Shown here piece after piece: positions 1 to 64,000 of a DNA stretch of 64,000 bases. The notes under the pieces were generated by a model. That model was not told the DNA's origin. It saw nothing but the letters and a program-made list of their open reading frames with translations, and searched no databases. The stretch covers positions 1 through 64,000 of the forward strand of contig NZ_VCCH02000028.1 of NCBI RefSeq assembly GCF_005938675.2. The letters are read 5' to 3'. The number at the start of each line of letters is the position of its first letter. The stretch's first letter is position 1. Origin of the DNA: Mycobacterium sp. KBS0706 (lineage in GTDB: Bacteria > Pseudomonadota > Alphaproteobacteria > DSM-16000 > Inquilinaceae). The translations under genes were made by a program, and so were the position numbers.

Positions 1-462
1 AAGCCGCAATCGATTCGCGACGAGCAGGACGACCGCCTGGCCATCTGTGTCCTGCTGTGCCTTCTCGCCGCGCACCCCGACCTTGGCGAGGAGGTCGGCG
101 AGGGCTTCGCCAGGATCGAGATCGCCGATTCGGGCCTCGATGCGCTGCGCCAGACCCTGCTGGCGCGAACCGCTGATCCACAGCCGACTCGATCCTGCCT
201 GACTGTTCCCGAAGCCGATGGATTGCCGCCGGCGCTGGTCGACCGCATTCGCAGGAAATGGCCCTTCACCCGGCCGGAGGCTCCTGTGGAAGAGGCGCGC
301 GCCGGCTGGGCCATGGTCATGGGGCATCTCGAGCTGCGCGCTCTGCGGCGCGAATTCGCGGATGCCGCGCGCGATATGGCCAGGCTGGGGACAGAGGCCG
401 CGCTGGAACGCTGGCGCGGGCTGCGCCAGGAGATCGAACGTCGGACTATGAGCGCTGCGTAG
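1..462 (+). CDS. dnaG: DnaG-like primase, C-terminal part (cut by left edge)
   Basis: An open frame runs from the first base to a TAG at 460-462, leaving the last 153 residues of a protein. It begins with an arginine-rich stretch followed by a leucine-rich helix and a HPDL motif, then an LDALRQTLL helix, and ends with LRREF, ARDMARLGTEAALERW and LRQEIERR. This order matches the helicase-binding C-terminal domain of DnaG primases. The zinc-binding and TOPRIM catalytic regions would lie left of the window. A primase beside a conjugation system could prime the transferred strand or plasmid replication; that is inference. The family call rests on the tail only, so another primase-like replication protein is possible. 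Confidence 0.55.
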   Translation, partial: KPQSIRDEQDDRLAICVLLCLLAAHPDLGEEVGEGFARIEIADSGLDALRQTLLARTADPQPTRSCLTVPEADGLPPALVDRIRRKWPFTRPEAPVEEARAGWAMVMGHLELRALRREFADAARDMARLGTEAALERWRGLRQEIERRTMSAA

Positions 463-525
463 CCTGGGCTTGGGCAAAGAGGCGGGATAGCGGCCACATC
501 CGCTGAGGCACCTGTTGGGCGCGGC

Positions 526-1464
526 TCACCGCGGCCGGTTCCTATGTGGCCGCACCGGATCGACATCGCTCTCGGAGGGAGGCTCGGTTTTTGCCGCCCC
601 GTGTGCCGGCGCCTGGCCGCGCAGTCCGGACGCCACGAAGCTCACCGGAGCGCCCCGCTGGGCGCTCTCGGGAAGGTCGGCAGTCCAGCCGACAAACAGG
701 TGGCCGTCCTGCCGCATCAGAAAGTTCTCCCCCTGCCATCCGACCAAACGGCCGTCGTAGCGCTGGCCGGGCGTCGTCGTGGCGACGTAGAGCTCATTCC
801 AGTCGAATGGCTTTCCCCCGACCTCCTTGATGCCGGCGAGGAAACGTAGGGCCTCGCCCAGCGGGCGCACGCGTTCGGGGTCGCTGATCTCGGCGAACAT
901 GCGCCGCATCATATCCGGCTGCCGCTTGCTCGCCTGGACGCTCGCCTCGATCATTCGCTCCTTGCTGATCACGCTGAAGTCGAGCTCGTGCCCGGCTTCG
1001 CCCGCCAGGGCTTCAATGAATGCACGTTGCGTCCGGCCGTTACCCTCACGGAAGGGGTGCAGAGCGTTGATGCCGGCGAAGAGGTCCGCTGCCTGGCGGG
1101 AGAAGGTTTCCCGGTCTAGCCCTTGCAGCTGATTGTGGTGCTCGAGCGCGGTGAAGATTCGCGCCGCGCGGGGGGCAATCTCATCCGGCGTGGTGAAGGC
1201 CGCCAGCGGTCCGCCGTCATATTCCCGCTTGTACAGGTTGGTGGTTCGAGGTTCCCCGGCCCAGTCGTAGACGTCGTGGAAGATGTACCGATGCGTCGCC
1301 TTCAGCCGTTCAAAGTCGAAGGGGCCTTGCGGCCCCTCCGTTTCGATCAGGAACAATCGCGCTCTGGAAAGATCGGCTTCCCGCTGTGAGAGCTCGTCCG
1401 CATCGGCGATGCCGAGCCGGTTGCGCAGCGTACCGTTCGGCTGGACATACGGGTCAGGCGCCAT
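526..1464 (-). CDS. Fic-domain protein (AMP-transferase toxin), VbhT-like
   Basis: A 312-residue protein with a complete Fic core, including the active-site motif HPFREGNGRTQRAF (HxFx[D/E]GNGRxxR), where the histidine activates the target hydroxyl and GNGR binds ATP phosphates. Fic enzymes transfer AMP to target proteins; VbhT-type toxins modify bacterial topoisomerases (family knowledge). The C-terminal third (KPFDWNELYV, RYDGRLVGW, FLMRQDG) looks like a small beta domain resembling KfrB/OB-type domains after the Fic fold. No BID secretion domain was recognised. I chose the ATG at 1464, which overlaps the upstream antitoxin by 11 bases; the frame is open a further 33 bases upstream. The pair forms a toxin-antitoxin operon. 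Confidence 0.85.
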   Translation of the reverse strand: MAPDPYVQPNGTLRNRLGIADADELSQREADLSRARLFLIETEGPQGPFDFERLKATHRYIFHDVYDWAGEPRTTNLYKREYDGGPLAAFTTPDEIAPRAARIFTALEHHNQLQGLDRETFSRQAADLFAGINALHPFREGNGRTQRAFIEALAGEAGHELDFSVISKERMIEASVQASKRQPDMMRRMFAEISDPERVRPLGEALRFLAGIKEVGGKPFDWNELYVATTTPGQRYDGRLVGWQGENFLMRQDGHLFVGWTADLPESAQRGAPVSFVASGLRGQAPAHGAAKTEPPSESDVDPVRPHRNRPR

Positions 1465-1666
1465 GCAGCGCCCGGGTCTGCGCTCCCATCTCCTCATTCG
1501 AGATCTCGCCGCGCAGCCAAGCCTGGGCGACGGCCTCGGCCTCCGGCGTTGCCGTCAGCCCCTCGATCCGCAGGCTGTGGGTGGCGCGCTCATAGGCGCG
1601 GCGGCGGCGCTCTAGCTCCTCGGCAGCGATTGGCGGGACCGGGGTCCGGCGAGCGGCGACAGCCAT
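1454..1666 (-). CDS. VbhA-type antitoxin of the Fic protein
   Basis: A 70-residue helical protein. The segment THSLRIEGL contains the class I Fic inhibitory motif [S/T]xxxE[G/N] (here S-L-R-I-E-G), whose glutamate blocks ATP binding in the partner Fic site. The C-terminal part (AVAQAWLRGEISNEEM) has the usual VbhA helix. The start is fixed by an excellent Shine-Dalgarno, GAGGAGG, six bases before the ATG at 1666; an earlier in-frame start at 1690 lacks one. It lies immediately upstream of and overlaps the fic gene, as in VbhA/VbhT. It should neutralise the toxin in plasmid-bearing cells and promote plasmid maintenance. Confidence 0.85.
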   Translation of the reverse strand: MAVAARRTPVPPIAAEELERRRRAYERATHSLRIEGLTATPEAEAVAQAWLRGEISNEEMGAQTRALHGA

Positions 1667-1692
1667 TTTGCCCTCCTCATCTCTGGTCAAGC

Positions 1693-1721
1693 ATCATAGC
1701 TCTTTTTTGGCGGAATTCCAA
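1693..1721 (-). promoter_or_regulatory. Sigma-70-type promoter of the antitoxin-fic operon
   Basis: Read on the minus strand, TTGGAA (1721-1716) and TATGAT (1698-1693) are separated by exactly 17 bases, close to the TTGACA/TATAAT consensus. Transcription would start near 1686, about 20 bases before the antitoxin ATG. It sits in the 59-base gap after the DotL gene, so the toxin-antitoxin pair can be expressed independently of the long conjugation operon. Confidence 0.6.
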
Positions 1722-1725
1722 ACAC

Positions 1726-4320
1726 TTAGGCTCTGAACCGAGCGCCTCGTCCACGCGGTTGTGTCGGGGCGAAAGGCGAGGCAAGGGCGCCAGCATCAGC
1801 CTCGCCGCCGACGTCATCACCACCGAACGGATCCTCTCCCACGTCCAGGGCTGTTTCGGCCGCGCGCCGCGCCGCAAGCCACCGCGAGAGCGTTGAAGCA
1901 CTGACACCGATCTCCCGGGCCACCTCCGTCTGCGATCGTCCTGCGTCGAGCAGCGCCGCGGCCCTGGCCTCCTTGTCGGGGGTCATCGCTGTTCGGCGCG
2001 GGGCCTCGTCGCGCGCGGCGTCCTCGCTCGCCGCCACGAGCTCCTCCAGGGCCTGGTCGTCGATGTCCCAGCTCTGCGGTGACCCGGCCTCCGGCATCGC
2101 CGACGGGTGCCCAGCCTGTACCGTGGGCGGCAGCGTTTGCGACAGGATCTCCATCATCATCGTCTGGTGCCGCAGATTGGCGTCCGCCAAGCGCTGCTCC
2201 TTCCGAATCCGCTCTCGCGCCTGCTCGATGCCCGCGTCCCCGCCGGCGAAGCCGGCCATCGGCGACCGCACCGCCACGAAGTGCGGCAGCCGTAGCTCCT
2301 TCGTCTCGGGCATGTCGCCGGTGAAGTAGGAGAGGTATCTCACGACCCTCGCGCCGCCGCGGCCCGTCGCGTCGCCGGCGCCGACGATCATGGTGAACTC
2401 GCCGTCCTTCTGCTTGTTCAGGTCGTCGACGCTGATCCGCTCCCGTTCCTCCATCCGGCTGGTGCGCGACAGCTCGGGCGCCCCAATGTCGCCGGGGTGG
2501 TACTGCGCCTCCTGGATGACCTGGACCTGGGTGCGGCCGCCGGCGCCTGCGAGCTTGCGGAACGTGTCGGAATCGTAGCCGCTGGTCGTGCGGCCCGCAT
2601 ACTTGACGTTCGCGTTGCCCCAGGTCCTCTCGCCCTCGACCTTGTCACTGGCGAGCAGGTCGTCATAGGTCTGGATCCCGAACAGCAGTGAGACCAGGAA
2701 ACCGCGCGCCTGGGCGAAGGCCTTCGCGAAGCCCTTCACCAGGTAGTAGCCGTACTCGTCGAGGATGATGAAAAACGGCGTCCGCGCGTTCTCGGCGGCG
2801 GCCTCAATGATCTGGCGCCGCGATCCCTCCATCGGGGTGTCGAGGAATTGGGCGAGGGCGCCCTTGATGGCGGCCACCGACAGGCGGCCTAACATCTCCG
2901 AGCCCTTCTCGCTGCGCTCGAGCGAGGGCAGCAGCACCAGCAGCAGCCGGCGATTCAGGATGACATCCCGGAAGTCCACCTCGCCGATCTCGTCGTTGTA
3001 GATCTTCCGATAGCCGAAGGTCAGCGTGCCGATCGCCGGCACCATCTGCGATTCCAGGTAGCCGTGCTGGTTGAGGGTCTCCTCGCGCGACAGTTTCGGC
3101 CCGTCTCCGGGCGGATCGCCGTCGCGGCCGATCGCCGGCCGGGGGTAGCAGATCTCGGCCTCGCCGTTGGGGCCCGGCCCTGGACCGCGCCAGCTGCGCT
3201 TGAACTCGATCCAGACCATCGGGTCGAATTCCGGAAGCAGATGCGGCACGCGCGGCCGCGTCTCGGTATAGGCGGGCAGCGAGTTGAGCGAGAACTCGAT
3301 CAGCCCGAAGTCATGCGCCTTCATCTTGGCGAAGAGCTGGGCGAAGCCGCTGCCGCGCACCCTGCGGCCGTTGACCGTCTCGTTGCGGAGGTCGACCAGA
3401 TTGCCGCGCAGGTCCTGGAACACCCCGAAATGCACCAGGTTCTCGATCCGCTGCAGGTTGACGAAGCGGGCGAAGAGCTCCGGGTTGGAAACGACGAGCC
3501 CGGCGCGGCTCAGCCGAGCCAGGCTCATGGTCACGCCCTGGACGAACGAGATCGCCCGCTCCTGCCAGGATCCGTCGCCGCTTCCGGTATCCGGAAGCAG
3601 GCTGACCAGCAGCTCCGATTTCATGTCGGCGGATCCAAGCGCGACCGGGTTGAAGGTGTGCGAGGATTTTGCGTCCTCGACCGCGTCGTGGTCGCGGCCG
3701 CCCTTGATAAAATTCATCACCAGGAAGTCCTCATCCCGCCCCATGATCCGGGCGATCCGGAACATCGAGTCCCGGGTCTTGTGATGGGCCTTGCCGTCGA
3801 TCAGGATCGCGCCGGAGCCGAGCATCATGGCGTTGTGGACGAATCCGAGCAGCGCCTCTGTCTTGCCCGATCCGGTGGTGCCGACCATGCCGCCATGGGT
3901 GGTCACGTCCCGGCAGCTCGACCAGACCTCGCGGCCGGAATTGAACTCACGGCCGATATAGACCTCGCCGTCGCCGGGCTTGCCCGTCGTGCGGTCGAGG
4001 AAGGTGGAGCCGTCGGCGTTGACCCAGGCCGGCACCCGGAACGGCATGTCCCACAGGCGGCGCCGGTAACGTCCGCGGTGGTAGTAGAGGAAGAAGAGCG
4101 GGATGGCGCCGAGCAGCACGATCGCCTCCGGTAGAAGCGGCACCCAGCAGAACAGGAGGGACGCCCCGGCCATGGCGCCGAACAGCTTGAAGGTTCCTGC
4201 GGGGCTATCCGCCAGGTCCGACAGCTTCTGCGGCAAACTGCGGACGTCTTCAATCCGGGTGCCGTGTCGGATCTCCTGCTGGCGCTCCACCCCCTCGAAA
4301 TGCACCTTCCTTCCGGCCAT
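1726..4320 (-). CDS. dotL: Type IVB coupling protein DotL/IcmO/TrbC
   Basis: An 864-residue FtsK/VirD4-class ATPase that links the relaxosome to the secretion channel at the inner membrane. Two hydrophobic segments lie at about residues 45-85, then a Walker A GTTGSGKT near residue 150 and a Walker B-like FFIILDEYG near residue 520. The IncI TrbC/Legionella DotL order is kept. The C-terminus departs from the family: after an Asp/Glu-rich linker there is a clear helix-turn-helix (SQTEVAREIGVSASTLSRWL, about residues 795-815), then an acidic tail. It is the last conjugation gene of this operon; the next gene upstream ends three bases before its ATG. Confidence is high for the family and moderate for DNA binding by the tail. 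Confidence 0.9.
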   Translation of the reverse strand: MAGRKVHFEGVERQQEIRHGTRIEDVRSLPQKLSDLADSPAGTFKLFGAMAGASLLFCWVPLLPEAIVLLGAIPLFFLYYHRGRYRRRLWDMPFRVPAWVNADGSTFLDRTTGKPGDGEVYIGREFNSGREVWSSCRDVTTHGGMVGTTGSGKTEALLGFVHNAMMLGSGAILIDGKAHHKTRDSMFRIARIMGRDEDFLVMNFIKGGRDHDAVEDAKSSHTFNPVALGSADMKSELLVSLLPDTGSGDGSWQERAISFVQGVTMSLARLSRAGLVVSNPELFARFVNLQRIENLVHFGVFQDLRGNLVDLRNETVNGRRVRGSGFAQLFAKMKAHDFGLIEFSLNSLPAYTETRPRVPHLLPEFDPMVWIEFKRSWRGPGPGPNGEAEICYPRPAIGRDGDPPGDGPKLSREETLNQHGYLESQMVPAIGTLTFGYRKIYNDEIGEVDFRDVILNRRLLLVLLPSLERSEKGSEMLGRLSVAAIKGALAQFLDTPMEGSRRQIIEAAAENARTPFFIILDEYGYYLVKGFAKAFAQARGFLVSLLFGIQTYDDLLASDKVEGERTWGNANVKYAGRTTSGYDSDTFRKLAGAGGRTQVQVIQEAQYHPGDIGAPELSRTSRMEERERISVDDLNKQKDGEFTMIVGAGDATGRGGARVVRYLSYFTGDMPETKELRLPHFVAVRSPMAGFAGGDAGIEQARERIRKEQRLADANLRHQTMMMEILSQTLPPTVQAGHPSAMPEAGSPQSWDIDDQALEELVAASEDAARDEAPRRTAMTPDKEARAAALLDAGRSQTEVAREIGVSASTLSRWLAARRAAETALDVGEDPFGGDDVGGEADAGALASPFAPTQPRGRGARFRA

Positions 4321-4323
4321 CGC

Positions 4324-4668
4324 CTAGTTCCTCTCAAGCCAACGGGCGATCTTGCCGGCCCGGCGCCAGGCCACGATCCCGCCAATCGCAAACACCGCCG
4401 TCAGCAGGACCGCCGCGACGAGCTGAAGCTCATTCCCGGATGTGAGGTAGAGGCCGAGCGCACCGCCGCCCGTCACGGCGCAGCACACCAGGGCGAGGAC
4501 GACCGTACGCCGCAGCTCTCGCAGCACCCGGCTCGGCTGGCGCCCATCCAGGACCGGCTGCGGCGCCTCGGCCGCGTGCCGCGCTGAGCGCCAGGCCGCG
4601 GCTCCCAGCGCCCCCAGCTCGCTCGGGCGCCGCACAGGGTTGAGGAATCGGAGGACGCGCCAGATCAT
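4324..4668 (-). CDS. Small two-helix membrane protein in the T4BSS operon
   Basis: A 114-residue protein with a basic N-terminal half and two predicted transmembrane helices in the second half (TVVLALVCCAVTGGGALGLYL and VAAVLLTAVFAIGGIVAW), ending in a basic tail. Its ATG at 4668 overlaps the stop of the upstream IcmC-like gene and it ends just before dotL. The position between dotL and the IcmC-like gene suggests a small inner-membrane partner of the coupling complex, but I recognise no named family. Confidence 0.7.
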   Translation of the reverse strand: MIWRVLRFLNPVRRPSELGALGAAAWRSARHAAEAPQPVLDGRQPSRVLRELRRTVVLALVCCAVTGGGALGLYLTSGNELQLVAAVLLTAVFAIGGIVAWRRAGKIARWLERN

Positions 4669-5240
4669 GGCTGCCCTCCCGGATCGTCGAGCATCTGGCA
4701 GATGTTATCGACGCCGATCTTCAGGCCGAACGTGTTGCCGACGAGGGTGGTCGCGTCGACGATGAAGAAGCACACGGTGCCGGCGATGAAGAAGACCCAG
4801 GCCTCGCCCATGCCGCGCCGGTGCCCGGCGGTCACCTGGTAGGAGACCATGAAGCCGCGGTGAATCGCGGTGACGCCGATGAAGAAGAAGAACAGCACCA
4901 CCACGGCGTTGATGCCCTGGCAATAGGTGCTGCTGCCGACATCCGGCTTCGTGTAGGCGAAGATCGTTGTCTCTCCGGTGCCCCCCAGGACGAAGGTGTT
5001 GCCCGATTTCCACAGGAGGAAGGGCATCACCACCATCGCGCCGCCGATCAGGAGCTTGCCGACGACACCGAGCCAGGTGACCTCGCGCCGGCCGGGCGAG
5101 ATCGCCATCGCATAGGCGTCGCCGAGTGCTCGCCCGGTTATGATCAGGCCGACGATCGCGATCAGGATCGTCACCAGCTCGGTCGCGACCGGGAACGCCG
5201 TGGCGAGGTTGATCAGAAGCCTGCCGAGATCGGCCGTCAT
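4665..5240 (-). CDS. IcmC/DotE (TraQ)-like integral membrane protein
   Basis: A 191-residue protein with about four transmembrane segments: one near the N-terminus (VTILIAIVGLIITGRALG), one around LIGGAMVVMPFLLWKSG, one in VVVLFFFFIGVTAIHRGF and one in FFIAGTVCFFIVDATTLVG. This layout, the GRALGDAYAM segment after helix 1 and the length match the IcmC/DotE and IncI TraQ family of inner-membrane conjugation proteins. The ATG at 5240 overlaps the upstream stop (ATGA). A much longer open frame to 5882 exists but crosses real genes and is not used. The role in the channel is unknown in any system. Confidence 0.7.
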   Translation of the reverse strand: MTADLGRLLINLATAFPVATELVTILIAIVGLIITGRALGDAYAMAISPGRREVTWLGVVGKLLIGGAMVVMPFLLWKSGNTFVLGGTGETTIFAYTKPDVGSSTYCQGINAVVVLFFFFIGVTAIHRGFMVSYQVTAGHRRGMGEAWVFFIAGTVCFFIVDATTLVGNTFGLKIGVDNICQMLDDPGGQP

Positions 5241-5704
5241 CGCGTGGCCTCCTGTCCAATCAGCCGTCGCACGGCGAGACTGACGCCGATCATGCTGGCG
5301 CCGGCCATGGCGGCCGCCGTCAGTTGTGGCAGCAGTGGCGACGCCTCGGGGTCGCTGCCCCTGATCAGCCAGGCCATGCTCGCGGCCAGGAAGACGAAGC
5401 CTCCGACTTCGACCCCGAGGGCCAGCCGGCGGACGACCCGTCGCGCGATCGCGGACAGCGTCGAGGCGGATTCGGACACCGAGATCAGCTCGATCACCGC
5501 AAACAACACGACCGCGGAGGCGACAGCCCGCATCGATCCATCGCTCCACAGGGAGCTGTCCCCGCCCTCGATCCAGCCTGGGCCAAGGATCCACAGCGTT
5601 ATGTGCAGCGAAGCGTGCACGGTTGCGATCGCTGCCAGCGTCGTTGCGATCACCTCGATCGCGATGTCGATCACTGTGAAAAAGGGATTGCGATCGCGTC
5701 TCAT
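5237..5704 (-). CDS. Four-helix membrane protein of the conjugation operon
   Basis: A 155-residue hydrophobic protein with about four membrane helices (IAIEVIATTLAAIATVHASL, AVASAVVLFAVIELISV, LGVEVGGFVFLAASMAWLI, AMAGASMIGVSLAVRRL). Both ends overlap neighbours by ATGA junctions, so it is translated with the DotM and IcmC-like genes. The protein at 22563-23063 in the other operon has a similar length and topology and likewise precedes a small IcmC/D-like gene. I do not recognise a named family. Confidence 0.7.
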   Translation of the reverse strand: MRRDRNPFFTVIDIAIEVIATTLAAIATVHASLHITLWILGPGWIEGGDSSLWSDGSMRAVASAVVLFAVIELISVSESASTLSAIARRVVRRLALGVEVGGFVFLAASMAWLIRGSDPEASPLLPQLTAAAMAGASMIGVSLAVRRLIGQEATR

Positions 5705-5949
5705 GGCGTCCGCTCCTCGCTTTGGGGTGGCTGCCGCTTCTGACGTTGGATCGCCTCGAGCCGGTCCAATCTTGCTTCGATCGCAGATAGCCTCGCGCCG
5801 AGCTCACGGATCTCGAGGCGGTCGAGATCCTCCGGCCGCGGCGGCAGCTGATAGGGTGAGACCGGCGTGCGATCCGGCACATATTCCGGCCCGGCAGCCT
5901 GCGCCGGCAGGGTTGCCAAGGCGATGGTGATCGCGGCTGCGCGCATCAT
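5701..5949 (-). CDS. Small secreted coiled-coil protein
   Basis: An 82-residue protein starting MMRAAAITIALATLPAQAAG, a typical Sec signal peptide cleaved after AQA. A proline-rich stretch is followed by a charged coiled coil (LEIRELGARLSAIEARLDRL) and a basic end. It overlaps dotM upstream and the four-helix gene downstream by ATGA. The gene at 20036-20284 in the divergent operon encodes a protein of the same length and plan. A periplasmic adaptor role is plausible; no family is recognised. Confidence 0.65.
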   Translation of the reverse strand: MMRAAAITIALATLPAQAAGPEYVPDRTPVSPYQLPPRPEDLDRLEIRELGARLSAIEARLDRLEAIQRQKRQPPQSEERTP

Positions 5950-7253
5950 GCGGCTCTCACCCGCGCCGCGGTCGCGCGCAGGCGCCGCACCGTGTCGTCC
6001 GTCAGATACTTCCGCGCCTCGACCCGGAGCGCCCGATAGGCTTCCGCGAATTGCGGCGTCTCGATCGGTCCTCCGGCCTGGCGCTCCGCCAGCCAGTGCG
6101 CCTGGGCGCCGGCGGCGATCGGCGTCGAGGCCGGCGCCCCCACGACGCGCACGAAACACCACAGGGGATAGTCGACGAATCGGAGCCACCGAAACGATTC
6201 CGGGGGGAAGATGCCGGCCGTCCTGGTTTCGACCAGCACCGTGGCGAGGCAGCCGGAGAGATAGTGGTTGCGCTTCAGAAGCCCGAGCAGCTCCGGATGT
6301 TCCCGTGCCACCGCGTCGGCCAGCCAGCGACGGTCCGGCGCCGCCGGATTGTCCTCGCGCAGCACCTCGGCAAGCGTCAGGCTGCCGTCGGGAGCGCCGT
6401 CGGCGCCGAGCACCAGCTTCGTGCCGTGCCGCGCCTTCAGCGCGTTGAGGTGGCGCCAGACATCGTCCATCCGGCGCGCCACCGCCGAGACGGTCCCGGC
6501 GAACGCTTCCGCGGTGCCGGCCTGGTCACGGCCCGCGATCCGTTCCAGCCCGGTCCTCAGCAGGATCGCGGCCGGCCAGGGTAGGGCCTCGATCGCCGCC
6601 TCGACGACCGGCATCGTCAGGAACGGGTTCGGCCCTCCCAGCGAAAGCATCAGCTCTTCCCGGAGCCGATCCTCCCGAAGCACGAGGTCGGGACCGGCAT
6701 AGGTCCCCGCAGGCACCTCGCCCAGGGGCGGGTCGAGCACCTCGACGATCGCGCCCGTCCGTTCCAGCAGGTCCAGCGCCCGCTCGGGCATTCGCGCCGG
6801 GCCACGATCGAGTGGCATCGACGACAGGTCATAGTCGAGGAAGAACCGGTTTGCCGGATGCCGGCGGCTCTGGGCCTCCATCACCGCCCGCCATCCCCGC
6901 GGCTTCGGTGATGCGGCCAGCCCGTCCAGATGGTCCAGCTTGACCCTGATGATGGCCACGGCGCCGATCGCTGCCACCAGCACCGTCATGATCAGGCCGA
7001 AAGGCACCGACGCCTTAGCCATCGCCATGACCCCCGGCCGATAGGATGCGGCCTGGGCGAACACTTGGTCCCAGCCCCCGCTCCACAGCGGCCATGTTCC
7101 GGCACTCTCGACCATCCGCAAGGCGTGGAACGCCGACCCCAGAAGTCCCGGCTTGGCGAACCACAGCAGCGAGACCAGGAGATACAGGGCGCCGAGGAAG
7201 AACAAGGTCAGGCCCGGTATCGTCTGCAAGAACTGTTTGGGCCGCTTCTCCAT
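5946..7253 (-). CDS. dotM: DotM/IcmP/TrbA, coupling-complex protein
   Basis: A 435-residue inner-membrane protein. Two N-terminal helices (LTLFFLGALYLLVSLLWF and FGLIMTVLVAAIGAVAII) precede a soluble domain that ends with LVETRTAGIFPPESFRWLRFVD and YPLWCFVRVVG, the conserved C-terminal segment of the DotM/TrbA family. DotM forms the coupling complex with DotL in Legionella, and TrbA is essential for R64 transfer. The ATG at 7253 overlaps the topA stop by one base (TGATG); the GTG just before it is a less likely start. It lies in the same operon as dotL. Confidence 0.85.
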   Translation of the reverse strand: MEKRPKQFLQTIPGLTLFFLGALYLLVSLLWFAKPGLLGSAFHALRMVESAGTWPLWSGGWDQVFAQAASYRPGVMAMAKASVPFGLIMTVLVAAIGAVAIIRVKLDHLDGLAASPKPRGWRAVMEAQSRRHPANRFFLDYDLSSMPLDRGPARMPERALDLLERTGAIVEVLDPPLGEVPAGTYAGPDLVLREDRLREELMLSLGGPNPFLTMPVVEAAIEALPWPAAILLRTGLERIAGRDQAGTAEAFAGTVSAVARRMDDVWRHLNALKARHGTKLVLGADGAPDGSLTLAEVLREDNPAAPDRRWLADAVAREHPELLGLLKRNHYLSGCLATVLVETRTAGIFPPESFRWLRFVDYPLWCFVRVVGAPASTPIAAGAQAHWLAERQAGGPIETPQFAEAYRALRVEARKYLTDDTVRRLRATAARVRAA

Positions 7254-9442
7254 CACTCGCTCCTCCGCGCCACGATGCGCGGCCCGTTGCTGAAGCTGCC
7301 GGCGCTCCGGCCTTTGCCGCGGCTCTTCCTCCCAGATCCCTTGCCGCCCGACATCACCTCGTCGATCAACGCCGATGCGCGGAGCTTGCTCAGGCTTGGC
7401 CAGCCCGGCGGTGCCTCCATCTGCCCTTTGTCGATTGCAGTCCGCAGCACTGCGATCTGCTTTTCGCTCGCGGGCTCGGCCGACAGGCGCGCCTTGGCCT
7501 GGCGGTCCGCCCGCTTGACCGCAGCATCGATCCAGGCCGAGAGCTTGCCGCGGTCGGCCGCCACCGCGGGGTCCAACGCCTCGCCCAGCCGCTCCGCCAG
7601 CTGGGCTGCGAAGACCTTCTGCGTCGCGGACGGCGCCGAGCCTACGTTTTCATCGAGCCAGGTCCTGCAGGCGGCATAGGACCCTTCCACATTCTCCGGC
7701 AGGACGAGGCCCCGCTCGGCGGCAACCGCCCTGGCCTTCGCGATCATCGCCTCGCTCGGCGGCCGCTTGATGGCCCCCTCGCTGGCCGCACTCTCCTCGG
7801 CAAGCTGTGCATGCAGCCGGGACACCACCGAACGGTAGTCGGCGCGGCCCTCTGCGATCGCGTCGAGCTCCTCTTCCATCGCCCGCGTGAAGGCCAGCTC
7901 GATGAAGCCGAACCGGCCGCAAAGCGCGTCGACCACCATCATGCCCTTCGCCGTGGCGCTCAGCTGCCGCTTGCCGTCGACCGCCACATAGTCGCGCCGC
8001 ACGATCGTCTCCATGATCGCCGCGTATGTCGACGGCCGGCCAACGCCTTCGGCCTCGAGCGCCTTGACCAGCGTCGCCTCCGTGTATTGGGGCGGCGCCT
8101 TCGTCTTCTTCTCGACCACCCGCCCGCCGGAGGCGCCGAGGATCCGGCCCGGCTCCAGAATTGGGACCGGATTCGCCACCACCTCGTCCTCGCCCTCCCC
8201 CTCGCCGGCGTCGGTCTCGACCGCGGCCAGCGCCATCCATCCGGCGAAGATCCGCGTGCGGCCTGTCGCGTCCAGCCGGATCGCGGCCTGGTCGAGCGGT
8301 TCCGCTGCTTGCAGCACGGCCTTGCGCACCTTGAACCGGGCGTCGGCGAGCTGGCTCGCCATCGCCCGCTCCCGGATCAGGGCGTACAACCGCCGCTCGG
8401 CGTCGGTTTCCCCGGCCTCATCCGCCTCGAAATGCGCCGGCCGGATCGCCTCATGCGCCTCCTGGGCGCCGTCCTTCGCCTTCCAGCGCCGCGGCTGCGG
8501 CGCCACCTCGAGCCCCAGCTCGCGCGCCCGGCGCCAGATGGCCACCACCGCCTCGTCCGAGAGGTTGGGGTTGTCCGTCCGGTGATAGGTGATGGCCCCC
8601 TGCTCGTAGAGCCGCTGCGCCGCTTCCATCGCCGCCTTCGGCCGCAGCTTCAGCCGCGTGGACGCAGCCTGCTGCAGCGTCGAAGTCGTGAACGGCGCCG
8701 GCGGCGCCTGCGTCTCCTCCTTCTCGGTAAAGGCTTCGACGGAGAAGCCGCGCAACAGGGCCACCCGTTGCGCGAAATCCCGGTCCAGCCAGTATTCCTG
8801 TCCCGGCGGCAAGTGTGGCTTGACGCGCCACAGAGCGGTCCACGGGCCGCCCTCGCCATCCGGAAAGGTGATCTCCACGCCGTAATGCCTGGTCGAGGAG
8901 AAAGCCTCGATCGCCCGCTCACGCTCCACGACCAGCCGCGCCGCCGGGCTCTGCACCCTGCCGGCGCTCAACCCCGCGCCGCCCTGGCGCGACAACACCG
9001 CGCTGACCATCCATCCGACCAGCCGGTCCAGCGCCCGCCGCGCCTCCTGGGCCGCGACGAGCTTCAGGTCGATCTGCCGCGGCTCCGCCATAGCCCGGCG
9101 CACCGCCGCAGCGGTGATCTCCGTGAAGGTGACACGCCGCGGCTGCTTCAACCCGAGCACCTGCTGCAGGTGCCAGGCGATCGCCTCGCCCTCCCGGTCC
9201 GGGTCGGTCGCGAGATAGACCTCGTCTGCCCGGGCAACCGCCGGCTTCAGCCGAGCCACCACCTCCGCCCCGCGTTCGGTCAGGACGTAGCGCGGCCGGA
9301 ACGCAGGCGGCTCCACGCCGATATCGCCCTTGTCCGGAAGGTCGCGAACATGCCCGACGCTGGCCACGACCTCGTGGCCAGCCCCGAGATACTCGCGGAT
9401 CCTCCCGATCTTTCCGGGACTCTCCACGATCACCAGTCGCAT
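7253..9442 (-). CDS. topA: Type IA DNA topoisomerase (topoisomerase I-like)
   Basis: A 729-residue enzyme that relaxes negative supercoils by passing strands through a transient single-strand break. The TOPRIM domain is at the N-terminus (LVIVESPGK, then TDPDREGEAIAWHL with the metal-binding DxD). The active-site tyrosine is in ITYHRTDNPNLS (canonical ITYMRTDS), about residue 300. The usual C-terminal Cys4 zinc fingers are absent and replaced by a basic tail. The ATG at 9442 has a GGGAG ribosome site; the TTG at 9472 extends ten residues without one. Type IA topoisomerases occur in many conjugative operons (TraE of RP4) and could resolve tangles during transfer. Confidence 0.93.
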   Translation of the reverse strand: MRLVIVESPGKIGRIREYLGAGHEVVASVGHVRDLPDKGDIGVEPPAFRPRYVLTERGAEVVARLKPAVARADEVYLATDPDREGEAIAWHLQQVLGLKQPRRVTFTEITAAAVRRAMAEPRQIDLKLVAAQEARRALDRLVGWMVSAVLSRQGGAGLSAGRVQSPAARLVVERERAIEAFSSTRHYGVEITFPDGEGGPWTALWRVKPHLPPGQEYWLDRDFAQRVALLRGFSVEAFTEKEETQAPPAPFTTSTLQQAASTRLKLRPKAAMEAAQRLYEQGAITYHRTDNPNLSDEAVVAIWRRARELGLEVAPQPRRWKAKDGAQEAHEAIRPAHFEADEAGETDAERRLYALIRERAMASQLADARFKVRKAVLQAAEPLDQAAIRLDATGRTRIFAGWMALAAVETDAGEGEGEDEVVANPVPILEPGRILGASGGRVVEKKTKAPPQYTEATLVKALEAEGVGRPSTYAAIMETIVRRDYVAVDGKRQLSATAKGMMVVDALCGRFGFIELAFTRAMEEELDAIAEGRADYRSVVSRLHAQLAEESAASEGAIKRPPSEAMIAKARAVAAERGLVLPENVEGSYAACRTWLDENVGSAPSATQKVFAAQLAERLGEALDPAVAADRGKLSAWIDAAVKRADRQAKARLSAEPASEKQIAVLRTAIDKGQMEAPPGWPSLSKLRASALIDEVMSGGKGSGRKSRGKGRSAGSFSNGPRIVARRSE

Positions 9443-9468
9443 TGGACAGGCTCCCTTTCGCGCGCCGG

Positions 9469-10152
9469 TCAATGCGGCCGGTTTGTCTGCCTATGCTCTT
9501 GCCGGTGGTCGTTTCCCTGGGTGGGGAGCGGCGCCGGCGCCTGGCGCGGTGCCGGGGTGTGCTCTGCCACGCGATCTATCACGACGTCGGTCGTGTAAAC
9601 CTTCTCCCCGTCCTTCTCGTATGAGTTCTGGCCGATGGTGCCCGTCAACGTCAGGCGGTCGCCGACCTGGGCTGTCTCCAGCTGGCCGCGAACACCTTCG
9701 TCGAACGCCTTGAAGCTGTGGTACCGCGGTTCTCCGTCCCGGCTTTCCGAGACAAGGCTCCCCATGGTGACCTTGTCGTTCGCCAGGAAGCCACGGCGCA
9801 CCTCACCCGTGACCGTCAGCGTCGCCTCATGCGCTGCGCCCGGGTCCTCGCGGTCGATCCGGCGCGCGATCACGTCGGTCCGGTAGGTCTCCTTGTCACC
9901 CTTCGGAAAGACGTTTTCGTGCACCCGGGCGTCGAACCGAACCGTGGCGCCGTCCTCGATCGCCGACGCGACGCGGCGCGCCGCGGCGTCAAACAGCAGC
10001 ACCTGGTTGTACCGGCTGTAGCCATCGGCCAGATCCGACCGCACCGTCACTGCGGTCATGCGGTCGAACTCCGTCTTGCGCTCGACCGTGCCGGTGATCG
10101 ACGCATGCGCGCCCGGGATAAAGTTCTGCTGCTGGGACTGATTGGGTTTCAT
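9469..10152 (-). CDS. SSB-like protein from internal start (alternative product)
   Basis: The 227-residue OB-fold half of the 482-codon frame, if translated from its own ATG. Evidence for an independent start is the AAAGG sequence nine bases before the ATG, placed exactly as in the copy of the leader before 10917. Two tandem OB-like repeats suggest single-strand DNA or nucleoprotein binding during transfer. Whether the cell makes the long protein, the short one or both cannot be decided from the sequence. Confidence 0.5.
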   Translation of the reverse strand: MKPNQSQQQNFIPGAHASITGTVERKTEFDRMTAVTVRSDLADGYSRYNQVLLFDAAARRVASAIEDGATVRFDARVHENVFPKGDKETYRTDVIARRIDREDPGAAHEATLTVTGEVRRGFLANDKVTMGSLVSESRDGEPRYHSFKAFDEGVRGQLETAQVGDRLTLTGTIGQNSYEKDGEKVYTTDVVIDRVAEHTPAPRQAPAPLPTQGNDHRQEHRQTNRPH

Positions 10153-10917
10153 GACTTCAGACCTTTCGATCGGTTGCGACAGATCGGTCCGAGAGTTCGT
10201 CTCCAAGGGTTGAGGTAAGGTGGAATGGGTGGTCGCCGGCGCGATGCCAAGAGTCCTCTGCGCCAGATCGAGTGCTTCGGCTGCGCGTTCTGCGGCGCCC
10301 GCGGCGGTTTCGGACACGATCATCCGCTCGCGGTCGTTCTCCAGCCAGTATTCCAGCTGCATCGATTCTTCCTGGGCCACCTCGCCAAATGCCGCGAAGC
10401 GCTCCCAATCGGTGTCGGCCAGATGGAAGAGCTCATCCACGCTGTACTTGGCGGCCGCGACCGCGTCATATGCCTTCCATTCCGCACGCAGCTGATCCGC
10501 TCTCGCAGCCAGCTCCTGCGCCCAGACGAGTCGCGCCGCGGCATCCGGTTCCGGCCAGAACTCCCGGATCTTCGCCAGATCCGGCAGCCCGCGCACCAGG
10601 TCCTCCGGCTCGCCCAGGCTCAGCGCCTCCGTGTTCCGGTACATGTCCAGGCTGAACGCCTCTTCCGGAGACAAGGCCTCGCCCCTCTCCTGTCTCGCAA
10701 TGGCCTGCGACACCGGCGGCAGCAGGGACTGCATCTCGAGGATCGCGGCTGTCGCGGCGTCGTGCGCAGGCCATTTCCGGTCCAGCTGGAGGTTGGATCT
10801 GGCATCCCGCATCTTGGTCTCGATGCTGCGGAGCGAGCGCTCCCGCTTCCAGGCGACCTCCCAGTCTCCGGCCTCAGCTGTCAGTTCTGCCTTCGGTTGG
10901 GCAAGCGTCTGTTCCAT
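9469..10917 (-). CDS. Two-part conjugation protein; C-terminal SSB-like (OB-fold) half
   Basis: One uninterrupted frame of 482 codons. The first 230 residues are charged and helical (AWKRERSLRSIETKM, AVAAAKYSVDELFHL, LENDRERMIVSETAAGAAERA) and match nothing I know. The last 227, from Met at 10152, form an SSB-like OB fold (ASITGTVERKTEFDRMTAVTV, LTVTGEVRRGFLANDKVTMG, VGDRLTLTGTIGQNSYEKDG) with two related OB segments and a Gln/His-rich tail. A 58-base leader with an AAAGG ribosome site precedes both the ATG at 10917 and the internal ATG at 10152, so the second half is probably also made separately. It lies between the thiol-protein gene and topA. Confidence 0.6.
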   Translation of the reverse strand: MEQTLAQPKAELTAEAGDWEVAWKRERSLRSIETKMRDARSNLQLDRKWPAHDAATAAILEMQSLLPPVSQAIARQERGEALSPEEAFSLDMYRNTEALSLGEPEDLVRGLPDLAKIREFWPEPDAAARLVWAQELAARADQLRAEWKAYDAVAAAKYSVDELFHLADTDWERFAAFGEVAQEESMQLEYWLENDRERMIVSETAAGAAERAAEALDLAQRTLGIAPATTHSTLPQPLETNSRTDLSQPIERSEVMKPNQSQQQNFIPGAHASITGTVERKTEFDRMTAVTVRSDLADGYSRYNQVLLFDAAARRVASAIEDGATVRFDARVHENVFPKGDKETYRTDVIARRIDREDPGAAHEATLTVTGEVRRGFLANDKVTMGSLVSESRDGEPRYHSFKAFDEGVRGQLETAQVGDRLTLTGTIGQNSYEKDGEKVYTTDVVIDRVAEHTPAPRQAPAPLPTQGNDHRQEHRQTNRPH

Positions 10918-10978
10918 GGGCTCGAACCTTTCGATCGGATGCGATGGATCGGTTCGAGAGTTCGTCTCCAGGGGTTGG
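10156..10978 (-). repeat. Duplicated 58-base gene leader (10156-10213 and 10921-10978)
   Basis: Two ungapped copies of a 58-base sequence, about 50 positions identical and exactly 765 bases apart, each ending just before a start codon. Read on the minus strand each copy has GGAGACGAACTCTCG, then an arm CTCGAACC, then CGATCGAAAGGTTCGAG, so copy 1 can form a hairpin with eight-base arms; copy 2 pairs at six of eight. The AAAGG ribosome site lies in the 3' arm, so folding could hide it. Copy 1 is intergenic; copy 2 is also read as protein because no stop precedes it. Confidence 0.7.
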
Positions 10979-10997
10979 AAATTGTATGGGGCCGACC

Positions 10998-11900
10998 TCA
11001 ATCGACAAGCCCAGCGGGCGGCGGCCACCCGCTGCCGATTTTGACCTTGCCGTCCTGGCCCCGGATGACGAACGCAGGGACGCCTTCGATCTCCTGCGGC
11101 CAGCCGCGCGCCAGGGCCAGGAATCCTGCGGTATTCTCCTCGGACTTGGCCCGCAGATCCGCAGTCATCTCCGCCGCCGGAGGCGCTGGTCCGAACGCCG
11201 CCTCGAGCACAGCCTTGCCCTCGCCGGCCCGGCCGAGCACGGCCGCGACCCGTGAAGCGTTCGGCGCCTCCCGTCCCAGCGCCGTCACCGGCAGCCACAA
11301 CAGGTCCATGTCCTTGGGGGCCAGATCCGTCCAGGCGGCATGGCAATAGGGACAGCGCGGGTCGAAATAGACGATGCCGCGCGGCTCGGCGCCGGCGACC
11401 GGTGCTGGCCGCACGCCGGTCAGCACCTGGCCGAGAGCCAGCATGTCCTCCGCCGACGCGGCCTGGTGCGGTGCCGGAGCTGGTTGGGCCGACGCGACGG
11501 ACGGTGCGGCCGCCATCAGGGGCGACGGCTGTACCGGCATTGCCGGCCCCGCAGCGGGCACCGGAAGAGCCGGCGTGCTGGACGGCCTGCCAATCGCTTC
11601 CGGAGTCCCCGACGCCGCGAGGGCTGTCGGTGCCCGTGGCTCGAAGACACCGAGCTCCGCCAGGTCGCGCCCAGTATAGGCCAGGATGCCGACGCTGATC
11701 ACCAAGGCGCCGGCCCAGATTGTCGTTCGCGCCAGTCCGGCTGATCCCGAGTGAACCTCCTGCATAGAGGTGGGTGGATGGTGTTCCACCCCATGGGCCA
11801 GCCGTACCGCGATGCGCTCCAGCCGCGCCCGTTCTTCCTGAAGCTCCCGGATCGCCCCGACGATCGCCCGCGACTGCCAATGGTCATGGTTCCTGCTCAT
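10998..11900 (-). CDS. Membrane-anchored thioredoxin-fold protein (DsbC/DsbG-like)
   Basis: A 300-residue protein with a basic cytoplasmic start, one membrane helix (TTIWAGALVISVGILAYTG, about residues 58-76), an Ala/Pro-rich periplasmic linker and a thioredoxin-fold domain with the active site FDPRCPYCHAAW (CPYC). A late cis-Pro loop is visible in EGVPAFVIRG. This is the DsbC/DsbG plan, and such proteins fold disulphide-containing channel parts in conjugation systems. Many neighbouring secreted proteins contain cysteines, consistent with that job. The start at 11900 is preceded by a purine-rich GAGGAAATGAG. It lies 27 bases after dotA. Confidence 0.8.
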   Translation of the reverse strand: MSRNHDHWQSRAIVGAIRELQEERARLERIAVRLAHGVEHHPPTSMQEVHSGSAGLARTTIWAGALVISVGILAYTGRDLAELGVFEPRAPTALAASGTPEAIGRPSSTPALPVPAAGPAMPVQPSPLMAAAPSVASAQPAPAPHQAASAEDMLALGQVLTGVRPAPVAGAEPRGIVYFDPRCPYCHAAWTDLAPKDMDLLWLPVTALGREAPNASRVAAVLGRAGEGKAVLEAAFGPAPPAAEMTADLRAKSEENTAGFLALARGWPQEIEGVPAFVIRGQDGKVKIGSGWPPPAGLVD

Positions 11901-11927
11901 GATCTCATTTCCTCATGCTGCACGGGT

Positions 11928-14168
11928 CTAGCCGCCGCCCTCGGCGACAGGACGGCGGAACAGCCTCTTGAGAGCTTCACGATTCTGCTGGCCGCGCCCC
12001 ATACGACCCGGCACCGCCGGCAGCGTCGTCGCGCCACGGCCGAGCGGCCCGGCCGGGTTGACCGGCGCCACCACATGGTCGGACAGGTGGTCTCGGCCCA
12101 TGCTGCCGACGTAGCCGCCGATCAGCCCCATCACGCCGTCCCCGAGCCCGGAGATGAAGCGGCAGGCCACCAGCACCACCACGAAGCAGGCGATGCAGTA
12201 GAACACCGCCAGGATCCCGAAGAAGACGATGCCGAAGAAGCCGCCGCTCGGGTTCGCCAGCACGAACATCGTGGCGAACACCAGGTCGACATAGGGCGCC
12301 ACGATCCGTGTCGCCGCCATCATCACCACCAGGCCGGCCACGATCAGGAACGGCCGCAGCAGCAGCCCGAACAGCGTCTTCACCCCCGGCAGCGCCGTGT
12401 CCAGCCAGGTCCCGCCTCGCGCCGGGGAAAAGAATGTCACCAGCAGCACCGGCACCGAGAACATGCACTCGATCACCAGCCCCAGCCAGCCGACGATCGC
12501 GCCGACGTAGTAGAGGATCGGCACCACCGGCAGCACCACCATCAGCGCGATGCCGGCGCCGCCCACGATCTCGATCATCCGCTCCAGGAAGCTGTCGATC
12601 GTCGTCACCGCGCCGCCCACAAAGGGCAGGTCGGCGCCAAGAGACGACAGCATCTCGGCCGATGCCAACACACCCAGCACGTTGAACATGCTCGCGCCGA
12701 GCTGCTCGTACTGCAGCATCGGGTCCGCCGCCCGGTCTCCGGTCATTGTCCGGGTCAGGTCGGCCCAGGTCCGGCCGAGCGTCGCCTTCGCCTCCCCAGG
12801 TTGGGTCAATCCGGTCCCCGCAGTACCGGTCCCGTTCGTCTCCTCGCCGGGGGGTGTCCACACATCCTGTAGCGTCGCGAGCCGGGCCTGATGATCGTCA
12901 TTGGCGCGGACCAGGCCCGCCAGCGTCGAACTTTGCTCGATCGCGCTCGCCCCGAAATACTGCCGGGCCGACGACGGCGTCCGCGGCACCTCCACGGCCA
13001 TCGCCGCACGCAGCCCTGCGACTGCCCGGCTGATATTCGCCCCCATCCGCTGCCAGCTCGCGGCAAACATCCATCCGTCGCCGCGAGCGGATTCCTGCAG
13101 GCTTTGTCCGAGCTGGAATTCCCCCATTTGCTGGGTCAGGCCGCCGCCGACCTGGCCGAGATACGTCTTCGCCGCCAGGACCGGCGCCGTCGCCGCGATC
13201 TGTTCGATATCGGCATCCGTGCCCTGTTGTGTGCCGCGGATTATCCCCGCGATCCTGAGCGCCTGAGGGCCGAGGACGTTCTGCACAGCATCGATCCCCG
13301 CCTTCATCGTGACGTTGACCGCCAGCGCATCAATCTTCTCGCCCATGTCGATCGCGGTCGATCCGAACTTCAGGTCGCCGAGAGATAGTTGGTCGGTGTT
13401 GAGCCCCGACTTCACGAAGATCTTCACGCTGCCGCAGAGCGCCGCGCTGTAATTGTAGTTGTTGCGGTTCGCGTTCTCCCAGCCCGGCCCGCCCGCGCCG
13501 GGCGGAGGCTGTGGCTTCGATGTGTCCCGGTACAGCCAAAGCCTTGTCGTCCAGCCGCTGAAACCGCCATCGACCGTCTCCATCGACAGCGACGGCGATT
13601 CCAGAGCGAGGGCGTTGGCGATGTCGTCGAAGTCCCTGGCGCAGACCTCCATCGCCGTCATCTGGCGCAGCACCGCCGCGAACTTCAGCACCGTCTCACG
13701 GTCCGGCCGGTCGATCCCCGCACTCGGCGACGTCGTGTAGTCGCCGGCCGACACGATGGCGTCCGCCGTCTTCGTCCAGGCGTAGTCGGCGAGGCCGATC
13801 CCGGAGGCCGCCAGCCACACCACCAGCAGCTGGATCAGGCTCATCCCCCCTTTGATCGGAAACAGCAGCACACCAGCGCCTGCAATCCGGCCCATTGTCC
13901 GGAACGGGCTCGCGCCGCGCCCGCCGACCTGTCCAGTCGTCGCGCTCTCCGCCGAGCCCTCGAGGAAAGTCAGCGTCGCGATGATCGCCGCGAACACCAG
14001 GATCGCCAGATTCAGCGTCCCGTAGATCGTCCCCAGGATCGAGCCCTGGGTCTCGTAGCTTCCGCTGCCGTAGAACGCCCAGCTCGCCGCCCCGTTGCTG
14101 ATCTGGTCGAGGAAGCCGACCCCAAAGGGGCCTTCCCGCGGCGTGAACAGGCCGGTGGTGTTCTCCAT
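11928..14168 (-). CDS. dotA: DotA/TraY-family integral membrane protein
   Basis: A 746-residue polytopic protein. One membrane helix near residue 45 (LAILVFAAIIATLTF) and another near residue 105 (LIQLLVVWLAASGIGLADYAW) flank a long periplasmic region of about 380 residues with cysteines. A cluster of five or so helices follows in the last 200 residues (GIALMVVLPVVPILYYVGAIV, FLIVAGLVVMMAATRI, FFGIVFFGILAVFYCIACFVV). This matches DotA of Legionella and TraY of IncI plasmids, an inner-membrane part of the channel. The ATG at 14168 is chosen because upstream residues in the frame are shadow of the next gene. It follows that gene by four bases. Confidence 0.85.
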   Translation of the reverse strand: MENTTGLFTPREGPFGVGFLDQISNGAASWAFYGSGSYETQGSILGTIYGTLNLAILVFAAIIATLTFLEGSAESATTGQVGGRGASPFRTMGRIAGAGVLLFPIKGGMSLIQLLVVWLAASGIGLADYAWTKTADAIVSAGDYTTSPSAGIDRPDRETVLKFAAVLRQMTAMEVCARDFDDIANALALESPSLSMETVDGGFSGWTTRLWLYRDTSKPQPPPGAGGPGWENANRNNYNYSAALCGSVKIFVKSGLNTDQLSLGDLKFGSTAIDMGEKIDALAVNVTMKAGIDAVQNVLGPQALRIAGIIRGTQQGTDADIEQIAATAPVLAAKTYLGQVGGGLTQQMGEFQLGQSLQESARGDGWMFAASWQRMGANISRAVAGLRAAMAVEVPRTPSSARQYFGASAIEQSSTLAGLVRANDDHQARLATLQDVWTPPGEETNGTGTAGTGLTQPGEAKATLGRTWADLTRTMTGDRAADPMLQYEQLGASMFNVLGVLASAEMLSSLGADLPFVGGAVTTIDSFLERMIEIVGGAGIALMVVLPVVPILYYVGAIVGWLGLVIECMFSVPVLLVTFFSPARGGTWLDTALPGVKTLFGLLLRPFLIVAGLVVMMAATRIVAPYVDLVFATMFVLANPSGGFFGIVFFGILAVFYCIACFVVVLVACRFISGLGDGVMGLIGGYVGSMGRDHLSDHVVAPVNPAGPLGRGATTLPAVPGRMGRGQQNREALKRLFRRPVAEGGG

Positions 14169-14172
14169 CGCC

Positions 14173-15147
14173 TTACTCCGTTGCCGCCAGCGACGTCGCC
14201 AGCGTCGCCGTTTCCAGCTCGTCGAGCTGGGATTCGAGCCGCGCCAGGTCGAGCAGCACGGCATCGAGCCGCGCCTCCTCCTGGTCGAGCCCCCGTGGAC
14301 CCAGAGTCACGAGCCCCAGGCGCCAATCCTGGTTTTGCGGGCCGGCGCCGTAGCGCGCGATCACCCAAGCCAGGGAGTCAATCACCGACACCTTCCCCAG
14401 CTCGGCCTCGGCCGCGGCCCGCACCGTCTGCAACGTTCGGACCAGCGGTCCCCGCAACGCCCGCAGCCGGGCCGCGTCGACCGCCGCGGCGGCCAGGGCC
14501 ACCGTCCCACTCCCGCGCTCGCTCGCGCTCGGCGGCGGCAGCCCCCCGATCGCCGAGATCGTGCGGTCTTTCACCTCTGCCGGCACCGAGGCGTCGAGCA
14601 GCACTGCAGCCTTCTGCTGAGCCGTCCAATCTTCGAGCCGCGCCCGCGTCGCATCGCCGAGCCGGGCATCGGGGCTGATGCTGTCGATCTCACCGGGCTG
14701 GCTCAGCGTTCCCGCCCGCGCGTCGAGCTGCGTGACGCCGTCGCCCAGCTGCGCGCCCTTTTCGGCCGTCACGCACGGATCCAACGCCTGCCCGGCCGGG
14801 CCGTAACTCTCCACGGTCTCGGACAGCGCCTGCCTGCGCATGATCTCGCTCGAGGTGGCGGCCAGCGCCTGCGCTGCCGCTCGCGCCGCCGTCGCATTCT
14901 GGTCACCATCCAGCGATTTCTGCTTGGTCAGGACGGCGATGATCGAGGTCAGGATCTGCGTATTGATCGCCTGCTGCTGCGACACCGCCGCGCCGAGCCC
15001 GTCGACGCCGGCATTGAGGCTGCTCTCCGCTGAGGAGTGGCCGCTCCGCCACTCGCCGTCGTTGACGTATTTGCAGGCCGCGACGGCCGGTCCCGACGCC
15101 AGAGCCACGACCGTGGCCAAGCCCGCGACCGACAATGGGCCCTTCAT
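14173..15147 (-). CDS. Secreted conjugation protein, helical (paralogue of next gene)
   Basis: A 324-residue protein with a clear signal peptide (MKGPLSVAGLATVVALASGPAVA, cleavage before ACKY). The mature part is mostly helical: QQQAINTQILTSIIAVLTKQK, AARAAAQALAATSSEIMRRQ, then SYGPAGQALDPC and a helical C-terminal half with ETATLATSLAATE at the end. It resembles the next gene upstream (15144-16094) in layout: early Cys, a helix ending in a TKQ/NRQ motif, then a Gly-x-x-Pro-Cys segment. It overlaps that gene by ATGA and precedes dotA. Secreted helical proteins here could be channel components, but I cannot name a family. Confidence 0.7.
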   Translation of the reverse strand: MKGPLSVAGLATVVALASGPAVAACKYVNDGEWRSGHSSAESSLNAGVDGLGAAVSQQQAINTQILTSIIAVLTKQKSLDGDQNATAARAAAQALAATSSEIMRRQALSETVESYGPAGQALDPCVTAEKGAQLGDGVTQLDARAGTLSQPGEIDSISPDARLGDATRARLEDWTAQQKAAVLLDASVPAEVKDRTISAIGGLPPPSASERGSGTVALAAAAVDAARLRALRGPLVRTLQTVRAAAEAELGKVSVIDSLAWVIARYGAGPQNQDWRLGLVTLGPRGLDQEEARLDAVLLDLARLESQLDELETATLATSLAATE

Positions 15148-16094
15148 CGCGCACCCCCCGCCAGTCCGGCGCCCGCGTCGATCCGCACCGCGGCGTCGGC
15201 CGCGACCGCCATAAGGCGGCGCAGGCGTCGGTCGAGCCGGTCCGCCATCATCGCCGCCTTGGCCGCCTTGATCGCAATCGTGTCCAGCTGCGTGCCGCGA
15301 CTGTCGCCTGCGACCATCGTCGCGCTCCATGCCATGCCCCCGTCGAGGCCTGACCAGCGCCGGGAGATCGGATCCATCGGCGCCGGCGGCGCCACCGCCA
15401 CCATCGCCTCGAGCGCGGCCGAGCGCCGGGCGCCGGCCTCGCGCTGCGCCACCAGCCGCACCGCCTCGTCGGCGCCGGAGCCGTCTCCAAGGGGCTCCGG
15501 CGGCCCCATGACGAAGTCGATCCAGGCTTTCGCCTTCTCCTGGTCCCCCGACAGGAGGTCGTCCGGGCTCGGCAGCGCGCTGCCGCCATTGAACCGCTGG
15601 TACCAGTCGCGCCGTTCCTCTTCGGTGCCCGTCTCCCCTGGCCGATTGGACACCGCGTTGCGCAGGTTCTGCCGATATTGCGGCGTGGCAGCGATCTGGC
15701 CCGCCGCCGTCGACGCCAGCGTCACCAAGTGGCACGGCTCGTAGCCCACCGCCTGGAAGCGGTCGACCTTCTCCTTCAACGCCAGCGCCTGCCACTGGGC
15801 GTTCATCACCCCAGAGGCAGCCTCCAGGCTCTTCGTCAGGGCCGTAGAGGCCGCCTCCGACGACAGGTTCTCCTGGCGATTCAGGATCGCCAACGCCGAG
15901 CTCAGCTGCTGCTGCTCGGCCACCGCCTGGGCAACCAGCTTCGACTGCACGCTTCCGATCGTTTCCGCAACGGAGCCTTCCAGCTCGCTCGTCCGTTCGA
16001 GCACCCGCTCCTCGACACCGGCACACGACGCGGCCAGGGCCGCGCCGGGAACCGCCGTGATCAGTGCCGCGACCGCTAGAGCCGCCCGCCTCAC
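15144..16094 (-). CDS. Secreted conjugation protein, helical
   Basis: A 316-residue protein starting with a signal peptide (MRRAALAVAALITAVPGAALA). The mature N-terminus has a Cys (SCAGVEERVL), then QQQLSSALAILNRQ, AASGVMNAQWQALALKEKV and VGYEPCHLVTLAS. The C-terminal half carries two long helices, ending Arg-rich (MADRLDRRLRRLMAV). The start is GTG at 16094 with a strong GGAGG five bases upstream. It resembles 14173-15147 and the two probably arose by duplication. Located in the minus-strand conjugation operon; function unknown. Confidence 0.7.
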   Translation of the reverse strand: MRRAALAVAALITAVPGAALAASCAGVEERVLERTSELEGSVAETIGSVQSKLVAQAVAEQQQLSSALAILNRQENLSSEAASTALTKSLEAASGVMNAQWQALALKEKVDRFQAVGYEPCHLVTLASTAAGQIAATPQYRQNLRNAVSNRPGETGTEEERRDWYQRFNGGSALPSPDDLLSGDQEKAKAWIDFVMGPPEPLGDGSGADEAVRLVAQREAGARRSAALEAMVAVAPPAPMDPISRRWSGLDGGMAWSATMVAGDSRGTQLDTIAIKAAKAAMMADRLDRRLRRLMAVAADAAVRIDAGAGLAGGAR

Positions 16095-16134
16095 CGCTTC
16101 CTCCCGGGAGACGATATTTCCGCTATTCCCGACA

Positions 16135-16722
16135 TCACGGCTCCTCCCTCTCTGCGGCGACCGCGTATCGCGCCGCCATCACGGATGCGGCGCGGCGCAG
16201 TTCGGCCCAACGCCGAACCTGGTTTGCCGTCGATGCGGATGCCGGCGTCACCGGCGGCAGCGGCATCCCGACCGCAAGCAGCGTGGCTCTCTCGCCGCCC
16301 TCCTCGTCCCCGACCTCCGGCACGGGCCCCACCCCGGCGAAGGCGCGGCGCGCGTCGCTGTTCGCCAGGCTGCGGCCCGTCATTCCTGCGTCGTCGACCG
16401 AGCGGTTCCCGGCCCGGCCTGCCGATACCTCCGGACACGTGCGCCGCGAGGTGGCGTATTCCCGAGCCGCCGGCAGCTTAGCGAGCGCCAGGCGCTGCGA
16501 TTCCGTCGCGCCGGCGAAGCCCTCGACCGACTTCCTCAACTGCACCGAGACCTGCTCCTCCGACAGCCCCGTCTGCCGGGCCATCGTCGCGATACCGCTC
16601 AACAGGCCGTCGACCGTCGCGATCCGGGCTGCGAGCGCACTGTCTGTCGCCGACTGGGCCCGGGCTTCCGGCACGAACGCCGACGACGCGAGCACGGCGA
16701 CGGTGATGACCACCGGCCTCAT
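16135..16722 (-). CDS. Secreted protein of the conjugation operon
   Basis: A 195-residue protein with signal peptide MRPVVITVAVLASSAFVPEARA. The mature part starts with ATDSALAARIATVDGLLSGIATMARQTG and a helix VQLRKSVEGFAGATESQRLALA, a pattern like the two larger secreted proteins downstream; a single cysteine follows (RRTCPEVSAG). The C-terminal helix is QVRRWAELRRAASVMAARYAVAA. It may be a third, shorter member of the same group. It is separated from the next downstream gene by 40 bases and from the upstream one by 166 bases. Confidence 0.65.
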   Translation of the reverse strand: MRPVVITVAVLASSAFVPEARAQSATDSALAARIATVDGLLSGIATMARQTGLSEEQVSVQLRKSVEGFAGATESQRLALAKLPAAREYATSRRTCPEVSAGRAGNRSVDDAGMTGRSLANSDARRAFAGVGPVPEVGDEEGGERATLLAVGMPLPPVTPASASTANQVRRWAELRRAASVMAARYAVAAEREEP

Positions 16723-16888
16723 GAAGGGCCTCCATGGGGCGCCTTCGGCCCCGAAAGGGTGCGGCCGCGATCCGTTTCCCCTACTCTCGACCGACAGGCC
16801 GCAGCCTGACGAGCTCCCCTCCCGCAGGGGACGGACCTTGGTGTTCTCGGCCGGACCGCGCGGCCTCTGGAGACGCGGGAGGAAACCA

Positions 16889-17512
16889 TCAGCCGCACTG
16901 CCCCAGAAAGGCGCAGCGCAAGCGCTTCTCTTCGTCGGATTGTCCTGACGTCGTCGGGGACGACGAGGGCGGCGGCGCCGGCGGCGTGTAGGTCAGGACT
17001 GGTGGTGGCGTGAAGCTCTGCGACTTCAGGCTGTAGTTCGACCCGCCGCCGCCGTAACTGCCCAAGCCCGTCAGGTTGATCCGGTCGAGACCGCCCCGGT
17101 TCGTCACCCGGTCCAGCGCGTCCTGGATCGCCCGGTCCGGGCTCACCACCTGGTTCATCACCCGGCGCATGTTGCCGACCGCGCTGCCGAGCTGATCATT
17201 CAAGACATCGCAGACCTTTTGCTTGGCCGCGTTCAGCACGTTCTGCCCGAGCTGGTCGGTCAGCGTCCGAACGAGGCCCAAGGGGTCGGGAATGATCGAC
17301 GACACGTCGAAGGTTTGTAGAAGGCTGCTGTCGATGCAGCTTTTGGCACCCGAGAAGAAGTCCGCCGGGTCGACCTTCAGGCCATCCAGCAGTTGGATTT
17401 CCCGCTGCAAGGCGGCGTCCGCCGCCTGCGACACCGGGCACTCGGACGCGGCCCAGGCCCCGCCCGACCACAACAGCACCGCTGCCGCGACGCCGACCAC
17501 GCCACCACGCAT
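16889..17512 (-). CDS. Secreted Cys-containing protein with Pro-rich tail
   Basis: A 207-residue protein with signal peptide MRGGVVGVAAAVLLWSGGAWA. Mature features are SECPVSQAADAALQREIQLLDGL, FFSGAKSCIDSSLLQTF, KQKVCDVLNDQLG and a Gly/Ser/Pro-rich C-terminal region (YTPPAPPPSSSP) ending in a Cys pair (LRCAFLGQCG). The even number of cysteines fits a disulphide-bonded periplasmic protein. The ATG at 17512 has GGAG eight bases upstream; a GTG three codons earlier overlaps the upstream stop and is possible. Family unknown. Confidence 0.65.
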   Translation of the reverse strand: MRGGVVGVAAAVLLWSGGAWAASECPVSQAADAALQREIQLLDGLKVDPADFFSGAKSCIDSSLLQTFDVSSIIPDPLGLVRTLTDQLGQNVLNAAKQKVCDVLNDQLGSAVGNMRRVMNQVVSPDRAIQDALDRVTNRGGLDRINLTGLGSYGGGGSNYSLKSQSFTPPPVLTYTPPAPPPSSSPTTSGQSDEEKRLRCAFLGQCG

Positions 17513-17517
17513 CGTAT

Positions 17518-18396
17518 TCACTCCAATGATGCCCCAGCACCCGGCTGGGACGTGCCGTTGTCCGCGCGGCGCCGCTCGAGGCGGTCGACATCCGCCAGCA
17601 CACGCATCGCCCAGAGCAGCCCCAGCCGTCGCTCCGCGTCCATGCGCTGCGCCTCGATCTGCAAGTCCTTGTTCGCCATGATCGCCCGCTCGATCGCGAT
17701 CCTCTTGCGATCGGCAAGGACCTCCGCTTCCGAATTCCAGGTGTCGCTCGATTGCGGCGATCCCTCGACCAGCGGCGGCACACCGGGTTCTGCCGTATCC
17801 GGCACACCAGGCTGAACCGGCTGCAGGTTCGCATAGGCGATACCCGTGATCGCCGAGACGTCGTAGCCGACGCCCTTTCCGAAATACGTGCACACCGAGA
17901 CGCCGTTGCCATCGATCGCCGGCGACGTCCCCCGGCCCGCCTTCGGCGCCTCGCACCCACCCCGTATAAAGGCCTGGATGCGGCCCAGTCCGAACTGCAT
18001 GCCGAATAGGATGGCGCTGTCGTCGATGACGAAGCTTTTGCCGCCATAGCTCACTTGCTGGCCGCGCAGCTGACCGAGATACGGTCTGACCTGGCTCCAG
18101 CTCGTCCGCGCATACGTCAGGTAGACTTGCACCTGGCCCGGGCGATCGGCCTTGAACTGTTCCTTCGTGCCGCCATAGAGGCTCGTGAACGTCGCGCCGC
18201 AGGCCTGGAAGAATCCGACACAGCCGAATTGATTGTCGGATTCCCAGCCGCCCTCGGCCAACGAGATCCGGGCGGCGAACGGTGCCAGGTTTTCCGGCAT
18301 CCCGCTGGCGATCAGTTCCGATTGTGGCACCCCGGCCCAGGCCGGCACCGCGGCGCAGCTCGAGACCAGCACCAAGGCCAGGGTGCCCGCCCTCAC
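17518..18396 (-). CDS. Secreted protein with possible lysozyme/transglycosylase-like core
   Basis: A 292-residue secreted protein (signal peptide MRAGTLALVLVSSCAAVPAWA). Residues 40-100 read ARISLAEGGWESDN, FGCVGFFQACGATF and VQVYLTYARTSW, resembling the Glu, the GxxGxxQ loop and the following helix of lytic transglycosylase/lysozyme folds; this is a pattern match by eye. A cysteine-containing middle (FIRGGCEAPKAG, SVCTYFGKG) and a charged helical C-terminus (EVLADRKRIAIERAIMANKD) follow. The GTG start at 18396 overlaps the upstream stop (GTGA). It could trim peptidoglycan or be a structural channel protein. Confidence 0.6.
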   Translation of the reverse strand: MRAGTLALVLVSSCAAVPAWAGVPQSELIASGMPENLAPFAARISLAEGGWESDNQFGCVGFFQACGATFTSLYGGTKEQFKADRPGQVQVYLTYARTSWSQVRPYLGQLRGQQVSYGGKSFVIDDSAILFGMQFGLGRIQAFIRGGCEAPKAGRGTSPAIDGNGVSVCTYFGKGVGYDVSAITGIAYANLQPVQPGVPDTAEPGVPPLVEGSPQSSDTWNSEAEVLADRKRIAIERAIMANKDLQIEAQRMDAERRLGLLWAMRVLADVDRLERRRADNGTSQPGAGASLE

Positions 18397-18899
18397 TTCA
18401 AGGCGCTCCGGTCGAGCGCGAGCACCCCACCCCGCCCGCCGGGCCACACGGCCTTGCCGTCCGTCCCGGTCCCACCATCGAGTTCGCTGAGATCCGAACA
18501 GACGCGGTAGATCATGTCCGCGCCGCGCTCCGGACTGGCCGGCGTGCCCACGTAGACATAGTCGTCGAGCAGCACCGCATCCGGCTTGCCGGGCCGCCGC
18601 AGCACGACCCGAACGGGACACTCCGCGTTGCATCCCGGCTCCTCGAGCCGAGATATGACGACCTCGCCGTCCGCGATCTCCGCGGACCCAGCCTCGACAT
18701 CGACGCCGAAGGTGAGCGGGCGCCGGGCGGCGCGGATCTCCTCCTTTGACCAGATCCCGGCTGGGTCTGTGCCGGTTAGCGTTGTCGGGTGCAGACGAAC
18801 AACCACCCACGGGGCCCTCTCCGCCGCATGGATCGGCTGCATCACGGTCGTGGCGAGCGCCATCATGATGGCGGGCATAAGAATAGTGTTGCGAGACAA
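18393..18899 (-). CDS. Secreted protein, first gene of the minus conjugation operon
   Basis: A 168-residue protein with a signal peptide (about residues 8-26, IMMALATTVMQPIHAAE) and a probably beta-rich mature part (APWVVVRLHPTTLTG, PGCNAECPVRVVLRRPG, DAVLLDDYVYVG) with cysteines in NAECPV and YRVCSDL. The start is the TTG at 18899, because GGGAG lies eight bases before it and none precedes the ATG seven codons in. It heads the 18 kb minus-strand operon across a 187-base gap from the plus-strand operon. No family recognised. Confidence 0.65.
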   Translation of the reverse strand: MSRNTILMPAIMMALATTVMQPIHAAERAPWVVVRLHPTTLTGTDPAGIWSKEEIRAARRPLTFGVDVEAGSAEIADGEVVISRLEEPGCNAECPVRVVLRRPGKPDAVLLDDYVYVGTPASPERGADMIYRVCSDLSELDGGTGTDGKAVWPGGRGGVLALDRSALK

Positions 18900-19086
18900 G
18901 AGTAGATCTCCCGTCGATGATTTGAGTGAGTGGTCCCGATCCGGCCAGCACGTCTAATCGTGTCATGGCGGGTGCTTGCCGTCCTTTTGGGAGGCGTCGG
19001 GAATTTTTAGGGGGTGAGCGAATTACTATTGCAGGATCGCAAACCTAGCCGCATACTACAAGGGGTAATCTTGAGATGGGCAAAAA
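18900..19086. promoter_or_regulatory. Divergent promoter region of the two conjugation operons
   Basis: A 187-base gap, visibly richer in A/T than its surroundings, between the minus operon start (18899) and the plus operon start (19087). On the plus strand TTGCAG (19029-19034) and CATACT (19052-19057) are 17 bases apart, a good sigma-70-like pair that would start transcription near 19064. No equally good pair was found for the minus direction. Confidence 0.5.
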
Positions 19087-19395
19087 ATGTTCAGTCCCTC
19101 CAAGCTCTCCGACAGCATGATCGGACTATTCGTCGGAAAGGCGCGGCAATGGCGTGTCACGCCCGTGAGCTTTGCTACCGGCCGAGAGAATGTCCTTTTG
19201 TCCAGCCAAGTCGACGCCATGGTTTCGACACGCGCGCGATGCATCGCGCTTGCGATCGCTCTCTGGATATTCGGCCTGCTGAATGCCGCCGGCGTCGCTT
19301 GGGCCCTGTCCGGCCGTCTGGACATCGAACCCTATGTGGCCGACGGCAGCATCTTCGGATGTCAGCCGACCGCGGTCCAGGAGCCCGCCCAATGA
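19087..19395 (+). CDS. Small membrane protein, DotJ/IcmM-like by position
   Basis: A 102-residue protein with one membrane helix (CIALAIALWIFGLLNAAGVAWAL, about residues 52-74), a basic cytoplasmic side and a short periplasmic tail ending in a Cys-containing segment. It overlaps dotI by ATGA. In Legionella the small IcmM/DotJ gene sits just before icmL/dotI, so the position suggests the counterpart, but sequence similarity is not obvious to me. The ATG at 19087 lacks a strong ribosome site; in-frame ATGs further on would still retain the helix. Confidence 0.6.
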   Translation: MFSPSKLSDSMIGLFVGKARQWRVTPVSFATGRENVLLSSQVDAMVSTRARCIALAIALWIFGLLNAAGVAWALSGRLDIEPYVADGSIFGCQPTAVQEPAQ

Positions 19396-20039
19396 AGAAC
19401 TTCGAGGTCATCCTCACCGAGGCTGCCGTCGTCACCGACGCATTGAACCGCGGCAAGCTACTGTCCTGGCTGCTCGGCGGCTTCGTCGCCCTTTCTCTCT
19501 TGCTCAACCTGGTGCTGGGCTACGCCCTGCTGCACGTCTACCCGATCAAGGAGTTCCTCTGGACCAGCGATGCTCGCGCCGTCTGCGCCGCGATCCCGCT
19601 GAGCGAGCCCAATATTTCGGCCGCGCGCGTCAAGGACTTTGCAGCCGGGACCGCCGTCACGCTCTGGAGCTTCGACTACCAGAACTGGAAGCGCACCATC
19701 GATACGGTGCTCTCCGCCAACTTCACCCGCGAGGGCCGCGCCGCCTACATGAACGAGCTGCAGAGCCTCGGCATCATGAAGCGCGTGGTCGACGACAAGT
19801 ATGTCGTCACCGCCATTTCCGACGGCGAGCCGATCATTATCGAGGAGGGCAGATCCGCCGGGCGCTACTTCTGGAAGATCCAGGTGCCGATCCGGGTCTT
19901 CTACCGCACGAACGTCGATGTCAGACCCGAAAACCGCGTCTTCGAATTCACCCTGAGACGGGTCGACCCCTCCCCAGCCAACACCAACGGCATCGCGGTC
20001 GACGCCGTCGCCTCCAAGCAGCGGATGGAGACTCGATGA
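19392..20039 (+). CDS. dotI: DotI/IcmL/TraM inner-membrane channel protein
   Basis: A 215-residue protein with a single N-terminal membrane helix (LLSWLLGGFVALSLLLNLVLGYALL, residues 23-47) and a periplasmic VirB8/NTF2-like domain. The segments TLWSFDYQNWKRTIDTVLSANFT and GRAAYMNELQSLGIM, and YFWKIQVPIRVFYRTN, are typical of the DotI/TraM family. DotI and DotJ form an inner-membrane complex in Legionella. It overlaps both neighbours by ATGA and is followed, after a small gene, by dotH and dotG, the usual T4BSS order. Confidence 0.88.
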   Translation: MKNFEVILTEAAVVTDALNRGKLLSWLLGGFVALSLLLNLVLGYALLHVYPIKEFLWTSDARAVCAAIPLSEPNISAARVKDFAAGTAVTLWSFDYQNWKRTIDTVLSANFTREGRAAYMNELQSLGIMKRVVDDKYVVTAISDGEPIIIEEGRSAGRYFWKIQVPIRVFYRTNVDVRPENRVFEFTLRRVDPSPANTNGIAVDAVASKQRMETR

Positions 20040-20284
20040 GACGCGCCATTCTCCTCTTGGCTCTTGTCGCCGTTTCCTCCGCGCAAGCCGCGGACGCACC
20101 CGCGCCCCGCTCCGCCCGGGTCACCTGCCCAGCCGACGGCGCCAAGGCCGATCCCGTCGCGATGCTCGAGATGGAGGCGCTGCGCCGCCGCATCGTCGCG
20201 CTCGAGGAGCGCGTCGAGGGCCTGGAGCTCCAGCTTCAATCGGAATTCTCCGCAACCCCTCAACCCCAGGAGGACAGGCCATGA
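20036..20284 (+). CDS. Small secreted coiled-coil protein
   Basis: An 82-residue protein: signal peptide MRRAILLLALVAVSSAQAAD, a short linker with one Cys (RVTCPADG), then a coiled coil (AMLEMEALRRRIVALEERV, then EGLELQLQ). It has the same length and plan as 5701-5949 in the divergent operon. Both ends overlap dotI and dotH by ATGA, so it is co-translated with core channel genes. The usual T4BSS core order has no gene here. Confidence 0.7.
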   Translation: MRRAILLLALVAVSSAQAADAPAPRSARVTCPADGAKADPVAMLEMEALRRRIVALEERVEGLELQLQSEFSATPQPQEDRP

Positions 20285-21339
20285 GGCGCTTCCCGCTGGC
20301 GGCGTCGCTGGCCGTGGCTGCCATTCACACCGCCGCCCTCGCGCAGACCCCCGCCACGACTGTCCAGGCCATGCCCGAGACCGTCTCACCGCAGCAGGCC
20401 GGTCAGGCCACCGTCACCCAGCCGGCGGCCGCCAACCAAGGTGAGCCGCCGCCGCCGGCGCCGCTTACGCCCGAGGATCTGGAGCGGCTGCGCCTGGAGA
20501 TGCTGCAGAACGACAGCGCGACGCAGCTCACCCCGGGCGAGATCGGCTCATTGCGTGACCGCAACCGTGACACCCAGAGGGCGCTTTCCTATCCCTCCTA
20601 CGAGACCACCCCGCCCCCCGTCGGCCAGCGCCGCGAGATCCAGGTCTCGCCATCGCCCAACACCCCGCCGTATCCGCTGGTGCTGTGGAAGGGGATGGTC
20701 ACGGCGATCACCTTCCTCGACCGCACCGGCAATCCGTGGCCCATCCTCCGGGTCGCCCGTGATCCGGGTGCCTTTGCCCTGAACGGGCAGGGTTGCGCCG
20801 CCGGCGGCGAGCAGAGCGAGATGTCCGCCGGCGAGGGCGACCGCATCACCACCATCACCGTCATGCCCTGCGCATTTTGGTCGTGGGGCAATATCGTCAT
20901 CTCTCTCGACGGCATGACCGCCCCGATCATCTTCCAGGTGTCGAGCGGCGCCAAGGAAGGCTATGCCGCGGCCGTCGACATGGGCATCACCGTTCATCTG
21001 CCCGGCACCTCGCCCCTCAAGCCGCAACGTCCCGCGGGATATGCCGCCGCACCCGACGACGCGACCGGGTTCCGGCCCGATGCCGCCCTGTCGGAATTCC
21101 TCAACGGCACACCGCCCAAGGCCGCTCGCCCCGCCAAGGTCCTCAGCAGCGCCGACGCCGCCGCCTGGATCTACGGCGGCGCTCTCTACCTCCGGGGCAA
21201 CTTCACCGTCGTCAACCCGGTCCATCAGGCCCGCGCCGCCTATGGGGAGCTACAGGTTTGGCGCTTCGACCAGCCGGTTAGCCGCATCCTGGTCAAGGAT
21301 CGCAGCGGCGCCGAGCAGATCGTCACCCTCGACTTCTGA
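20281..21339 (+). CDS. dotH: DotH/IcmK/TraN outer-membrane channel protein
   Basis: A 352-residue secreted protein. A signal peptide (RFPLAASLAVAAIHTAALAQ) precedes a Pro/Gln-rich linker and a helix (LTPEDLERLRLEMLQ). The conserved DotH core follows: TPPYPLVLWKGMVTAITFLD, GNPWPILRVARDPGAF, ITTITVMPCAFWSWGNIVISL and the C-terminal WIYGGALYLRGNF. In Legionella DotH, DotC, DotD, DotF and DotG make the core complex across the envelope. It overlaps the small upstream gene and lies nine bases before dotG. Confidence 0.9.
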   Translation: MRRFPLAASLAVAAIHTAALAQTPATTVQAMPETVSPQQAGQATVTQPAAANQGEPPPPAPLTPEDLERLRLEMLQNDSATQLTPGEIGSLRDRNRDTQRALSYPSYETTPPPVGQRREIQVSPSPNTPPYPLVLWKGMVTAITFLDRTGNPWPILRVARDPGAFALNGQGCAAGGEQSEMSAGEGDRITTITVMPCAFWSWGNIVISLDGMTAPIIFQVSSGAKEGYAAAVDMGITVHLPGTSPLKPQRPAGYAAAPDDATGFRPDAALSEFLNGTPPKAARPAKVLSSADAAAWIYGGALYLRGNFTVVNPVHQARAAYGELQVWRFDQPVSRILVKDRSGAEQIVTLDF

Positions 21340-21347
21340 GGTCCGCC

Positions 21348-22544
21348 ATGCCGTTCGATCCGAAACACCGCATCTACCTCTACGCCGGCGTCGGCGCCCT
21401 CACCGCCATCGCGATCGCGGGCACCATCGCGCTCGTCAGCCTCAACCGAGGTCCGGCCTCTTCGGGCATGGCCGGCGCCGAGCTCAACAGCGGCGTCCCC
21501 GCTCTGCGCAACGACTACATGCGCCCGGTCGGTGAGGCCGAGGCCTCGCGCCGGGCCGCCACCAACACCCAGCAGGTCGACGCCGCCGCCGCCGAAGGCG
21601 GCACCGCCATCGCCCAGCCGGTCATCGCCGAGAGCTACCCGGCCGGCTCGGATCGCGACGAGATGCTCCGCGCAGCCCAGCCCGATGCCTCGGCGCCGAC
21701 GCCTGCGCCGACTGCCCAGACGAGTCCGGCCGCGGCCCAGCAGCCGATCATCATCTACCAGACCGCCCCGCGTCCCGCGCTTTCGCCCGAGCAGCTCTCC
21801 ACCTATCGGGACAGCATCAGCGCGCAGATGAAGCTCACCGCACCGGTCCCTCCCCGCTTCACCGTCGTGACGTATCCCAAGCCCGCTCCGCCGGCCCCTG
21901 CAGCGGCGCCTGCGGCGGCGCCGGCACAGGGCGGCACCGCTGCCGGCACGGCCGGGCCGCTGGCTTCTCGCGTCCTCGCCCAGCCCGGCGACATCGTCTA
22001 TGCGACCCTCGACCAGGGCTTCAACAGCGACGATCCGCGGGGCCTCCCGGTCTTCGCCACGATCCGCGATCCCCGCGACGGCGGCCGCGGCCCGCTCGAC
22101 GGCGACCGCCTCATGGGCAGGGTCACCTACTCCGCAGAGAACGCCTCGCTCACCTTCCAGAGCCTGATCCTCAACGGCCGCTCGGTGCCGATCCAGGCTA
22201 TGGCGATCACCGAAACGGACGCCCGGACCGGCATCGCTGGGGACGTCGACCACCACACCCTCGAGCGCTACGGCTCGCTCTTCATCGCCGGCCTGCTGCA
22301 AGGCGTCGGCGAGGTCGGCCAGATCCTCGCCCAAAACTACGACGCCACCGTCTATCCCGACGTCGGCGCCATCCGGTACAGCAACCGCGATGTCGACTGG
22401 GCCACCGCCGGCATGGGCGTGCTGCGGCCGCTCGGCACCCAGATGTCCAGCTTCGCCGGCCGCGGCTTCGACCGACCACCAACCGTTACCGCCCCGGCCG
22501 GCATGGGCATGGGCGTCATCTTCACCCAACCCGTCAGCCTCTGA
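21348..22544 (+). CDS. dotG: DotG/IcmE/TraO core-channel protein (VirB10-like)
   Basis: A 398-residue protein. One N-terminal membrane helix (IYLYAGVGALTAIAIAGTIALV) is followed by an Ala/Pro/Gln-rich periplasmic stretch, then the VirB10/TrbI-like domain: VLAQPGDIVYATLDQGFNSD, GPLDGDRLMGRVTYS, AENASLTFQSLILNG. DotG links inner and outer membranes in T4BSS. It is much shorter than Legionella DotG (about 1,050 residues) because the pentapeptide-type repeat region is missing, as in plasmid TraO proteins. It follows dotH in the same operon. Confidence 0.9.
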   Translation: MPFDPKHRIYLYAGVGALTAIAIAGTIALVSLNRGPASSGMAGAELNSGVPALRNDYMRPVGEAEASRRAATNTQQVDAAAAEGGTAIAQPVIAESYPAGSDRDEMLRAAQPDASAPTPAPTAQTSPAAAQQPIIIYQTAPRPALSPEQLSTYRDSISAQMKLTAPVPPRFTVVTYPKPAPPAPAAAPAAAPAQGGTAAGTAGPLASRVLAQPGDIVYATLDQGFNSDDPRGLPVFATIRDPRDGGRGPLDGDRLMGRVTYSAENASLTFQSLILNGRSVPIQAMAITETDARTGIAGDVDHHTLERYGSLFIAGLLQGVGEVGQILAQNYDATVYPDVGAIRYSNRDVDWATAGMGVLRPLGTQMSSFAGRGFDRPPTVTAPAGMGMGVIFTQPVSL

Positions 22545-22562
22545 CCCTCCAGAGACATTCCC

Positions 22563-23063
22563 GTGACGTCCAACCAGTCGACCCGCTCCCTCGGCCCGGT
22601 CATCGCCATCGGCCTGATCGGCTTCGCCGGCTACGTCATCGCCATCGGGGCCAGGAACGTCGCCAGAGCCCTAACTGTGCCCGCAACCCTCGCGGCGATC
22701 GAGCGGCCCCCGACGTGGCAGCTCACGGTTCTCGCCGTCGTCCCCCTTGTCGTTGTTGCTGTCCTCGTCGCGACCTTCATCTGGCGAGCCCAGCGCTGGC
22801 GATCATCCCTCTTCCGGCACGTTCTCCAGGCACTGGACATCGGCGCCGCCGCGACCGTTGCGCTCGGCATCGCAGCCTATGTCGCCTTCGCTGCCCGCTA
22901 CCGCCCGCTCCAATCCTATTTCGACCAGTTCCCCGACGACGCCGGCGCCCAGTTGGCCGCCGCCCTTTATGCCTCGGCTTGGCTGACCATCGCCTTCGGC
23001 GTTGCCCTCGCGGCCATCGGATTTCTCGCCCGACGCTTCCTCCTGAAGGCAATGACAACATGA
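22563..23063 (+). CDS. Four-helix membrane protein of the conjugation operon
   Basis: A 166-residue hydrophobic protein from GTG at 22563, with helices at SLGPVIAIGLIGFAGYVIAIG, LTVLAVVPLVVVAVLVATFIW, IGAAATVALGIAAYVAFAA and AWLTIAFGVALAAIGFLA. It ends by overlapping the next gene (ATGA). IncI TraP/TraQ-type genes sit near this point between traO and traU, but sequence similarity is not apparent. It resembles 5237-5704 in size and topology. Confidence 0.7.
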   Translation: MTSNQSTRSLGPVIAIGLIGFAGYVIAIGARNVARALTVPATLAAIERPPTWQLTVLAVVPLVVVAVLVATFIWRAQRWRSSLFRHVLQALDIGAAATVALGIAAYVAFAARYRPLQSYFDQFPDDAGAQLAAALYASAWLTIAFGVALAAIGFLARRFLLKAMTT

Positions 23064-23341
23064 CCGGCGATACCCTCACGCTCGCCGACGTGCTCAGGGG
23101 CATCGTCGACATCCTGAAGAACGGCGTCGCGGACCTGGTGATCATCGTCTGCGGGGCCATCGGTGTCGCCCTCTGCCTCTACGCGATGTGGCGCCTCTAC
23201 CTCAGCACCATCGAGTCCCGCGCCATGGGTGACGATGTCCGCACATCCACCGGCGCCACGGCCGCCTTCGTCATCGCCGCCCTCCTTGCGCTCGTCGGCC
23301 TGGTCGCCGCGCGCATCTCCTCCCTCTACACCGGGACCTGA
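23060..23341 (+). CDS. Small IcmC/IcmD-like membrane protein
   Basis: A 93-residue protein with two membrane helices (VADLVIIVCGAIGVALCLYAMWRLY and AAFVIAALLALVGLVAARIS) separated by a short basic/polar loop. This two-helix hairpin, with a Gly-rich first helix followed by a YxMWxLY segment, is like the IcmD/TraR and IcmC/TraQ proteins. The ATG at 23060 overlaps the previous stop, and dotO starts three bases after its TGA. The position between dotG and dotO fits a TraR-type protein. Confidence 0.7.
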   Translation: MTGDTLTLADVLRGIVDILKNGVADLVIIVCGAIGVALCLYAMWRLYLSTIESRAMGDDVRTSTGATAAFVIAALLALVGLVAARISSLYTGT

Positions 23342-23343
23342 CT

Positions 23344-26334
23344 ATGGCCGCTTACGTCGACCGCTACTGCGACCTCGCGGGCATGGAGACCGACAGCGCT
23401 CTTAAGGTTCTCCTCGGCTCGGACGGCTCCTTCTGCACTCTGATCCGCGTTCACGGCGCCGCCACCATCCTGTCGGCCGAGGAATTCGCCGAGGCCATGT
23501 CCCTGCGCCTCGCCGAGCCGCTCGGGGCCCTCATGAAGAAGCCCGGCCATCTCCTCTCGATCAGCTTCGAACGCCACACCAACACCGATGCCTCCGCCGA
23601 TCGGGCCGGTGCCTTCATGCGCGGACGCTCAGACGGCAAGGCGCTCGACGTCGCCGGCCTGATCGCGGAAACCGAGACCATCATCCGCCAGCAGACCGTC
23701 GAGGAAACCATCCTCATCGCCTGCTGGACCTTTCCGGAGGCGGCGGCCGCCTCCGAACGGGCCCGCGATCGTGCCGAGAACGCCCGCCAGGCCGCCGCCG
23801 CTGGTCCGCTCGGCATCGGCCTGGTGCGATCTCTCCGCCTCAAATGCCTCGACGGCCTTCACACCGCCTTCGTCCACCAGATCACCGAGGCCCTCGAGAA
23901 CGCCGGCCTCGCCCTCGAAATCCTCTCCGGCCGTCCCGACGGAACCCGGCCCGATCTCACCGAGATCAGCCGCGCCCTCCTCTTCCATCAGACGCCGTCC
24001 GACTGGCGGCCGCGCGCTGTCAACGAGGCCACCTACTTCCAGCCCCGACCTGTCGGCGCCGAAACAGACCTCTCCGGATTCTTCGCGCCGCCTCTCTCTC
24101 ACCAGCTGATGAACGCGGGCGCGACCGTCTCGGCCGATCACACCGAGATCGCGTTCGGTGGACGCCGCTACTCTCTCGCCGTCGTCACGCTGTTTCCCCG
24201 CTACCTGCCTCCGTTCAACCTCATCCCCCGGGCGCTCGCGCATCTCCGAGTGCCCTTCCGTGTCGCCTTCCATCTCGAAAGCGGACCGGTTGCCGGCGAC
24301 TGGACGATCGTCATGAAGCGACTCCTCGCCGGCGTCATGGCCAAGCTCTCGCCCGCCAATTCCAACTTCTTCCACGCCGTCCGCGCCATCGAGGCCGCGA
24401 CCGGCCAGGACCTCGCGAGCTTCGCGCGCACGCGCATCGTCGCCACCACCTGGATCGAACCGTCGGAACCCGCCGAGCTGCTGCCGCGCCGTCGGGCGCT
24501 CCTCGTCCAGACCCTCATATCCTGGGGCGAAGCCAGCGTCGCCGACATGACGCCTGATCCCTTGCGCACCCTCGTCGAGACCGTGCCGGGCGCCACCATG
24601 AGCGGCGTCGCCGCCCCCGCCGCGATCGTGCCCATCGAGGAGATGGTCCGGGCCCTCCCCCTTCATCGCCCCGCACCGGTCTTCACCCAGGGCGAGACCG
24701 TGTTCCTCGATCCTGTCGGCAAGGTTTCCTATCACCAGGCCCTCAGCCCTTCGCTCGCGCACTGGCTCCTCCTGATCTTCGCCAGTCCGGGCAAGGGCAA
24801 GTCGATGTTGCTGAATCGCCTCAACTTCGATTTCTGCGCATACGGCGCCGGCGGTCGCCTACCGCTTCTCGGCATCATCGACAAAGGCATCTCGTCCTCC
24901 GGCTTGATCCGCACGCTTTCCGAGGCGCTGCCGGTTCACCGCCGGCGTGAGGTCGCCTATGTCCGTCTCCTCAACAATCGCGACCACGCCATCAATCCGT
25001 TCGACCTCGGCCTCGGTCTTCGCTCCCCGCTCGAGCGTGAGCGCATCTTCATCAAGAACTTCCTCAAGATCCTGCTCCGGCTCGACGATGAGGTCGGATC
25101 CGAACTCGTCGACCGCGTCATCACCCGGGCCTATCGCATCAAGAGCGACCTCGGGATGTCCACCTCGCCGAACCGCTGGCAGCGGGGCGACAACCCCGAG
25201 CTGGACGCCTTCTGCGCGCGCGAGGGCATCCCGCTCCACGATCGCACCACCTATTGGCAGATCACCGATGCCCTGATGCTGCGCGGCCATCACGACATGG
25301 CTGCGATCGCCCAGCGCGGCGCCGCTCCCATCCTCGAAGACATCGTGGGGGTCCTGGCGCTGCCCGAGCTCGAAGCCGACTATCCCGATCACTGTCGCCG
25401 GGCGGCGCGCACCGCGGAGGCCGCGGTCGCCGAATTCCCCCTGTTCGCACGGCCGACGGTCCTCGACCTCGGCGATGCGCGCGTTGCGTCGATCGACCTC
25501 AACGACGTTCTGATCAGCGACCCGGCCTCACCGGATGCGAAGCGCCGAAACGCCCTCATGTTCCTGGTCGCGCGTCATCTCTTCCTACGGCGCATCTCCG
25601 GCCGCGACGACGAGATCCCGCACATGGATCTGCCCGCCGCCGATCCCGATGTCCGCGCCGCCTATAACGCCTGGTGGCGGCGCCACTTCGCAATCATGCA
25701 GGAAACCCCCAAGCGCCTCTGCATGGACGAGTACCACGTCACCGGCGGCGGGTCCTCCATCGCGGCCCAGGTCGAGGCCGACACGCGCGAAGGCCGCAAG
25801 TGGGGCCTCGAGATCATGCTCGCCAGCCAGATGCTCAGCGACTTCGGCCTGCTCCGGAATCTCGCCTCCGCCGTGTTCATCCTGAACGCAGAGAACGACG
25901 AGGTCCGCGCCGAGGCGAAGAAGATCTTCGGCTTCTCGTCCGTGGTCCATGACGTGATGCTCCGCGACCTCACCGGACCACGCGAAGGCCGCGGCGCGAA
26001 TTTTCTCGCCCGCTATGCCCTCGACTCCGGCGAGCGCTGGCTGCTCCTCAACAATCGGGTCGGCGCCCGCCTCCTTTGGGCTCTCACCACCAAGCTGGAG
26101 GACCGCCTGCTGCGCGATGAGATGTATCGCAGGCTCTCCACCTCCGAAGCCCTGGCCTTCCTCGCCCGTCGCTTCCCTGACGGCACCGCGCTGTCCTACT
26201 GGCAGCGCCTGGTCGAAGAGATCAGCGACGAACCTGTCGCTGTCCGCGCGGCGAACGCCCTGCTCGCCGGGTACCTCCGCCTAGTCGACGACACGTCGCC
26301 GGCCGGCACCTCCCACCGCAGATCCGTCGCTTGA
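23344..26334 (+). CDS. dotO: DotO/IcmB/TraU conjugation ATPase (VirB4-class)
   Basis: A 996-residue cytoplasmic ATPase that powers the type IVB channel. The N-terminal domain (to about residue 440) is family-specific. The P-loop reads ASPGKGKSML near residue 483. A Walker B-like CMDEYHV lies near residue 795 and a downstream GLEIMLASQMLSDFG resembles the QxxxD/sensor motif of VirB4. Legionella DotO is of similar length. It starts three bases after the IcmD-like gene; the next gene begins 12 bases after its stop with its own Shine-Dalgarno. Confidence 0.92.
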   Translation: MAAYVDRYCDLAGMETDSALKVLLGSDGSFCTLIRVHGAATILSAEEFAEAMSLRLAEPLGALMKKPGHLLSISFERHTNTDASADRAGAFMRGRSDGKALDVAGLIAETETIIRQQTVEETILIACWTFPEAAAASERARDRAENARQAAAAGPLGIGLVRSLRLKCLDGLHTAFVHQITEALENAGLALEILSGRPDGTRPDLTEISRALLFHQTPSDWRPRAVNEATYFQPRPVGAETDLSGFFAPPLSHQLMNAGATVSADHTEIAFGGRRYSLAVVTLFPRYLPPFNLIPRALAHLRVPFRVAFHLESGPVAGDWTIVMKRLLAGVMAKLSPANSNFFHAVRAIEAATGQDLASFARTRIVATTWIEPSEPAELLPRRRALLVQTLISWGEASVADMTPDPLRTLVETVPGATMSGVAAPAAIVPIEEMVRALPLHRPAPVFTQGETVFLDPVGKVSYHQALSPSLAHWLLLIFASPGKGKSMLLNRLNFDFCAYGAGGRLPLLGIIDKGISSSGLIRTLSEALPVHRRREVAYVRLLNNRDHAINPFDLGLGLRSPLERERIFIKNFLKILLRLDDEVGSELVDRVITRAYRIKSDLGMSTSPNRWQRGDNPELDAFCAREGIPLHDRTTYWQITDALMLRGHHDMAAIAQRGAAPILEDIVGVLALPELEADYPDHCRRAARTAEAAVAEFPLFARPTVLDLGDARVASIDLNDVLISDPASPDAKRRNALMFLVARHLFLRRISGRDDEIPHMDLPAADPDVRAAYNAWWRRHFAIMQETPKRLCMDEYHVTGGGSSIAAQVEADTREGRKWGLEIMLASQMLSDFGLLRNLASAVFILNAENDEVRAEAKKIFGFSSVVHDVMLRDLTGPREGRGANFLARYALDSGERWLLLNNRVGARLLWALTTKLEDRLLRDEMYRRLSTSEALAFLARRFPDGTALSYWQRLVEEISDEPVAVRAANALLAGYLRLVDDTSPAGTSHRRSVA

Positions 26335-26345
26335 AGGAGATCTCC

Positions 26346-26801
26346 ATGCGAACCCCGTCGCGTATCGTTGCCGCTGTCGTCAGAGACCGCATCACGACGT
26401 TCACGCTGCTGCCCCAGGCACGGCTCCATCTGCTGCTGGCGGCGGCCACCGTCATGGTCGCTCGCAGCGCGTTCGCTCAGACCACTGCCGACCCGTCCGC
26501 ACCCCTGCCCCAGATCTCGGCGGCCCAGACCGCCGCCAAGAAGTCGACGCTCAATGTCACGGACTTCAAGGCTGGGTCGACCAACTTCACCGACGTCCTG
26601 ATCTTTGGCGGTGCGGCCGGCGGTGCCGCCTGCGTCCTTTATGCCTTCTACGAGATGTATATGGCGAACAGGGACGAGAGCGGGCGCCGATCGAGTGGCC
26701 GAGCCGGCGTCAGCCTCATCATTGGCGCATGTCTCGGTGTCTTTGCCGTGTTCATGGCGCTGGTCCAGAACTACGCCACCGGCAACCAGACCGCCGGCTG
26801 A
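26346..26801 (+). CDS. IcmD/DotP (TraR)-like membrane protein
   Basis: A 151-residue protein with a signal-like hydrophobic start (LLLAAATVMVARSAFAQ), a polar stretch and two membrane helices (VLIFGGAAGGAACVLYAFYEMYM and VSLIIGACLGVFAVFMALVQ). This signal-plus-two-helix plan fits IcmD/DotP and TraR. The ATG at 26346 is chosen because AAGGAGA lies five bases upstream; an in-frame TTG at 26331 precedes that ribosome site. It is the last gene of the 19087-26801 operon and its end faces a minus-strand gene. Confidence 0.7.
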   Translation: MRTPSRIVAAVVRDRITTFTLLPQARLHLLLAAATVMVARSAFAQTTADPSAPLPQISAAQTAAKKSTLNVTDFKAGSTNFTDVLIFGGAAGGAACVLYAFYEMYMANRDESGRRSSGRAGVSLIIGACLGVFAVFMALVQNYATGNQTAG

Positions 26802-26842
26802 TGGCACAGGCGGCGGCTCCGGTTGCGGCGTGCAGCGCGCTC

Positions 26843-27220
26843 TCAGCCCGCGTCCGGCGGTGTCTCGCGCGCACCCTCGCTCGGAACCCCCGGCAGCTCG
26901 GCCGGTTCCGCTGCCGCCTGCTTCTTTTCCGCCGGCGCTGCCTTGCGCACAATGCTGCGCAGGTAGCCCGGCGTCACCTTCACCCCCGCCTGGTGGAGGT
27001 GCTCGGCGATCGCCGTCAGCGGGATTTTCTTCTCTATCCCCTCTCGGATCACCGGCATCAGCTTCTCCACCATGGCCCGCGTGCCGAGCGGCTTGTCCGC
27101 CGGCGCCGGCCTGCTGGTGGCCCGGTACAGCTGCCGAAGCTTCGATGCCGCTTCCTTGCTCACGCGATCGAAGCTGGCGCGGTCCCACTGCTGCGCTTTC
27201 TGTGTCGCGGCGCTCGTCAT
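26843..27220 (-). CDS. Small helix-turn-helix protein beside oriT region
   Basis: A 125-residue basic protein. The middle carries IPLTAIAEHLHQAG followed by VTPGYLRSIVRK, a likely helix-turn-helix; the N-terminal half is helical (DRASFDRVSKEAASKLRQLY) and the tail is Ala/Pro-rich and acidic. Its ATG at 27220 borders the proposed oriT, so it could bind that DNA as a relaxosome accessory factor or a local regulator. That is inference from position and motif; no named family was recognised. Confidence 0.65.
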   Translation of the reverse strand: MTSAATQKAQQWDRASFDRVSKEAASKLRQLYRATSRPAPADKPLGTRAMVEKLMPVIREGIEKKIPLTAIAEHLHQAGVKVTPGYLRSIVRKAAPAEKKQAAAEPAELPGVPSEGARETPPDAG

Positions 27221-27525
27221 CTCAATGCTCCTGTTGTGACGCGTCGAGTGCCGCGAAGATACGAAGAGAGTGGCGCGCTTGTCGATACTGGAAAGATGTC
27301 GATCTGTTCTCAGATTGTAGCGCCCTTCGCGATGGTAGAAGGGCGTTTCAGTGTTGCACTACAAGTAACAAGGGAGAGACAGGATAGGGGATGTCCGTAC
27401 ATGAAACGCAAGCGTTCATGTTCCGGCATCCCATCCTGTGCGGCCGGTCTCGGCGCTGCGCTTCTCAATCCGGCCGATCAACGTCACTCGGCATCCATCG
27501 CTGTCACCAACAAGGACACCACGGA
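27221..27525. other. Candidate oriT region
   Basis: A 305-base gap between the helix-turn-helix gene and the relaxosome genes. It holds a hairpin CGCCCTTC/GAAGGGCG (27321-27328, 27338-27345, 9-base loop) and a 61-base imperfect palindrome (27379-27439) centred on CATGAA...TTCATG (27400-27420). Each arm of the palindrome contains the YATCCTGY nic consensus of MOBP/IncP-type origins: TATCCTGT on the minus strand (27386-27379) and CATCCTGT on the plus strand (27432-27439). The downstream relaxase is of the MOBP type, which cuts such sites. Which strand is nicked cannot be decided here. Confidence 0.6.
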
Positions 27526-27723
27526 ATGACACCTCTTCCGCCTCGCGGCACGACACTCCTGGCGCCCTCCGACGAGGGCTTCGTCCAGCACGAAGACGGC
27601 ACCTTCGCCGCGTGGTCGGAGGCGTTCGAGCACATCGATCAGGCGACGCTCGACGCGCTCGATCGTGAGCGCGATCGCGTTACGCGCGGTGATGCCGCCC
27701 GTCGCGCCGGCGACGCCTCCTAA
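27526..27723 (+). CDS. Small acidic protein upstream of relaxosome genes
   Basis: A 65-residue protein from ATG 27526: a short N-terminal stretch, then EGFVQHEDGTFAAWSEAFEHIDQATLDALDRERDRV and a basic end. The frame is open upstream to 27391 but that part crosses the oriT-like palindrome and looks non-coding. It is 12 bases before the next gene, so probably in the same transcript as the relaxase. No family recognised. Confidence 0.5.
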   Translation: MTPLPPRGTTLLAPSDEGFVQHEDGTFAAWSEAFEHIDQATLDALDRERDRVTRGDAARRAGDAS

Positions 27724-27735
27724 CCACACGCCGCG

Positions 27736-27951
27736 ATGCGCCAGATGACCAAATCCGAAAGACCCCGCGGCGGCCTTCGCAGCGACCGGCGCCATTGGAA
27801 GAGCTTCCGCGTGTCCGATGTCGAGCTTCTCGAGCTGGAGGCGAAGGCCCGGGCTGCCGGCGTCACCGTTTCGGACCTCATCCGTGACGAGCTGCTCACT
27901 GGCGAACCCGACCCGACACCACGCGATGGAGGCACAGGGCATGACCGCTGA
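27736..27951 (+). CDS. Ribbon-helix-helix relaxosome accessory protein (MobC/NikA-like)
   Basis: A 71-residue basic protein with the ribbon-helix-helix pattern: a beta strand (KSFRVSDVE), helix 1 (LLELEAKARAAG) and helix 2 after VTVSDLIRDEL. NikA/MobC proteins bind oriT repeats and recruit the relaxase. It overlaps the next gene, another protein of the same type, by 11 bases. The start could also be the ATG three codons later. Two tandem RHH proteins before a relaxase suggest a mixed dimer or two binding sites. Confidence 0.7.
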   Translation: MRQMTKSERPRGGLRSDRRHWKSFRVSDVELLELEAKARAAGVTVSDLIRDELLTGEPDPTPRDGGTGHDR

Positions 27952-28279
27952 GGGGAGCTCCGCTGCCAGCAAGACCCGGCGCTTCGAACTGCGCCTCAGC
28001 GACGACGACCGCGAGCGGTTCCAAGCGATGGCCGACAATGCCGGCATCACTCTGTCGGAGTTGATCCGGCGGCGCCTTCATGGGGCGAAGGTCGTTTCGC
28101 GTCGCGATACGACCAGGCTGTTGAACGAGATCCGGCGGCAGGGCGGGCTGCTCAAATACCTCCACATGCGTGGTGAACCGGTTCTCGATACGGCACAACA
28201 GGTCGCCAGCACCGCGGATCGCATCGAGGCCTTCATCGTCGCGCTCGACGATCCGGCCAGCAGGGGCACGGAACCGTGA
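27941..28279 (+). CDS. NikA/MobC-like relaxosome protein
   Basis: A 112-residue protein. The N-terminal third is a ribbon-helix-helix (RRFELRLSDDDRERFQAMAD, then GITLSELIRRRL); the rest is helical (TTRLLNEIRRQGGLLKYL, VASTADRIEAFIVALDD), matching the MobC/NikA plan in which the second half holds the relaxase-contact region. It ends in a GTGA overlap with the relaxase gene, the classic nikA-nikB/mobC-mobA arrangement. Confidence 0.8.
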   Translation: MTAEGSSAASKTRRFELRLSDDDRERFQAMADNAGITLSELIRRRLHGAKVVSRRDTTRLLNEIRRQGGLLKYLHMRGEPVLDTAQQVASTADRIEAFIVALDDPASRGTEP

Positions 28280-29871
28280 GCTCCTCGGTCGTCGCGAAGA
28301 AGGTCCCTGCCGGCACCCTCGCCAATGATGGCAAGGCTGGGCGGATCCGTCGCCTGGTCGAGTACATCCTGGCGCCGGAGACCGACAACGCGGCGGAGAA
28401 ATGCGTCCATTGGAGCGAGCAGGGATTCGGCTCCAACGATGGGCGCGCGATCAAGCAACAGATGATCCTGTCCGCCGAAGCCGCGACGAGAAGCTCCGAC
28501 ACGGTCGCGCACTACGTCATCTCCTGGCAGGCCGGCCTCGCGCCATCCAACCGACAGATCGACGATGCTGTGAAGGAACTCCTCTCGGCACTCGGCGCGG
28601 CCGAGCACCGCGCGGTCTGGGCGGCACACAGCGACACCGACAACATCCACGTGCATGTCGTCCTGGATCGCGTCCATCCCCTCACGGATCGCGTGCTCGA
28701 CCTGTACCGCGACGTGCCGAAGATCCACCGTGCCGCGAAGACGATCGCACTCGCCCAGGGCTGGGGTCCGGTGATGGACAGCCGCTACACCGTCGACCGT
28801 GCTGCGGCACGCGACCGGGAGCCTGCCCTGTCCCAGAAGGCGATCCTGATGGAGGCGAAGACCGGCACGATCTCGGCGCAGCGCTACGCCCAGACCGTCG
28901 TGCCGGACGCGATCGCCGGCGCCAAGTCATGGGAGGACCTGCACGCCCGCCTGGCGCAGGCGGGGCTCTCCTTTGCGCCCCAGGGCAGCGGCGCCGTCAT
29001 CCGCATCGGCGACACCTGTGTCAAGGCCAGCCGTGTCAGCCGGAGCGGGTCGCTCTCGCGTTTGGAGAAGACGTTCGGCCCCTTCCGTCCCGCCAGCCCG
29101 GCGCCACACTCCACGCCCGAGCGCAAGGCGATTCTCGGCGAATTCCTCATTGCCAGGGATGCACATCGCGCAGCACAGGACGCGGAGCGGAAGCTTCTTG
29201 GCCAGCAGCAGGCTGCGGCTCGCGCTGCCCTGAAGACGGAGTTCGGCGCTCGACACAAGTCCATTGTCGGCGACCGGTCCATACCGTGGAAGAAGCGCGA
29301 CCTGATGCGCCGTGTCCTGGCCGCCCAGCGCGCCAAGGCCATGGCGTCCCTGATCGAAGCACATCGCCTCGAACGCGCCGTTCTCCGGCGCGGCCAGGAG
29401 CGCTTCCCGCGATACCGCGATTGGAAGATCCAGAAGGACGCCGCAGCTGCAGCGCTGGCCAGGCCCACAGCTGTCGGTGTCGGTGCCGGCGGCACCGCCT
29501 CGGGCCGCGGCGTACGACCCGAGGCGATCGACATCCGTGGCTACACCGTCACCATCTCGGGCGACGAGGTGCACTACACCCTCGCCGGCCGCTGGCAACC
29601 CTCGATGATCGATCACGGCCGCTCGATCGCGATCTACGACGCCAACGACGCCGCGATCCGCGCGATGCTCCAGCTCGCCAACACCCGCTGGGGCGGGCTG
29701 ACCCTCAGCCAGGCAGCCCCGGAGCTTCGCGCGCGCTTCGCCGAGATCGCAAAGGCGGACCACTTCGCCCTCTACGACGGCACCGGCGCCGCCCTCTCTC
29801 CTGCTGCGATACGCCACCAGGCGGTCGCCGCCCCGCAACCCACCACGACACGGAGGCCATCGTCCCGATGA
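28276..29871 (+). CDS. MOBP-type relaxase (TraI/NikB/VirD2 family) with LPD7-like tail
   Basis: A 531-residue relaxase that cuts oriT and pilots the transferred strand. The catalytic region has VEYIL near residue 35 (likely active-site Tyr), HYVISWQ, and the metal-binding histidine triad in AAHSDTDNIHVHVVLDRV (HxDxxxxHxH). Residues about 410-515 (RGYTVTISGDEVHYT, IDHGRSIAIYD, AIRAMLQLANTRWGGL) match the LPD7 domain of large mobilisation proteins. The GTG start at 28276 overlaps the upstream stop. The triad and the nic consensus in the adjacent palindrome both indicate MOBP. Confidence 0.92.
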   Translation: MSSSVVAKKVPAGTLANDGKAGRIRRLVEYILAPETDNAAEKCVHWSEQGFGSNDGRAIKQQMILSAEAATRSSDTVAHYVISWQAGLAPSNRQIDDAVKELLSALGAAEHRAVWAAHSDTDNIHVHVVLDRVHPLTDRVLDLYRDVPKIHRAAKTIALAQGWGPVMDSRYTVDRAAARDREPALSQKAILMEAKTGTISAQRYAQTVVPDAIAGAKSWEDLHARLAQAGLSFAPQGSGAVIRIGDTCVKASRVSRSGSLSRLEKTFGPFRPASPAPHSTPERKAILGEFLIARDAHRAAQDAERKLLGQQQAAARAALKTEFGARHKSIVGDRSIPWKKRDLMRRVLAAQRAKAMASLIEAHRLERAVLRRGQERFPRYRDWKIQKDAAAAALARPTAVGVGAGGTASGRGVRPEAIDIRGYTVTISGDEVHYTLAGRWQPSMIDHGRSIAIYDANDAAIRAMLQLANTRWGGLTLSQAAPELRARFAEIAKADHFALYDGTGAALSPAAIRHQAVAAPQPTTTRRPSSR

Positions 29872-30020
29872 CACCGACCGCATCCATGCGTCTCGCCCTG
29901 TCGATCATCCTGCTGGCATCGGCACTCGGCGCCTGCACCGCCCGGCCGGCTGCACCGACCGACGGCGGCACGATGAAGTTCGTCGCCGACACGCTCACCG
30001 CCAAGGGCGTCCGGCCGTGA
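29868..30020 (+). CDS. Very small lipoprotein
   Basis: A 50-residue protein: hydrophobic signal (LALSIILLASALGAC) with lipobox LGAC at residues 20-23, followed by only about 28 residues. It overlaps the relaxase by ATGA and the next gene by GTGA. In IncI plasmids the lipoprotein DotD/TraH lies upstream of dotC, but this protein is far too short to hold the DotD domain. It could be a remnant or an entry-exclusion/lysis-type peptide; unknown. Confidence 0.6.
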   Translation: MTPTASMRLALSIILLASALGACTARPAAPTDGGTMKFVADTLTAKGVRP

Positions 30021-30211
30021 CACGCGACATTCTCGACGAACTCAGGCAGCGCATCGCCCTGCACCGCGGCGGCGGCTACCCGACCAACTTCTACGAGCGC
30101 GTCGTCGCCGAAATCGAAGGGCTCCGCACCGCCAATGCCGCGCTGGCCGAGAAGCTGCGGGCAGACGCATCCGTGCGGTCGCCCAAGGCATCCACGAAGG
30201 ACAACCGATGA
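30017..30211 (+). CDS. Small cytoplasmic protein with C-terminal helix
   Basis: A 64-residue protein from GTG 30017 (overlapping the lipoprotein stop) to 30211 (overlapping dotC). It is polar, with FYERVVAEIEGLRTANAALAEKL forming a probable coiled coil and a basic end. Tight coupling on both sides supports it as a real gene. Function unknown. Confidence 0.5.
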   Translation: MTRDILDELRQRIALHRGGGYPTNFYERVVAEIEGLRTANAALAEKLRADASVRSPKASTKDNR

Positions 30212-31059
30212 TTGACCGTCACCACCTGGGCGCCATCACCGCTGCTGCGTTCCTGTCGTTCATCTCGCCGATCGCCGCGGCGGCTGCCACGCCTTCGCCA
30301 CCTCAGCCGCCAGTTCTGGACGGCGCATCTTCGCCGTCGCTCAGCGATCTCAGCGATGCGGACAGCAGCTTCTACGAGGGCGCCCGCGAACAGGGTGAGG
30401 AAGGCGGCATCCGCGAACGCACCCTCGCCGAGGCCGCACGTGGCGTCGGCATCCGCGGCGGCTATGCCGACGAGGCCCGGCGCATCAATGCCGCGCTTGA
30501 GCGCCAGTTCGCCCAGCGCCTCAACCGTCGCTTCGGCTTCTCGTCGCTGATGCTCCGCGACGGCACGGTCGTGCCTCCCGTCGTCACGATGATGACGTCG
30601 GTGGAAGAGACGTCCGGCGACACCTTCCTCTACACCTCGGTTGGAGCCTACGAGATCGTCAGGGATGCCCGGGTCGCGATCAAGACACCCAGCTGGCGCG
30701 AGTATCTGACCCTGCCGGTCGCGGACCCGACGCCACCCCAGGGCTTGTCGCCCAAGACATCCGACGAGCGTGAGCTGTGGCGCAAATCCGTCAACGAGGG
30801 GTGGCGGAAGGGAATCGATGAGGCTCGAGAGGAGTTCGCAGCCTCGCTCGACCGCCTCATCCGCGACTATGACGGCATGCTCCGCTACCGCGACCTGCAG
30901 CGGCAGGGCATCCTCTCCGCCCCGACCGTCACCAAGCGGAACGCCGGGTATCGTGTCACCGATGACGGCCGCCGCGCCTTCGTCGACGAGTCCGTGATCC
31001 GCATCACCGTCATGCCGAAATTCAAGGCCCGGGCGCCCAGGGGAGCGGGCCGGCCCTGA
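30208..31059 (+). CDS. dotC: DotC/TraI outer-membrane core protein
   Basis: A 283-residue secreted protein of the DotC family: RERTLAEAARGVGIRGGYADEARRI, FGFSSLMLRDGTVVPPVV (the LPPV-like core), VGAYEIVRDARVAI, SWREYLTLP and WRKSVNEGWRKGIDEA. DotC with DotD helps place DotH in the outer membrane. The usual lipobox Cys is not present: the signal peptide (AAFLSFISPIAAAAA) has no cysteine, so this DotC is predicted to be a soluble periplasmic protein. It overlaps neighbours on both sides. Confidence 0.88.
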   Translation: MIDRHHLGAITAAAFLSFISPIAAAAATPSPPQPPVLDGASSPSLSDLSDADSSFYEGAREQGEEGGIRERTLAEAARGVGIRGGYADEARRINAALERQFAQRLNRRFGFSSLMLRDGTVVPPVVTMMTSVEETSGDTFLYTSVGAYEIVRDARVAIKTPSWREYLTLPVADPTPPQGLSPKTSDERELWRKSVNEGWRKGIDEAREEFAASLDRLIRDYDGMLRYRDLQRQGILSAPTVTKRNAGYRVTDDGRRAFVDESVIRITVMPKFKARAPRGAGRP

Positions 31060-31556
31060 TGATGAAGCTTCCCACCTTCGCCGCGATCGTCGCCCTGGTC
31101 GCGGCACATGACCCGGCGTTCGCTGCGAAACAGCACGGCCAGTCCGTGGCTCTCGATCCCGGCGGAATCGAGGTCGTCGACGGCGACACCATCCGTGTCG
31201 CCCGCGGCTACCGCCTCGGTCCTGACGATCCGATCGGCCACGGGCGCATCCGCTTGCTCGCCATCGATACGCCGGAGCTGCACAACCCTCGCTGCGCGAA
31301 TGAACGCGTCCAGGGACGCGCCGCGGCTGACAGGCTGCGCGAACTGCTACAGCGCGCCGCCGTCGCGCGCATCGTCCTGACCGGCGACCGCGACAAGCAT
31401 CGTCGGCCTCTCGCGCGCCTTCTCCTCGGCGACATGGATGTTGCCGACATCCTGCTGCGCGACGGCCTGGCTCTGCCCTGGCGCCCCGGCCGCCCGGCCT
31501 GGGTGCAGCGCGGGCTGCACTGGTGTCCCGACTGGCAGCCACCTCCCGAGAACTGA
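31059..31556 (+). CDS. Secreted staphylococcal-nuclease-like protein (SNase fold)
   Basis: A 165-residue protein with signal peptide (KLPTFAAIVALVAAHDPAFA) and an SNase fold: EVVDGDTIRV, GRIRLLAIDTPEL and GDRDKHRRPLARLLLGDMDVADILLRDGLALPW. These carry the equivalents of the nuclease Asp, Arg and Glu residues (R in IRLLAID; E in TPEL; R in KHRRPLA). Such nucleases cleave DNA or RNA with calcium. It begins on the dotC stop codon, and SNase genes occur in many T4SS operons. A periplasmic DNA-processing role is inferred. Confidence 0.85.
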   Translation: MMKLPTFAAIVALVAAHDPAFAAKQHGQSVALDPGGIEVVDGDTIRVARGYRLGPDDPIGHGRIRLLAIDTPELHNPRCANERVQGRAAADRLRELLQRAAVARIVLTGDRDKHRRPLARLLLGDMDVADILLRDGLALPWRPGRPAWVQRGLHWCPDWQPPPEN

Positions 31557-31568
31557 AAGGACCAGCCG

Positions 31569-32045
31569 ATGAGCCGTTCCACGAACCTCGTCATCTTGTC
31601 GGGGCACCTCGGCAAGGGTATCGATTTCCGCACCACGGGCCGCAACAAGCCCGTCGCCTCCTTTTCCCTCGCCACGGACGAGGGCTACCGCAACCGCGAG
31701 ACCGGCGAGTGGATCAACCGCGCCGCCTGGCACCGGGTGGTCACGTACCAGCCGGCACTCGTGGAAATGCTCCGGAAGCATGGCACCAAGGGCCGCTTCG
31801 TCGAGGTTGTGGGCAAGCTGCGCCACCGTGCCTATCGCCGGCCCGGGGAAGATGCCGATCGCCAGGTCGCCGAGGTGCTCGTCGAAGCCTCCGGATCCAT
31901 CATCTTTCCGGTTCCCGAGCGTGTTCCCAGCGAGATGGAGGAGACGCTCGACACCATCCAGGCCGACATCGACCAAGCCCGCGCCGAGGGCCGGCTCGGT
32001 GGCGACGACAACGTCGGCGCCGACGATCGGGAGCTTCCGAAATGA
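31569..32045 (+). CDS. ssb: Single-stranded DNA-binding protein
   Basis: A 158-residue SSB with a canonical OB fold: MSRSTNLVILSGHLGKGIDF, ASFSLATDEGY, NRAAWHRVVTY and GRFVEVVGKLRHRAY. The tail is acidic but does not end in the DDDIPF tip that recruits host proteins (it ends GADDRELPK). That suggests a plasmid SSB for the transferred strand rather than a replacement for the host protein. It overlaps dotB by ATGA and lies 12 bases after the nuclease gene. Confidence 0.9.
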   Translation: MSRSTNLVILSGHLGKGIDFRTTGRNKPVASFSLATDEGYRNRETGEWINRAAWHRVVTYQPALVEMLRKHGTKGRFVEVVGKLRHRAYRRPGEDADRQVAEVLVEASGSIIFPVPERVPSEMEETLDTIQADIDQARAEGRLGGDDNVGADDRELPK

Positions 32046-33232
32046 CCGGCGTCTGGGAGGGACCCCATGCCCCCGAGGTTTGGCAGGGGCCGCAGCTCTC
32101 CGACCGCGAGGACCTGGTCCAGCTTCTCGCCCTCGCTGCCCGCCTGGGCGTCGCCGACGTTCTCTTCCAGACCGGCCGACCGGTCCTCTGCAAGCTCCAC
32201 GGAGAGATCATGGCGCTTGCCCCGTGGCCGCTTCAGAAGCTCCACGTCGAGCGCGCCATGAAGTGGATGACCGGCGACGACTCCATCGTCGCCCGTCTGA
32301 TCGGCCGTCAGGACGTCGATAGCGCCTTCAACGTGCCCGACCACTCGCAGCGCGATGAGCAAGGCATGCCGGTGCAACATCGCTTCCGCTTCTGCGCAAC
32401 AGCCTGCGACCACGACGGGGGCACCGGCTACCAGGTGGTGCTTCGCTACATCCGCAGCCGGCCCCCGACGCTCGAGGAGGTCGGCTTCCCTCCCGAGCTG
32501 GTCGAACGCATCGCGCCGCGGAATGGCGCAATCTTCATCGCCGGGCCCACGGGCTCTGGCAAGAGCACCACCTTCGCCGCCTGCATCCGCCACATCCTCG
32601 AAGGCCATACGGCCATCTCCGGCAACATACTCACCTACGAGCACCCGATCGAATACCTGTTCGGCGACATCCCCTCCCGCTGCTGCACCATTGCCCAGCA
32701 GGAGATCGGTGTTCACCTCCGCAGCTTCGCCGATGGCGTCCGCAATGCCCTGCGCCGGGCTCCCGACCTCACCGTCGTCGGCGAGATGCGGGACGCTGCG
32801 ACGATCGAGGCCGCGACCACGCTGGTGAAGACGGGCCATCCGCTGTACGGCACGGTCCACGCTGATTCTGCCGCTCAGGTTTTCCGGCGCCTCGCCCAGA
32901 CTTTCTCCTCCGGCGAGCAGGACCAGGCCCTCGCCGATCTCCTCGACACCACCAATCTGATCATCTTCCAGCAGCTCGTGCCGGCCGTCGCCGGCGGCCG
33001 CATCTGCCTGCGCGAGTGGCTGATCGTCGACGACAGGGTCCGCGAGGCCGCCCTCTCCGCCCCGCGCCTCGCCGTCACGAGCGTCCTCCGCAACCTGATC
33101 GCCACCGGCTCCGCCGGCCGCTCCCTCGTCACCTCCGCCACCCGCGCCCGCGCCGAGGGGCTGATTTCCCCCGAGACCGAAGCCCGCATCCTTCACAGTG
33201 CCGGCAGCGCGGGAGACACACATCATGCGTAG
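32042..33232 (+). CDS. dotB: DotB/TraJ secretion ATPase
   Basis: A 396-residue hexameric ATPase of the PilT/VirB11 class, the cytoplasmic motor of the T4BSS. Features: PAS-like N-terminal part (GVADVLFQTGRPVLCKLHG), Walker A GPTGSGKST near residue 170, Asp box LTYEHPIEYLF, Walker B PDLTVVGEMRD and His box TGHPLYGTVHADS. The ATG overlaps the ssb stop (ATGA). dotC and dotB are kept close together as in IncI traI-traJ, but two DNA-related genes have been inserted between them. Confidence 0.93.
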   Translation: MTGVWEGPHAPEVWQGPQLSDREDLVQLLALAARLGVADVLFQTGRPVLCKLHGEIMALAPWPLQKLHVERAMKWMTGDDSIVARLIGRQDVDSAFNVPDHSQRDEQGMPVQHRFRFCATACDHDGGTGYQVVLRYIRSRPPTLEEVGFPPELVERIAPRNGAIFIAGPTGSGKSTTFAACIRHILEGHTAISGNILTYEHPIEYLFGDIPSRCCTIAQQEIGVHLRSFADGVRNALRRAPDLTVVGEMRDAATIEAATTLVKTGHPLYGTVHADSAAQVFRRLAQTFSSGEQDQALADLLDTTNLIIFQQLVPAVAGGRICLREWLIVDDRVREAALSAPRLAVTSVLRNLIATGSAGRSLVTSATRARAEGLISPETEARILHSAGSAGDTHHA

Positions 33233-33803
33233 GCGCCACCTCCTCCTCGCCATCGCAGCCGCGGCCTCCTTCAGCCAGGCCGAAGCCGCCGAGCTCGCCA
33301 GCGCCGAGGCAGCTCTGGCCTCGGACCTGGATCGGCTCTGGGTCCGGCGTGACGATCCCCTCTGCCCGGAAATCGATCTGCGCTTCCGCAAAACCAACGA
33401 CCGCTCCGTCGACCGCGACGCCCTCCTCCACCTCTCGTGGTTCTGGCGTGACATCAAGGACCATCAGCGCGCGGTCTGGATCGATCCCGAACTCTTCGAC
33501 CTCCTGTCGCGGCTGCAAGGGGCCGCGGCGGCCCTCGCCGGCGTCCGTCGGCCCGTCATGCTGCTGTCAGGCTACCGCACCCCCGAACGCAACCGGACCC
33601 TGGAGGGCGCCGCCCGGCGATCGATGCACGTCTTCGGCCGCGCGGCCGACTTCACCATTCCAGAGTTCACGCCCTCCCAGGTCGGCGCCTTGGCCGCCAT
33701 CCTCGGCGCCGGCGGCGTCGGCCTCTACGACCGCTTCACCCATGTCGACACCGGCCGTCCCCGCGCCTGGGGCCGCATTGCAACCCGGAGAATCCGCCGG
33801 TGA
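33225..33803 (+). CDS. Secreted M15-type peptidase (DUF882/YcbK-like)
   Basis: A 192-residue secreted protein (Tat-like start MRRRHLLLAIAAAASFSQAEA). The peptidase core reads LLSGYRTPERNRTL, RSMHVFGRAADFTI (HxxGRAxD zinc site) and GVGLYDRFTHVDTG (HVD). YcbK/DUF882 proteins are zinc D-Ala-D-Ala-type peptidases acting on peptidoglycan. It follows dotB with an eight-base overlap and is coupled to the IcmT-like gene, so it probably opens the cell wall for the channel. Confidence 0.85.
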   Translation: MRRRHLLLAIAAAASFSQAEAAELASAEAALASDLDRLWVRRDDPLCPEIDLRFRKTNDRSVDRDALLHLSWFWRDIKDHQRAVWIDPELFDLLSRLQGAAAALAGVRRPVMLLSGYRTPERNRTLEGAARRSMHVFGRAADFTIPEFTPSQVGALAAILGAGGVGLYDRFTHVDTGRPRAWGRIATRRIRR

Positions 33804-34054
33804 ACACCGACCACATTGACTGGCGTTGGACCTCCGCATCGCTGTCCATTCTCGGCCTGCACTACTCGGTCCTGATCTTCCTGCCGCTGCTGCTGTTCTC
33901 TCAGCTCAGTTGGTGGGTCGTCATCGCCTGCGCGATCTACTGCGCCTTCCTGGCCTGGTGCAGGCACAAGAAACTCGCCCCCTGGGCCATGGTCCAGTTC
34001 CTCATCGTCCGCCTCCACCACGGCGATCGCTACAGCATCCGGAGCTGGCGGTGA
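33800..34054 (+). CDS. IcmT/TraK-like small membrane protein
   Basis: An 84-residue protein from GTG 33800 (GTGA overlap). It has a WRWTS motif near the start, two hydrophobic helices (SILGLHYSVLIFLPLLLFSQL and WWVVIACAIYCAFLAW) and a basic end (LAPWAMVQFLIVRLHH, YSIRSWR). The size, the N-terminal W-R motif and position after dotB match IcmT of Legionella and TraK of IncI plasmids. Its role in pore function is poorly understood. Confidence 0.7.
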   Translation: MNTDHIDWRWTSASLSILGLHYSVLIFLPLLLFSQLSWWVVIACAIYCAFLAWCRHKKLAPWAMVQFLIVRLHHGDRYSIRSWR

Positions 34055-34277
34055 ACTCGACGGCCCGACCCGTCCGCTGCCCGAGTTCGGCACCACGTTC
34101 GGCATCGGCGCTGCCGGGCCGATCGGCCATGCGTAGCCGCGCGCCTACCACTCCGGGCGGGCGCGCGATCGCGCCGGCCAAGTCGCGAGCGGCTGGAGAG
34201 ACGGCCGAGAGACCGAGCCTCGCGGGAGTTGAGATCTTGGGCTTCCCCGTCGCACCGACGGCTTCGCCGCTGCCGCC

Positions 34278-34298
34278 GCAGGGGGCACGGCCCCCTGC
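34278..34298. repeat. Perfect 9-base hairpin before the transglycosylase
   Basis: GCAGGGGGC (34278-34286), loop ACG, GCCCCCTGC (34290-34298): a very stable hairpin in the 270-base stretch between the IcmT-like gene and the transglycosylase. No T-run follows, so it is not a textbook terminator; it may attenuate transcription or be a small repeated element of the host genome. It argues that 34055-34320 is not protein-coding. Confidence 0.6.
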
Positions 34299-34323
34299 AC
34301 CCCCAAGGGGAGCGCGATCACCA

Positions 34324-34884
34324 TTGGCCCGAGCCGCCTGCTGGCTGGGGATCCTCCTGGCGCTTGCCGCCGGCGCGAGGCCCCTGGCAGCGGCGGAGCC
34401 AGATCCGTGGTCGTGTCCGACCTGGATCGCTATCGCCGAGCGCGCCTACGGCATCCCGCCCCAGCTCCTGCAGGCGATCGGCCGGGTCGAAATCGGCGAT
34501 GCCATCAACCGTGGCAAGACCGGATCCTGGATGCTCAACATCGCCGGCCGCACCGTCGCGCCGGCCTCCTTGGCCGAGGCGCTCGATACCATTATCCTCA
34601 CGCCAGAAACCTCGATCGACGTCGGCTGCCTTCAGATCAACCTTCGCGCCCATGGCGCGACCGTTTATGCGCGGGGCTGGCTTCTCTATCCGAAATACAA
34701 CGCCGCCTACGGCGCCTGGTATCTAACTTCACTGTTCCAACTGCACGGCAGCTGGGGGAAGGCGGCCGCAGCGTATCATGCGGGCTCCAATCACGAGCGC
34801 GGCCGCAGTTACTGCCGCCGCGTCGCCGCGGCCCTCTCGCTGATTCGCCGGGCCGACGCCGGTGCCTTCGTCCTGTCCTGCTGA
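34324..34884 (+). CDS. Secreted lytic transglycosylase (SLT domain)
   Basis: A 186-residue secreted enzyme if started at TTG 34324 (signal ARAACWLGILLALAAGARPLAAAE). The SLT core has AYGIPPQLLQAIGRVEIGD with the catalytic Glu, then SIDVGCLQINLRAHG and AAAYHAGSN, the standard motif set. It cleaves the glycan strand of peptidoglycan and is the VirB1-type accessory. The frame is open from GTG 34051, which overlaps the IcmT-like stop, but the first 90 codons are low-complexity and contain a strong hairpin (34278-34298), so I prefer 34324. It ends the conjugation operon. Confidence 0.8.
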   Translation: MARAACWLGILLALAAGARPLAAAEPDPWSCPTWIAIAERAYGIPPQLLQAIGRVEIGDAINRGKTGSWMLNIAGRTVAPASLAEALDTIILTPETSIDVGCLQINLRAHGATVYARGWLLYPKYNAAYGAWYLTSLFQLHGSWGKAAAAYHAGSNHERGRSYCRRVAAALSLIRRADAGAFVLSC

Positions 34885-34948
34885 TCTTGAGAGAGGTCGA
34901 GAGCATTCCCCTGGTCCAAGGCCCAGGCAACCGACGAAGCTGCTCGAG

Positions 34949-35956
34949 TCAGGCGGTCTGCTTGGCGCCGGATATGGTACGCGGAGCGTTGCGAGGCTCA
35001 AGATCGACAGGCCTGATCCCGGGGATCTGCCTCAGCTCATCCGCTCCCGCTTCATAGACCGCGACAGAACCTCGGTAGCCGCATTCTCGCGCGAACTGCA
35101 GCAACCGACTGAAGTCTCTATATGTCCGGTCGGAGCCTCGGGTAGTGCGAAGAATCCGGAATTCAGGTCGCCATGAAGTACTGAAATAAGGTGCGTACTC
35201 GCTACCAGCGTCGCCTGAGCGTTCTACAACAATCAGGCGGAGGATTGTTCCGTTATCGCGGATATTATCTTGAATTTCCGACTCTAGGAGGCCGGCATCG
35301 GCGAATCGCCCGTTCTCAATCGGTAGCATCTGGGCGTGAATTGCTGGTGTCTCTGTCTTGATCTTGCGAACGAGCGCATCGAGATAGACTGCTAGCGCGC
35401 TTTCAATAATCTCCCGATCACCATCGTCAAATGGGGGGAAGGTATTAACCTCGTGGCGGTTGCCCACGAGCATTGCACATCCACTTGGCTTGTCGAATGC
35501 CCACATAAGGTATGGCACCCCAATACAAGCTCTCAAGGTGAGAGCGGCTGTTTCGGCTCGATCGGTGGTGCCAGTCGTGTAGTAAAATGCTGGAGGGCGG
35601 GGGAGGTCCAGAGTCTCAGGGGGGCGCGAGCTCGAAAAGCCCGTTGATGCAAGTATCGTGAACGTGCTTGAGCTGGCGTCGGCAACCCGCAGCAGCATCG
35701 CGCGATCAAATAGCGCGTTCTCACAGATTATCGCCAGCGTCTCCGAGTTAAACGAATTGGAGCCCGTGTTCCGGTCCCATAGCCGATAGATCTCGCGCAT
35801 CAGCCGGATTACGGTTCGTCGCCGATGAGATTCCCGGAAAGTTGCAGCCTGCTCTTCGGTCGCGCGCGACAGGCGAGCCCCGAGTTCATTACACTCGCGC
35901 TGGTAGTAAGCCAGCTCCCGCCTGAGACGGTCTAGATCGTCGGCTCCGTCCGTCAC
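34949..35956 (-). CDS. Coiled-coil protein with GAF-like domain, partner of FIST protein
   Basis: A 335-residue cytoplasmic protein. An N-terminal coiled coil (DLDRLRRELAYYQRECNELGARL) is followed by a GAF-like sensory region from about residue 55 to 205 (REIYRLWDRNTGSN, AIICENALFDRAMLLRV, FPPFDDGDREIIESALAVYLDALVR, a helix typical of GAF ends). The C-terminal 120 residues show no kinase, GGDEF or other output domain. GTG 35956 overlaps the FIST stop (GTGA). The codon use is more A/T-rich than the conjugation genes, suggesting separate origin. Function inferred as signalling with the FIST protein. Confidence 0.65.
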   Translation of the reverse strand: MTDGADDLDRLRRELAYYQRECNELGARLSRATEEQAATFRESHRRRTVIRLMREIYRLWDRNTGSNSFNSETLAIICENALFDRAMLLRVADASSSTFTILASTGFSSSRPPETLDLPRPPAFYYTTGTTDRAETAALTLRACIGVPYLMWAFDKPSGCAMLVGNRHEVNTFPPFDDGDREIIESALAVYLDALVRKIKTETPAIHAQMLPIENGRFADAGLLESEIQDNIRDNGTILRLIVVERSGDAGSEYAPYFSTSWRPEFRILRTTRGSDRTYRDFSRLLQFARECGYRGSVAVYEAGADELRQIPGIRPVDLEPRNAPRTISGAKQTA

Positions 35957-37173
35957 GGGTTGTACCGCATCACAGCGAGGAGGCCGGTCCAGTCCAGCGC
36001 GCGAGGCTCACCATCGAATGGCGCAATCTCGACGCCAGAGTATAGCCCGATCAAGGGCGCCGATTGATCGAGGCCGTCGACCACCAAGCTCGCCTCCTCG
36101 CGCGCGGCACCGCTGCGGATGCTCGCCCGGCCTGCACAATCGATGTAGAGCGAGAACAGGGTGTCTCCCTGCCCGATAATTTCGTTTGCCGCCCTTACCC
36201 CACGACGGACCGAGTCCAGCATCAAAGCGTTATCCCTGGCCATGATCTGCACCTTGGCGCCTAACTCGAAATCGGCTTCGAAAAGAGTAACCGATCCCTC
36301 GGCGGGATCACCCGTCAGAATGAGACGGTTCACATAGCTGTGCTCGTCAAAAGGAGCGAATTGGTCACCTTGCTTTTGCCCCAGCGTTGCAAGCAGGGAG
36401 ATCGTGCCTTCAGGCCCCGTTGTCATCGGGCGTCCGAGGCGCTGTTCCAACACACTCAGGGCCGGCTCACCGTCAAGTTCATAGACCACCGCTCCGTCAA
36501 TGCGAGTGATCTCGAGGAATGAAGACGCAGGGACACACCCGTTCATGACAAAAGTGTCCGCTTTAACGCCCGACGGCCAGGCCAGGGCAACCAAGCCGTG
36601 CTTTCGCACGTCTCTGCCGTCGAATATCCAGCCCTCCGACAAATTGAGATCCGTTAAAAGTCCACCGCCTAGGACCGTCGGCCTCTTGTGTCGGCATCCG
36701 TCCATAAGGCCGGCCACGATTCTGGTAGCCATATGCAGCTTCAGCGGAGGATTTGCCGCAACGCTGTCGTAGAATAGCGTTATCGTATCGCCGTAATTGA
36801 TCCTTTCGGAAATCTCGACGCCGAGTCGTCGTGAGACTTCGTATTCGCCATCAGTAAGGTCATCAGCGATTAGTACATGAGGTGTAACGGAATCAGAAAG
36901 TAGAGCTAGAGCCGTAACTTCAAGGCCGCTGTACCCAAACGATTCTCCAGCGATGGCGCCTGCGGCTGCCCCGCCTACAATTGGAATATCTCCGTATTTG
37001 TCCCGAAATTGTGATAAAATTCGGAAGCCGTCGAGCTTCCCACCACAAAATACCAGCAACATTTTGGGACTTACGTTGCCAATCGCTTCAATGCACTTGA
37101 GGGCCGCAAGTTCGGGGCTCGCTGCGCGGCCATATCCCGTGACAACCGGCGATTTTGCTGTTTGCAGCAACAT
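35953..37173 (-). CDS. FIST-domain sensor protein
   Basis: A 406-residue protein made only of FIST_N (MLLVFCGGKLDGFRILSQF, VGGAAAGAIAGESFGYSG, ALALLSDSVTPHVLIADDL) and FIST_C (TFVMNGCVPASSFLEITRID, RPMTTGPEGTISLLATLG, FSLYIDCAGRASI). FIST domains are predicted small-ligand sensors, usually linked to kinases, methyl-accepting domains or GGDEF proteins; some members have roles in nitrogen-oxide or electron-transfer systems. Here the partner is a GAF-like protein. The gene has lower GC than its surroundings. A 15-base palindrome (37204-37218) lies 31 bases before the ATG. Confidence 0.85.
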   Translation of the reverse strand: MLLQTAKSPVVTGYGRAASPELAALKCIEAIGNVSPKMLLVFCGGKLDGFRILSQFRDKYGDIPIVGGAAAGAIAGESFGYSGLEVTALALLSDSVTPHVLIADDLTDGEYEVSRRLGVEISERINYGDTITLFYDSVAANPPLKLHMATRIVAGLMDGCRHKRPTVLGGGLLTDLNLSEGWIFDGRDVRKHGLVALAWPSGVKADTFVMNGCVPASSFLEITRIDGAVVYELDGEPALSVLEQRLGRPMTTGPEGTISLLATLGQKQGDQFAPFDEHSYVNRLILTGDPAEGSVTLFEADFELGAKVQIMARDNALMLDSVRRGVRAANEIIGQGDTLFSLYIDCAGRASIRSGAAREEASLVVDGLDQSAPLIGLYSGVEIAPFDGEPRALDWTGLLAVMRYNP

Positions 37174-37203
37174 CAGTCGACCGCTCCACGCATCCTCTCA
37201 CCT

Positions 37204-37218
37204 TGGCTGAATCAGCCA
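37204..37218. promoter_or_regulatory. Palindrome upstream of the FIST/GAF operon
   Basis: TGGCTGA-A-TCAGCCA is a perfect seven-base inverted repeat around one central base, 31 bases upstream of the FIST start. Its size and position fit an operator, but no regulator gene is adjacent, so this stays a suggestion. Confidence 0.4.
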
Positions 37219-37249
37219 TACCACACGTGGCGAAGGCTGTCTCTCTTTC

Positions 37250-37346
37250 GGGAAAATCAATCGTAACACGATTTTAGAATTTTGGCGCTTTCCAAGCGCC
37301 CCGCAGCGTGGCACAAAATCCTAAAATCGCATGGGCCGATTTTCCC
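37250..37346. repeat. Nested palindromic element of 97 bases
   Basis: Three inverted repeats share one centre region: outer GGGAAAATC/GATTTTCCC (37250-37258 and 37338-37346, perfect), middle CGATTTTAGAATTTTG against its complement (37269-37284 and 37314-37329, 15 of 16), inner GGCGCTT/AAGCGCC (37284-37290 and 37294-37300, perfect). It is A/T-rich in a GC-rich replicon, has no coding potential and could be a MITE-like element, a recombination site or a strong terminator. The rest of the gap 37174-37465 shows nothing else. Confidence 0.7.
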
Positions 37347-37510
37347 ATTCCTCAGGTGGAGTTTAGGACTTGAGACAGGCGGCTAGAATCACCCACGAGA
37401 GGCCATTCACTTGGCGCCCGCGGATCTTCAGGAGCTGGTGCTCGGACCAATCTCATGCTGCCGGGGTGCTCGAATCTACACGCGTGTTTTCGGCCGCCGA
37501 CAAGCTCGAG

Positions 37511-37738
37511 ATGAAGGACTGGCTGAAGCGGGCAGCGGATTTCGGCTATAACGCCATCTGCAAAGGCATCGCCGATCGTCCAGAAAACCTGATCGAGGTG
37601 TATGGGCCACTTGAGCTTGTCCCAGTCGCTATCGTGTATCCGGAGGGCGATCACGGATACGTATTCGAAGGGTTCGACGGAGAGATTCGCGAGACGATGT
37701 CGCTCTGCGATGCCCTAGACTTCGTTCGCTACGGATGA
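37511..37738 (+). CDS. Small acidic protein of unknown function
   Basis: A 75-residue protein from ATG 37511 (KDWLKRAADFGYNAICKGIA, ENLIEVYGPLELVPVAIVYP, HGYVFEGFDGEIRETM). The frame is open upstream to 37370 and a GTG at 37466 gives a plausible longer protein (VLESTRVFSAADKLE), so the start is unsure. No Shine-Dalgarno decides. It overlaps no neighbour and has no recognised family. Confidence 0.45.
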   Translation: MKDWLKRAADFGYNAICKGIADRPENLIEVYGPLELVPVAIVYPEGDHGYVFEGFDGEIRETMSLCDALDFVRYG

Positions 37739-37841
37739 CCGGCCACGCCTTCAATTGGCCGCGGGCAATGTTGGGCACTGACTATCGCATCCAAGCGACG
37801 GCATCTTTTCCGCATTGGCCAACAGGCTGTCTCTTCTCGAC

Positions 37842-38072
37842 CTACTTCGAGCCTGACTTATCCGCTTTGTCAGCGCGTGCTCGCGCTCGCCGGCGTCGTC
37901 GGATTTCTGCCTCTACTGCTGAGCGCACGAACGCGGCCCTGTCCTCGCCGGGGTTCAGCACGCCATCTAGACGTGCAAAGGTTCCCTCAACGAACCGAGC
38001 TACCATGTTCTCGATGTACTTCTTCGGCCGCGCCATGCGCAGCGGTTTCGGCCAAGTCTCCGTCGGCGTCAA
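37842..38072 (-). CDS. Small ribbon-helix-helix-like DNA-binding protein
   Basis: A 76-residue basic protein containing ARPKKYIENMVARFVEGTFARLDGVL and EDRAAFVRSAVEAEIRRRRRARARA, which looks like strand-helix-helix of the CopG/Arc type followed by an Arg-rich tail. I chose TTG 38072, because GAGGAG lies eight bases upstream; an ATG 12 codons later (38036) has none. Overlapping plus-strand open frames lack coding character. It may regulate itself through the GATATC sites just upstream. Confidence 0.5.
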   Translation of the reverse strand: MTPTETWPKPLRMARPKKYIENMVARFVEGTFARLDGVLNPGEDRAAFVRSAVEAEIRRRRRARARADKADKSGSK

Positions 38073-38075
38073 CGC

Positions 38076-38153
38076 GATATCTCCTCGCCCAGACAAAGCG
38101 CTTGCGAACAATGCGCTTAACAGATATCTATTAAACCGGCAATGCGAGATATC
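38076..38153. repeat. Three GATATC palindromes before the RHH-like gene
   Basis: GATATC occurs at 38076-38081, 38123-38128 and 38148-38153, within longer symmetric contexts (CGCGATATC, AGATATCT, GCGAGATATCGC). Three copies within 80 bases of GC-rich DNA, just upstream of a small ribbon-helix-helix gene, may be operators for it. The gap 38154-38419 shows no gene or other structure I can support. Confidence 0.35.
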
Positions 38154-38419
38154 GCGTAAGGATCATGCATTGCGGCAAAAGCCCGTAACTTCTGGAGGTT
38201 GCCTCCTCCAGCGAGATAGCATGTGACACATAGCGCATGTTGCGGGATGGCGTGGTGAACGTCGTCGCAAAACGAAATGGTACGGACGTAAAAATGCACA
38301 TCGTTTGTGACGCGACGGCAGATCCCCCTATCCGATTCGAGGGTTCCTCGCGGTGCCCTTTGCATTCCAAGAACCGGGGAGATTTGAGCGAATAAGACAA
38401 CGGCAGTGAAATAGAGCAA

Positions 38420-38475
38420 GGCCGGACAGGTGTTCCAGCACCTGCCCGGCCGCACCGAAGGGTGTTCCAGCACCC
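38420..38475. promoter_or_regulatory. Twin hairpins with identical TTCCAG loops
   Basis: Hairpin 1 has 13-base arms (38420-38432 and 38439-38451, 12 of 13 paired) and hairpin 2 has GGGTG/CACCC arms (38460-38464, 38471-38475). Both close on the loop TTCCAG, and the 14-mer GGTGTTCCAGCACC is repeated in both. They lie 41 bases before the ATG at 38517 and could act as an attenuator, an RNA-binding-protein site or a protein operator. Confidence 0.5.
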
Positions 38476-38516
38476 GACGGAAGTTGCCCCGAACGCCTCA
38501 TTGACCGGGAAGTCTC

Positions 38517-39068
38517 ATGACTCGCCAGAGCAGCATGGACGATACCACGTCCGCGCAGAACAACAGCCATTCGACTGTTCGGTTCCTCGCCGCCCGCCTT
38601 CCACGGCGTGACACGGCCGACACTCCTTCTGTTCGTGCCCGCCGGATACGGCAGCACGAGGAGTTCGACCTGCCGCTCTATCAGGCTGCGCTCGCCTCTG
38701 ACGCGGGCGCGATCCGAAAGCTTTGTCCTCAAGTCTCGCTAAAGCGCGCCGGGGTCATGATCGCAACGGCACGGGCGTTCGCCCGCATCTCCACGGGATG
38801 GGACGGTGATGCCTTTTACACCGTGGCGTTCGACCAGACTCTTGGCGTCTGGCGTCGGGTCCTGCTGTTCAGCGGACCCGTCCCGGTTCCGCACTGTGCC
38901 GTCTGCGGGCGCCCTTCGATCTACCGACTTCGGGACACGCCCTTCTGTCGAAGGCACAGCCCAGACCACCTTGACCGCCGGGCCGAGTCGCTCTTCTCCG
39001 GTCCCGTCGTCAGCGGTCACTGCCACACCAGGCCGGCAGCCGCACGGGATCTACCCATCAACCACTGA
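38517..39068 (+). CDS. Unknown protein with Cys/His cluster
   Basis: A 183-residue basic protein. A helical middle (FDLPLYQAALASDAGAIRKL, SLKRAGVMIATARAFARI) is followed by YTVAFDQTLGVWRRVLLFSG and a metal-site candidate HCAVCGRPSIYRLRDTPFCRRH (C-x2-C...C-x2-H). The ATG at 38517 has GGGA upstream. It begins a plus-strand gene row that ends with the AAA+ ATPase, though 130 bases separate it from the next gene. Function unknown. Confidence 0.55.
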   Translation: MTRQSSMDDTTSAQNNSHSTVRFLAARLPRRDTADTPSVRARRIRQHEEFDLPLYQAALASDAGAIRKLCPQVSLKRAGVMIATARAFARISTGWDGDAFYTVAFDQTLGVWRRVLLFSGPVPVPHCAVCGRPSIYRLRDTPFCRRHSPDHLDRRAESLFSGPVVSGHCHTRPAAARDLPINH

Positions 39069-39198
39069 GGAGGCGCCATAGAGACCCAGCAGATAGCGCG
39101 AATTACACGAGGCCGGTCGGTCTGTTCCGAACGCCCACCGGCCTTCTCCCTTCCAGCGGGAAACCATCAGCCGCTGCAGCAACCCGGGGCACCAGACT

Positions 39199-39720
39199 AT
39201 GGCACCGTCACCCCACGGCCCGGAACGTCCAGCCGCAGGCTCGCCTCGGCATCTCGGCCCGATCCTGCACTACCTTCTGCACCGCGTGGTTTGCGGCTTC
39301 TACCTGTCCCTCCGCCTACTCGTTGTCTGGCCAGGGGCCTGCCTGGGTGCCATCGTCATCCGCCTACCCCTGCTGTTCGGTGGCCCGCAGCCTGTCGTCG
39401 ATGCCTATTACCGCGACCTGCCGGCCTCGGTCGCCCGAGGTCCTGCGGCAAAGCCCGCCCATCTCAGGGTGCCCGTTTGCCCAGAGGAACGACCGCGCGA
39501 TCATCCCGCCCCATGTCCTGCGTTGGGTGTCGAGGAAAGGGCCATCCCGGAGCTCGTGAAGGGCACAACCGCTGCAGCCCTGGGGCTTTCCCTCCTCACC
39601 GTCTTCGTGTCGGCCCTCTTCGCCTGCTTCATCTGGACCGGTAGGGGCAGGAAAACCCTCAGAAGCCACGCCCCCGCGCCTCCGATCGTGCCGGGCAGCC
39701 GTTCGAAGGTCTCGCCGTGA
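39199..39720 (+). CDS. Unknown membrane protein, first gene of AAA+ cassette
   Basis: A 173-residue protein with one or two hydrophobic segments near the N-terminus (FYLSLRLLVVWPGACLGAIVIRL) and one near the C-terminus (AALGLSLLTVFVSALFACFIW), with a soluble proline-rich loop between. It overlaps the next gene by GTGA, so four genes from 39199 to 41555 form a coupled operon. No family recognised. Confidence 0.55.
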   Translation: MAPSPHGPERPAAGSPRHLGPILHYLLHRVVCGFYLSLRLLVVWPGACLGAIVIRLPLLFGGPQPVVDAYYRDLPASVARGPAAKPAHLRVPVCPEERPRDHPAPCPALGVEERAIPELVKGTTAAALGLSLLTVFVSALFACFIWTGRGRKTLRSHAPAPPIVPGSRSKVSP

Positions 39721-39965
39721 GCACCGCAACTTCCTCCAGCGGCCAGGGGACCGGCAGGCCTGACACCTCTTCGCCGGCTGCCGTCGCCTATCAGGGTAAA
39801 CCGCTCGATGCCTACACCAAGAAAGACCTCATCTCGATCATCGAGTTCCTCGTCGCGGACTACGACCTCCTCGCGTCGGAACTCACCGACTGCCGGCAAG
39901 TCCTCGACCGGGCCCTCCGCGTCAGCAGCCGCGGATTCGTCCGCGGCCGCCTCCCCCGCCCCTGA
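39717..39965 (+). CDS. Small helical protein in AAA+ cassette
   Basis: An 82-residue protein from GTG 39717 (GTGA overlap). After a Ser/Thr-rich start it has YTKKDLISIIEFLVADYDLLASELTDCRQVLDRAL, a probable helical hairpin, and a basic end. The next gene starts one base after its stop. Function unknown. Confidence 0.5.
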   Translation: MSTATSSSGQGTGRPDTSSPAAVAYQGKPLDAYTKKDLISIIEFLVADYDLLASELTDCRQVLDRALRVSSRGFVRGRLPRP

Positions 39966-39966
39966 C

Positions 39967-40167
39967 ATGCCGCCGATCCTTTTCATCCCCTGCCGCCCTC
40001 AGGAGGGTGAGCTCCAGCCTTATGGCGAGATCAACGGATATTGCCTCGGCCGCCTCGCCCCCGAGCTGCGCCGCTACTACCGGCCAGGCGGGCGCATGGC
40101 ACCCAACTCCTGGATCTTCACCGGTGCGCCGCCGGACATCCCGCGCGGCATCTTTCGGCCGCGATAG
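39967..40167 (+). CDS. Small protein in AAA+ cassette
   Basis: A 66-residue protein (ILFIPCRPQEGELQPYGEI, CLGRLAPELRRYYRPGGRM, APNSWIFTGAPPDIPRG). It is preceded by one base of spacing and followed by two bases before the AAA+ start. It resembles no family I know; the YRPGG and IPRGIF segments give it a globular rather than random look. Confidence 0.45.
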   Translation: MPPILFIPCRPQEGELQPYGEINGYCLGRLAPELRRYYRPGGRMAPNSWIFTGAPPDIPRGIFRPR

Positions 40168-40169
40168 CC

Positions 40170-41555
40170 ATGCGCCCCGGTTCCTCCCCCCATCTCCGTG
40201 ACCTTGTTCCAACCCCTGCCGGTCGCTGTGCCGTTCCAGCGCTGGTCCAGGAATGGCTCGACCGCGACGATCTCCACGCCCGCAAGCCACCGGTCGTCGC
40301 CCAGCTCCTCGCCTGGCACCGCATCAATGTTCCCGGTGGCGAGCATGCCATTATTCTGAAGAACGCCAGTCTCCTGCCCAGGATTCTCGATTATGAGAAC
40401 GCCCGCCAAGCGGCCCGCGGCGCTGCGGGGCATCCCCATCGCCGGATCCTCGACCTCGAGCCGCTGCCGAGCCCGATCCCGCATATGCGCTTCGACCCGA
40501 GCCGGGTCCGCATCGGCCGGGGCTGGCGCCTGCAGTACAAGGGCATGCAAGGCTCCTTCCGTCTTCGACTGACCGACTCGCACCAGATTTTCTTGATCGC
40601 CTGGGGGCCCACCGCCAAGACCACCGAGATGGCGATCGGCACTCGCGCCGCCTTCGAGCTCCTGTACGAGCGGTTGGAGACCCGGCGCCGTCGGTTGCAG
40701 GTCAACGCTCCCAAGCGCGGCCTGTGGCGGCTCGACGACACCGAAGTCGGCAACCGTCGGGTGACGTTCTTCGAGCCCGCTGCGCTCGACGCTCCGAGCG
40801 CCCTCCGCTTCGCCAGCCACCCCGCGTACCCGGTCCTCGAGACCGATCTCCTCGATTTCTTTGGCAATATCGGCTGGTGGACCCGCTACAGCCAGCCGGG
40901 CATGCGCAAGGTCCTCATGGCCGGGCCGCCGGGGACCGGCAAGACCTCCATCGCCCTGGCGCTAGCCGCCAAGCTTCACCCGGGTTTCCTGGTCGTCCAG
41001 GCCCGCGACAGTGTCGACGTCGTCCATGCCGCTGAGCGCGCCGCCGCGGCCGGAAGGGCCACCATCATCCTCGCCGAAGAGATCGACATGTTCCGTCGCC
41101 CGGACGGCGAGGCCCTCAATTGGCTCGACGGCAGCGCCACCCCACGCAACCCCTCCGGCACCTATCTGATCGCCACAACCAACTATCCACGCTCGATCGA
41201 TCCGCGGATCCTCCAGCGCCCCGGCCGCATCGACCGGATCTTCCGCGTCGGCGCTCTGAGGACCCGCGCCGCCGGCGACGTCGCTATTTCCTATCTCGGC
41301 GAGGATGCCGCCAACCTGTCAGCTCGGGAACTTGGCCAGGTGCTCGACCGCACCACCCCGGCCGAGGTCCGCGAGATCATTAACCTGGCGCTGCGCTCGC
41401 TGCCGCCCGGCACTCCCCTCTCCCCCCAGCATCTTGCCGAGACCCGCTCCGCCCTGAAGCAGAGCCTCGCCGGTGCCGTCGACCTTGGCGATGACGATCC
41501 CGAGTCCCGCGAGCGTCTGCATGACCAACTCGGCCCCATTGATGAGGAGGCCTGA
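40170..41555 (+). CDS. AAA+ ATPase with novel N-terminal domain
   Basis: A 461-residue protein. Residues 1-240 form an unrecognised domain (WHRINVPGGEHAIILKNAS, QGSFRLRLTDSHQIFLIAWG). The AAA+ core has Walker A GPPGTGKTS near residue 253, Walker B ATIILAEEID (a slightly unusual AEE acid pair), sensor 1 YLIATTNYP and Arg-finger region LQRPGRIDRI. The small alpha domain follows. The closest overall plan is that of BCS1/ClpX-like single-ring remodelers. It ends an operon with a membrane protein; role unknown. Confidence 0.75.
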   Translation: MRPGSSPHLRDLVPTPAGRCAVPALVQEWLDRDDLHARKPPVVAQLLAWHRINVPGGEHAIILKNASLLPRILDYENARQAARGAAGHPHRRILDLEPLPSPIPHMRFDPSRVRIGRGWRLQYKGMQGSFRLRLTDSHQIFLIAWGPTAKTTEMAIGTRAAFELLYERLETRRRRLQVNAPKRGLWRLDDTEVGNRRVTFFEPAALDAPSALRFASHPAYPVLETDLLDFFGNIGWWTRYSQPGMRKVLMAGPPGTGKTSIALALAAKLHPGFLVVQARDSVDVVHAAERAAAAGRATIILAEEIDMFRRPDGEALNWLDGSATPRNPSGTYLIATTNYPRSIDPRILQRPGRIDRIFRVGALRTRAAGDVAISYLGEDAANLSARELGQVLDRTTPAEVREIINLALRSLPPGTPLSPQHLAETRSALKQSLAGAVDLGDDDPESRERLHDQLGPIDEEA

Positions 41556-41743
41556 TGCGATGCCGCCGGCCACCGCTGTCTGCCGCCGACCGTTCGTTGC
41601 CAACGCCCTCGACGTGTTCGGCGGCTTTGCCGGCATATTCTGCTGGGCTTGGTTCGTCGGCACGCGTCATTGTGTCGATGCTTCAAGGCATTGTTTCTGT
41701 GGAGCGACTGCACACCAGCCTTTGTGCCGGTGTGTCTAGGTTT

Positions 41744-41918
41744 GGGGTTCGTCTCGTTGCGGGCGCGAGGCGAATCCCCATACCATTCATGAATCCGCAA
41801 CCGCGCATGAGGGGGCCGCCGATGATCCAGTAGCCCAGACAGAACGAACCCCGACCGAGAGGCCCGGCCGGGGGTTCACAAAGTTCAGTGCTCGCAACCC
41901 TGAATCTAAGCGAACCCC
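41744..41918. repeat. Inverted GGGGTTCG repeats upstream of RepC-like gene
   Basis: The eight-mer GGGGTTC[G/A] occurs four times: 41744-41751 (+), 41845-41852 (-), 41871-41878 (+) and 41911-41918 (-). Copies 2 and 3 also form the arms of a hairpin (41846-41877). The first two and last two are arranged in opposite orientation. This resembles iterons or operators of a replication initiator. The gap 41556-41987 otherwise contains no supported gene. Confidence 0.5.
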
Positions 41919-41987
41919 CACAAGCCGGTCAAGCGAAACCGATTCCTCGGCGCGGGACGACTCATCCTCAGATTCGGAGTGACCCGC

Positions 41988-43403
41988 ATGACCGCTGCTT
42001 CGCAGCCGGCAAACGATGGTCTGCACCCGCGATCCAGGCCGACGGCTCAGAACAAGTTGGCTCTGCTTGACGCTTCGTGGGTGTGCCATCACTTGCCGGA
42101 GCTCGCTCACCTTACACAGGCCGACAAGGCCATACTCTGTGCGCTCATCCGCCACATTGATCAGGGCAGCCTCGACGCAGGCCGAACGACCGTGTTCCCG
42201 TCGACGCTCTGCCTCGCCCTCGACACCGGATACACCGTGCGCCAGGTTGTGCGCTCGCTGGCCCGGCTCGAGACGTGCCAGCTGATCCGCCGGTTCACAC
42301 AGCCGCGCTGGCGAACGGCGCACACTGATCTCTCCGGCTTCATGGCAGTCGCCGCCGACGCGCTGGAGGCACATGCACAGGAAAAGGATCGGCAGATTCA
42401 GACGGTCCGCCGGGGACCGATCGCCGTCCTCGTCGAGCCCGACATAGAGTCCTCCTCAGAGGACATTGAGTCCTCTCCAACAGAAACAGACATTGAACCA
42501 GAAATACCTGTCAAACAGAGTGACGCTCCGCGCGGTCGATTTCGTGGGCGGCCGGACTCGCCGGCCGCACCTCATCGCACCATCAAGCCCACCACCCACG
42601 CCAGCGCCGACGGCGAGGCCGCAAATTGCTCGCCAAGTCGAGCAGGCTTTTCCGCCGGCGCTGAAACGGGACCATCCATCCCGGCGGAAATGCCCCGCGC
42701 CGCGCTTGTGGCGGCGTGGGAGGCGGCCCCAACGTTCCGCCGGCTGGTCGATGTCGACCAGCTGCACTCCGCTCCCGTCGAGGAGCTGGCGGCCGCCGTC
42801 GAGAGCGACTACCTGACGACGGTCACCGGGGTGCGCAATCCGCACCACATCTGGGCCTGGGCCGTGAACCGGCATGGCGTCCTCGGCGCCGTCCGCGGCT
42901 GGCTCGTTGCCTGCGACACTCCACCCTCGGCGGAGCGGCCCGATCGCAACCCCGGCGGCTGGTTCACGACCTTCGCCACGTCGGAGAAAGCCTGGGACCT
43001 GTCCCGCAACCTGCGCCAGATCGCCCGGGCGGCCAAGGCGGCTCCAGCTCCGGTGGCTGAGGAGGAGCCGCCAGCGGCGTCTCATGTGGCAGAGCAGAAA
43101 CTCGAGGCCGGGCTGACGGCGCTCGATGCCGAGGCTTCTGCCAGCACTCTTGCCGCCTATCGCTCGGCCTGGATCAGCGCTCTCAGCCGGCGTGTCGGCA
43201 GTTTCCGCGCCGAGGCGGTCTGGAAGAGCTGGTTGAGCCAGGCCGAGGTGATCGGTGTCGATGATGATCGGTTGCAAATCCGGGTCAGGGGCAAGGCAAC
43301 GCCGGGCCACCTGTTCCAGAATTTCGGCGACGTTTGTCGTATCGCTGCCCAGGCCGTCGGCTATGACGGAGCGGATTTCAGCGCAGGTCTGGCGGTCCGA
43401 TGA
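41988..43403 (+). CDS. RepC-like plasmid replication initiator
   Basis: A 471-residue protein. The N-terminal winged-helix region (LTQADKAILCALIRHID, TTVFPSTLCLALDTGYTVRQVVRSLARLETCQLIRRF, HTDLSGF) has the VFPS...RHL-type pattern of alphaproteobacterial RepC. A polar linker follows, then a C-terminal domain (LAAYRSAWISALSRRV, FRAEAVWKSWLSQAEVIG, DDRLQIRVRGKATPGHLF) that resembles the DnaA N-terminal fold. The ATG at 41988 has GGAG eight bases upstream. RepA and RepB partition genes, usual in repABC plasmids, are not in the window, so the unit may be a solitary repC. Confidence 0.6.
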   Translation: MTAASQPANDGLHPRSRPTAQNKLALLDASWVCHHLPELAHLTQADKAILCALIRHIDQGSLDAGRTTVFPSTLCLALDTGYTVRQVVRSLARLETCQLIRRFTQPRWRTAHTDLSGFMAVAADALEAHAQEKDRQIQTVRRGPIAVLVEPDIESSSEDIESSPTETDIEPEIPVKQSDAPRGRFRGRPDSPAAPHRTIKPTTHASADGEAANCSPSRAGFSAGAETGPSIPAEMPRAALVAAWEAAPTFRRLVDVDQLHSAPVEELAAAVESDYLTTVTGVRNPHHIWAWAVNRHGVLGAVRGWLVACDTPPSAERPDRNPGGWFTTFATSEKAWDLSRNLRQIARAAKAAPAPVAEEEPPAASHVAEQKLEAGLTALDAEASASTLAAYRSAWISALSRRVGSFRAEAVWKSWLSQAEVIGVDDDRLQIRVRGKATPGHLFQNFGDVCRIAAQAVGYDGADFSAGLAVR

Positions 43404-43563
43404 ACGCCGGCGTTCTCGCCCGCCGAGGCGGGCCGTGGGGGCCGAGGGCTTCGCCCTTCTCTCCCCCGAAGCAGCTTCCGCCCAGCTGCCTCCCTTCGGT
43501 CGTGCAGCCGGTTCCCCGCGAAGCCGCTTCTCCCCTTCCATCCCACCGGTCGCCCGGCTCCGG

Positions 43564-43587
43564 GAAGCATGTTCACGAACATGCTTC
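43564..43587. terminator. Perfect 11-base hairpin after the RepC-like gene
   Basis: GAAGCATGTTC (43564-43574), loop AC, GAACATGCTTC (43577-43587). It lies 160 bases after the initiator stop and just before the next translation signal. No T-run follows, so a rho-independent terminator is only partly convincing; it could instead be a palindromic operator for the genes beginning at 43608. The rest of 43404-43563 shows nothing definite. Confidence 0.4.
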
Positions 43588-43607
43588 GCCTTCAACAGGA
43601 GGACTGG

Positions 43608-43658
43608 ATGGTCGACTTCAGTAAGTTCCGAGATTGCACGGCCACTGAGAGACGATGA
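43608..43658 (+). CDS. 16-codon leader peptide, coupled to next gene
   Basis: ATG 43608 is preceded by a strong AGGAGGA ribosome site (43598-43604) and opens a frame of 16 codons ending in a TGA that overlaps the ATG of the next gene (ATGA at 43655-43658). The downstream gene has no good ribosome site of its own. This arrangement suggests translational coupling, and possibly regulation by the peptide. Confidence 0.45.
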   Translation: MVDFSKFRDCTATERR

Positions 43659-43963
43659 TGGGACGCAATTCGATGCCCACCTTGGGTGAGTGGCGGGACG
43701 GCAAGATGTACCGGTTCGCCATGCCCGGCGACCAGCCTTGGTACGGCGACATGAACCGCGAGCTGATCTCGTTCGAGGTCCACACGACGACATTCGGCTC
43801 GCGCGGCTCTTCGGTGGAGTCCTCCATCCTCGCGACGGCCTGGGCGGACGGAGTAACCGAAATGCTCGCGGCCTTCTACAGCGCCGGGTACAGCAAGGGG
43901 CTTCGCGACGGCGAGGCGCAAGCCCGGCGCAACATCCGGTTGGCGCTTGGGCTGCATGAGTGA
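43655..43963 (+). CDS. Unknown small protein
   Basis: A 102-residue protein: TLGEWRDGKMYRFAMPGDQPWYGDM, ELISFEVHTTTFGSRG, a helix ATAWADGVTEMLAAFYSAGYSKG and a basic end. Good codon bias and coupling to the leader peptide support it. It is followed after 12 bases by 43976-44371. No family recognised. Confidence 0.5.
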   Translation: MMGRNSMPTLGEWRDGKMYRFAMPGDQPWYGDMNRELISFEVHTTTFGSRGSSVESSILATAWADGVTEMLAAFYSAGYSKGLRDGEAQARRNIRLALGLHE

Positions 43964-43975
43964 GGGAAGACAGCT

Positions 43976-44371
43976 ATGGGCATCAGATACGCCGTCTCCT
44001 ATCTGCGCGAGCAGATCAAGGCCGCTCCCGATACCCTCTACATCTTCGGGGACAACTTCGAGCGAAAGGGCTTCGGCGGCCAGGCGGCCGAAGCGCGCGG
44101 GGAGCCGAACGCTGTCGGCATTCCGACGAAGCGCGCTCCCTCGATGCGGCCGGACGCCTTCATGACGGATGCCGACCTGGAAAGGCTTCAGGCGGAGGCA
44201 CGACTGGCGCTGGACCGGCTGCGCCGACACCTCGACGCCGGTGGCGATGTTGTCATGCCCGAAGCTGGGATCGGGACCGGTCTCGCCCAGATGGCGACAC
44301 GGGCGCCGGCCTGCTGGGCCTGGCTGTGCGCCGAGCTCCGATCCCTTGGCATCGAGAATCCGGCTTCTTGA
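43976..44371 (+). CDS. Phage/plasmid family protein with GDN...GGQA motif
   Basis: A 131-residue protein with TLYIFGDNFERKGFGGQAAE, PNAVGIPTKRAPSM and GGDVVMPEAGIGTGLAQMA. The FGDN-x-R-x-G-x-GGQA block and the final GxGTG loop are characteristic of a small phage/plasmid protein family that I cannot name with certainty; the loops suggest nucleotide or NAD-related binding, which is inference. It sits in a group of short genes after the initiator. The gap 44372-44663 holds no supported gene. Confidence 0.55.
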   Translation: MGIRYAVSYLREQIKAAPDTLYIFGDNFERKGFGGQAAEARGEPNAVGIPTKRAPSMRPDAFMTDADLERLQAEARLALDRLRRHLDAGGDVVMPEAGIGTGLAQMATRAPACWAWLCAELRSLGIENPAS

Positions 44372-44663
44372 CCTGGGCGGTCTCGACGAGATGGGAGCGG
44401 TTGCGGGAGCCCGGCTCCTGGCATGGTGGGGGGAGCCCGGAGCCGGACTGCCGGAAGGCCGTATCGGTTGCGACCCTCAGGTGCATTGCGCTCCGATTTT
44501 GTGATCCGATCCAGGACCGACGGCCCCCCTTTTTTCAACCGTCACAGGTTGCACCGGGACGGTTCCCCAGGTGCCTTCGCCCTCCCGCATCGAGACGGCT
44601 CGGCTGCCGGCGCGGAACCGGAACGCGCTCCACTCCGTAGGTCTGTCGAGGAGGTGCTCAGCC

Positions 44664-44846
44664 ATGACGAAGCGCGAGCTCATCGATACCGGCACCGACA
44701 AGCGCTATGTGCGCCGCAATGAAAAGGGCCAGTTCAAGGAGTCCGACGATGTCGGTCGGTCGTTGTCGCGGGATGTCCGAAAGAAGGCCAAGACGGTCTC
44801 GAAACCAGGCCAGGGCGACCGCGGCGACCGTCGCCGCACGAAGTAA
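44664..44846 (+). CDS. Small basic protein, copy 1 of a duplicated family
   Basis: A 60-residue highly charged protein ([44 protein letters not shown]). It is almost identical to 50158-50340, differing at about ten positions. The ATG at 44664 follows GAGGTGCTCAGCC. Proteins of this type are common and unexplained in alphaproteobacteria. The second copy lies just before ligD. Confidence 0.75.
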   Translation: MTKRELIDTGTDKRYVRRNEKGQFKESDDVGRSLSRDVRKKAKTVSKPGQGDRGDRRRTK

Positions 44847-44898
44847 GGATCACGAGTGGGCCCGCCCCGTCGCGGTCCGCGACAGGCCGGCATGGGCC

Positions 44899-45189
44899 AT
44901 GCCATCCGAAGGGGACCGTATCGAGGGCACGGGGGTGCTCTACAGTCCGCGGAGCGGGACAAGCTGGACGGGTCGATACCGCGTCGCCTCCCGCATCCGT
45001 CGCAATGCATCAGCCCATCGCCCCTACGGCGCCTTCCTCACCGACACCGACGTCGATATCGGCTATCTCGACGAGTTCATCGCTGGAGCGGACCTTTTGC
45101 TGCAGCTCGAAGATGGCCGGACGGTGAAGGTCAAGGTCGGGGGCATGGGCTACCGCAAGCTGGGGCTGTTCGGTGCCCGGATGCAGTGA
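44899..45189 (+). CDS. Unknown protein, possibly beta-rich
   Basis: A 96-residue protein from ATG 44899 (EGDRIEGTGVLYSPRSG, TSWTGRYRVASRIRRN, GADLLLQLEDGRTVKVKVGG). The frame is open upstream but that part shadows the duplicated small gene. Strand-rich pattern suggests an SH3-like or PilZ-like fold; uncertain. It is 52 bases after the small basic protein gene. Confidence 0.45.
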   Translation: MPSEGDRIEGTGVLYSPRSGTSWTGRYRVASRIRRNASAHRPYGAFLTDTDVDIGYLDEFIAGADLLLQLEDGRTVKVKVGGMGYRKLGLFGARMQ

Positions 45190-45251
45190 TTGTCCGGATC
45201 TCAAAAAGCGTGATTACGGTGACCGGCCCAGGTGAGCCCCGGCCGACTGTT

Positions 45252-47345
45252 TCAGCTCCACATTGCTCTCGCCTTGGCGCCAACATCGACGCGCGCCCGA
45301 GCGGCGTTCGGCCCCGCCGCCTGGGCGGCGACGGCGCTGGACCAGGTTGAGACCTCGAACAATCCAAGGATCTGTGATGGGATGAAGCGCGTCCGCGGCG
45401 CGTAGACGTGCCGGTCGCCGCGCTTCACTTGACTGTGAGTGTAGAATCGATGGGGCATGACCAGGTGCAGATCGTCCTTCGCCCGGGTCATGCCGACATG
45501 GAGAAGGCGGCGCTCCTCCTCGATCTCCTCCGTCGACCCGGTGCCGAGATCGGACGGAATGCAGCCATCGACCGCGTGCAGGATATGGACAGACCGGAAT
45601 TCGCGGCCTTTGGCGCTGTGGATGGTGGACAAGATCAGGTAGTCGTCATCGAGCAACGGCGGCCCGGCCTGGTTGCCGGTCGCGTCCGGAGGATCCAGCG
45701 CCAGGTCGGTGAGGAACTCCGACCGCGAGGCGGAGCTGGTGGCGATCTGCGCCAGCTGGACCAGATCGGCCGCACGGATCTCGGCTTCCTCATGGATCCG
45801 TTCCAGGTGCGGCGCGTACCAGTGCTGGATCGCATCAAGCTCTGCTGGCCAGGCCAGGTCGCGATCGCGCAGGACGCGCATCAGGGCGGCCAAATCTGGC
45901 CAGGCTGCAGCCGCGGCTGCAGGTGGCTTTGCCCCGGCGAGCGCTGCAAAAGGCATCAGCGCCGATGCCATCTCGTCCAGCACCCGGCCGGAATGGGCCG
46001 GGCCGACGCCGGGCAGCAGCTGCAGAACCCGGAAGCCCGCCACGCGATCGCGCGGGTTCTCCGCCCAGCGGAGGACGGCCAGCAGGTCTTTGACGTGCGC
46101 GGAGTCGAGGAATTTCAGGCCGCCGAACTTGACGAACGGAATGTTCCTCCGGACCAGCTCGACCTCGAGGGCGCTCGAATGGGTGGCGGTCCGAAACAGC
46201 ACGGCCTGCTGCTTCAGCGGCACTCCGGCCTCGCGGTCTTCGAGCACGCGATCGGCGACATATCGGGCCTGCTCGATCTCGTCCGCGACAGTGACGAGCC
46301 GCGGCCGCTGCTCCGAGAGCCGCTCCGACCACAGCTCCTTCGCATAGCGCTCTGGGGCCAGGTTGATGACCGCGTTCGCCGCCGCCAGGATCGGCTTCGT
46401 CGACCGATAGTTCCGGGCGAGCGTCAGCACCGTCGCTGGCGGCGCGAACAGCCCCGGGAAATCCAGGATGTTGCGGACCGTCGCGGCGCGGAAGCTGTAG
46501 ATGGCCTGTGCATCGTCGCCGACCACCGTCAGGCCGCGGCCATCGGGCTTCAGCCCGGTCAGGATGGAGGCCTGCAGGCGATTGGTGTCCTGGTACTCAT
46601 CGACCAGGACATAGTCGAACCGGCTCTGGATCTCGGCCGCCAGGTCAGGATCCTCCATCGCTTGAGCCCAGTGCAGAAGCAGGTCGTCGTAGTCCAGCAC
46701 CATCTGGGTTTGCTTGGCCTCGACGTAGGCGGCGAACAGCCTGCGGAGCTCGTCGCCCCAGCTGGCGCACCAGGGGAAGGTGCCCTTCAACACCTCGGCC
46801 AGCGGCAGCTGCGCGTTGACCACCCGGGAATAGATCTCGAGGCAGGAGCGATTGGTCGGGAAACGCTCTTTTGTCGCGGATAACCCAAGCTCATGGCGGA
46901 TCACGCCTATCAGGTCGGCCGAGTCTTCGCGGTCGTGAATCGAGAACGAGACGTCCAAGCCCAGCTGGTCGGCATGGTCGCGTAGCAGTCTGGAACCGAT
47001 TCCGTGGAAGGTGCCCGCCCAAGCGAGCGTCGCGGCGGCACCCTCGCCCAGCGCCCGCGCGGCGATCCGCTCCGTCCGGCGTTTCATTTCGTCGGCCGCA
47101 CGGCGAGAGAAGGTCAGCAGCAGGATCCGGAACGGATCGGCGCCAGCCTCGATCAGCCGCACGACCCTGTGTGCCAGGGTGTTCGTCTTGCCGGTGCCCG
47201 CGCCGGCGATGACCAGGAGCGGCCCCGCGGGGTCGTCGCCAATGCCGAACTCGACGGCCGCGCGCTGTTCCGCGTTGAGCGTGTCCAGATAGGTCAGGGG
47301 CTGAGCGGTCGACTCGGCGGCGTTCATCCAACCAGTCAGCATCAT
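45252..47345 (-). CDS. UvrD/PcrA-like superfamily 1 DNA helicase
   Basis: A roughly 697-residue 3'-5' helicase/translocase. All motifs are present: Q motif LNAEQRAAV, Walker A AGAGTGKTNTL, motif II DYVLVDEYQDTN (DExQ), motif III VVGDDAQAIYSFRAA, motif IV YRSTKPIL, motif V-like STIHSAKGREF and motif VI RRLLHVGMTRAKD. It ends short after a basic tail. The start is uncertain: ATG 47345 is given; ATG 47327 and a GTG at 47441 (on the palindrome shared with the toxin-antitoxin pair) are possible. It may aid plasmid replication or repair. Confidence 0.88.
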   Translation of the reverse strand: MMLTGWMNAAESTAQPLTYLDTLNAEQRAAVEFGIGDDPAGPLLVIAGAGTGKTNTLAHRVVRLIEAGADPFRILLLTFSRRAADEMKRRTERIAARALGEGAAATLAWAGTFHGIGSRLLRDHADQLGLDVSFSIHDREDSADLIGVIRHELGLSATKERFPTNRSCLEIYSRVVNAQLPLAEVLKGTFPWCASWGDELRRLFAAYVEAKQTQMVLDYDDLLLHWAQAMEDPDLAAEIQSRFDYVLVDEYQDTNRLQASILTGLKPDGRGLTVVGDDAQAIYSFRAATVRNILDFPGLFAPPATVLTLARNYRSTKPILAAANAVINLAPERYAKELWSERLSEQRPRLVTVADEIEQARYVADRVLEDREAGVPLKQQAVLFRTATHSSALEVELVRRNIPFVKFGGLKFLDSAHVKDLLAVLRWAENPRDRVAGFRVLQLLPGVGPAHSGRVLDEMASALMPFAALAGAKPPAAAAAAWPDLAALMRVLRDRDLAWPAELDAIQHWYAPHLERIHEEAEIRAADLVQLAQIATSSASRSEFLTDLALDPPDATGNQAGPPLLDDDYLILSTIHSAKGREFRSVHILHAVDGCIPSDLGTGSTEEIEEERRLLHVGMTRAKDDLHLVMPHRFYTHSQVKRGDRHVYAPRTRFIPSQILGLFEVSTWSSAVAAQAAGPNAARARVDVGAKARAMWS

Positions 47346-47434
47346 TCGCGGTTTGTTCGCAATGTGCTTGGGGGTCCAGTCGCGCTGCTGGTCTCGCCGT
47401 TTGCCGGTCACAAGCTTGGCTCGACTTGAATTGT

Positions 47435-47470
47435 ACCTCACTTGATGCCATATTCGGCGTCAAGTGAGGT
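47435..47470. promoter_or_regulatory. Palindromic operator between helicase and Xre-RES genes
   Basis: ACCTCACTTGA (47435-47445) and TCAAGTGAGGT (47460-47470) are perfect 11-base inverted arms around a 14-base centre that is partly symmetric itself (GCC...GGC). The right arm holds the GAGGTG ribosome site of the Xre gene. It fits binding of a dimeric Xre-type antitoxin that represses its own operon, and possibly the divergent helicase gene. Confidence 0.7.
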
Positions 47471-47476
47471 GAAGCC

Positions 47477-47914
47477 ATGACTGCTCTAGCCTTGTCGCCC
47501 GAAAGTCGCAGGATGCGGCCGCCGGTTCAGACCTTTGCTGAAGAGGAGGGTCGGCGCCGCCTGACGCCGGCGGCGCTGACGGCGGTTCGCAACCTCGCCG
47601 TGGCGTGGAACGTCACCGTCGATCAGATCGCGGCGCTGCTCGGCGTGTCAACCAGCACCTGGGACCGGATCCGCTCCGGCTCGTGGCAGCAGTCCCTGTC
47701 GCAGGACCAGCTGACTCGAGTGTCTGCCCTGGTCGGGATCTACAAGGGGCTCCATCTGCTGTTCGCAGACGATATGGCCGATCGTTGGCCGCAGCTGCCG
47801 AACTCGGGACCTCTGTTCCAGAACCTGACCCCGGTCGAGACGATGCGGACGGGTGGCATTCCCGTCATGCTCGAAGTCCGCCGGTATGTCGACGCCCTGC
47901 GCGGCGGCCTCTGA
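47477..47914 (+). CDS. Xre/MbcA-type antitoxin of a RES toxin
   Basis: A 145-residue protein. A helix-turn-helix (AVRNLAVAWNVTVDQIAALLGVS, TSTWDRIRSGSW) is followed by SQDQLTRVSALVGIYKGLHLLF and the toxin-binding region (NLTPVETMRTGGIPVMLEVRRYVDALRGG) typical of Xre-MbcA-ParS antitoxins. It binds the RES toxin active site and represses its own promoter. The ATG at 47477 has GAGGTG six bases upstream, inside the palindrome. The RES gene follows after 31 bases. Confidence 0.88.
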   Translation: MTALALSPESRRMRPPVQTFAEEEGRRRLTPAALTAVRNLAVAWNVTVDQIAALLGVSTSTWDRIRSGSWQQSLSQDQLTRVSALVGIYKGLHLLFADDMADRWPQLPNSGPLFQNLTPVETMRTGGIPVMLEVRRYVDALRGGL

Positions 47915-47945
47915 TCCTCCATAGCCGCACCGCGGGAGCTTTTCG

Positions 47946-48641
47946 TTGGCTGATCTGTCCTACCCGGTCGAACGGCTCGCTCTTCAACGAACCGTTCGAC
48001 TGGTCTCCACGGCGCGACTTCGAGATCCTGTCCTTCTAGGCTTGGTCGCAGGCGACCAGCTCGGTGACCTTGAAGAGATCGAGAGTGCGACCAGCGGCCG
48101 TCTGGTCGCCAAGCGGCAAGGCACGGATGGGATCGCTGCGGACGAATTCATCGGCAGTCATCCCCATGCAAACTTCATCAACGCTGCCTTCGCCTACTTC
48201 CGGCCTCGGGCGCTGAACCGCTTCAACGGGCCGGGCCGCGGCGCATGGTACGCCGCTTTCACGACGGAGACCTGCCTGCGCGAGGTGGTTTGGCACATCA
48301 CTCGCGAGCTCGACTATGTGCGGGAGTATCGCGCCGTGGTCGAGTATGCCGAGCTCTTCGCCAGCTTCGCCGGGGAGTTCATCGATCTCCGAGGGGTGAC
48401 GCCGTCGCCGGCGTGCCTCGATCCGGATCCGGAGATCGGATACCCCCACGGGAACGCACTTGCCGATTCCGCTCGCGCCGCGGGCTACAACGGGATCATC
48501 TATCCCTCGGTGCGCGATCCCGAGGGAACTTGCCTCGTCGCCCTCTGGCCGCATGCGGTGCAGTCGGTTGCGCAGGGCGCTGTTTGGCGGGTTTCCTGGT
48601 CGGGAAATCGGGAACCCGATATCAGTCAAGCGACCGCCTAG
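47946..48641 (+). CDS. RES-domain toxin (NAD+ phosphorylase family)
   Basis: A 231-residue RES protein. Conserved pieces: RFNGPGRGAWYAAFTTETCLREVVWH (Arg and Glu of the RES triad), FIDLRGVTPSPACLDPD and AGYNGIIYPSVRDPEG (Ser). RES toxins such as MbcT/ParT degrade or modify NAD+. The TTG start at 47946 is supported by GGGAG seven bases before. Together with the Xre gene it should stabilise the plasmid by killing or stalling cells that lose it. Confidence 0.88.
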   Translation: MADLSYPVERLALQRTVRLVSTARLRDPVLLGLVAGDQLGDLEEIESATSGRLVAKRQGTDGIAADEFIGSHPHANFINAAFAYFRPRALNRFNGPGRGAWYAAFTTETCLREVVWHITRELDYVREYRAVVEYAELFASFAGEFIDLRGVTPSPACLDPDPEIGYPHGNALADSARAAGYNGIIYPSVRDPEGTCLVALWPHAVQSVAQGAVWRVSWSGNREPDISQATA

Positions 48642-48711
48642 GACGCGGCCACGGAGACGCTTTGCCCTACAGAGCTGCCATTCCGGGCACGTAAGCTCCG
48701 CCGGGTAGGGA

Positions 48712-49839
48712 ATGGTCGGCCGGCGATGTTTTGCGAAAATGCGGTGGAACCCTGGTTCGGTGAAGCACCGTTCTCCTGTGGTGATCAGACTGCCCCCAAC
48801 TGCATCTTTGGACAGAATCCCCGGGATCGATGTTCCGCTCTCGCTGGAGCCGATGGAGGCCGAATCCGTGAGCGGGCTGCCGGAGGGCTCGCGCTGGCAG
48901 TATGAGCCGAAATGGGACGGGTTCCGCTGCGTCACCTTCAAGGATGGCGATCGCGTTGAGCTCCAGTCCCGCAATCAGAAGCCGCTCGGCCGCTACTTCC
49001 CCGAGCTTGTCGAGGCTCTGGTCGACCTACCTCTCGACCGGTTCGTGTTTGATGGAGAGATTTTGGCGTTCATCGAAGGTGAACCGACCTTCGAGGTGCT
49101 GCAGCTTCGGCTCCATCCGGCCGCGAGCCGGGTGGCGAAGCTTGCCGAGCAGCAGCCCGCCACCTTCATGGCGTTCGACCTGCTGGCGGGCGAGGATGGA
49201 AAATCGGTCATCTCCCGCACTTTGCGCGAGCGACGTGCTCTCCTCGAGAGCATGTTCGAGGGCATCGACCCTGATCTCGCAAGGGTAATGCTGTCGCCGG
49301 CGACCACAGACCGCGACCTCGCGCTCCGGTGGTTGCGGGAGATCGGGCACGGGCTCGATGGCATCGTCGCGAAGCGGCTCGATCTGCCGTACCAGCCCGG
49401 TGATCGGGCGATGCGAAAGTACAAGCTGTGGACCACCGTCGATTGCGTTATCGCCGGCGTCTACTACAAGCAGCCCGGCCAGCAGCTTGATTCTCTGTTG
49501 TTGGGCCTCTATGACCGCGAAGGGCTGCTCCACTACGTCGGTCGCGTGCGTGTCGGAAAGGCGGATCCGGAAACGGAGCGGCGGATCCGGCCGCTGATCG
49601 GCGGCAGGCTGGCATTCAGCGGTCGCGCGCCAGGCGGACCGAGCCGCTGGTCAGGTCGGGAGCGCAATCCGATACCGGTGAAGCCGAAGCAGGTGGTCGA
49701 GGTATCCGCCGACCACATCACCGACAACCACATGCGCCATGGCGCCCGGCTGCTGCGCTGGCGGGACGACAAACCGCCGAAACGCTGCACCATGGACCAG
49801 ATCGCTGGCGGGCGGAGCGGTGCTCAGGAGGTCTCATGA
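48712..49839 (+). CDS. ligC: ATP-dependent DNA ligase, LigC/LigD type
   Basis: A 375-residue ligase. The nucleotidyltransferase motif I is YEPKWDGFRC (adenylated Lys), with VELQSRNQKPLGRYFPE, FVFDGEILAF, GLDGIVAKRLDLPY and motif V YKLWTTVDCVIAG; the OB domain follows (LDSLLLGLYDREG, LHYVGRVRVG). LigC-type enzymes act in NHEJ and base excision repair. The start is uncertain: in-frame options lie at 48712 (ATG), 48781 (GTG) and 48853 (ATG). It overlaps the next gene by ATGA. Confidence 0.88.
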   Translation: MVGRRCFAKMRWNPGSVKHRSPVVIRLPPTASLDRIPGIDVPLSLEPMEAESVSGLPEGSRWQYEPKWDGFRCVTFKDGDRVELQSRNQKPLGRYFPELVEALVDLPLDRFVFDGEILAFIEGEPTFEVLQLRLHPAASRVAKLAEQQPATFMAFDLLAGEDGKSVISRTLRERRALLESMFEGIDPDLARVMLSPATTDRDLALRWLREIGHGLDGIVAKRLDLPYQPGDRAMRKYKLWTTVDCVIAGVYYKQPGQQLDSLLLGLYDREGLLHYVGRVRVGKADPETERRIRPLIGGRLAFSGRAPGGPSRWSGRERNPIPVKPKQVVEVSADHITDNHMRHGARLLRWRDDKPPKRCTMDQIAGGRSGAQEVS

Positions 49840-50081
49840 GCGACGATGACGGCCTGTGCCCTTGCTTTCCAGTTTGCGGCTGGACGATGGGAACGCTGCC
49901 GGAGCGGGGCTGCCTGGTCCAGATCCGGTACCTGCCGGCGCCGATCTCCTCGAACGAAGTCGCCCTGACCATCCCGCTCGCGCTCACCGCCGAACAGGCG
50001 CGGGACCTTTCGAACCACCTCGCCTGGCTGGCCAATGAGGCGGAAGGCCGGACCGATCCGATGCCACTGACGAGGCAATAG
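49836..50081 (+). CDS. Unknown small protein after ligC
   Basis: An 81-residue protein coupled to ligC (ATGA). It has a Cys-rich start (DGLCPCFPVCGWTMG) and a middle VALTIPLALTAEQARDLSNHLAWLANEAEG. Close association with a ligase suggests a shared task, but no family is recognised. Confidence 0.5.
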   Translation: MSDDDGLCPCFPVCGWTMGTLPERGCLVQIRYLPAPISSNEVALTIPLALTAEQARDLSNHLAWLANEAEGRTDPMPLTRQ

Positions 50082-50157
50082 CGTTGCCCGACAGGAAATG
50101 CGGCCTGGGAACCATCATTCGCTGCGCTCCGTCATTCATGGCGTGGAGGTAACAGCC

Positions 50158-50340
50158 ATGAGCAAGCGAGAACTGATCGATACCGGCACCGACAAACGCT
50201 ACGTCCGCCGCGACGAGAAGGGCCGGTTCAAGGAGTCCGACGACGTCGAGCGATCCCTGTCACAGGACGTTCGGAAGAAGGCGAAAACCCCCGCGAAACC
50301 GGGCCAGGGCGACCGCGGCGATCGTCGGCCTTCCAAGTAG
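50158..50340 (+). CDS. Small basic protein, copy 2 of a duplicated family
   Basis: A 60-residue protein nearly identical to 44664-44846 ([33 protein letters not shown]). A GGAGG ribosome site lies eight bases before the ATG at 50158. It ends seven bases before the ligD start, so it is probably transcribed with ligD. A DNA-binding or DNA-repair role is plausible from charge and neighbours only. Confidence 0.75.
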
Positions 50341-50347
50341 CCCCCCG

Positions 50348-53005
50348 ATGTCGAAGGCGAAGCTCGCACCCTATCGAGCCAAGCGCGATTTCAGAAAGAC
50401 GGCGGAGCCGAGCGGCAACGTCGCGATCGCGCCCTCGGACCGGCTGCGCTTCGTCGTCCAGAAGCATGCGGCGACGAGGCTGCACTACGATCTCCGCCTC
50501 GAACTCGATGGCGTGTTCAAGTCGTGGGCGGTGACCAAGGGGCCGTCGCGGGATCCAGACCAGAAGCATCTCGCGGTCGAGGTTGAAGACCACCCGCTCG
50601 ACTATGGCGACTTCGAAGGCACGATTCCGAAGGGCCAATACGGCGGCGGAACGGTACAGCTCTGGGACCGCGGCTACTGGCACCCGACCGGGAGGGCGTC
50701 GGCGCGCCAGGCGCTCGCCAAAGGCGAGCTCAGGTTCACGCTCGAGGGCCAGCACCTGAAGGGCGGATGGATCCTCGTCCGGTTGAAGGGGGAGCGCTAC
50801 GGCGGCAAAAAGACGAACTGGCTGGTGATCAAGCACCGCGACGAGTACGCGGTCGAGGGCGACGACGCGTCCCAGCGGCCGGACAAGTCGGTTGCTTCGG
50901 GCCGGTCGATGGCGGCGATCGCTGCCGGCCGGGGCCGCGGTCCCCGCCCCTTCATGATGGCAACCGGCGCCGCGGCGCCGGCCGACGCTGTCTGGGATTC
51001 GAAGGCCAGAAAGGCGGATCGGGCGGCGGCCACCGCGCCGTCGGCACGGGCAAAACGCCGGCGCGCAGCGCCGCCTGAAATGCCCGATTTCATCGCCCCG
51101 CAGCTCTGTCTGTCGGTCAGCCGGCCGCCGACCGGCGATGGATGGGCGCATGAGATCAAGTTCGACGGCTATCGCCTCCAGCTGCGCGTGCAAGATGGTG
51201 AGGCCGCCCTGCGCACCCGGAAAGGGCTGGATTGGACGCGCAAATTCCAGGCGATCGCCGAGGCGGCCGAGCAAATCCCGGACTGCATCATCGACGGCGA
51301 GGCTGTGGCGCTGGACGAGAACGGCGCACCGGACTTCGCGGCGCTGCAAGCGGCCCTGTCCGATGGCAGGTCTGAGGACCTCGTCTTCTTCGCCTTCGAC
51401 CTGCTGTTCCATGGGAGCGAGGATCTCCGCCTTCGGCCCCTCTCCGAGCGGAAGCAAGCCCTGAAGGTCCTGCTGGAACAGGAGGGTCAGGGAGTCGCGA
51501 CCCACATCCGATACAGCGAGCATTTCGAGGAGGCAGGCGACGCGGTTCTCAAATCGGCGTGCCGCCTGTCGCTCGAAGGCATCATCTCGAAAAGGCTCGA
51601 CGCACCCTACCAGTCGAGACGATCGGACAGCTGGACCAAGGCCAAATGCCGCGGCGGCCAGGAGGTCGTGATCGGCGGCTGGACGACGACCGGGAAGCGC
51701 TTCCGATCGCTGCTGGTCGGTGTCCGACGAGGCGACCATCTCGTCTATGCCGGCCGGGTCGGCACGGGCTTCGGCGAGGCTGTCGTGTCGAAACTGCTGC
51801 CTCGGCTGAAGAAGGCCGCGTCCGACACGTCGCCATTCAGCGGAATCGGGGCGCCACGCAAGGACGCCTCGACGCATTGGGTTCGCCCCGAGCTGGTTGC
51901 CGAGGTCGAGTTCGCCGGCTGGACCGGATCCGGCATGGTGCGCCAGGCCTCCTTCAAAGGGATCCGGGAGGACAAGCCGGCAGCGGAGGTGCGGGCGGAG
52001 GAGCCGGCGCCCGCAGAGGAGACGGAGCTGGCCCAGCCCGCACCCGATGGCCGTGCGAAATCCGCGCGGCCACAGCGAAGCGGCCGAGCGGAGGTGATGG
52101 GCGTTCCGATCAGCCATCCGGACAAGGCCATGTGGCCCGATGCCGGCGATGGCAAGCCGGGGACCAAGCTCGACCTGGCGGAATATCTTGCGGCGGTCGG
52201 TCCCTGGATGATCGGCCACATCAAGGGCCGGCCCTGCTCGATCGTTCGCGCTCCCGACGGCATTGATGGGGAGCAACACTTCTTCCAGCGGCATGCGATG
52301 CCAGGGACGTCGAGCCTGCTGACGCTGGCCAGGGTGTCCGGCGACCGGAAGCCGTATCTAAAGATCGACCGCGTCGAGGGGCTCGCCGCGATCGCACAGG
52401 TTGCCGGCCTCGAGCTCCACCCATGGAACTGTCAGCCCGGGGTTCCTGATCAGCCGGGCCGGCTCGTCTTCGACCTCGACCCCGGGCCGGAGGTCGAGTT
52501 TGCGATAGTGGTGGAGGCCGCACGCGAGATGCGGGACCGGCTCGAGGCGCTGGGCCTCGTCAGCTTCTGCAAGACGACCGGCGGCAAGGGTCTCCATGTG
52601 GTCACGCCGTTGGCCAATCGGCGGCGCGGGAAGGCTGTCACCTGGCCGGAGGCGAAGGGTTTTGCCCAGGCCGTTTGCCGCGAAATGGCTGGGGACCAGC
52701 CGGACCGCTATCTCATCAACATGGCGAAGAACCGGCGCACCGGCCGGATTTTTCTCGACTACCTGCGCAACGACCGGATGTCGACGGCCGTCGCCCCGCT
52801 GTCGCCGCGCGCCCGTCCGGGCGCGACGGTATCGATGCCGCTGACCTGGTCTCAGGTCAGATGGGATCTGGATCCGAAGCGGTTCACGATCCGAACCGTA
52901 CCCGGTCTTCTGTCGAAGACCACGGCCTGGGATGGGTATTGCGACGCCGAGCGCTCGATCGCGGATGCCATCAACCGCCTCAGCAGCATGAGGGCGGCCG
53001 CATGA
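50348..53005 (+). CDS. ligD: Multifunctional DNA ligase D (NHEJ)
   Basis: An 885-residue protein with the domain order phosphoesterase, ligase, polymerase. The phosphoesterase holds [21 protein letters not shown] and [15 protein letters not shown]. The ligase motif I is [11 protein letters not shown] (adenylated Lys). The polymerase/primase domain has [19 protein letters not shown] (catalytic DxD) and [16 protein letters not shown]. LigD with Ku performs non-homologous end joining. No ku gene is in the window; it must lie elsewhere or the host supplies it. The ligD start follows the duplicated small gene by seven bases. Confidence 0.95.
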
Positions 53006-53071
53006 AGCGCGCGTCCGCTCGGCCCGGGCATCGCTTCCCGCGACCCGAGACTGGCGGTCCCGGGGGATAGC

Positions 53072-53293
53072 GTGGCAGCACGTTTTCGGCTTGGTGATCG
53101 TGTGCGCTTGCGATCCGAGGTCGCTATCGGAAGCCTCTGGGCGTACAGGGGGGCCGTCGGGATTGTGATCGATACGGTCGAGCTTCCGGGCTCCATCCAC
53201 CGCGTAACGGTGAATTTCACGCTCAAGTATCTGAAGAACCTCGAAGATCAAAACGAAGCGATGTTCGAATTGATAGCGCGGGGCACATCCTGA
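53072..53293 (+). CDS. Small SH3/KOW-like protein
   Basis: A 73-residue protein from GTG 53072: FRLGDRVRLRSEVA, AYRGAVGIVIDTVELPG, IHRVTVNFTLKYLKNL. The strand pattern resembles small SH3/KOW barrels. It lies 66 bases after ligD and converges with the kinase gene; its role is unknown. Confidence 0.5.
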   Translation: MAARFRLGDRVRLRSEVAIGSLWAYRGAVGIVIDTVELPGSIHRVTVNFTLKYLKNLEDQNEAMFELIARGTS

Positions 53294-53302
53294 TCATCTT
53301 GA

Positions 53303-54733
53303 TCATGCTGCAGATTCCCCGGGGTTGAGTTCGGCAATGGGAAAGGTCAGCGTCATGACGAGACCCTCTCGAGGCCACTGCCTTTCTACAGCACCCTTCA
53401 ACTGCGCCTTTACCGTACCGTCGATGAGCCTGGTGCCGAAGCCGTCTGTACGGGACGACGGCGAGAGCTCCGGCCCGCCGCGCTCGATCCAACTCAAGCG
53501 GACCGTAGATTCGTCCATGTCGAGCGAGATCTCGATCTTTCCATCGCAGGTCGAGAGCGCGCCGTACTTTGCAGCGTTTGTGGCGAGCTCGTGGAAGGTG
53601 AGAGCCAGCGGCGTGATGGCGTTACCAGATACCGGGACCTCTGGACCGATGAGGGAAATACGCGCTCCGGCCGAATCTTCGAAGGGCGAGACAATCGTTT
53701 GAACAAGCGCCTGAACGGTTGTCGGCGTTGGGAGACGGTCCCGCGTGAGGTCGGTAAGAGTCAGCTCGTGAGCGCGAGACAGGGCTCGGAGCCGGCTCTG
53801 GACCGCGGTGATCAGCTCCTGTGCTGAACCGCCCGACCTGCCGCTCAGGGAGACAATGGCGCTCGACAGGGCGAAGAGGTTTTTGACCCTGTGGCTCATC
53901 TCATGAAGGAGAAGTTCCTGTCGTTCCTGCGCTCGCCTCTGCTCGGTGATGTCGCGAATGATCGTTGATGCCCCGATGATCTTGCCACCGGAGTCCTTGA
54001 GGGGTGACACGGACCAGGAGACTTCGACCAAACTACCGTCTTTCCGGCGCCGGAGCGTCTCGAAATGATCAGTCCTCTCGCCAGCGCGGATTCGTGCGAG
54101 GAACCCGATCTCTTCGTCCCTTCGGTCTTTGGGAACCAGGAGAGTCAGTGGCCGGCCGATGACCTCCTCGGCGGAATATCCGAAAAGCCGTTCGGCTGCG
54201 GCGTTCCAGCTCCTGATTATCCCGTCGAGGTCTTTCGACAGGATGGCGTCGTCCGAGGATTCCACGATCGCTGCGAGCCGCATGGCGGCCTGCTCGGATG
54301 CGTGTCTCTCTGTGACGTCGATCATGATGTTCACTGCGCCGCTCAGGGCCCCTGCGGCGTTGAACAGCGGAGTCGGATACGCGATCACATGCACGGTGCT
54401 GCCGTCAGGACGCTCGACAATAATGGCCTCGCCGGCGATAGACCGCCGTTCCCGAAGCGCGCGGGCAGTCGGCGCTTCGTCGTGAGAAATTGGATTGCCG
54501 TCGGGCGAGAGCAGCTTATGCGCCGCATTGAACCGCGCTTCGCCGATCGTGGGCCGGCTGCCCCAGACCGTTATCGCGGCCTCGTTGAAAAAGGTGATCC
54601 ACCCCGCGGCATCGGTCATATAGACCGCAACAGGAAGTGTCCGCAGAAGTTCTTGCCATTGCAGCTCGGTGGCGAGGTTTGTCAACCTCAGCCGCGTACT
54701 TGGCCCGGGCGCCGTTGCCTCTGATCCATTCAT
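53303..54733 (-). CDS. HWE-family PAS histidine kinase
   Basis: A 476-residue soluble sensor kinase. Two PAS domains (VAVYMTDAAGWITFFNEAAI, about 30-140; AILSKDLDGIIRSWNAAAERLFGYSAEEVIG, about 160-280) are followed by the HWE dimerisation/phosphoacceptor region LLLHEMSHRVKNLFALS (His) and an ATPase with LTFHELATNAAKYGALS and VRLSWIERGGP (the His and W-x-E that name the family), FGTRLIDG at the end. The start ATG 54733 drops 22 poorly coding codons. A response regulator gene lies 128 bases upstream on the same strand. Confidence 0.88.
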   Translation of the reverse strand: MNGSEATAPGPSTRLRLTNLATELQWQELLRTLPVAVYMTDAAGWITFFNEAAITVWGSRPTIGEARFNAAHKLLSPDGNPISHDEAPTARALRERRSIAGEAIIVERPDGSTVHVIAYPTPLFNAAGALSGAVNIMIDVTERHASEQAAMRLAAIVESSDDAILSKDLDGIIRSWNAAAERLFGYSAEEVIGRPLTLLVPKDRRDEEIGFLARIRAGERTDHFETLRRRKDGSLVEVSWSVSPLKDSGGKIIGASTIIRDITEQRRAQERQELLLHEMSHRVKNLFALSSAIVSLSGRSGGSAQELITAVQSRLRALSRAHELTLTDLTRDRLPTPTTVQALVQTIVSPFEDSAGARISLIGPEVPVSGNAITPLALTFHELATNAAKYGALSTCDGKIEISLDMDESTVRLSWIERGGPELSPSSRTDGFGTRLIDGTVKAQLKGAVERQWPREGLVMTLTFPIAELNPGESAA

Positions 54734-54861
54734 CGAAGAAGCCTGCGCCTGCGCCGCCCAACGACAGTTGCCGTAACGCCTTGAGACGTACGATACCACG
54801 ATCCTGAATGGTTAAAAGGCCGCACGTTTGGAGTGCCTGCCCCCTAGGGACATGCGCGGCT

Positions 54862-55224
54862 TTACAGGAAGGAGCGCAGGACAGCTTCGATTTGATGGGG
54901 CTGGAACGGCTTGGCCACGACGGGACGGTCAGCGTGGGAGGGCGCGATTTGGTTTCGCGGTTTAGAGGTCACGAATGCGAAGGGGACCTGCCGATTTTGA
55001 AGAATGTGGGCAACGGGATAGACCTCGATTCCCGGAGCGAGTTCCACGTCCAGCAGGGCGGCGTACAACTCTTCCGTCTCGGCAGCTGCCAGAGCAGCCC
55101 TCAGGTCTCCTAACGGGCCGACAACCTCGAAACCTGCACCTGAAACAATTGCTTCAATTTGGGCTGCAACCATCCACTCATCCTCAACAACGAGGACGCG
55201 CCGCCTATCATTCGAGCTGGTCAT
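54862..55224 (-). CDS. Single-domain response regulator
   Basis: A 120-residue receiver domain alone: VLVVEDEWMVAAQIEAI (acidic pocket), ELYAALLDVEL (phosphoacceptor Asp) and RPVVAKPFQPHQ (switch Lys). No output domain is attached. It precedes the HWE kinase gene and is likely its partner, passing phosphate or sequestering. The start is ATG 55224; the open frame extends upstream without coding character. A palindrome GAGGTAGGTACCTC lies upstream at 55281-55294. Confidence 0.85.
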   Translation of the reverse strand: MTSSNDRRRVLVVEDEWMVAAQIEAIVSGAGFEVVGPLGDLRAALAAAETEELYAALLDVELAPGIEVYPVAHILQNRQVPFAFVTSKPRNQIAPSHADRPVVAKPFQPHQIEAVLRSFL

Positions 55225-55430
55225 GCCGGTCTCCGCGAACCGCTCTCCCGGACAATGGACTGGGCGGTGCTTTGGTCGCCGAGGTAGGTACCTCAAATGA
55301 AATAATTTTGAACCCCATTGATGGCCGTTCGCAAAGCGTTCGAGCCCAGGCGACATTCATCGCCACCGGATCCAAGATGGCTGGCGGCCCCGCGATCCGA
55401 GGCCGCCCTTGGTACGTGCGCCTGCAGACT

Positions 55431-55940
55431 TCAGGCGCTCGCCGCTTTTGCCACTGCCGGCTTGCGGGGGCGCGACGCCTTGGTCGGCGCCAATGGCGCA
55501 GGAGCCACGGCCGGCTCGGTGCGCCGAGTACCGAGGCCGATCGTCTTCGCCAGCGTGCTGCGCTGCTGGGCATAGTTGGGAGCGACCATTGGATAGTCCG
55601 CCGGCAGACCCCAGCGCTGGCGATACTCGTCCGGCGTCATGTTGTAGGCGGACGTCAGATGACGCTTCAGCATCTTCAGCTTCTTGCCGTCCTCGAGGCA
55701 GATCAGGAAGTCGGGCGTGATCGACTTGCGGATGGACACCGCCGGCTCCGGCCGAGCCGGCGCGGTTGACTCCGCTGCCTTCCCCAAGCCGCTGAGAGCG
55801 CCATAGACCTGCGCGATCAGCGCCGGGAGGTCCCCCTGGGCCACGTTGTTGTGTCCGACGTGGGCCGAAACGATCTGGACGGTAAGGCGGCGCGTCTCAT
55901 CCGCCGTGGACTGAGGAGATGCCGAGCCAACTTCGCTCAT
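55431..55940 (-). CDS. MucR/Ros-type zinc-finger transcription regulator
   Basis: A 169-residue protein. The MucR domain reads SITPDFLICLEDGKKLKMLKRHL followed by YNMTPDEYRQRWGLPADYPMVAPNYAQQRS, with the Cys and His residues of the single zinc finger (the CLED variant is usual in MucR). The C-terminus is basic (TKASRPRKPAVAKAASA). The ATG at 55940 has GGAG seven bases upstream. MucR proteins are global repressors binding A/T-rich DNA, suitable to silence foreign DNA such as the A/T-rich FIST region; that is inference. Confidence 0.88.
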   Translation of the reverse strand: MSEVGSASPQSTADETRRLTVQIVSAHVGHNNVAQGDLPALIAQVYGALSGLGKAAESTAPARPEPAVSIRKSITPDFLICLEDGKKLKMLKRHLTSAYNMTPDEYRQRWGLPADYPMVAPNYAQQRSTLAKTIGLGTRRTEPAVAPAPLAPTKASRPRKPAVAKAASA

Positions 55941-56196
55941 CAAATTACTCCGGTAGGTTCGCGAAAATGCAGCATTACAAATCCGCGGGTTAGCACCGAC
56001 CAACTATAATCAAGGCTTCGAAGTTGCAACAGCCTTGTTCTTTGCTTCGCAGCATTTCATGGGGCCTCAAATCCAGATAGGCGACCGGACCTTTGATGCG
56101 CTCCGGCCGGAAGAAATTCGGGTCCGCCGGAAGCTTACGGCTTACGAAGATCCCAGCATCGGTGACAATCTAGCCTCTGTGCCCATATGAATCGCC

Positions 56197-56889
56197 ATGG
56201 CTTCGTCCGACAGCACGACATCGGAGCATCTGGCCGCACTTGTCCGTCTTCAGGCGGAGAGGGCCCGCGCCAACGGCCACAAGCCGGGCCAGATGGTCGA
56301 GGGCGCGGAGATCATCGTGATCCGGCGGAATCCCGAGAGCGGCCGGAGGGAGTACGGCCTCCTCAAATGGGGTTTTGTGCCCCATTGGGCGCCGGATATG
56401 TCCCGACCGCACCTTCACGCCCGAGCCGAGACCGTCGCCGAGCTCAAGGTGTTCGCCCAGGCCTTTCGCCGACGTCGCTGCGTCATCTCGACGGACTTCT
56501 TCGTCCAGCGCCGGACGATCGGCCAACCCGAGGGGCGCCAATTCGCCATCGGCATGGCGGACGGATCCAGCATGTTTGTCGCAGGCATCTGGGAAGGCTG
56601 GAACGAGAAGGGGAGCGACACCTCGATCCGTACCTTCGCCACGATCACGGTGCCGGCGAATGCGGTCGTCGCGGAGATCCATGATCGAATGCCGGCTATC
56701 CTGACCAAGGAGCAGCTGCCGTTTTGGTTCGGCGATGTTGAGATGCCGCTCACCGAGGTCCAAGGGATGCTCCGCCCGTATCCGGCCGAGGGCATGATTC
56801 GCTGGCCAGCGAAATCCCCGCGCCCGGCCGGAGCTGCGGAGGAGCAGCAGCCGGACGCCGAGCCTGACCTGTTCGGGCCGCAGCCATGA
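56197..56889 (+). CDS. Divergent SRAP-family protein lacking catalytic residues
   Basis: A 230-residue protein of the SOS-response-associated peptidase (SRAP/YedK/HMCES) fold: LLKWGFVPHWAPD, HLHARAETVAELKVFAQAF, RRRRCVISTDFF, FVAGIWEGW, ATITVPANAVVAEIHDRMPAIL. True SRAPs begin MCGR, cross-linking Cys2 to abasic sites. This one lacks that start (an in-frame TGA at 56188 blocks extension), has His for the Asn of NARAET and lacks the Glu of YEW; only the late His (IHDRMP) remains. It is probably a non-enzymatic DNA-binding relative. It ends 173 bases before the LexA-controlled operon. Confidence 0.75.
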   Translation: MASSDSTTSEHLAALVRLQAERARANGHKPGQMVEGAEIIVIRRNPESGRREYGLLKWGFVPHWAPDMSRPHLHARAETVAELKVFAQAFRRRRCVISTDFFVQRRTIGQPEGRQFAIGMADGSSMFVAGIWEGWNEKGSDTSIRTFATITVPANAVVAEIHDRMPAILTKEQLPFWFGDVEMPLTEVQGMLRPYPAEGMIRWPAKSPRPAGAAEEQQPDAEPDLFGPQP

Positions 56890-56982
56890 GCGCTCTACCT
56901 GCGCCCCAGATCTTGTGGACCTCAGTTAGGCAGGTACACCATCTGTAGCATTTTACGAATCGACTCGACTCCGAGCAGATTT

Positions 56983-57014
56983 GTTCTATTTTTGTTCCTG
57001 TTCACCTCTCGTTC
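56983..57014. promoter_or_regulatory. Tandem LexA boxes (GTTC-N7-GTTC twice)
   Basis: GTTC at 56983-56986 and 56994-56997 with seven bases between, and GTTC at 57000-57003 and 57011-57014 with seven between: two exact copies of the alphaproteobacterial LexA box, two bases apart. They lie 49 bases before the ATG at 57063, the first gene of the operon that includes imuA, imuB and dnaE2. This strongly predicts SOS induction of the whole row. Confidence 0.85.
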
Positions 57015-57062
57015 CCTCACCGCCACCGGAAACTCCTCTGGTGGCTGCCCTGGAGGTCTGAC

Positions 57063-57596
57063 ATGGACTTGAGCGTCACCACCAAAGCTGCCGAAGCCGA
57101 TTTCGATCCCGAACAGGTCCGGGCAGAACTCGACCGCGCTGCCGAGCTGGCCATGGCGAGTCCCGCGAGCCAAGCCGCCTGCGATGTCATGAGCCTTGTG
57201 AGGCGCAAAGCGCCAGTGATCAAAACCATGCCGGTGACCACTCGCTTCCGGGGAGCCGGCGTCAGGACCGACGAAATGGATCGGTGGTGGGCCAGCTGGG
57301 GCTGCAACGGCCAGAGCTACTCGCTGTACCTCTCGATGTACGGGCCCTTCACCAGCAAGAAGGCTGACGGCACCACCGGCGTGCAGATCCACGGCGACGG
57401 CTTCCTCTCCCTGGATGTCGATGGTGAACAGGTCATGGCGCTTCGCGTCGAGCTTCGCTGCGACGATCCAGACAGTCGAATTCTCGTGGTCGGCGCGACG
57501 GAATTCGAGGCCGGCCAATGGACGGAAGTTGTCGTCGAGCTCGCCCGGCGCTTGGCCGACGCCACTGCTCCGAAGCCACGCCGGAAGGCAGCCTGA
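57063..57596 (+). CDS. Unknown protein, first gene of the SOS mutasome operon
   Basis: A 177-residue protein. N-terminal helix (DPEQVRAELDRAAELAMA), then VRRKAPVIKTMPVTTRFRG, DRWWASWGCNGQSYSLYLSMYGPFT and a strand-rich section (GFLSLDVDGEQVMALRVELR, SRILVVGATEFEAGQW) before a helical, basic end. A GGAGG site precedes the ATG. It lies just after the LexA boxes and three bases before the next gene, so it should be SOS-induced. No family recognised. Confidence 0.65.
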   Translation: MDLSVTTKAAEADFDPEQVRAELDRAAELAMASPASQAACDVMSLVRRKAPVIKTMPVTTRFRGAGVRTDEMDRWWASWGCNGQSYSLYLSMYGPFTSKKADGTTGVQIHGDGFLSLDVDGEQVMALRVELRCDDPDSRILVVGATEFEAGQWTEVVVELARRLADATAPKPRRKAA

Positions 57597-57598
57597 CC

Positions 57599-58270
57599 AT
57601 GGTCGCTCGGCCGATCCTGAGCATTCCGAAGGACCAGCCCGACATCGGCGGCGGCCGGGACTACGCGCCCGGCCACGTCGAGGTCTTCGAAGAGCGGAGC
57701 GGCGAAATCATCGGCCGCTATGACCCGCAGACCGAGCCGATCAGCGTGCTGATCGAGCTGGTTCATCAGGCGGTTGAGGCTCGGCGGCGACCAGATTGGG
57801 CGACTCTGCCGACCTGTCCGATCCCGGAGGACCTGCAGGCCCACGTCTACGCCATTGATCATCGGGGATGGGCCTGGTCCGACGAGGACGAGTTTCCGGA
57901 GGGGGTGCATGTCGACCAGCTGCGCGCCTATCTCGCGATGCTCGGTGCGAAGGACGAGGACGAGGAGCCGTTGCGGCTCCCACTGGATGAAGCGATTGCT
58001 CTGCCCGAGGCCGAGCTCCGTCGACGTGTCGAGCAGATCCTGATCAACTTCACTGACTACCCGACGAAGAAAGAGTTTCCGCCGGAGTTCCCCTGGGATG
58101 CCTCACGGCTCAGCCGGGCCGAGATCCTCGATCTGGTTCACCTCTACGCGTTCTATTTCGACCCGGATCGCAGCCACCCTTGTCCGTCCCGCCAGCAGCT
58201 GCGCACCCATGACTCACGACAGCGGGATTTCTGGGCCGCCTCCGGAACCGTCCCCCGGCTCGACAGCTGA
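57599..58270 (+). CDS. Unknown acidic protein, second gene of the SOS operon
   Basis: A 223-residue protein: GHVEVFEERSGEIIGRYDPQ, VLIELVHQAVEARRRPDWATL, HVYAIDHRGWAWSDEDEFPEGVHVDQLRAYLAMLG, then acidic DEDEEPLRL and a helical end (RAEILDLVHLYAFYFDPD). It follows 57063-57596 closely and overlaps imuA by 62 bases. Location suggests a role in SOS mutagenesis or its control; no domain is recognised. Confidence 0.6.
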   Translation: MVARPILSIPKDQPDIGGGRDYAPGHVEVFEERSGEIIGRYDPQTEPISVLIELVHQAVEARRRPDWATLPTCPIPEDLQAHVYAIDHRGWAWSDEDEFPEGVHVDQLRAYLAMLGAKDEDEEPLRLPLDEAIALPEAELRRRVEQILINFTDYPTKKEFPPEFPWDASRLSRAEILDLVHLYAFYFDPDRSHPCPSRQQLRTHDSRQRDFWAASGTVPRLDS

Positions 58271-58976
58271 TGTCCCCGCGCAGGCTTCGGCCTCGCGTCT
58301 CGCCGAGATCCGCGCGGCCGTTCGGGCCCTGGATCCCGGCAGCGACCCGGATCTCCCATCGGTGCCGATCGGTGTGCCGGCAATCGATTGCCATCTCCCC
58401 TGGGGCGGCTTGGCCCTGCCGGGGCTGCACGAGATCGTGGGGATGCCGGCCGACGGCGCTGCGGTCGCGTTCATCGCCGTCCTGCTGGGGCGCCTCGGCC
58501 GCGGCCGAGCCGTGCTCTGGTCGAGCATCCGCCGGCCCGGGCTTTACGGCTACGGGCTGGCCGACCTCGGCGCGGATCCTGCCGGCCTCCTGCTGGCGCG
58601 CGGCCGCCGCCCCGAGGACGTGTTGTGGCAACTGGAGGAAGGGCTGCGCAGCGGCGCCACGGCCGCCGTGGTCGGCGACGGTGTCGCGCCGGATCTGACC
58701 GCCAGCCGCCGGCTGCAGCTGGCGGCCGAGGCGGCACGATCGCCGGCTTTCATCCTGCTCCCTGCCGGCATGGCGGCGCCGCAGTCGGTGGCGGCGACCC
58801 GGTGGCGGGTCATGTCCCGGCCGAGCCCTCAGGGCCGGCCGGTCTGGTGTCTGGATCTGCAGCGGTGCCGAGGAGGTGCCCCTGCGCGATGGTGTGTGGA
58901 ATGGGACGATGAGGCGGTGGCTCTCAGTCTGGCTGCCGAGATGGCCGACGGATCGCTGGCGACGGCAGCGGAGTGA
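58209..58976 (+). CDS. imuA: ImuA, RecA-like mutasome protein
   Basis: A 255-residue protein of the ImuA family (RecA/SulA-like fold without an intact P-loop). Segments: SRLAEIRAAVRALDPGSD, WGGLALPGLHEIVGMPADGAAVAFIAVLL, RAVLWSSIRRPGLYGYGLADLGAD, LLLARGRRPEDVLWQLEEGL and ATRWRVMSRPSPQG. ImuA, ImuB and DnaE2 make error-prone translesion synthesis under SOS. The ATG at 58209 is chosen; the true start may lie downstream of 58270. It overlaps imuB by 68 bases. Confidence 0.85.
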   Translation: MTHDSGISGPPPEPSPGSTADVPAQASASRLAEIRAAVRALDPGSDPDLPSVPIGVPAIDCHLPWGGLALPGLHEIVGMPADGAAVAFIAVLLGRLGRGRAVLWSSIRRPGLYGYGLADLGADPAGLLLARGRRPEDVLWQLEEGLRSGATAAVVGDGVAPDLTASRRLQLAAEAARSPAFILLPAGMAAPQSVAATRWRVMSRPSPQGRPVWCLDLQRCRGGAPARWCVEWDDEAVALSLAAEMADGSLATAAE

Positions 58977-60390
58977 GGCGGCGCCGGGGCCGCTGGTGCT
59001 CTATGTCGAGGAGCACCAGGCGCTCCGGGTCCACGCGGTTGACGGCGCCGCGGCCGCCGAAGGCCTCGCCCCAGGCCAGCCGCTGGCCGATGCCCGAGCT
59101 CTTGTCCCGAATCTTCTCGCGGCGCCGGCAGACCTGGCCGGCGACGCCGAGGATCTCGGCCGCCTCGTCGATTGGGCGCGGCGCTATTCGCCGCTCGTCG
59201 CCGGCGACGGCGCCGACGGCATCCTGGTCGACCTGACCGGTGCCGCGCATCTTCAGGGCGGCGAGGAGGCGGTGCTGGGCGACATCGTGCAGCGCCTCGG
59301 CCGAGCTCGGCTCGAGGCGCGGGCTGCGATCGCCGATACCGCGGCACAGGCCTGGGCCTGGGCCTGCTTCGCCGGCGGAGGCGTCGTCGGCGTCGGCGCC
59401 GGCATCGGCACTTTCGCGCCGCTGCCCGTCGCGGCCCTTCGTCTGCCGCCGGCGCTGATCGAAGGCCTGCAGCAGCTGGGGCTTCGCCGGGTCGGGCATG
59501 TCTCCCCCCTGCCCCGCGCCCCGCTAGTCCGGCGGTTCGGCCGCGAGATCGTCGTGGCCCTGGACGCGCTGTCCGGCCGCCAGGCGACGCCGGCGACGTT
59601 CCAGGCCGAGGCGAGAACCTGGCGTGGTCGCGCCTCACTGGTCGAGCCGATCGGCACGGCCGAGGCGATCGAGACCGCGCTGCGCGCGCTCCTCGAATCT
59701 CTCTGCGCCGAGCTCGCCGTCGCGGGCCGCGGCGCGCGCATCCTCGAGCTCACCCTGTTCCGGGTCGACGCGACCAGCCAGCGCGTTGCGATCGGCACCA
59801 GCCGGCCGCTGGCGGACGCCACGGCCGTGTTGCGCCTCATCCGCGACCGGATCGCCGAGATCGACCCCGGATTCGGCATTGAGGCAATGTTGCTGGAGGC
59901 GGCTGAAACCGACCGGATCCTGCCGGCGCAGGCGGACCTCGCCGGCGGCCGCGACACCGGTGCCGATCTGGCCGACCTGATCGACCGGATCGAGATCCGC
60001 AGCGGGCCGGGCAGCGTTCGCCGTGTTCACCCGGCCGATCGCCACTGGCCGGAGGCGGCGGGGGTCGAGGTGCCGGCGTCATTGCCGCCGCCGGCGCCGG
60101 GCAGCTGGTCCCTTCCGGTGCCGCGCCCGGTCGTGCTGTTCGAGCGGCCGGAACCGATCGCGATCGAGACCCGCGGCTCGGCGATCGACGCCTTCAGCTG
60201 GCGAGGCCTCCGTCACCGGCTTCATCGTGTCGTTGGTCCCGAGCGGGTCGAGCCCGAATGGGGCTGGGACACGCCGGAGCGGACCCGCGACTACTACCGG
60301 GTCGAGGACGATGGCGGTCGCCGCTACTGGATCTTCGTCACCGCCGGGGAGAATGCCCCCGCCTGGTTCCTCCACGGCCTGTTCGCATGA
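58909..60390 (+). CDS. imuB: ImuB, inactive Y-family polymerase of the mutasome
   Basis: A 493-residue protein of the ImuB family. It begins MRRWLSVWLPRWPTDRWRR, with GILVDLTGAAHLQGGEEAVL, LPVAALRLPPALIEGLQQLGLRRVGHVSPLPRAPLVRRFG (helix-hairpin-helix) and a C-terminal part GSAIDAFSWRGLRHRLHRVVGPER, YYRVEDDGGRRYWIF. Y-family catalytic acids are missing as known for ImuB, which acts as a beta-clamp-linked adaptor. It overlaps dnaE2 by ATGA. Confidence 0.9.
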   Translation: MRRWLSVWLPRWPTDRWRRQRSEAAPGPLVLYVEEHQALRVHAVDGAAAAEGLAPGQPLADARALVPNLLAAPADLAGDAEDLGRLVDWARRYSPLVAGDGADGILVDLTGAAHLQGGEEAVLGDIVQRLGRARLEARAAIADTAAQAWAWACFAGGGVVGVGAGIGTFAPLPVAALRLPPALIEGLQQLGLRRVGHVSPLPRAPLVRRFGREIVVALDALSGRQATPATFQAEARTWRGRASLVEPIGTAEAIETALRALLESLCAELAVAGRGARILELTLFRVDATSQRVAIGTSRPLADATAVLRLIRDRIAEIDPGFGIEAMLLEAAETDRILPAQADLAGGRDTGADLADLIDRIEIRSGPGSVRRVHPADRHWPEAAGVEVPASLPPPAPGSWSLPVPRPVVLFERPEPIAIETRGSAIDAFSWRGLRHRLHRVVGPERVEPEWGWDTPERTRDYYRVEDDGGRRYWIFVTAGENAPAWFLHGLFA

Positions 60391-63300
60391 CCTATGCCGA
60401 GCTCCAGGTGACGACCAACTTCAGCTTCCTGTGCGGCGCATCGCATGCACACGAGTTGGCGGCCCAGGCGGCCGAGCTCGGCCATCGCGCCATCGCCGTC
60501 ACCGACCGGAATACGCTCGCCGGCGCCGTGCGGCTCCACCAGGGCGCCAAACAGGCCGGGCTGCGGCCCGTCATCGGCGCACGGCTCGACTTCACGGATG
60601 CGCCCAGCGTCCTGGTCTATCCGACCGACCGGGCCGCCTATGGACGCCTGTCCCGGATGCTCACCACGGGCAAACGCCGGACCACCAAGGGGGAATGCTC
60701 CCTGCAGCTGGCCGACCTGGTGGAAAACGCCGAGGGCCTGCTGGCTGTCGCTCTGCAGCCCGATGGTCGACTCACCCGGGCTGCCGGCGAGCAGCAACTG
60801 CAGCACCTCGGTACGCTGCGCGCCACCTTCGGCGATCGTCTCTATCTCGGCGTCCAGAACCTGCTGCGCGGCGACGACGCCCGACGCCTGGCCTGGGCGG
60901 TCGACGCCGGCGCCCGCCTCGACATCCCGTTGGTGGCAACCAACGACGTCCACGCCCACGCGCGAGGCCGCCGCGCGCTGCAGGACGTCATGACCTGCAT
61001 CCGCGAGCGGACCACCCTCCGGGCGGTCGGTCGCCGGCTGCACGCCAATGGAGAGAGATACCTCAAGGACGAGGCGGCGATGCGCGAGCTCTTCGCCGCC
61101 TGCCCGGAGGCGGTCGACCGCACGGCCGAGATCGTCGAGCGCTGCCGCTTCGGCCTCGACTCGCTGCGCTACGAGTATCCGATCGACACCATTCCCGCGG
61201 GCAGGACGGCGCAGCAGCACCTGGTGCAGCTCACCTGGGAGGGGGCCGCCCGGATGTATCCGGACGGCGTGCCGGACAAGGTCCGCGGGATCCTCGAGCA
61301 CGAGCTCGCGCTGGTCGACCAGCTCAGCTACGCCCCCTACTTCCTCACCGTGCACGACATCGTCTCCTACGCCCGCGGCGAAGGGATTCTGTGCCAGGGC
61401 CGCGGCTCTGCCGCGAACTCGGCCGTGTGCTATGTCCTCGGCATCACCGCGGTCGACCCGGCGCGCTCGGACATGCTGTTCGAGCGCTTTATCAGCCCGG
61501 AGAGGAAGGAGCCGCCAGACATCGACGTCGATTTCGAGAACGAGAGGAGGGAGGAGGTCTACCAGTACATCTATCGCCGATACGGCCGCGAGCGGGCCGG
61601 CCTGGCCGCCACGGTTATCACCTACCGCAGCAAGAGCGCCATCCGCGATGTCGGAAAGGCGCTCGGCCTCTCCTCAGACACGATCGACAGGCTCGCCCGG
61701 TCAGCACCGGGTTGGGACCAGGAAATGACCGCCGCGCGGCTGCGCGATGCGGGCATCGATCCGCGGGATCGCACCGCCCGACGTGTCCTGGCGCTGGCCG
61801 GCCAGCTCTATGGCTTCCCGCGCCATCTCAGCCAGCATGTCGGCGGCTTCGTCATCACCAGGGGCCGGCTGGACGAGAGCGTGCCGATCGAGAACGCCGC
61901 GATGGAGGACCGGACCTGCATCGAATGGGACAAGGACGATCTCGATGCCCTCGGGATGCTGAAGATCGACATCCTCGCGCTCGGCATGCTGACCTGCGTC
62001 CGCAAGGCCTTCGAGTTTCTCGAGGCACGAACCGGCCACCCCTTCCGCTGGCACGACGTGCCGCCGGAGGACCCGGCCGTCTACGACATGCTGTGTCTGG
62101 CGGATAGCGTCGGCGTCTTCCAGGTGGAATCTCGGGCGCAGATGTCGATGCTGCCGCGGCTGAAGCCGAGATGCTTCTACGATCTGGTGATCGAGGTCGC
62201 GATCGTCCGGCCGGGGCCGATCCAGGGCGACATGGTTCACCCCTATCTCCGCCGGCGGCAGAACAAGGAGCCCGTGGCATTTCCGAAGGAGGAGCTGCGG
62301 CAGGTGCTGGGCAAGACGCTAGGCGTGCCGCTGTTTCAGGAGCAGGCGATGGCGATTGCGATAACTGCGGCTGGATTTTCGCCGGGCGAGGCCGACCAGC
62401 TGCGCCGGTCAATGTCGGCCTATCGCCGGACCGGTCGGGTCGCTGAGTACCGCGATCGGATGGTCAGCGGCATGGTCGCCCGCGGCTACGACCAAGCCTT
62501 CGCCGAGCATTGTTTCAGCCAGATCGAGGGCTTCGGCGAGTACGGCTTCCCGGAATCGCACGCCGCCTCCTTCGCCTTGATCGTCTACGTCTCCGCATGG
62601 CTCAAGCGGCACCACCCGGCGATCTTCTGCGCCGCGATCCTCAACTCCCAGCCGATGGGCTTCTACGCGCCGGCGCAGCTGGTCCGGGACGCCCGCGAGC
62701 ATGGTGTTGAAGTTCGCCCGGTCGACGTCAACCATAGCGACTGGGATTGCGCGCTCGAAACCGGGCCACGCGGCCTCGCCGTGCGGCTCGGCATGCGCCA
62801 GGTCAAGGGAATGCGTGAGGTGGACGCGGCACGGATCGCGGCCGCCCGCGGCGACGGCTACAACGAGCCGCGCGAGGTCTGGCGCCGAGCCGAGGTCACC
62901 GTGGCCACCCTGGAGCGCCTGGCCGAGGCTGACGCCTGGCGCTCCATGGGTCTCGACCGCCGGAGCGCCCTATGGGCGATCCGCGGGCTCGGCGACGTGC
63001 CCCTGCCCCTCTTCGAGGCAGCTGACCGGAGCCGAAGGCCGGGCGACAACCGGCCGTCGGTCGAGTTTGCCGGCGAGCCGCAGGTCCTGCTGCCGGCGAT
63101 GACGCTCGGCGAGGAGGTGGTGCGTGACTACCAGTCGCTGCGCCTCTCCCTGAAGGCGCATCCGATGTCCCTCCTCCGCCGGCACGTCGCCGGCGACGGT
63201 ATCCTCTCCACGGCCGAGATGCGCGCCGCCAAGGACGGCAGCTGGGTCGCCACCGCCGGCCTGGTGTTGATCCGCCAGCGCCCGGGCACGTCCAGTGGGG

Positions 63301-63584
63301 TGATTTTCGCCACGCTCGAGGACGAGACGGGCATCGCCAACATCATCGTCTGGCCGCAGGTTTACGAGCGGTATCGCCGCGCCGTTGTTGGCGGCCGCCT
63401 CCTCGAGGTGCGCGGCCGCCTGCAGAAGGAGGGGCTGGTCATCCACCTGATTGCCCGGCACGTCATTGACCGGTCGCCGCTGCTGCGCGAGCTGGGGCGG
63501 CTCGATGGACCGGAGGAGGTCGAGCCGCTGCTGACTGAACGCGAGGCGGTCGATGCGATGCCGGGATCGCGGGATTTTCGGTAG
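60387..63584 (+). CDS. dnaE2: DnaE2 error-prone DNA polymerase III alpha
   Basis: A 1065-residue C-family polymerase. The PHP domain is at the start (TNFSFLCGASHAHELAAQAAELGHRAIAVTD). The palm holds GRGSAANSAVCYVLGIT and PPDIDVDFENERREEVYQYI (catalytic Asp residues), QHVGGFVIT and the helix-hairpin-helix region at about 830; an OB fold lies near the C-terminus (GVIFATLEDETGIANIIVWP). With ImuA and ImuB it performs SOS-induced translesion synthesis. Complete gene; overlaps imuB by ATGA. Confidence 0.95.
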   Translation: MTYAELQVTTNFSFLCGASHAHELAAQAAELGHRAIAVTDRNTLAGAVRLHQGAKQAGLRPVIGARLDFTDAPSVLVYPTDRAAYGRLSRMLTTGKRRTTKGECSLQLADLVENAEGLLAVALQPDGRLTRAAGEQQLQHLGTLRATFGDRLYLGVQNLLRGDDARRLAWAVDAGARLDIPLVATNDVHAHARGRRALQDVMTCIRERTTLRAVGRRLHANGERYLKDEAAMRELFAACPEAVDRTAEIVERCRFGLDSLRYEYPIDTIPAGRTAQQHLVQLTWEGAARMYPDGVPDKVRGILEHELALVDQLSYAPYFLTVHDIVSYARGEGILCQGRGSAANSAVCYVLGITAVDPARSDMLFERFISPERKEPPDIDVDFENERREEVYQYIYRRYGRERAGLAATVITYRSKSAIRDVGKALGLSSDTIDRLARSAPGWDQEMTAARLRDAGIDPRDRTARRVLALAGQLYGFPRHLSQHVGGFVITRGRLDESVPIENAAMEDRTCIEWDKDDLDALGMLKIDILALGMLTCVRKAFEFLEARTGHPFRWHDVPPEDPAVYDMLCLADSVGVFQVESRAQMSMLPRLKPRCFYDLVIEVAIVRPGPIQGDMVHPYLRRRQNKEPVAFPKEELRQVLGKTLGVPLFQEQAMAIAITAAGFSPGEADQLRRSMSAYRRTGRVAEYRDRMVSGMVARGYDQAFAEHCFSQIEGFGEYGFPESHAASFALIVYVSAWLKRHHPAIFCAAILNSQPMGFYAPAQLVRDAREHGVEVRPVDVNHSDWDCALETGPRGLAVRLGMRQVKGMREVDAARIAAARGDGYNEPREVWRRAEVTVATLERLAEADAWRSMGLDRRSALWAIRGLGDVPLPLFEAADRSRRPGDNRPSVEFAGEPQVLLPAMTLGEEVVRDYQSLRLSLKAHPMSLLRRHVAGDGILSTAEMRAAKDGSWVATAGLVLIRQRPGTSSGVIFATLEDETGIANIIVWPQVYERYRRAVVGGRLLEVRGRLQKEGLVIHLIARHVIDRSPLLRELGRLDGPEEVEPLLTEREAVDAMPGSRDFR

Positions 63585-63662
63585 TGGGAGCAACGCGGCT
63601 CCCCACGGCCCTCACAAGGGCGCGCGCGTCCAGGGGTGGGTCCGGCCGATCAGCGTGCGAAA

Positions 63663-64000
63663 TCAGATCAGCGATGCCACCGCCGTGCGGCCACCGGCCA
63701 GGCGCTGGTATTCGGCATCGTATGCCGCCTGCAGCTCCTCACTGTCGCCCTTCGGACCGACCCGGGCGACGTGAAGCTGGTCGTCGGCCAATGGCAACTG
63801 CATCGCCACGGGATCTGCGGTCGTGAGCCAAGCCTGCCATTTGTCTGGGGTCAGGATCACCGGCATAGCCTTCTCGTGGATCGGCTTCACGATGCTGTTG
63901 GGCTCGGTGGTGAGGAACGAAAACAGCTTGTGTTCGCCCTCGATCCGATCGGCCTTGGTGCCACGGGCGCCCGTCCACGGGCGCCAGATGCCAGCGAAGC
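63663..64000 (-). CDS. SRAP-family protein (YedK/HMCES-like), C-terminal part, cut by right edge
   Basis: The last 112 residues of a minus-strand gene: an open frame begins FAGIWRPWTGARGTKADRIEG at the right edge, followed by LFSFLTTEPNSIVKPIHEKAMPVILTPD with the conserved His of the SRAP active site, and ends in a helical tail. Unlike 56197-56889 it retains IHEKAMPVIL. The Cys2 and Asn/Glu residues lie outside the window, so activity is unknown. It is the second SRAP copy, next to the mutasome operon, supporting an abasic-site repair role. Confidence 0.7.
   Translation of the reverse strand, partial: FAGIWRPWTGARGTKADRIEGEHKLFSFLTTEPNSIVKPIHEKAMPVILTPDKWQAWLTTADPVAMQLPLADDQLHVARVGPKGDSEELQAAYDAEYQRLAGGRTAVASLI

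Follow-up and report, generated by a model that had tools for sequence, protein, structure and literature searches.

A mirrored nic segment in a MOBP-type origin of transfer is most likely the pairing partner of the true nic in a folded operon leader

Introduction

A palindrome that carries a nick-site (nic) consensus in both of its arms raises the question of whether conjugative transfer could start from it in either direction. The window, as the whole 64-kb stretch of DNA analysed here is called, sits in an 88.9-kb contig of a 9-Mb draft genome and contains such an imperfect palindrome at 27379-27439 (ACAGGATAGGGGATGTCCGTACATGAAACGCAAGCGTTCATGTTCCGGCATCCCATCCTGT). The consensus YATCCTGY occurs once on each strand, at 27379-27386 on the minus strand (TATCCTGT) and at 27432-27439 on the plus strand (CATCCTGT), as a sequence-only reading of this DNA had observed; that reading proposed a symmetric origin of transfer (oriT), or one true site with the other arm serving as a decoy or operator. 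The plus-strand copy, here called the mirror, is most likely not a second transfer start but the pairing partner of the true nic in a folded leader. The whole model, an oriT with a single minus-strand nick that is at the same time a traJ-II-like operon leader, with the mirror forming one strand of a helix (P1), is given a probability of roughly 0.7.

The transfer region

The palindrome is surrounded by an MPF_I module with genes for TrbC-like and DotM-like proteins, a topoisomerase, DotA/TraY, DotI, DotG, a DotO-like ATPase, T4SS_TraI, and DotB. Judged by the DotO-like protein (23344-26334), the closest annotated transfer systems are those of alphaproteobacterial plasmids; its best relatives, at about 45%, come from plasmids of Methylobacterium and Xanthobacter. 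The one examined from Methylobacterium (L002) combines MPF_I with a Ti-type TraA relaxase, so relaxase modules have been swapped between related transfer systems.

A small divergent gene (26843-27220, minus strand) lies in the traK/mobC position; a sequence match to its product was sought and none was found. On the plus strand, a small open reading frame (27526-27723) preceded by AAGGA at 27512-27516 is probably the first gene after the leader. It is followed by genes for a small ribbon-helix-helix (RHH)-like protein (27736-27951) matched weakly by models of RelB antitoxin and MbpA, a NikA/MobB-like RHH accessory protein (27941-28279; PF21983, E 3.7e-15) that is 33-41% identical to the MobB proteins of relatives, and a MOBP relaxase of the TraI/MobA family (28276-29871). 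The relaxase matches NF041893 with 256 bits (cut-off 250) as well as PF03432 and TraI_middle, and it has an N-terminal catalytic-type tyrosine and an HxDxxNxHxH motif, so that the MOBP histidine triad ascribed to it earlier is indeed present. Its nearest relatives are MobA of pRAS3 (IncQ-2) and of similar plasmids, at only about 35% identity. The tandem RHH-type genes (27736-28279) overlap one another upstream of the relaxase gene, and a DNA repeat, D2 (27841-27884 versus 28025-28068, 70%), suggests that a duplication has taken place. Downstream of the transfer region are genes for a FIST-domain sensor (35953-37173) and a PAS/HWE histidine kinase (53303-54799); a UvrD-like helicase (45252-47441) and a DnaE-type polymerase (60258-63584) are also encoded further downstream.

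No near relative was found by DNA match among plasmids, and no relative of the relaxase in 17 genomes of the order (1e-20), or in 385 genomes of the class (1e-40); a single-protein scan of genome contigs came back empty, and viral contigs searched for relatives gave none either. A scan of genome contigs based on a relaxase alignment yielded 33 further loci. A motif scan of the 385 genomes of the class returned the window and five other matches only, which were dismissed as chance, with no nic or inverted repeat nearby.

The palindrome and the origin of transfer

The octamer YATCCTGY is by itself uninformative (10 copies observed in the 64-kb window, 6.6 expected); the palindrome is informative. 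It is the top-scoring gapped palindrome of the whole window, with a score of 18.5 compared with 15.5 for the best dinucleotide shuffle, and none of 300 shuffles of the intergenic region equals it. The arms are made unequal by small indels. The further perfect hairpin described earlier at 27321-27345 is also real: it has 8-bp arms (CGCCCTTC-GCGATGGTA-GAAGGGCG) and lies on the leading side, downstream of nic. That the oriT inverted repeat extends into nic merely by chance is very improbable. The position of the mirror in the window, unseen in the closest relatives, would fit such an accident, but an extension that pairs at seven of seven positions is rare, no shuffle reaches the palindrome's score, and a contiguous mirror is also found in I-complex plasmids.

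The segment 27379-27439 is almost certainly a MOBP-type oriT, lying ahead of the genes for the NikA/MobB-like RHH protein and the TraI/MobA relaxase within the MPF_I module. The IncP/MOBP assignment of the sequence-only reading is supported by these adjacent genes (NF041893 and PF21983 matches), and YATCCTG|Y follows the inverted repeat on its 3' side, on the strand that does not encode the relaxase (minus strand, TATCCTG|T). The premise that known oriTs place one nic beside one inverted repeat is not borne out: in IncP, IncQ-2-like, and I-complex oriTs, too, the strand opposite nic bears a nic-like mirror.

Which strand is cut

The probable true nic is the minus-strand 5'-TATCCTG|T-3' (27379-27386), with the nick predicted between 27380 and 27379. 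Read on the plus strand, its complement ACAGGAT (27379-27385) would form the 5' strand of P1; the left (27388-27409) and right (27412-27432) arms of the oriT inverted repeat form P2, and the mirror ATCCTGT (27433-27439), which pairs with 27379-27385, would form the 3' strand of P1. In the folds P1 is set off from the inverted repeat by a 2-nt AG bulge (27386-27387), present solely on the left, the side of the nic complement.

In its strand relative to the relaxase gene, the RHH gene, and the second hairpin, the minus-strand site matches all 22 aligned MobA-type oriTs as well as those of IncP and I-complex plasmids; in the usual polarity nic lies opposite the relaxase-gene strand and the second hairpin towards the relaxase gene. 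The bulge likewise falls on the nic side only in I-complex oriTs, where it is 1-3 nt long and on the same side as in the window (L016, L017, L047, L094, and L097). Gene order and bulge polarity together thus point to the minus-strand TATCCTG|T as the single nick site, and transfer would be one-directional. In two metagenome-derived loci (L079:750-861 and L081:2968-3079) the whole oriT element is inverted with respect to the MobA-like relaxase gene; the covariance model R1 described below matches them on the minus strand, and a CATCTTG|T-like nic is on the plus strand.

Neither spacing nor arm sequence decides the strand. A dyad-to-nic spacing of 27 nt, in the style of RP4 and R64, first favored the plus strand; this argument was dropped, as the family range of nick-to-loop distances (23-31 nt) covers both the minus-strand (29 nt, counted from the last stem base) and the plus-strand (26 nt) site. 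Scored with a profile of the nic-side arm, the two arms of the window are hardly distinguishable (p 0.05 versus 0.15).

A symmetric oriT, in which both sites are cut and transfer starts either way, would account for these admissible distances and for two sites that both fit YATCCTGY with inverted-repeat arms alongside. It is nevertheless highly unlikely. The bulge and the gene order single out one side, nicks on both strands of the same palindrome would bring the danger of a double-strand break, and the mirrors of MobA-type and IncP oriTs stand away from the inverted repeat. The behavior of the mirror in relatives, considered next, also argues against it.

Covariation of nic and mirror

Pairing was scored in 34 oriTs (22 MobA-type, 8 I-complex, 3 IncP, and the window) by comparing the four bases that precede the nick with the last four of the mirror, which was sought at its expected place, with G-U allowed. 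Nic and mirror pair in 34/34, a count that leaves out L068, L080, and L012 and in which same-lineage sequences are not independent; permuted pairings reach at most 31/34, and none in 10,000 reaches the observed value. Four lineages with changed nics (TCTTG, CCTTG twice, and TCTGG in place of TCCTG) still pair with their mirrors, and mirrors in relatives (TTCTG, ATCTG, ACCTG, CTTG, CTGG) leave the nic consensus with pairing preserved. The mirror is therefore not kept as a nic in relatives but drifts in step with pairing, and transfer in either direction, which the sequence-only reading drew from the mirrored signal, finds no support. The mirror is absent in L068 and L080. Mirrorless L080 carries the second-hairpin (P3) loop most similar to that of the window. 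L012 (2042-2142, a Xanthomonas citri plasmid) is mutated at both sites, with nic changed to CATCATG and the mirror to ATTCTG, and its relaxase frame is unannotated; its oriT module looks to be decaying.

MobA-type leaders and the traJ-II RNA

A precedent for pairing between nic complement and mirror is the traJ-II RNA of IncP plasmids (Rfam RF01760; PMC2864571), in which the nic complement forms a closing helix with a mirrored AUCCUGC located about 85 nt further on; inside this helix lie the inverted repeat of the oriT and a second hairpin. In RP4 the traJ transcript begins 24 nt upstream of the nick (PMC7314908), so the traJ-II leader is transcribed. In IncP oriTs (RP4, L014, L015, and L048), as in the window, a nic-like mirror on the sense strand is the pairing partner of the nic complement, a P1-type helix encloses the oriT inverted repeat, a second hairpin is present, and the whole lies upstream of the RHH-relaxase genes with a small divergent gene on the opposite side.

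MobA-type oriTs (IncQ-2 pRAS3; L045, L013, L006, Acetobacter L074 and L078, and others) belong to the systems with the relaxase and NikA/MobB proteins closest to those of the window, and they share with it a near-identical P3 loop and the same nic strand relative to the operon. In most of the 33 loci the order is CAGGAT (the nic complement), the inverted repeat, a hairpin with the loop TTCGGCGCTTCGCTTCTCA, and ATCCTGC 11-12 nt past the loop. Covariation in 18 MobA-type sequences gives strong support to the resulting three-way junction: 90.7% of cells are paired compared with 75.9% after shuffling, which no shuffle of 500 reaches, covariation is 0.372 compared with 0.118, and P1 is 97.6% paired. 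The traJ-II model gives full-length matches to two MobA-type relatives at 22.2 and 20.7 bits, below the cut-off of 40, so the MobA-type leaders are diverged relations of traJ-II that go unreported by Rfam. Leaders with the three-way junction that go uncalled include L006, L009-L011, L013, L045, and the genome loci L052-L078. In the region of the window traJ-II gave no match up to E 10, and Rfam nothing meaningful.

The second hairpin and the fused topology

The second hairpin of the window, P3 (27441-27476), has perfect, complementary 7-bp arms (CGGCCGG and CCGGCCG) around the loop CTCGGCGCTGCGCTTCTCA, which is identical to the family motif TTCGGCGCTTCGCTTCTCA at 17 of 19 positions and holds the TTCGGCGCTNCGCTTCTCA loop of the R1 family. 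The covariance model R1, built from 18 distinct MobA-type sequences with the window left out, has a single match in the 64-kb window, on the plus strand at 27377-27487 (22.8 bits, E 0.0021), a span taken as the whole traJ-II-like structured leader and oriT core. The score is modest compared with 68-80 bits for held-out intact relatives: the inverted repeat and P3 fit, and the mirror is missing at the position the model expects.

The difference is one of topology. IncP mirrors follow the second hairpin, closing a three-way junction, and MobA-type mirrors lie 11-12 nt past the loop of that hairpin and are followed by C in nearly all cases. The mirror of the window, unlike those of all MobA-type relatives examined, adjoins the inverted repeat, precedes P3, and is followed by T, with CAACGTCAC standing after P3 instead; P1 is present but encloses the first hairpin only. 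Most MobA-type plasmids are typed mobilisable, whereas the window oriT lies in an MPF_I conjugation module.

A contiguous nic-repeat-mirror stem is shared with I-complex plasmids (IncI1 NikAB and IncL/M; L016, L017, L046, L047, and L093-L097), which also have a second hairpin outside the stem, a bulge on the nic side, and an MPF_I system. Their relaxase is only about 30% identical to that of the window, their second hairpin differs (GTC-AGGGC..GCCCC-GAC), and their mirror is usually imperfect (ATCTGG, ACCTGG), while ATCCTGT in the window pairs perfectly in P1. With a MobA-type P3 and an I-complex-type fused stem, the window combines the two arrangements. Its mirror appears to be homologous to MobA-type mirrors, although an independent origin is possible.

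RNA leader, single-stranded DNA, or operator

The RNA of the window region folds at -50.4 kcal/mol (z -4.8). As single-stranded DNA, both strands of the palindrome region also fold through nic far more stably than shuffles (z -4.7 and -4.4), and covariation alone does not separate RNA from DNA. The main rival explanation accordingly has the pairing act in single-stranded DNA or an extruded cruciform, where a nic held in a stem, with the CCTG-OH 3' end of the cut strand base-paired, could time relaxase cuts at initiation or termination or shield the 3' end of the transferred strand. This is an unlikely account. When the sense strand is read, all wobbles in P1 are G-U, as in sense RNA, with no A-C among the seven helix pairs, the cases being few; in a comparison of G-U with A-C mismatches P1 leans towards RNA, and P3 shows A-C cells only, apparently owing to a register correlation. 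The few wobbles could reflect mutation bias. The location of traJ-II in a transcribed leader and the conservation of the extra hairpin P3 on the relaxase-operon side also favor RNA.

An operator is less probable still. An RHH protein bound to both arms, with the mirrored nic as part of its binding site, could repress the operon; in RP4 the oriT inverted repeat is bound by TraJ, which represses its own synthesis (PMC7314908), and two RHH-type genes come next in the window. Such a dimeric operator would account for the arms but not for a mirrored nic heptamer that covaries across families, nor for the conserved P3. The suggestion that one arm is a decoy or operator comes closer than two-way transfer, yet a second strand of a traJ-II-like leader helix fits best.

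In the preferred reading, the relaxase would nick a single strand, the minus strand, with the cut at TATCCTG|T (27380|27379) and the relaxase operon transferred last. The plus-strand transcript, which presumably runs through the palindrome, would be the leader of the RHH-relaxase operon. In this RNA ACAGGAU (the nic complement) would pair with AUCCUGU (the mirror) as P1, which would prolong P2 into one long stem, followed by P3 with its conserved loop; the mirror would resemble nic because it must pair with it. A traJ-II-like cis-regulatory leader would in this way be superimposed on the oriT. Because the RHH protein and the relaxase should bind the DNA that encodes the leader, it is plausible that the state of the relaxosome is coupled to the synthesis of its proteins, linking relaxosome-gene expression to relaxosome assembly.

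Conclusions

The oriT class and traJ-II are already known, and the nic-mirror rule is partly known from IncP plasmids. In the literature searched, which lies mostly apart from the older R64 and RP4 papers, no description was found of the fused arrangement with a MobA-type relaxase or of nic-mirror covariation across families; the newness of the general rule is uncertain. The tempting idea of a two-directional oriT is removed as probably wrong.

In its place stands a testable rule, that the nic of this large class of relaxases has a partner with which it pairs and covaries, and this rule helps to pick the true nic strand in uncharacterised plasmids. The traJ-II RNA is extended beyond IncP, to MobA-type leaders that the Rfam threshold misses. 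We suggest, tentatively and at somewhat less than even odds, that a covarying mirror always holds nic in MOBP operons (IncP, IncQ-2-like, I-complex, IncL/M, and this plasmid). The DNA target of the relaxase would then double, in the leader RNA, as one of the two strands of a regulatory helix. Such an arrangement, with its two interchangeable topologies, may be a general switch by which nicking, or occupancy of the relaxosome, is coupled to expression of the relaxase. The question thereby raised is how a plasmid ties nicking to relaxase synthesis.
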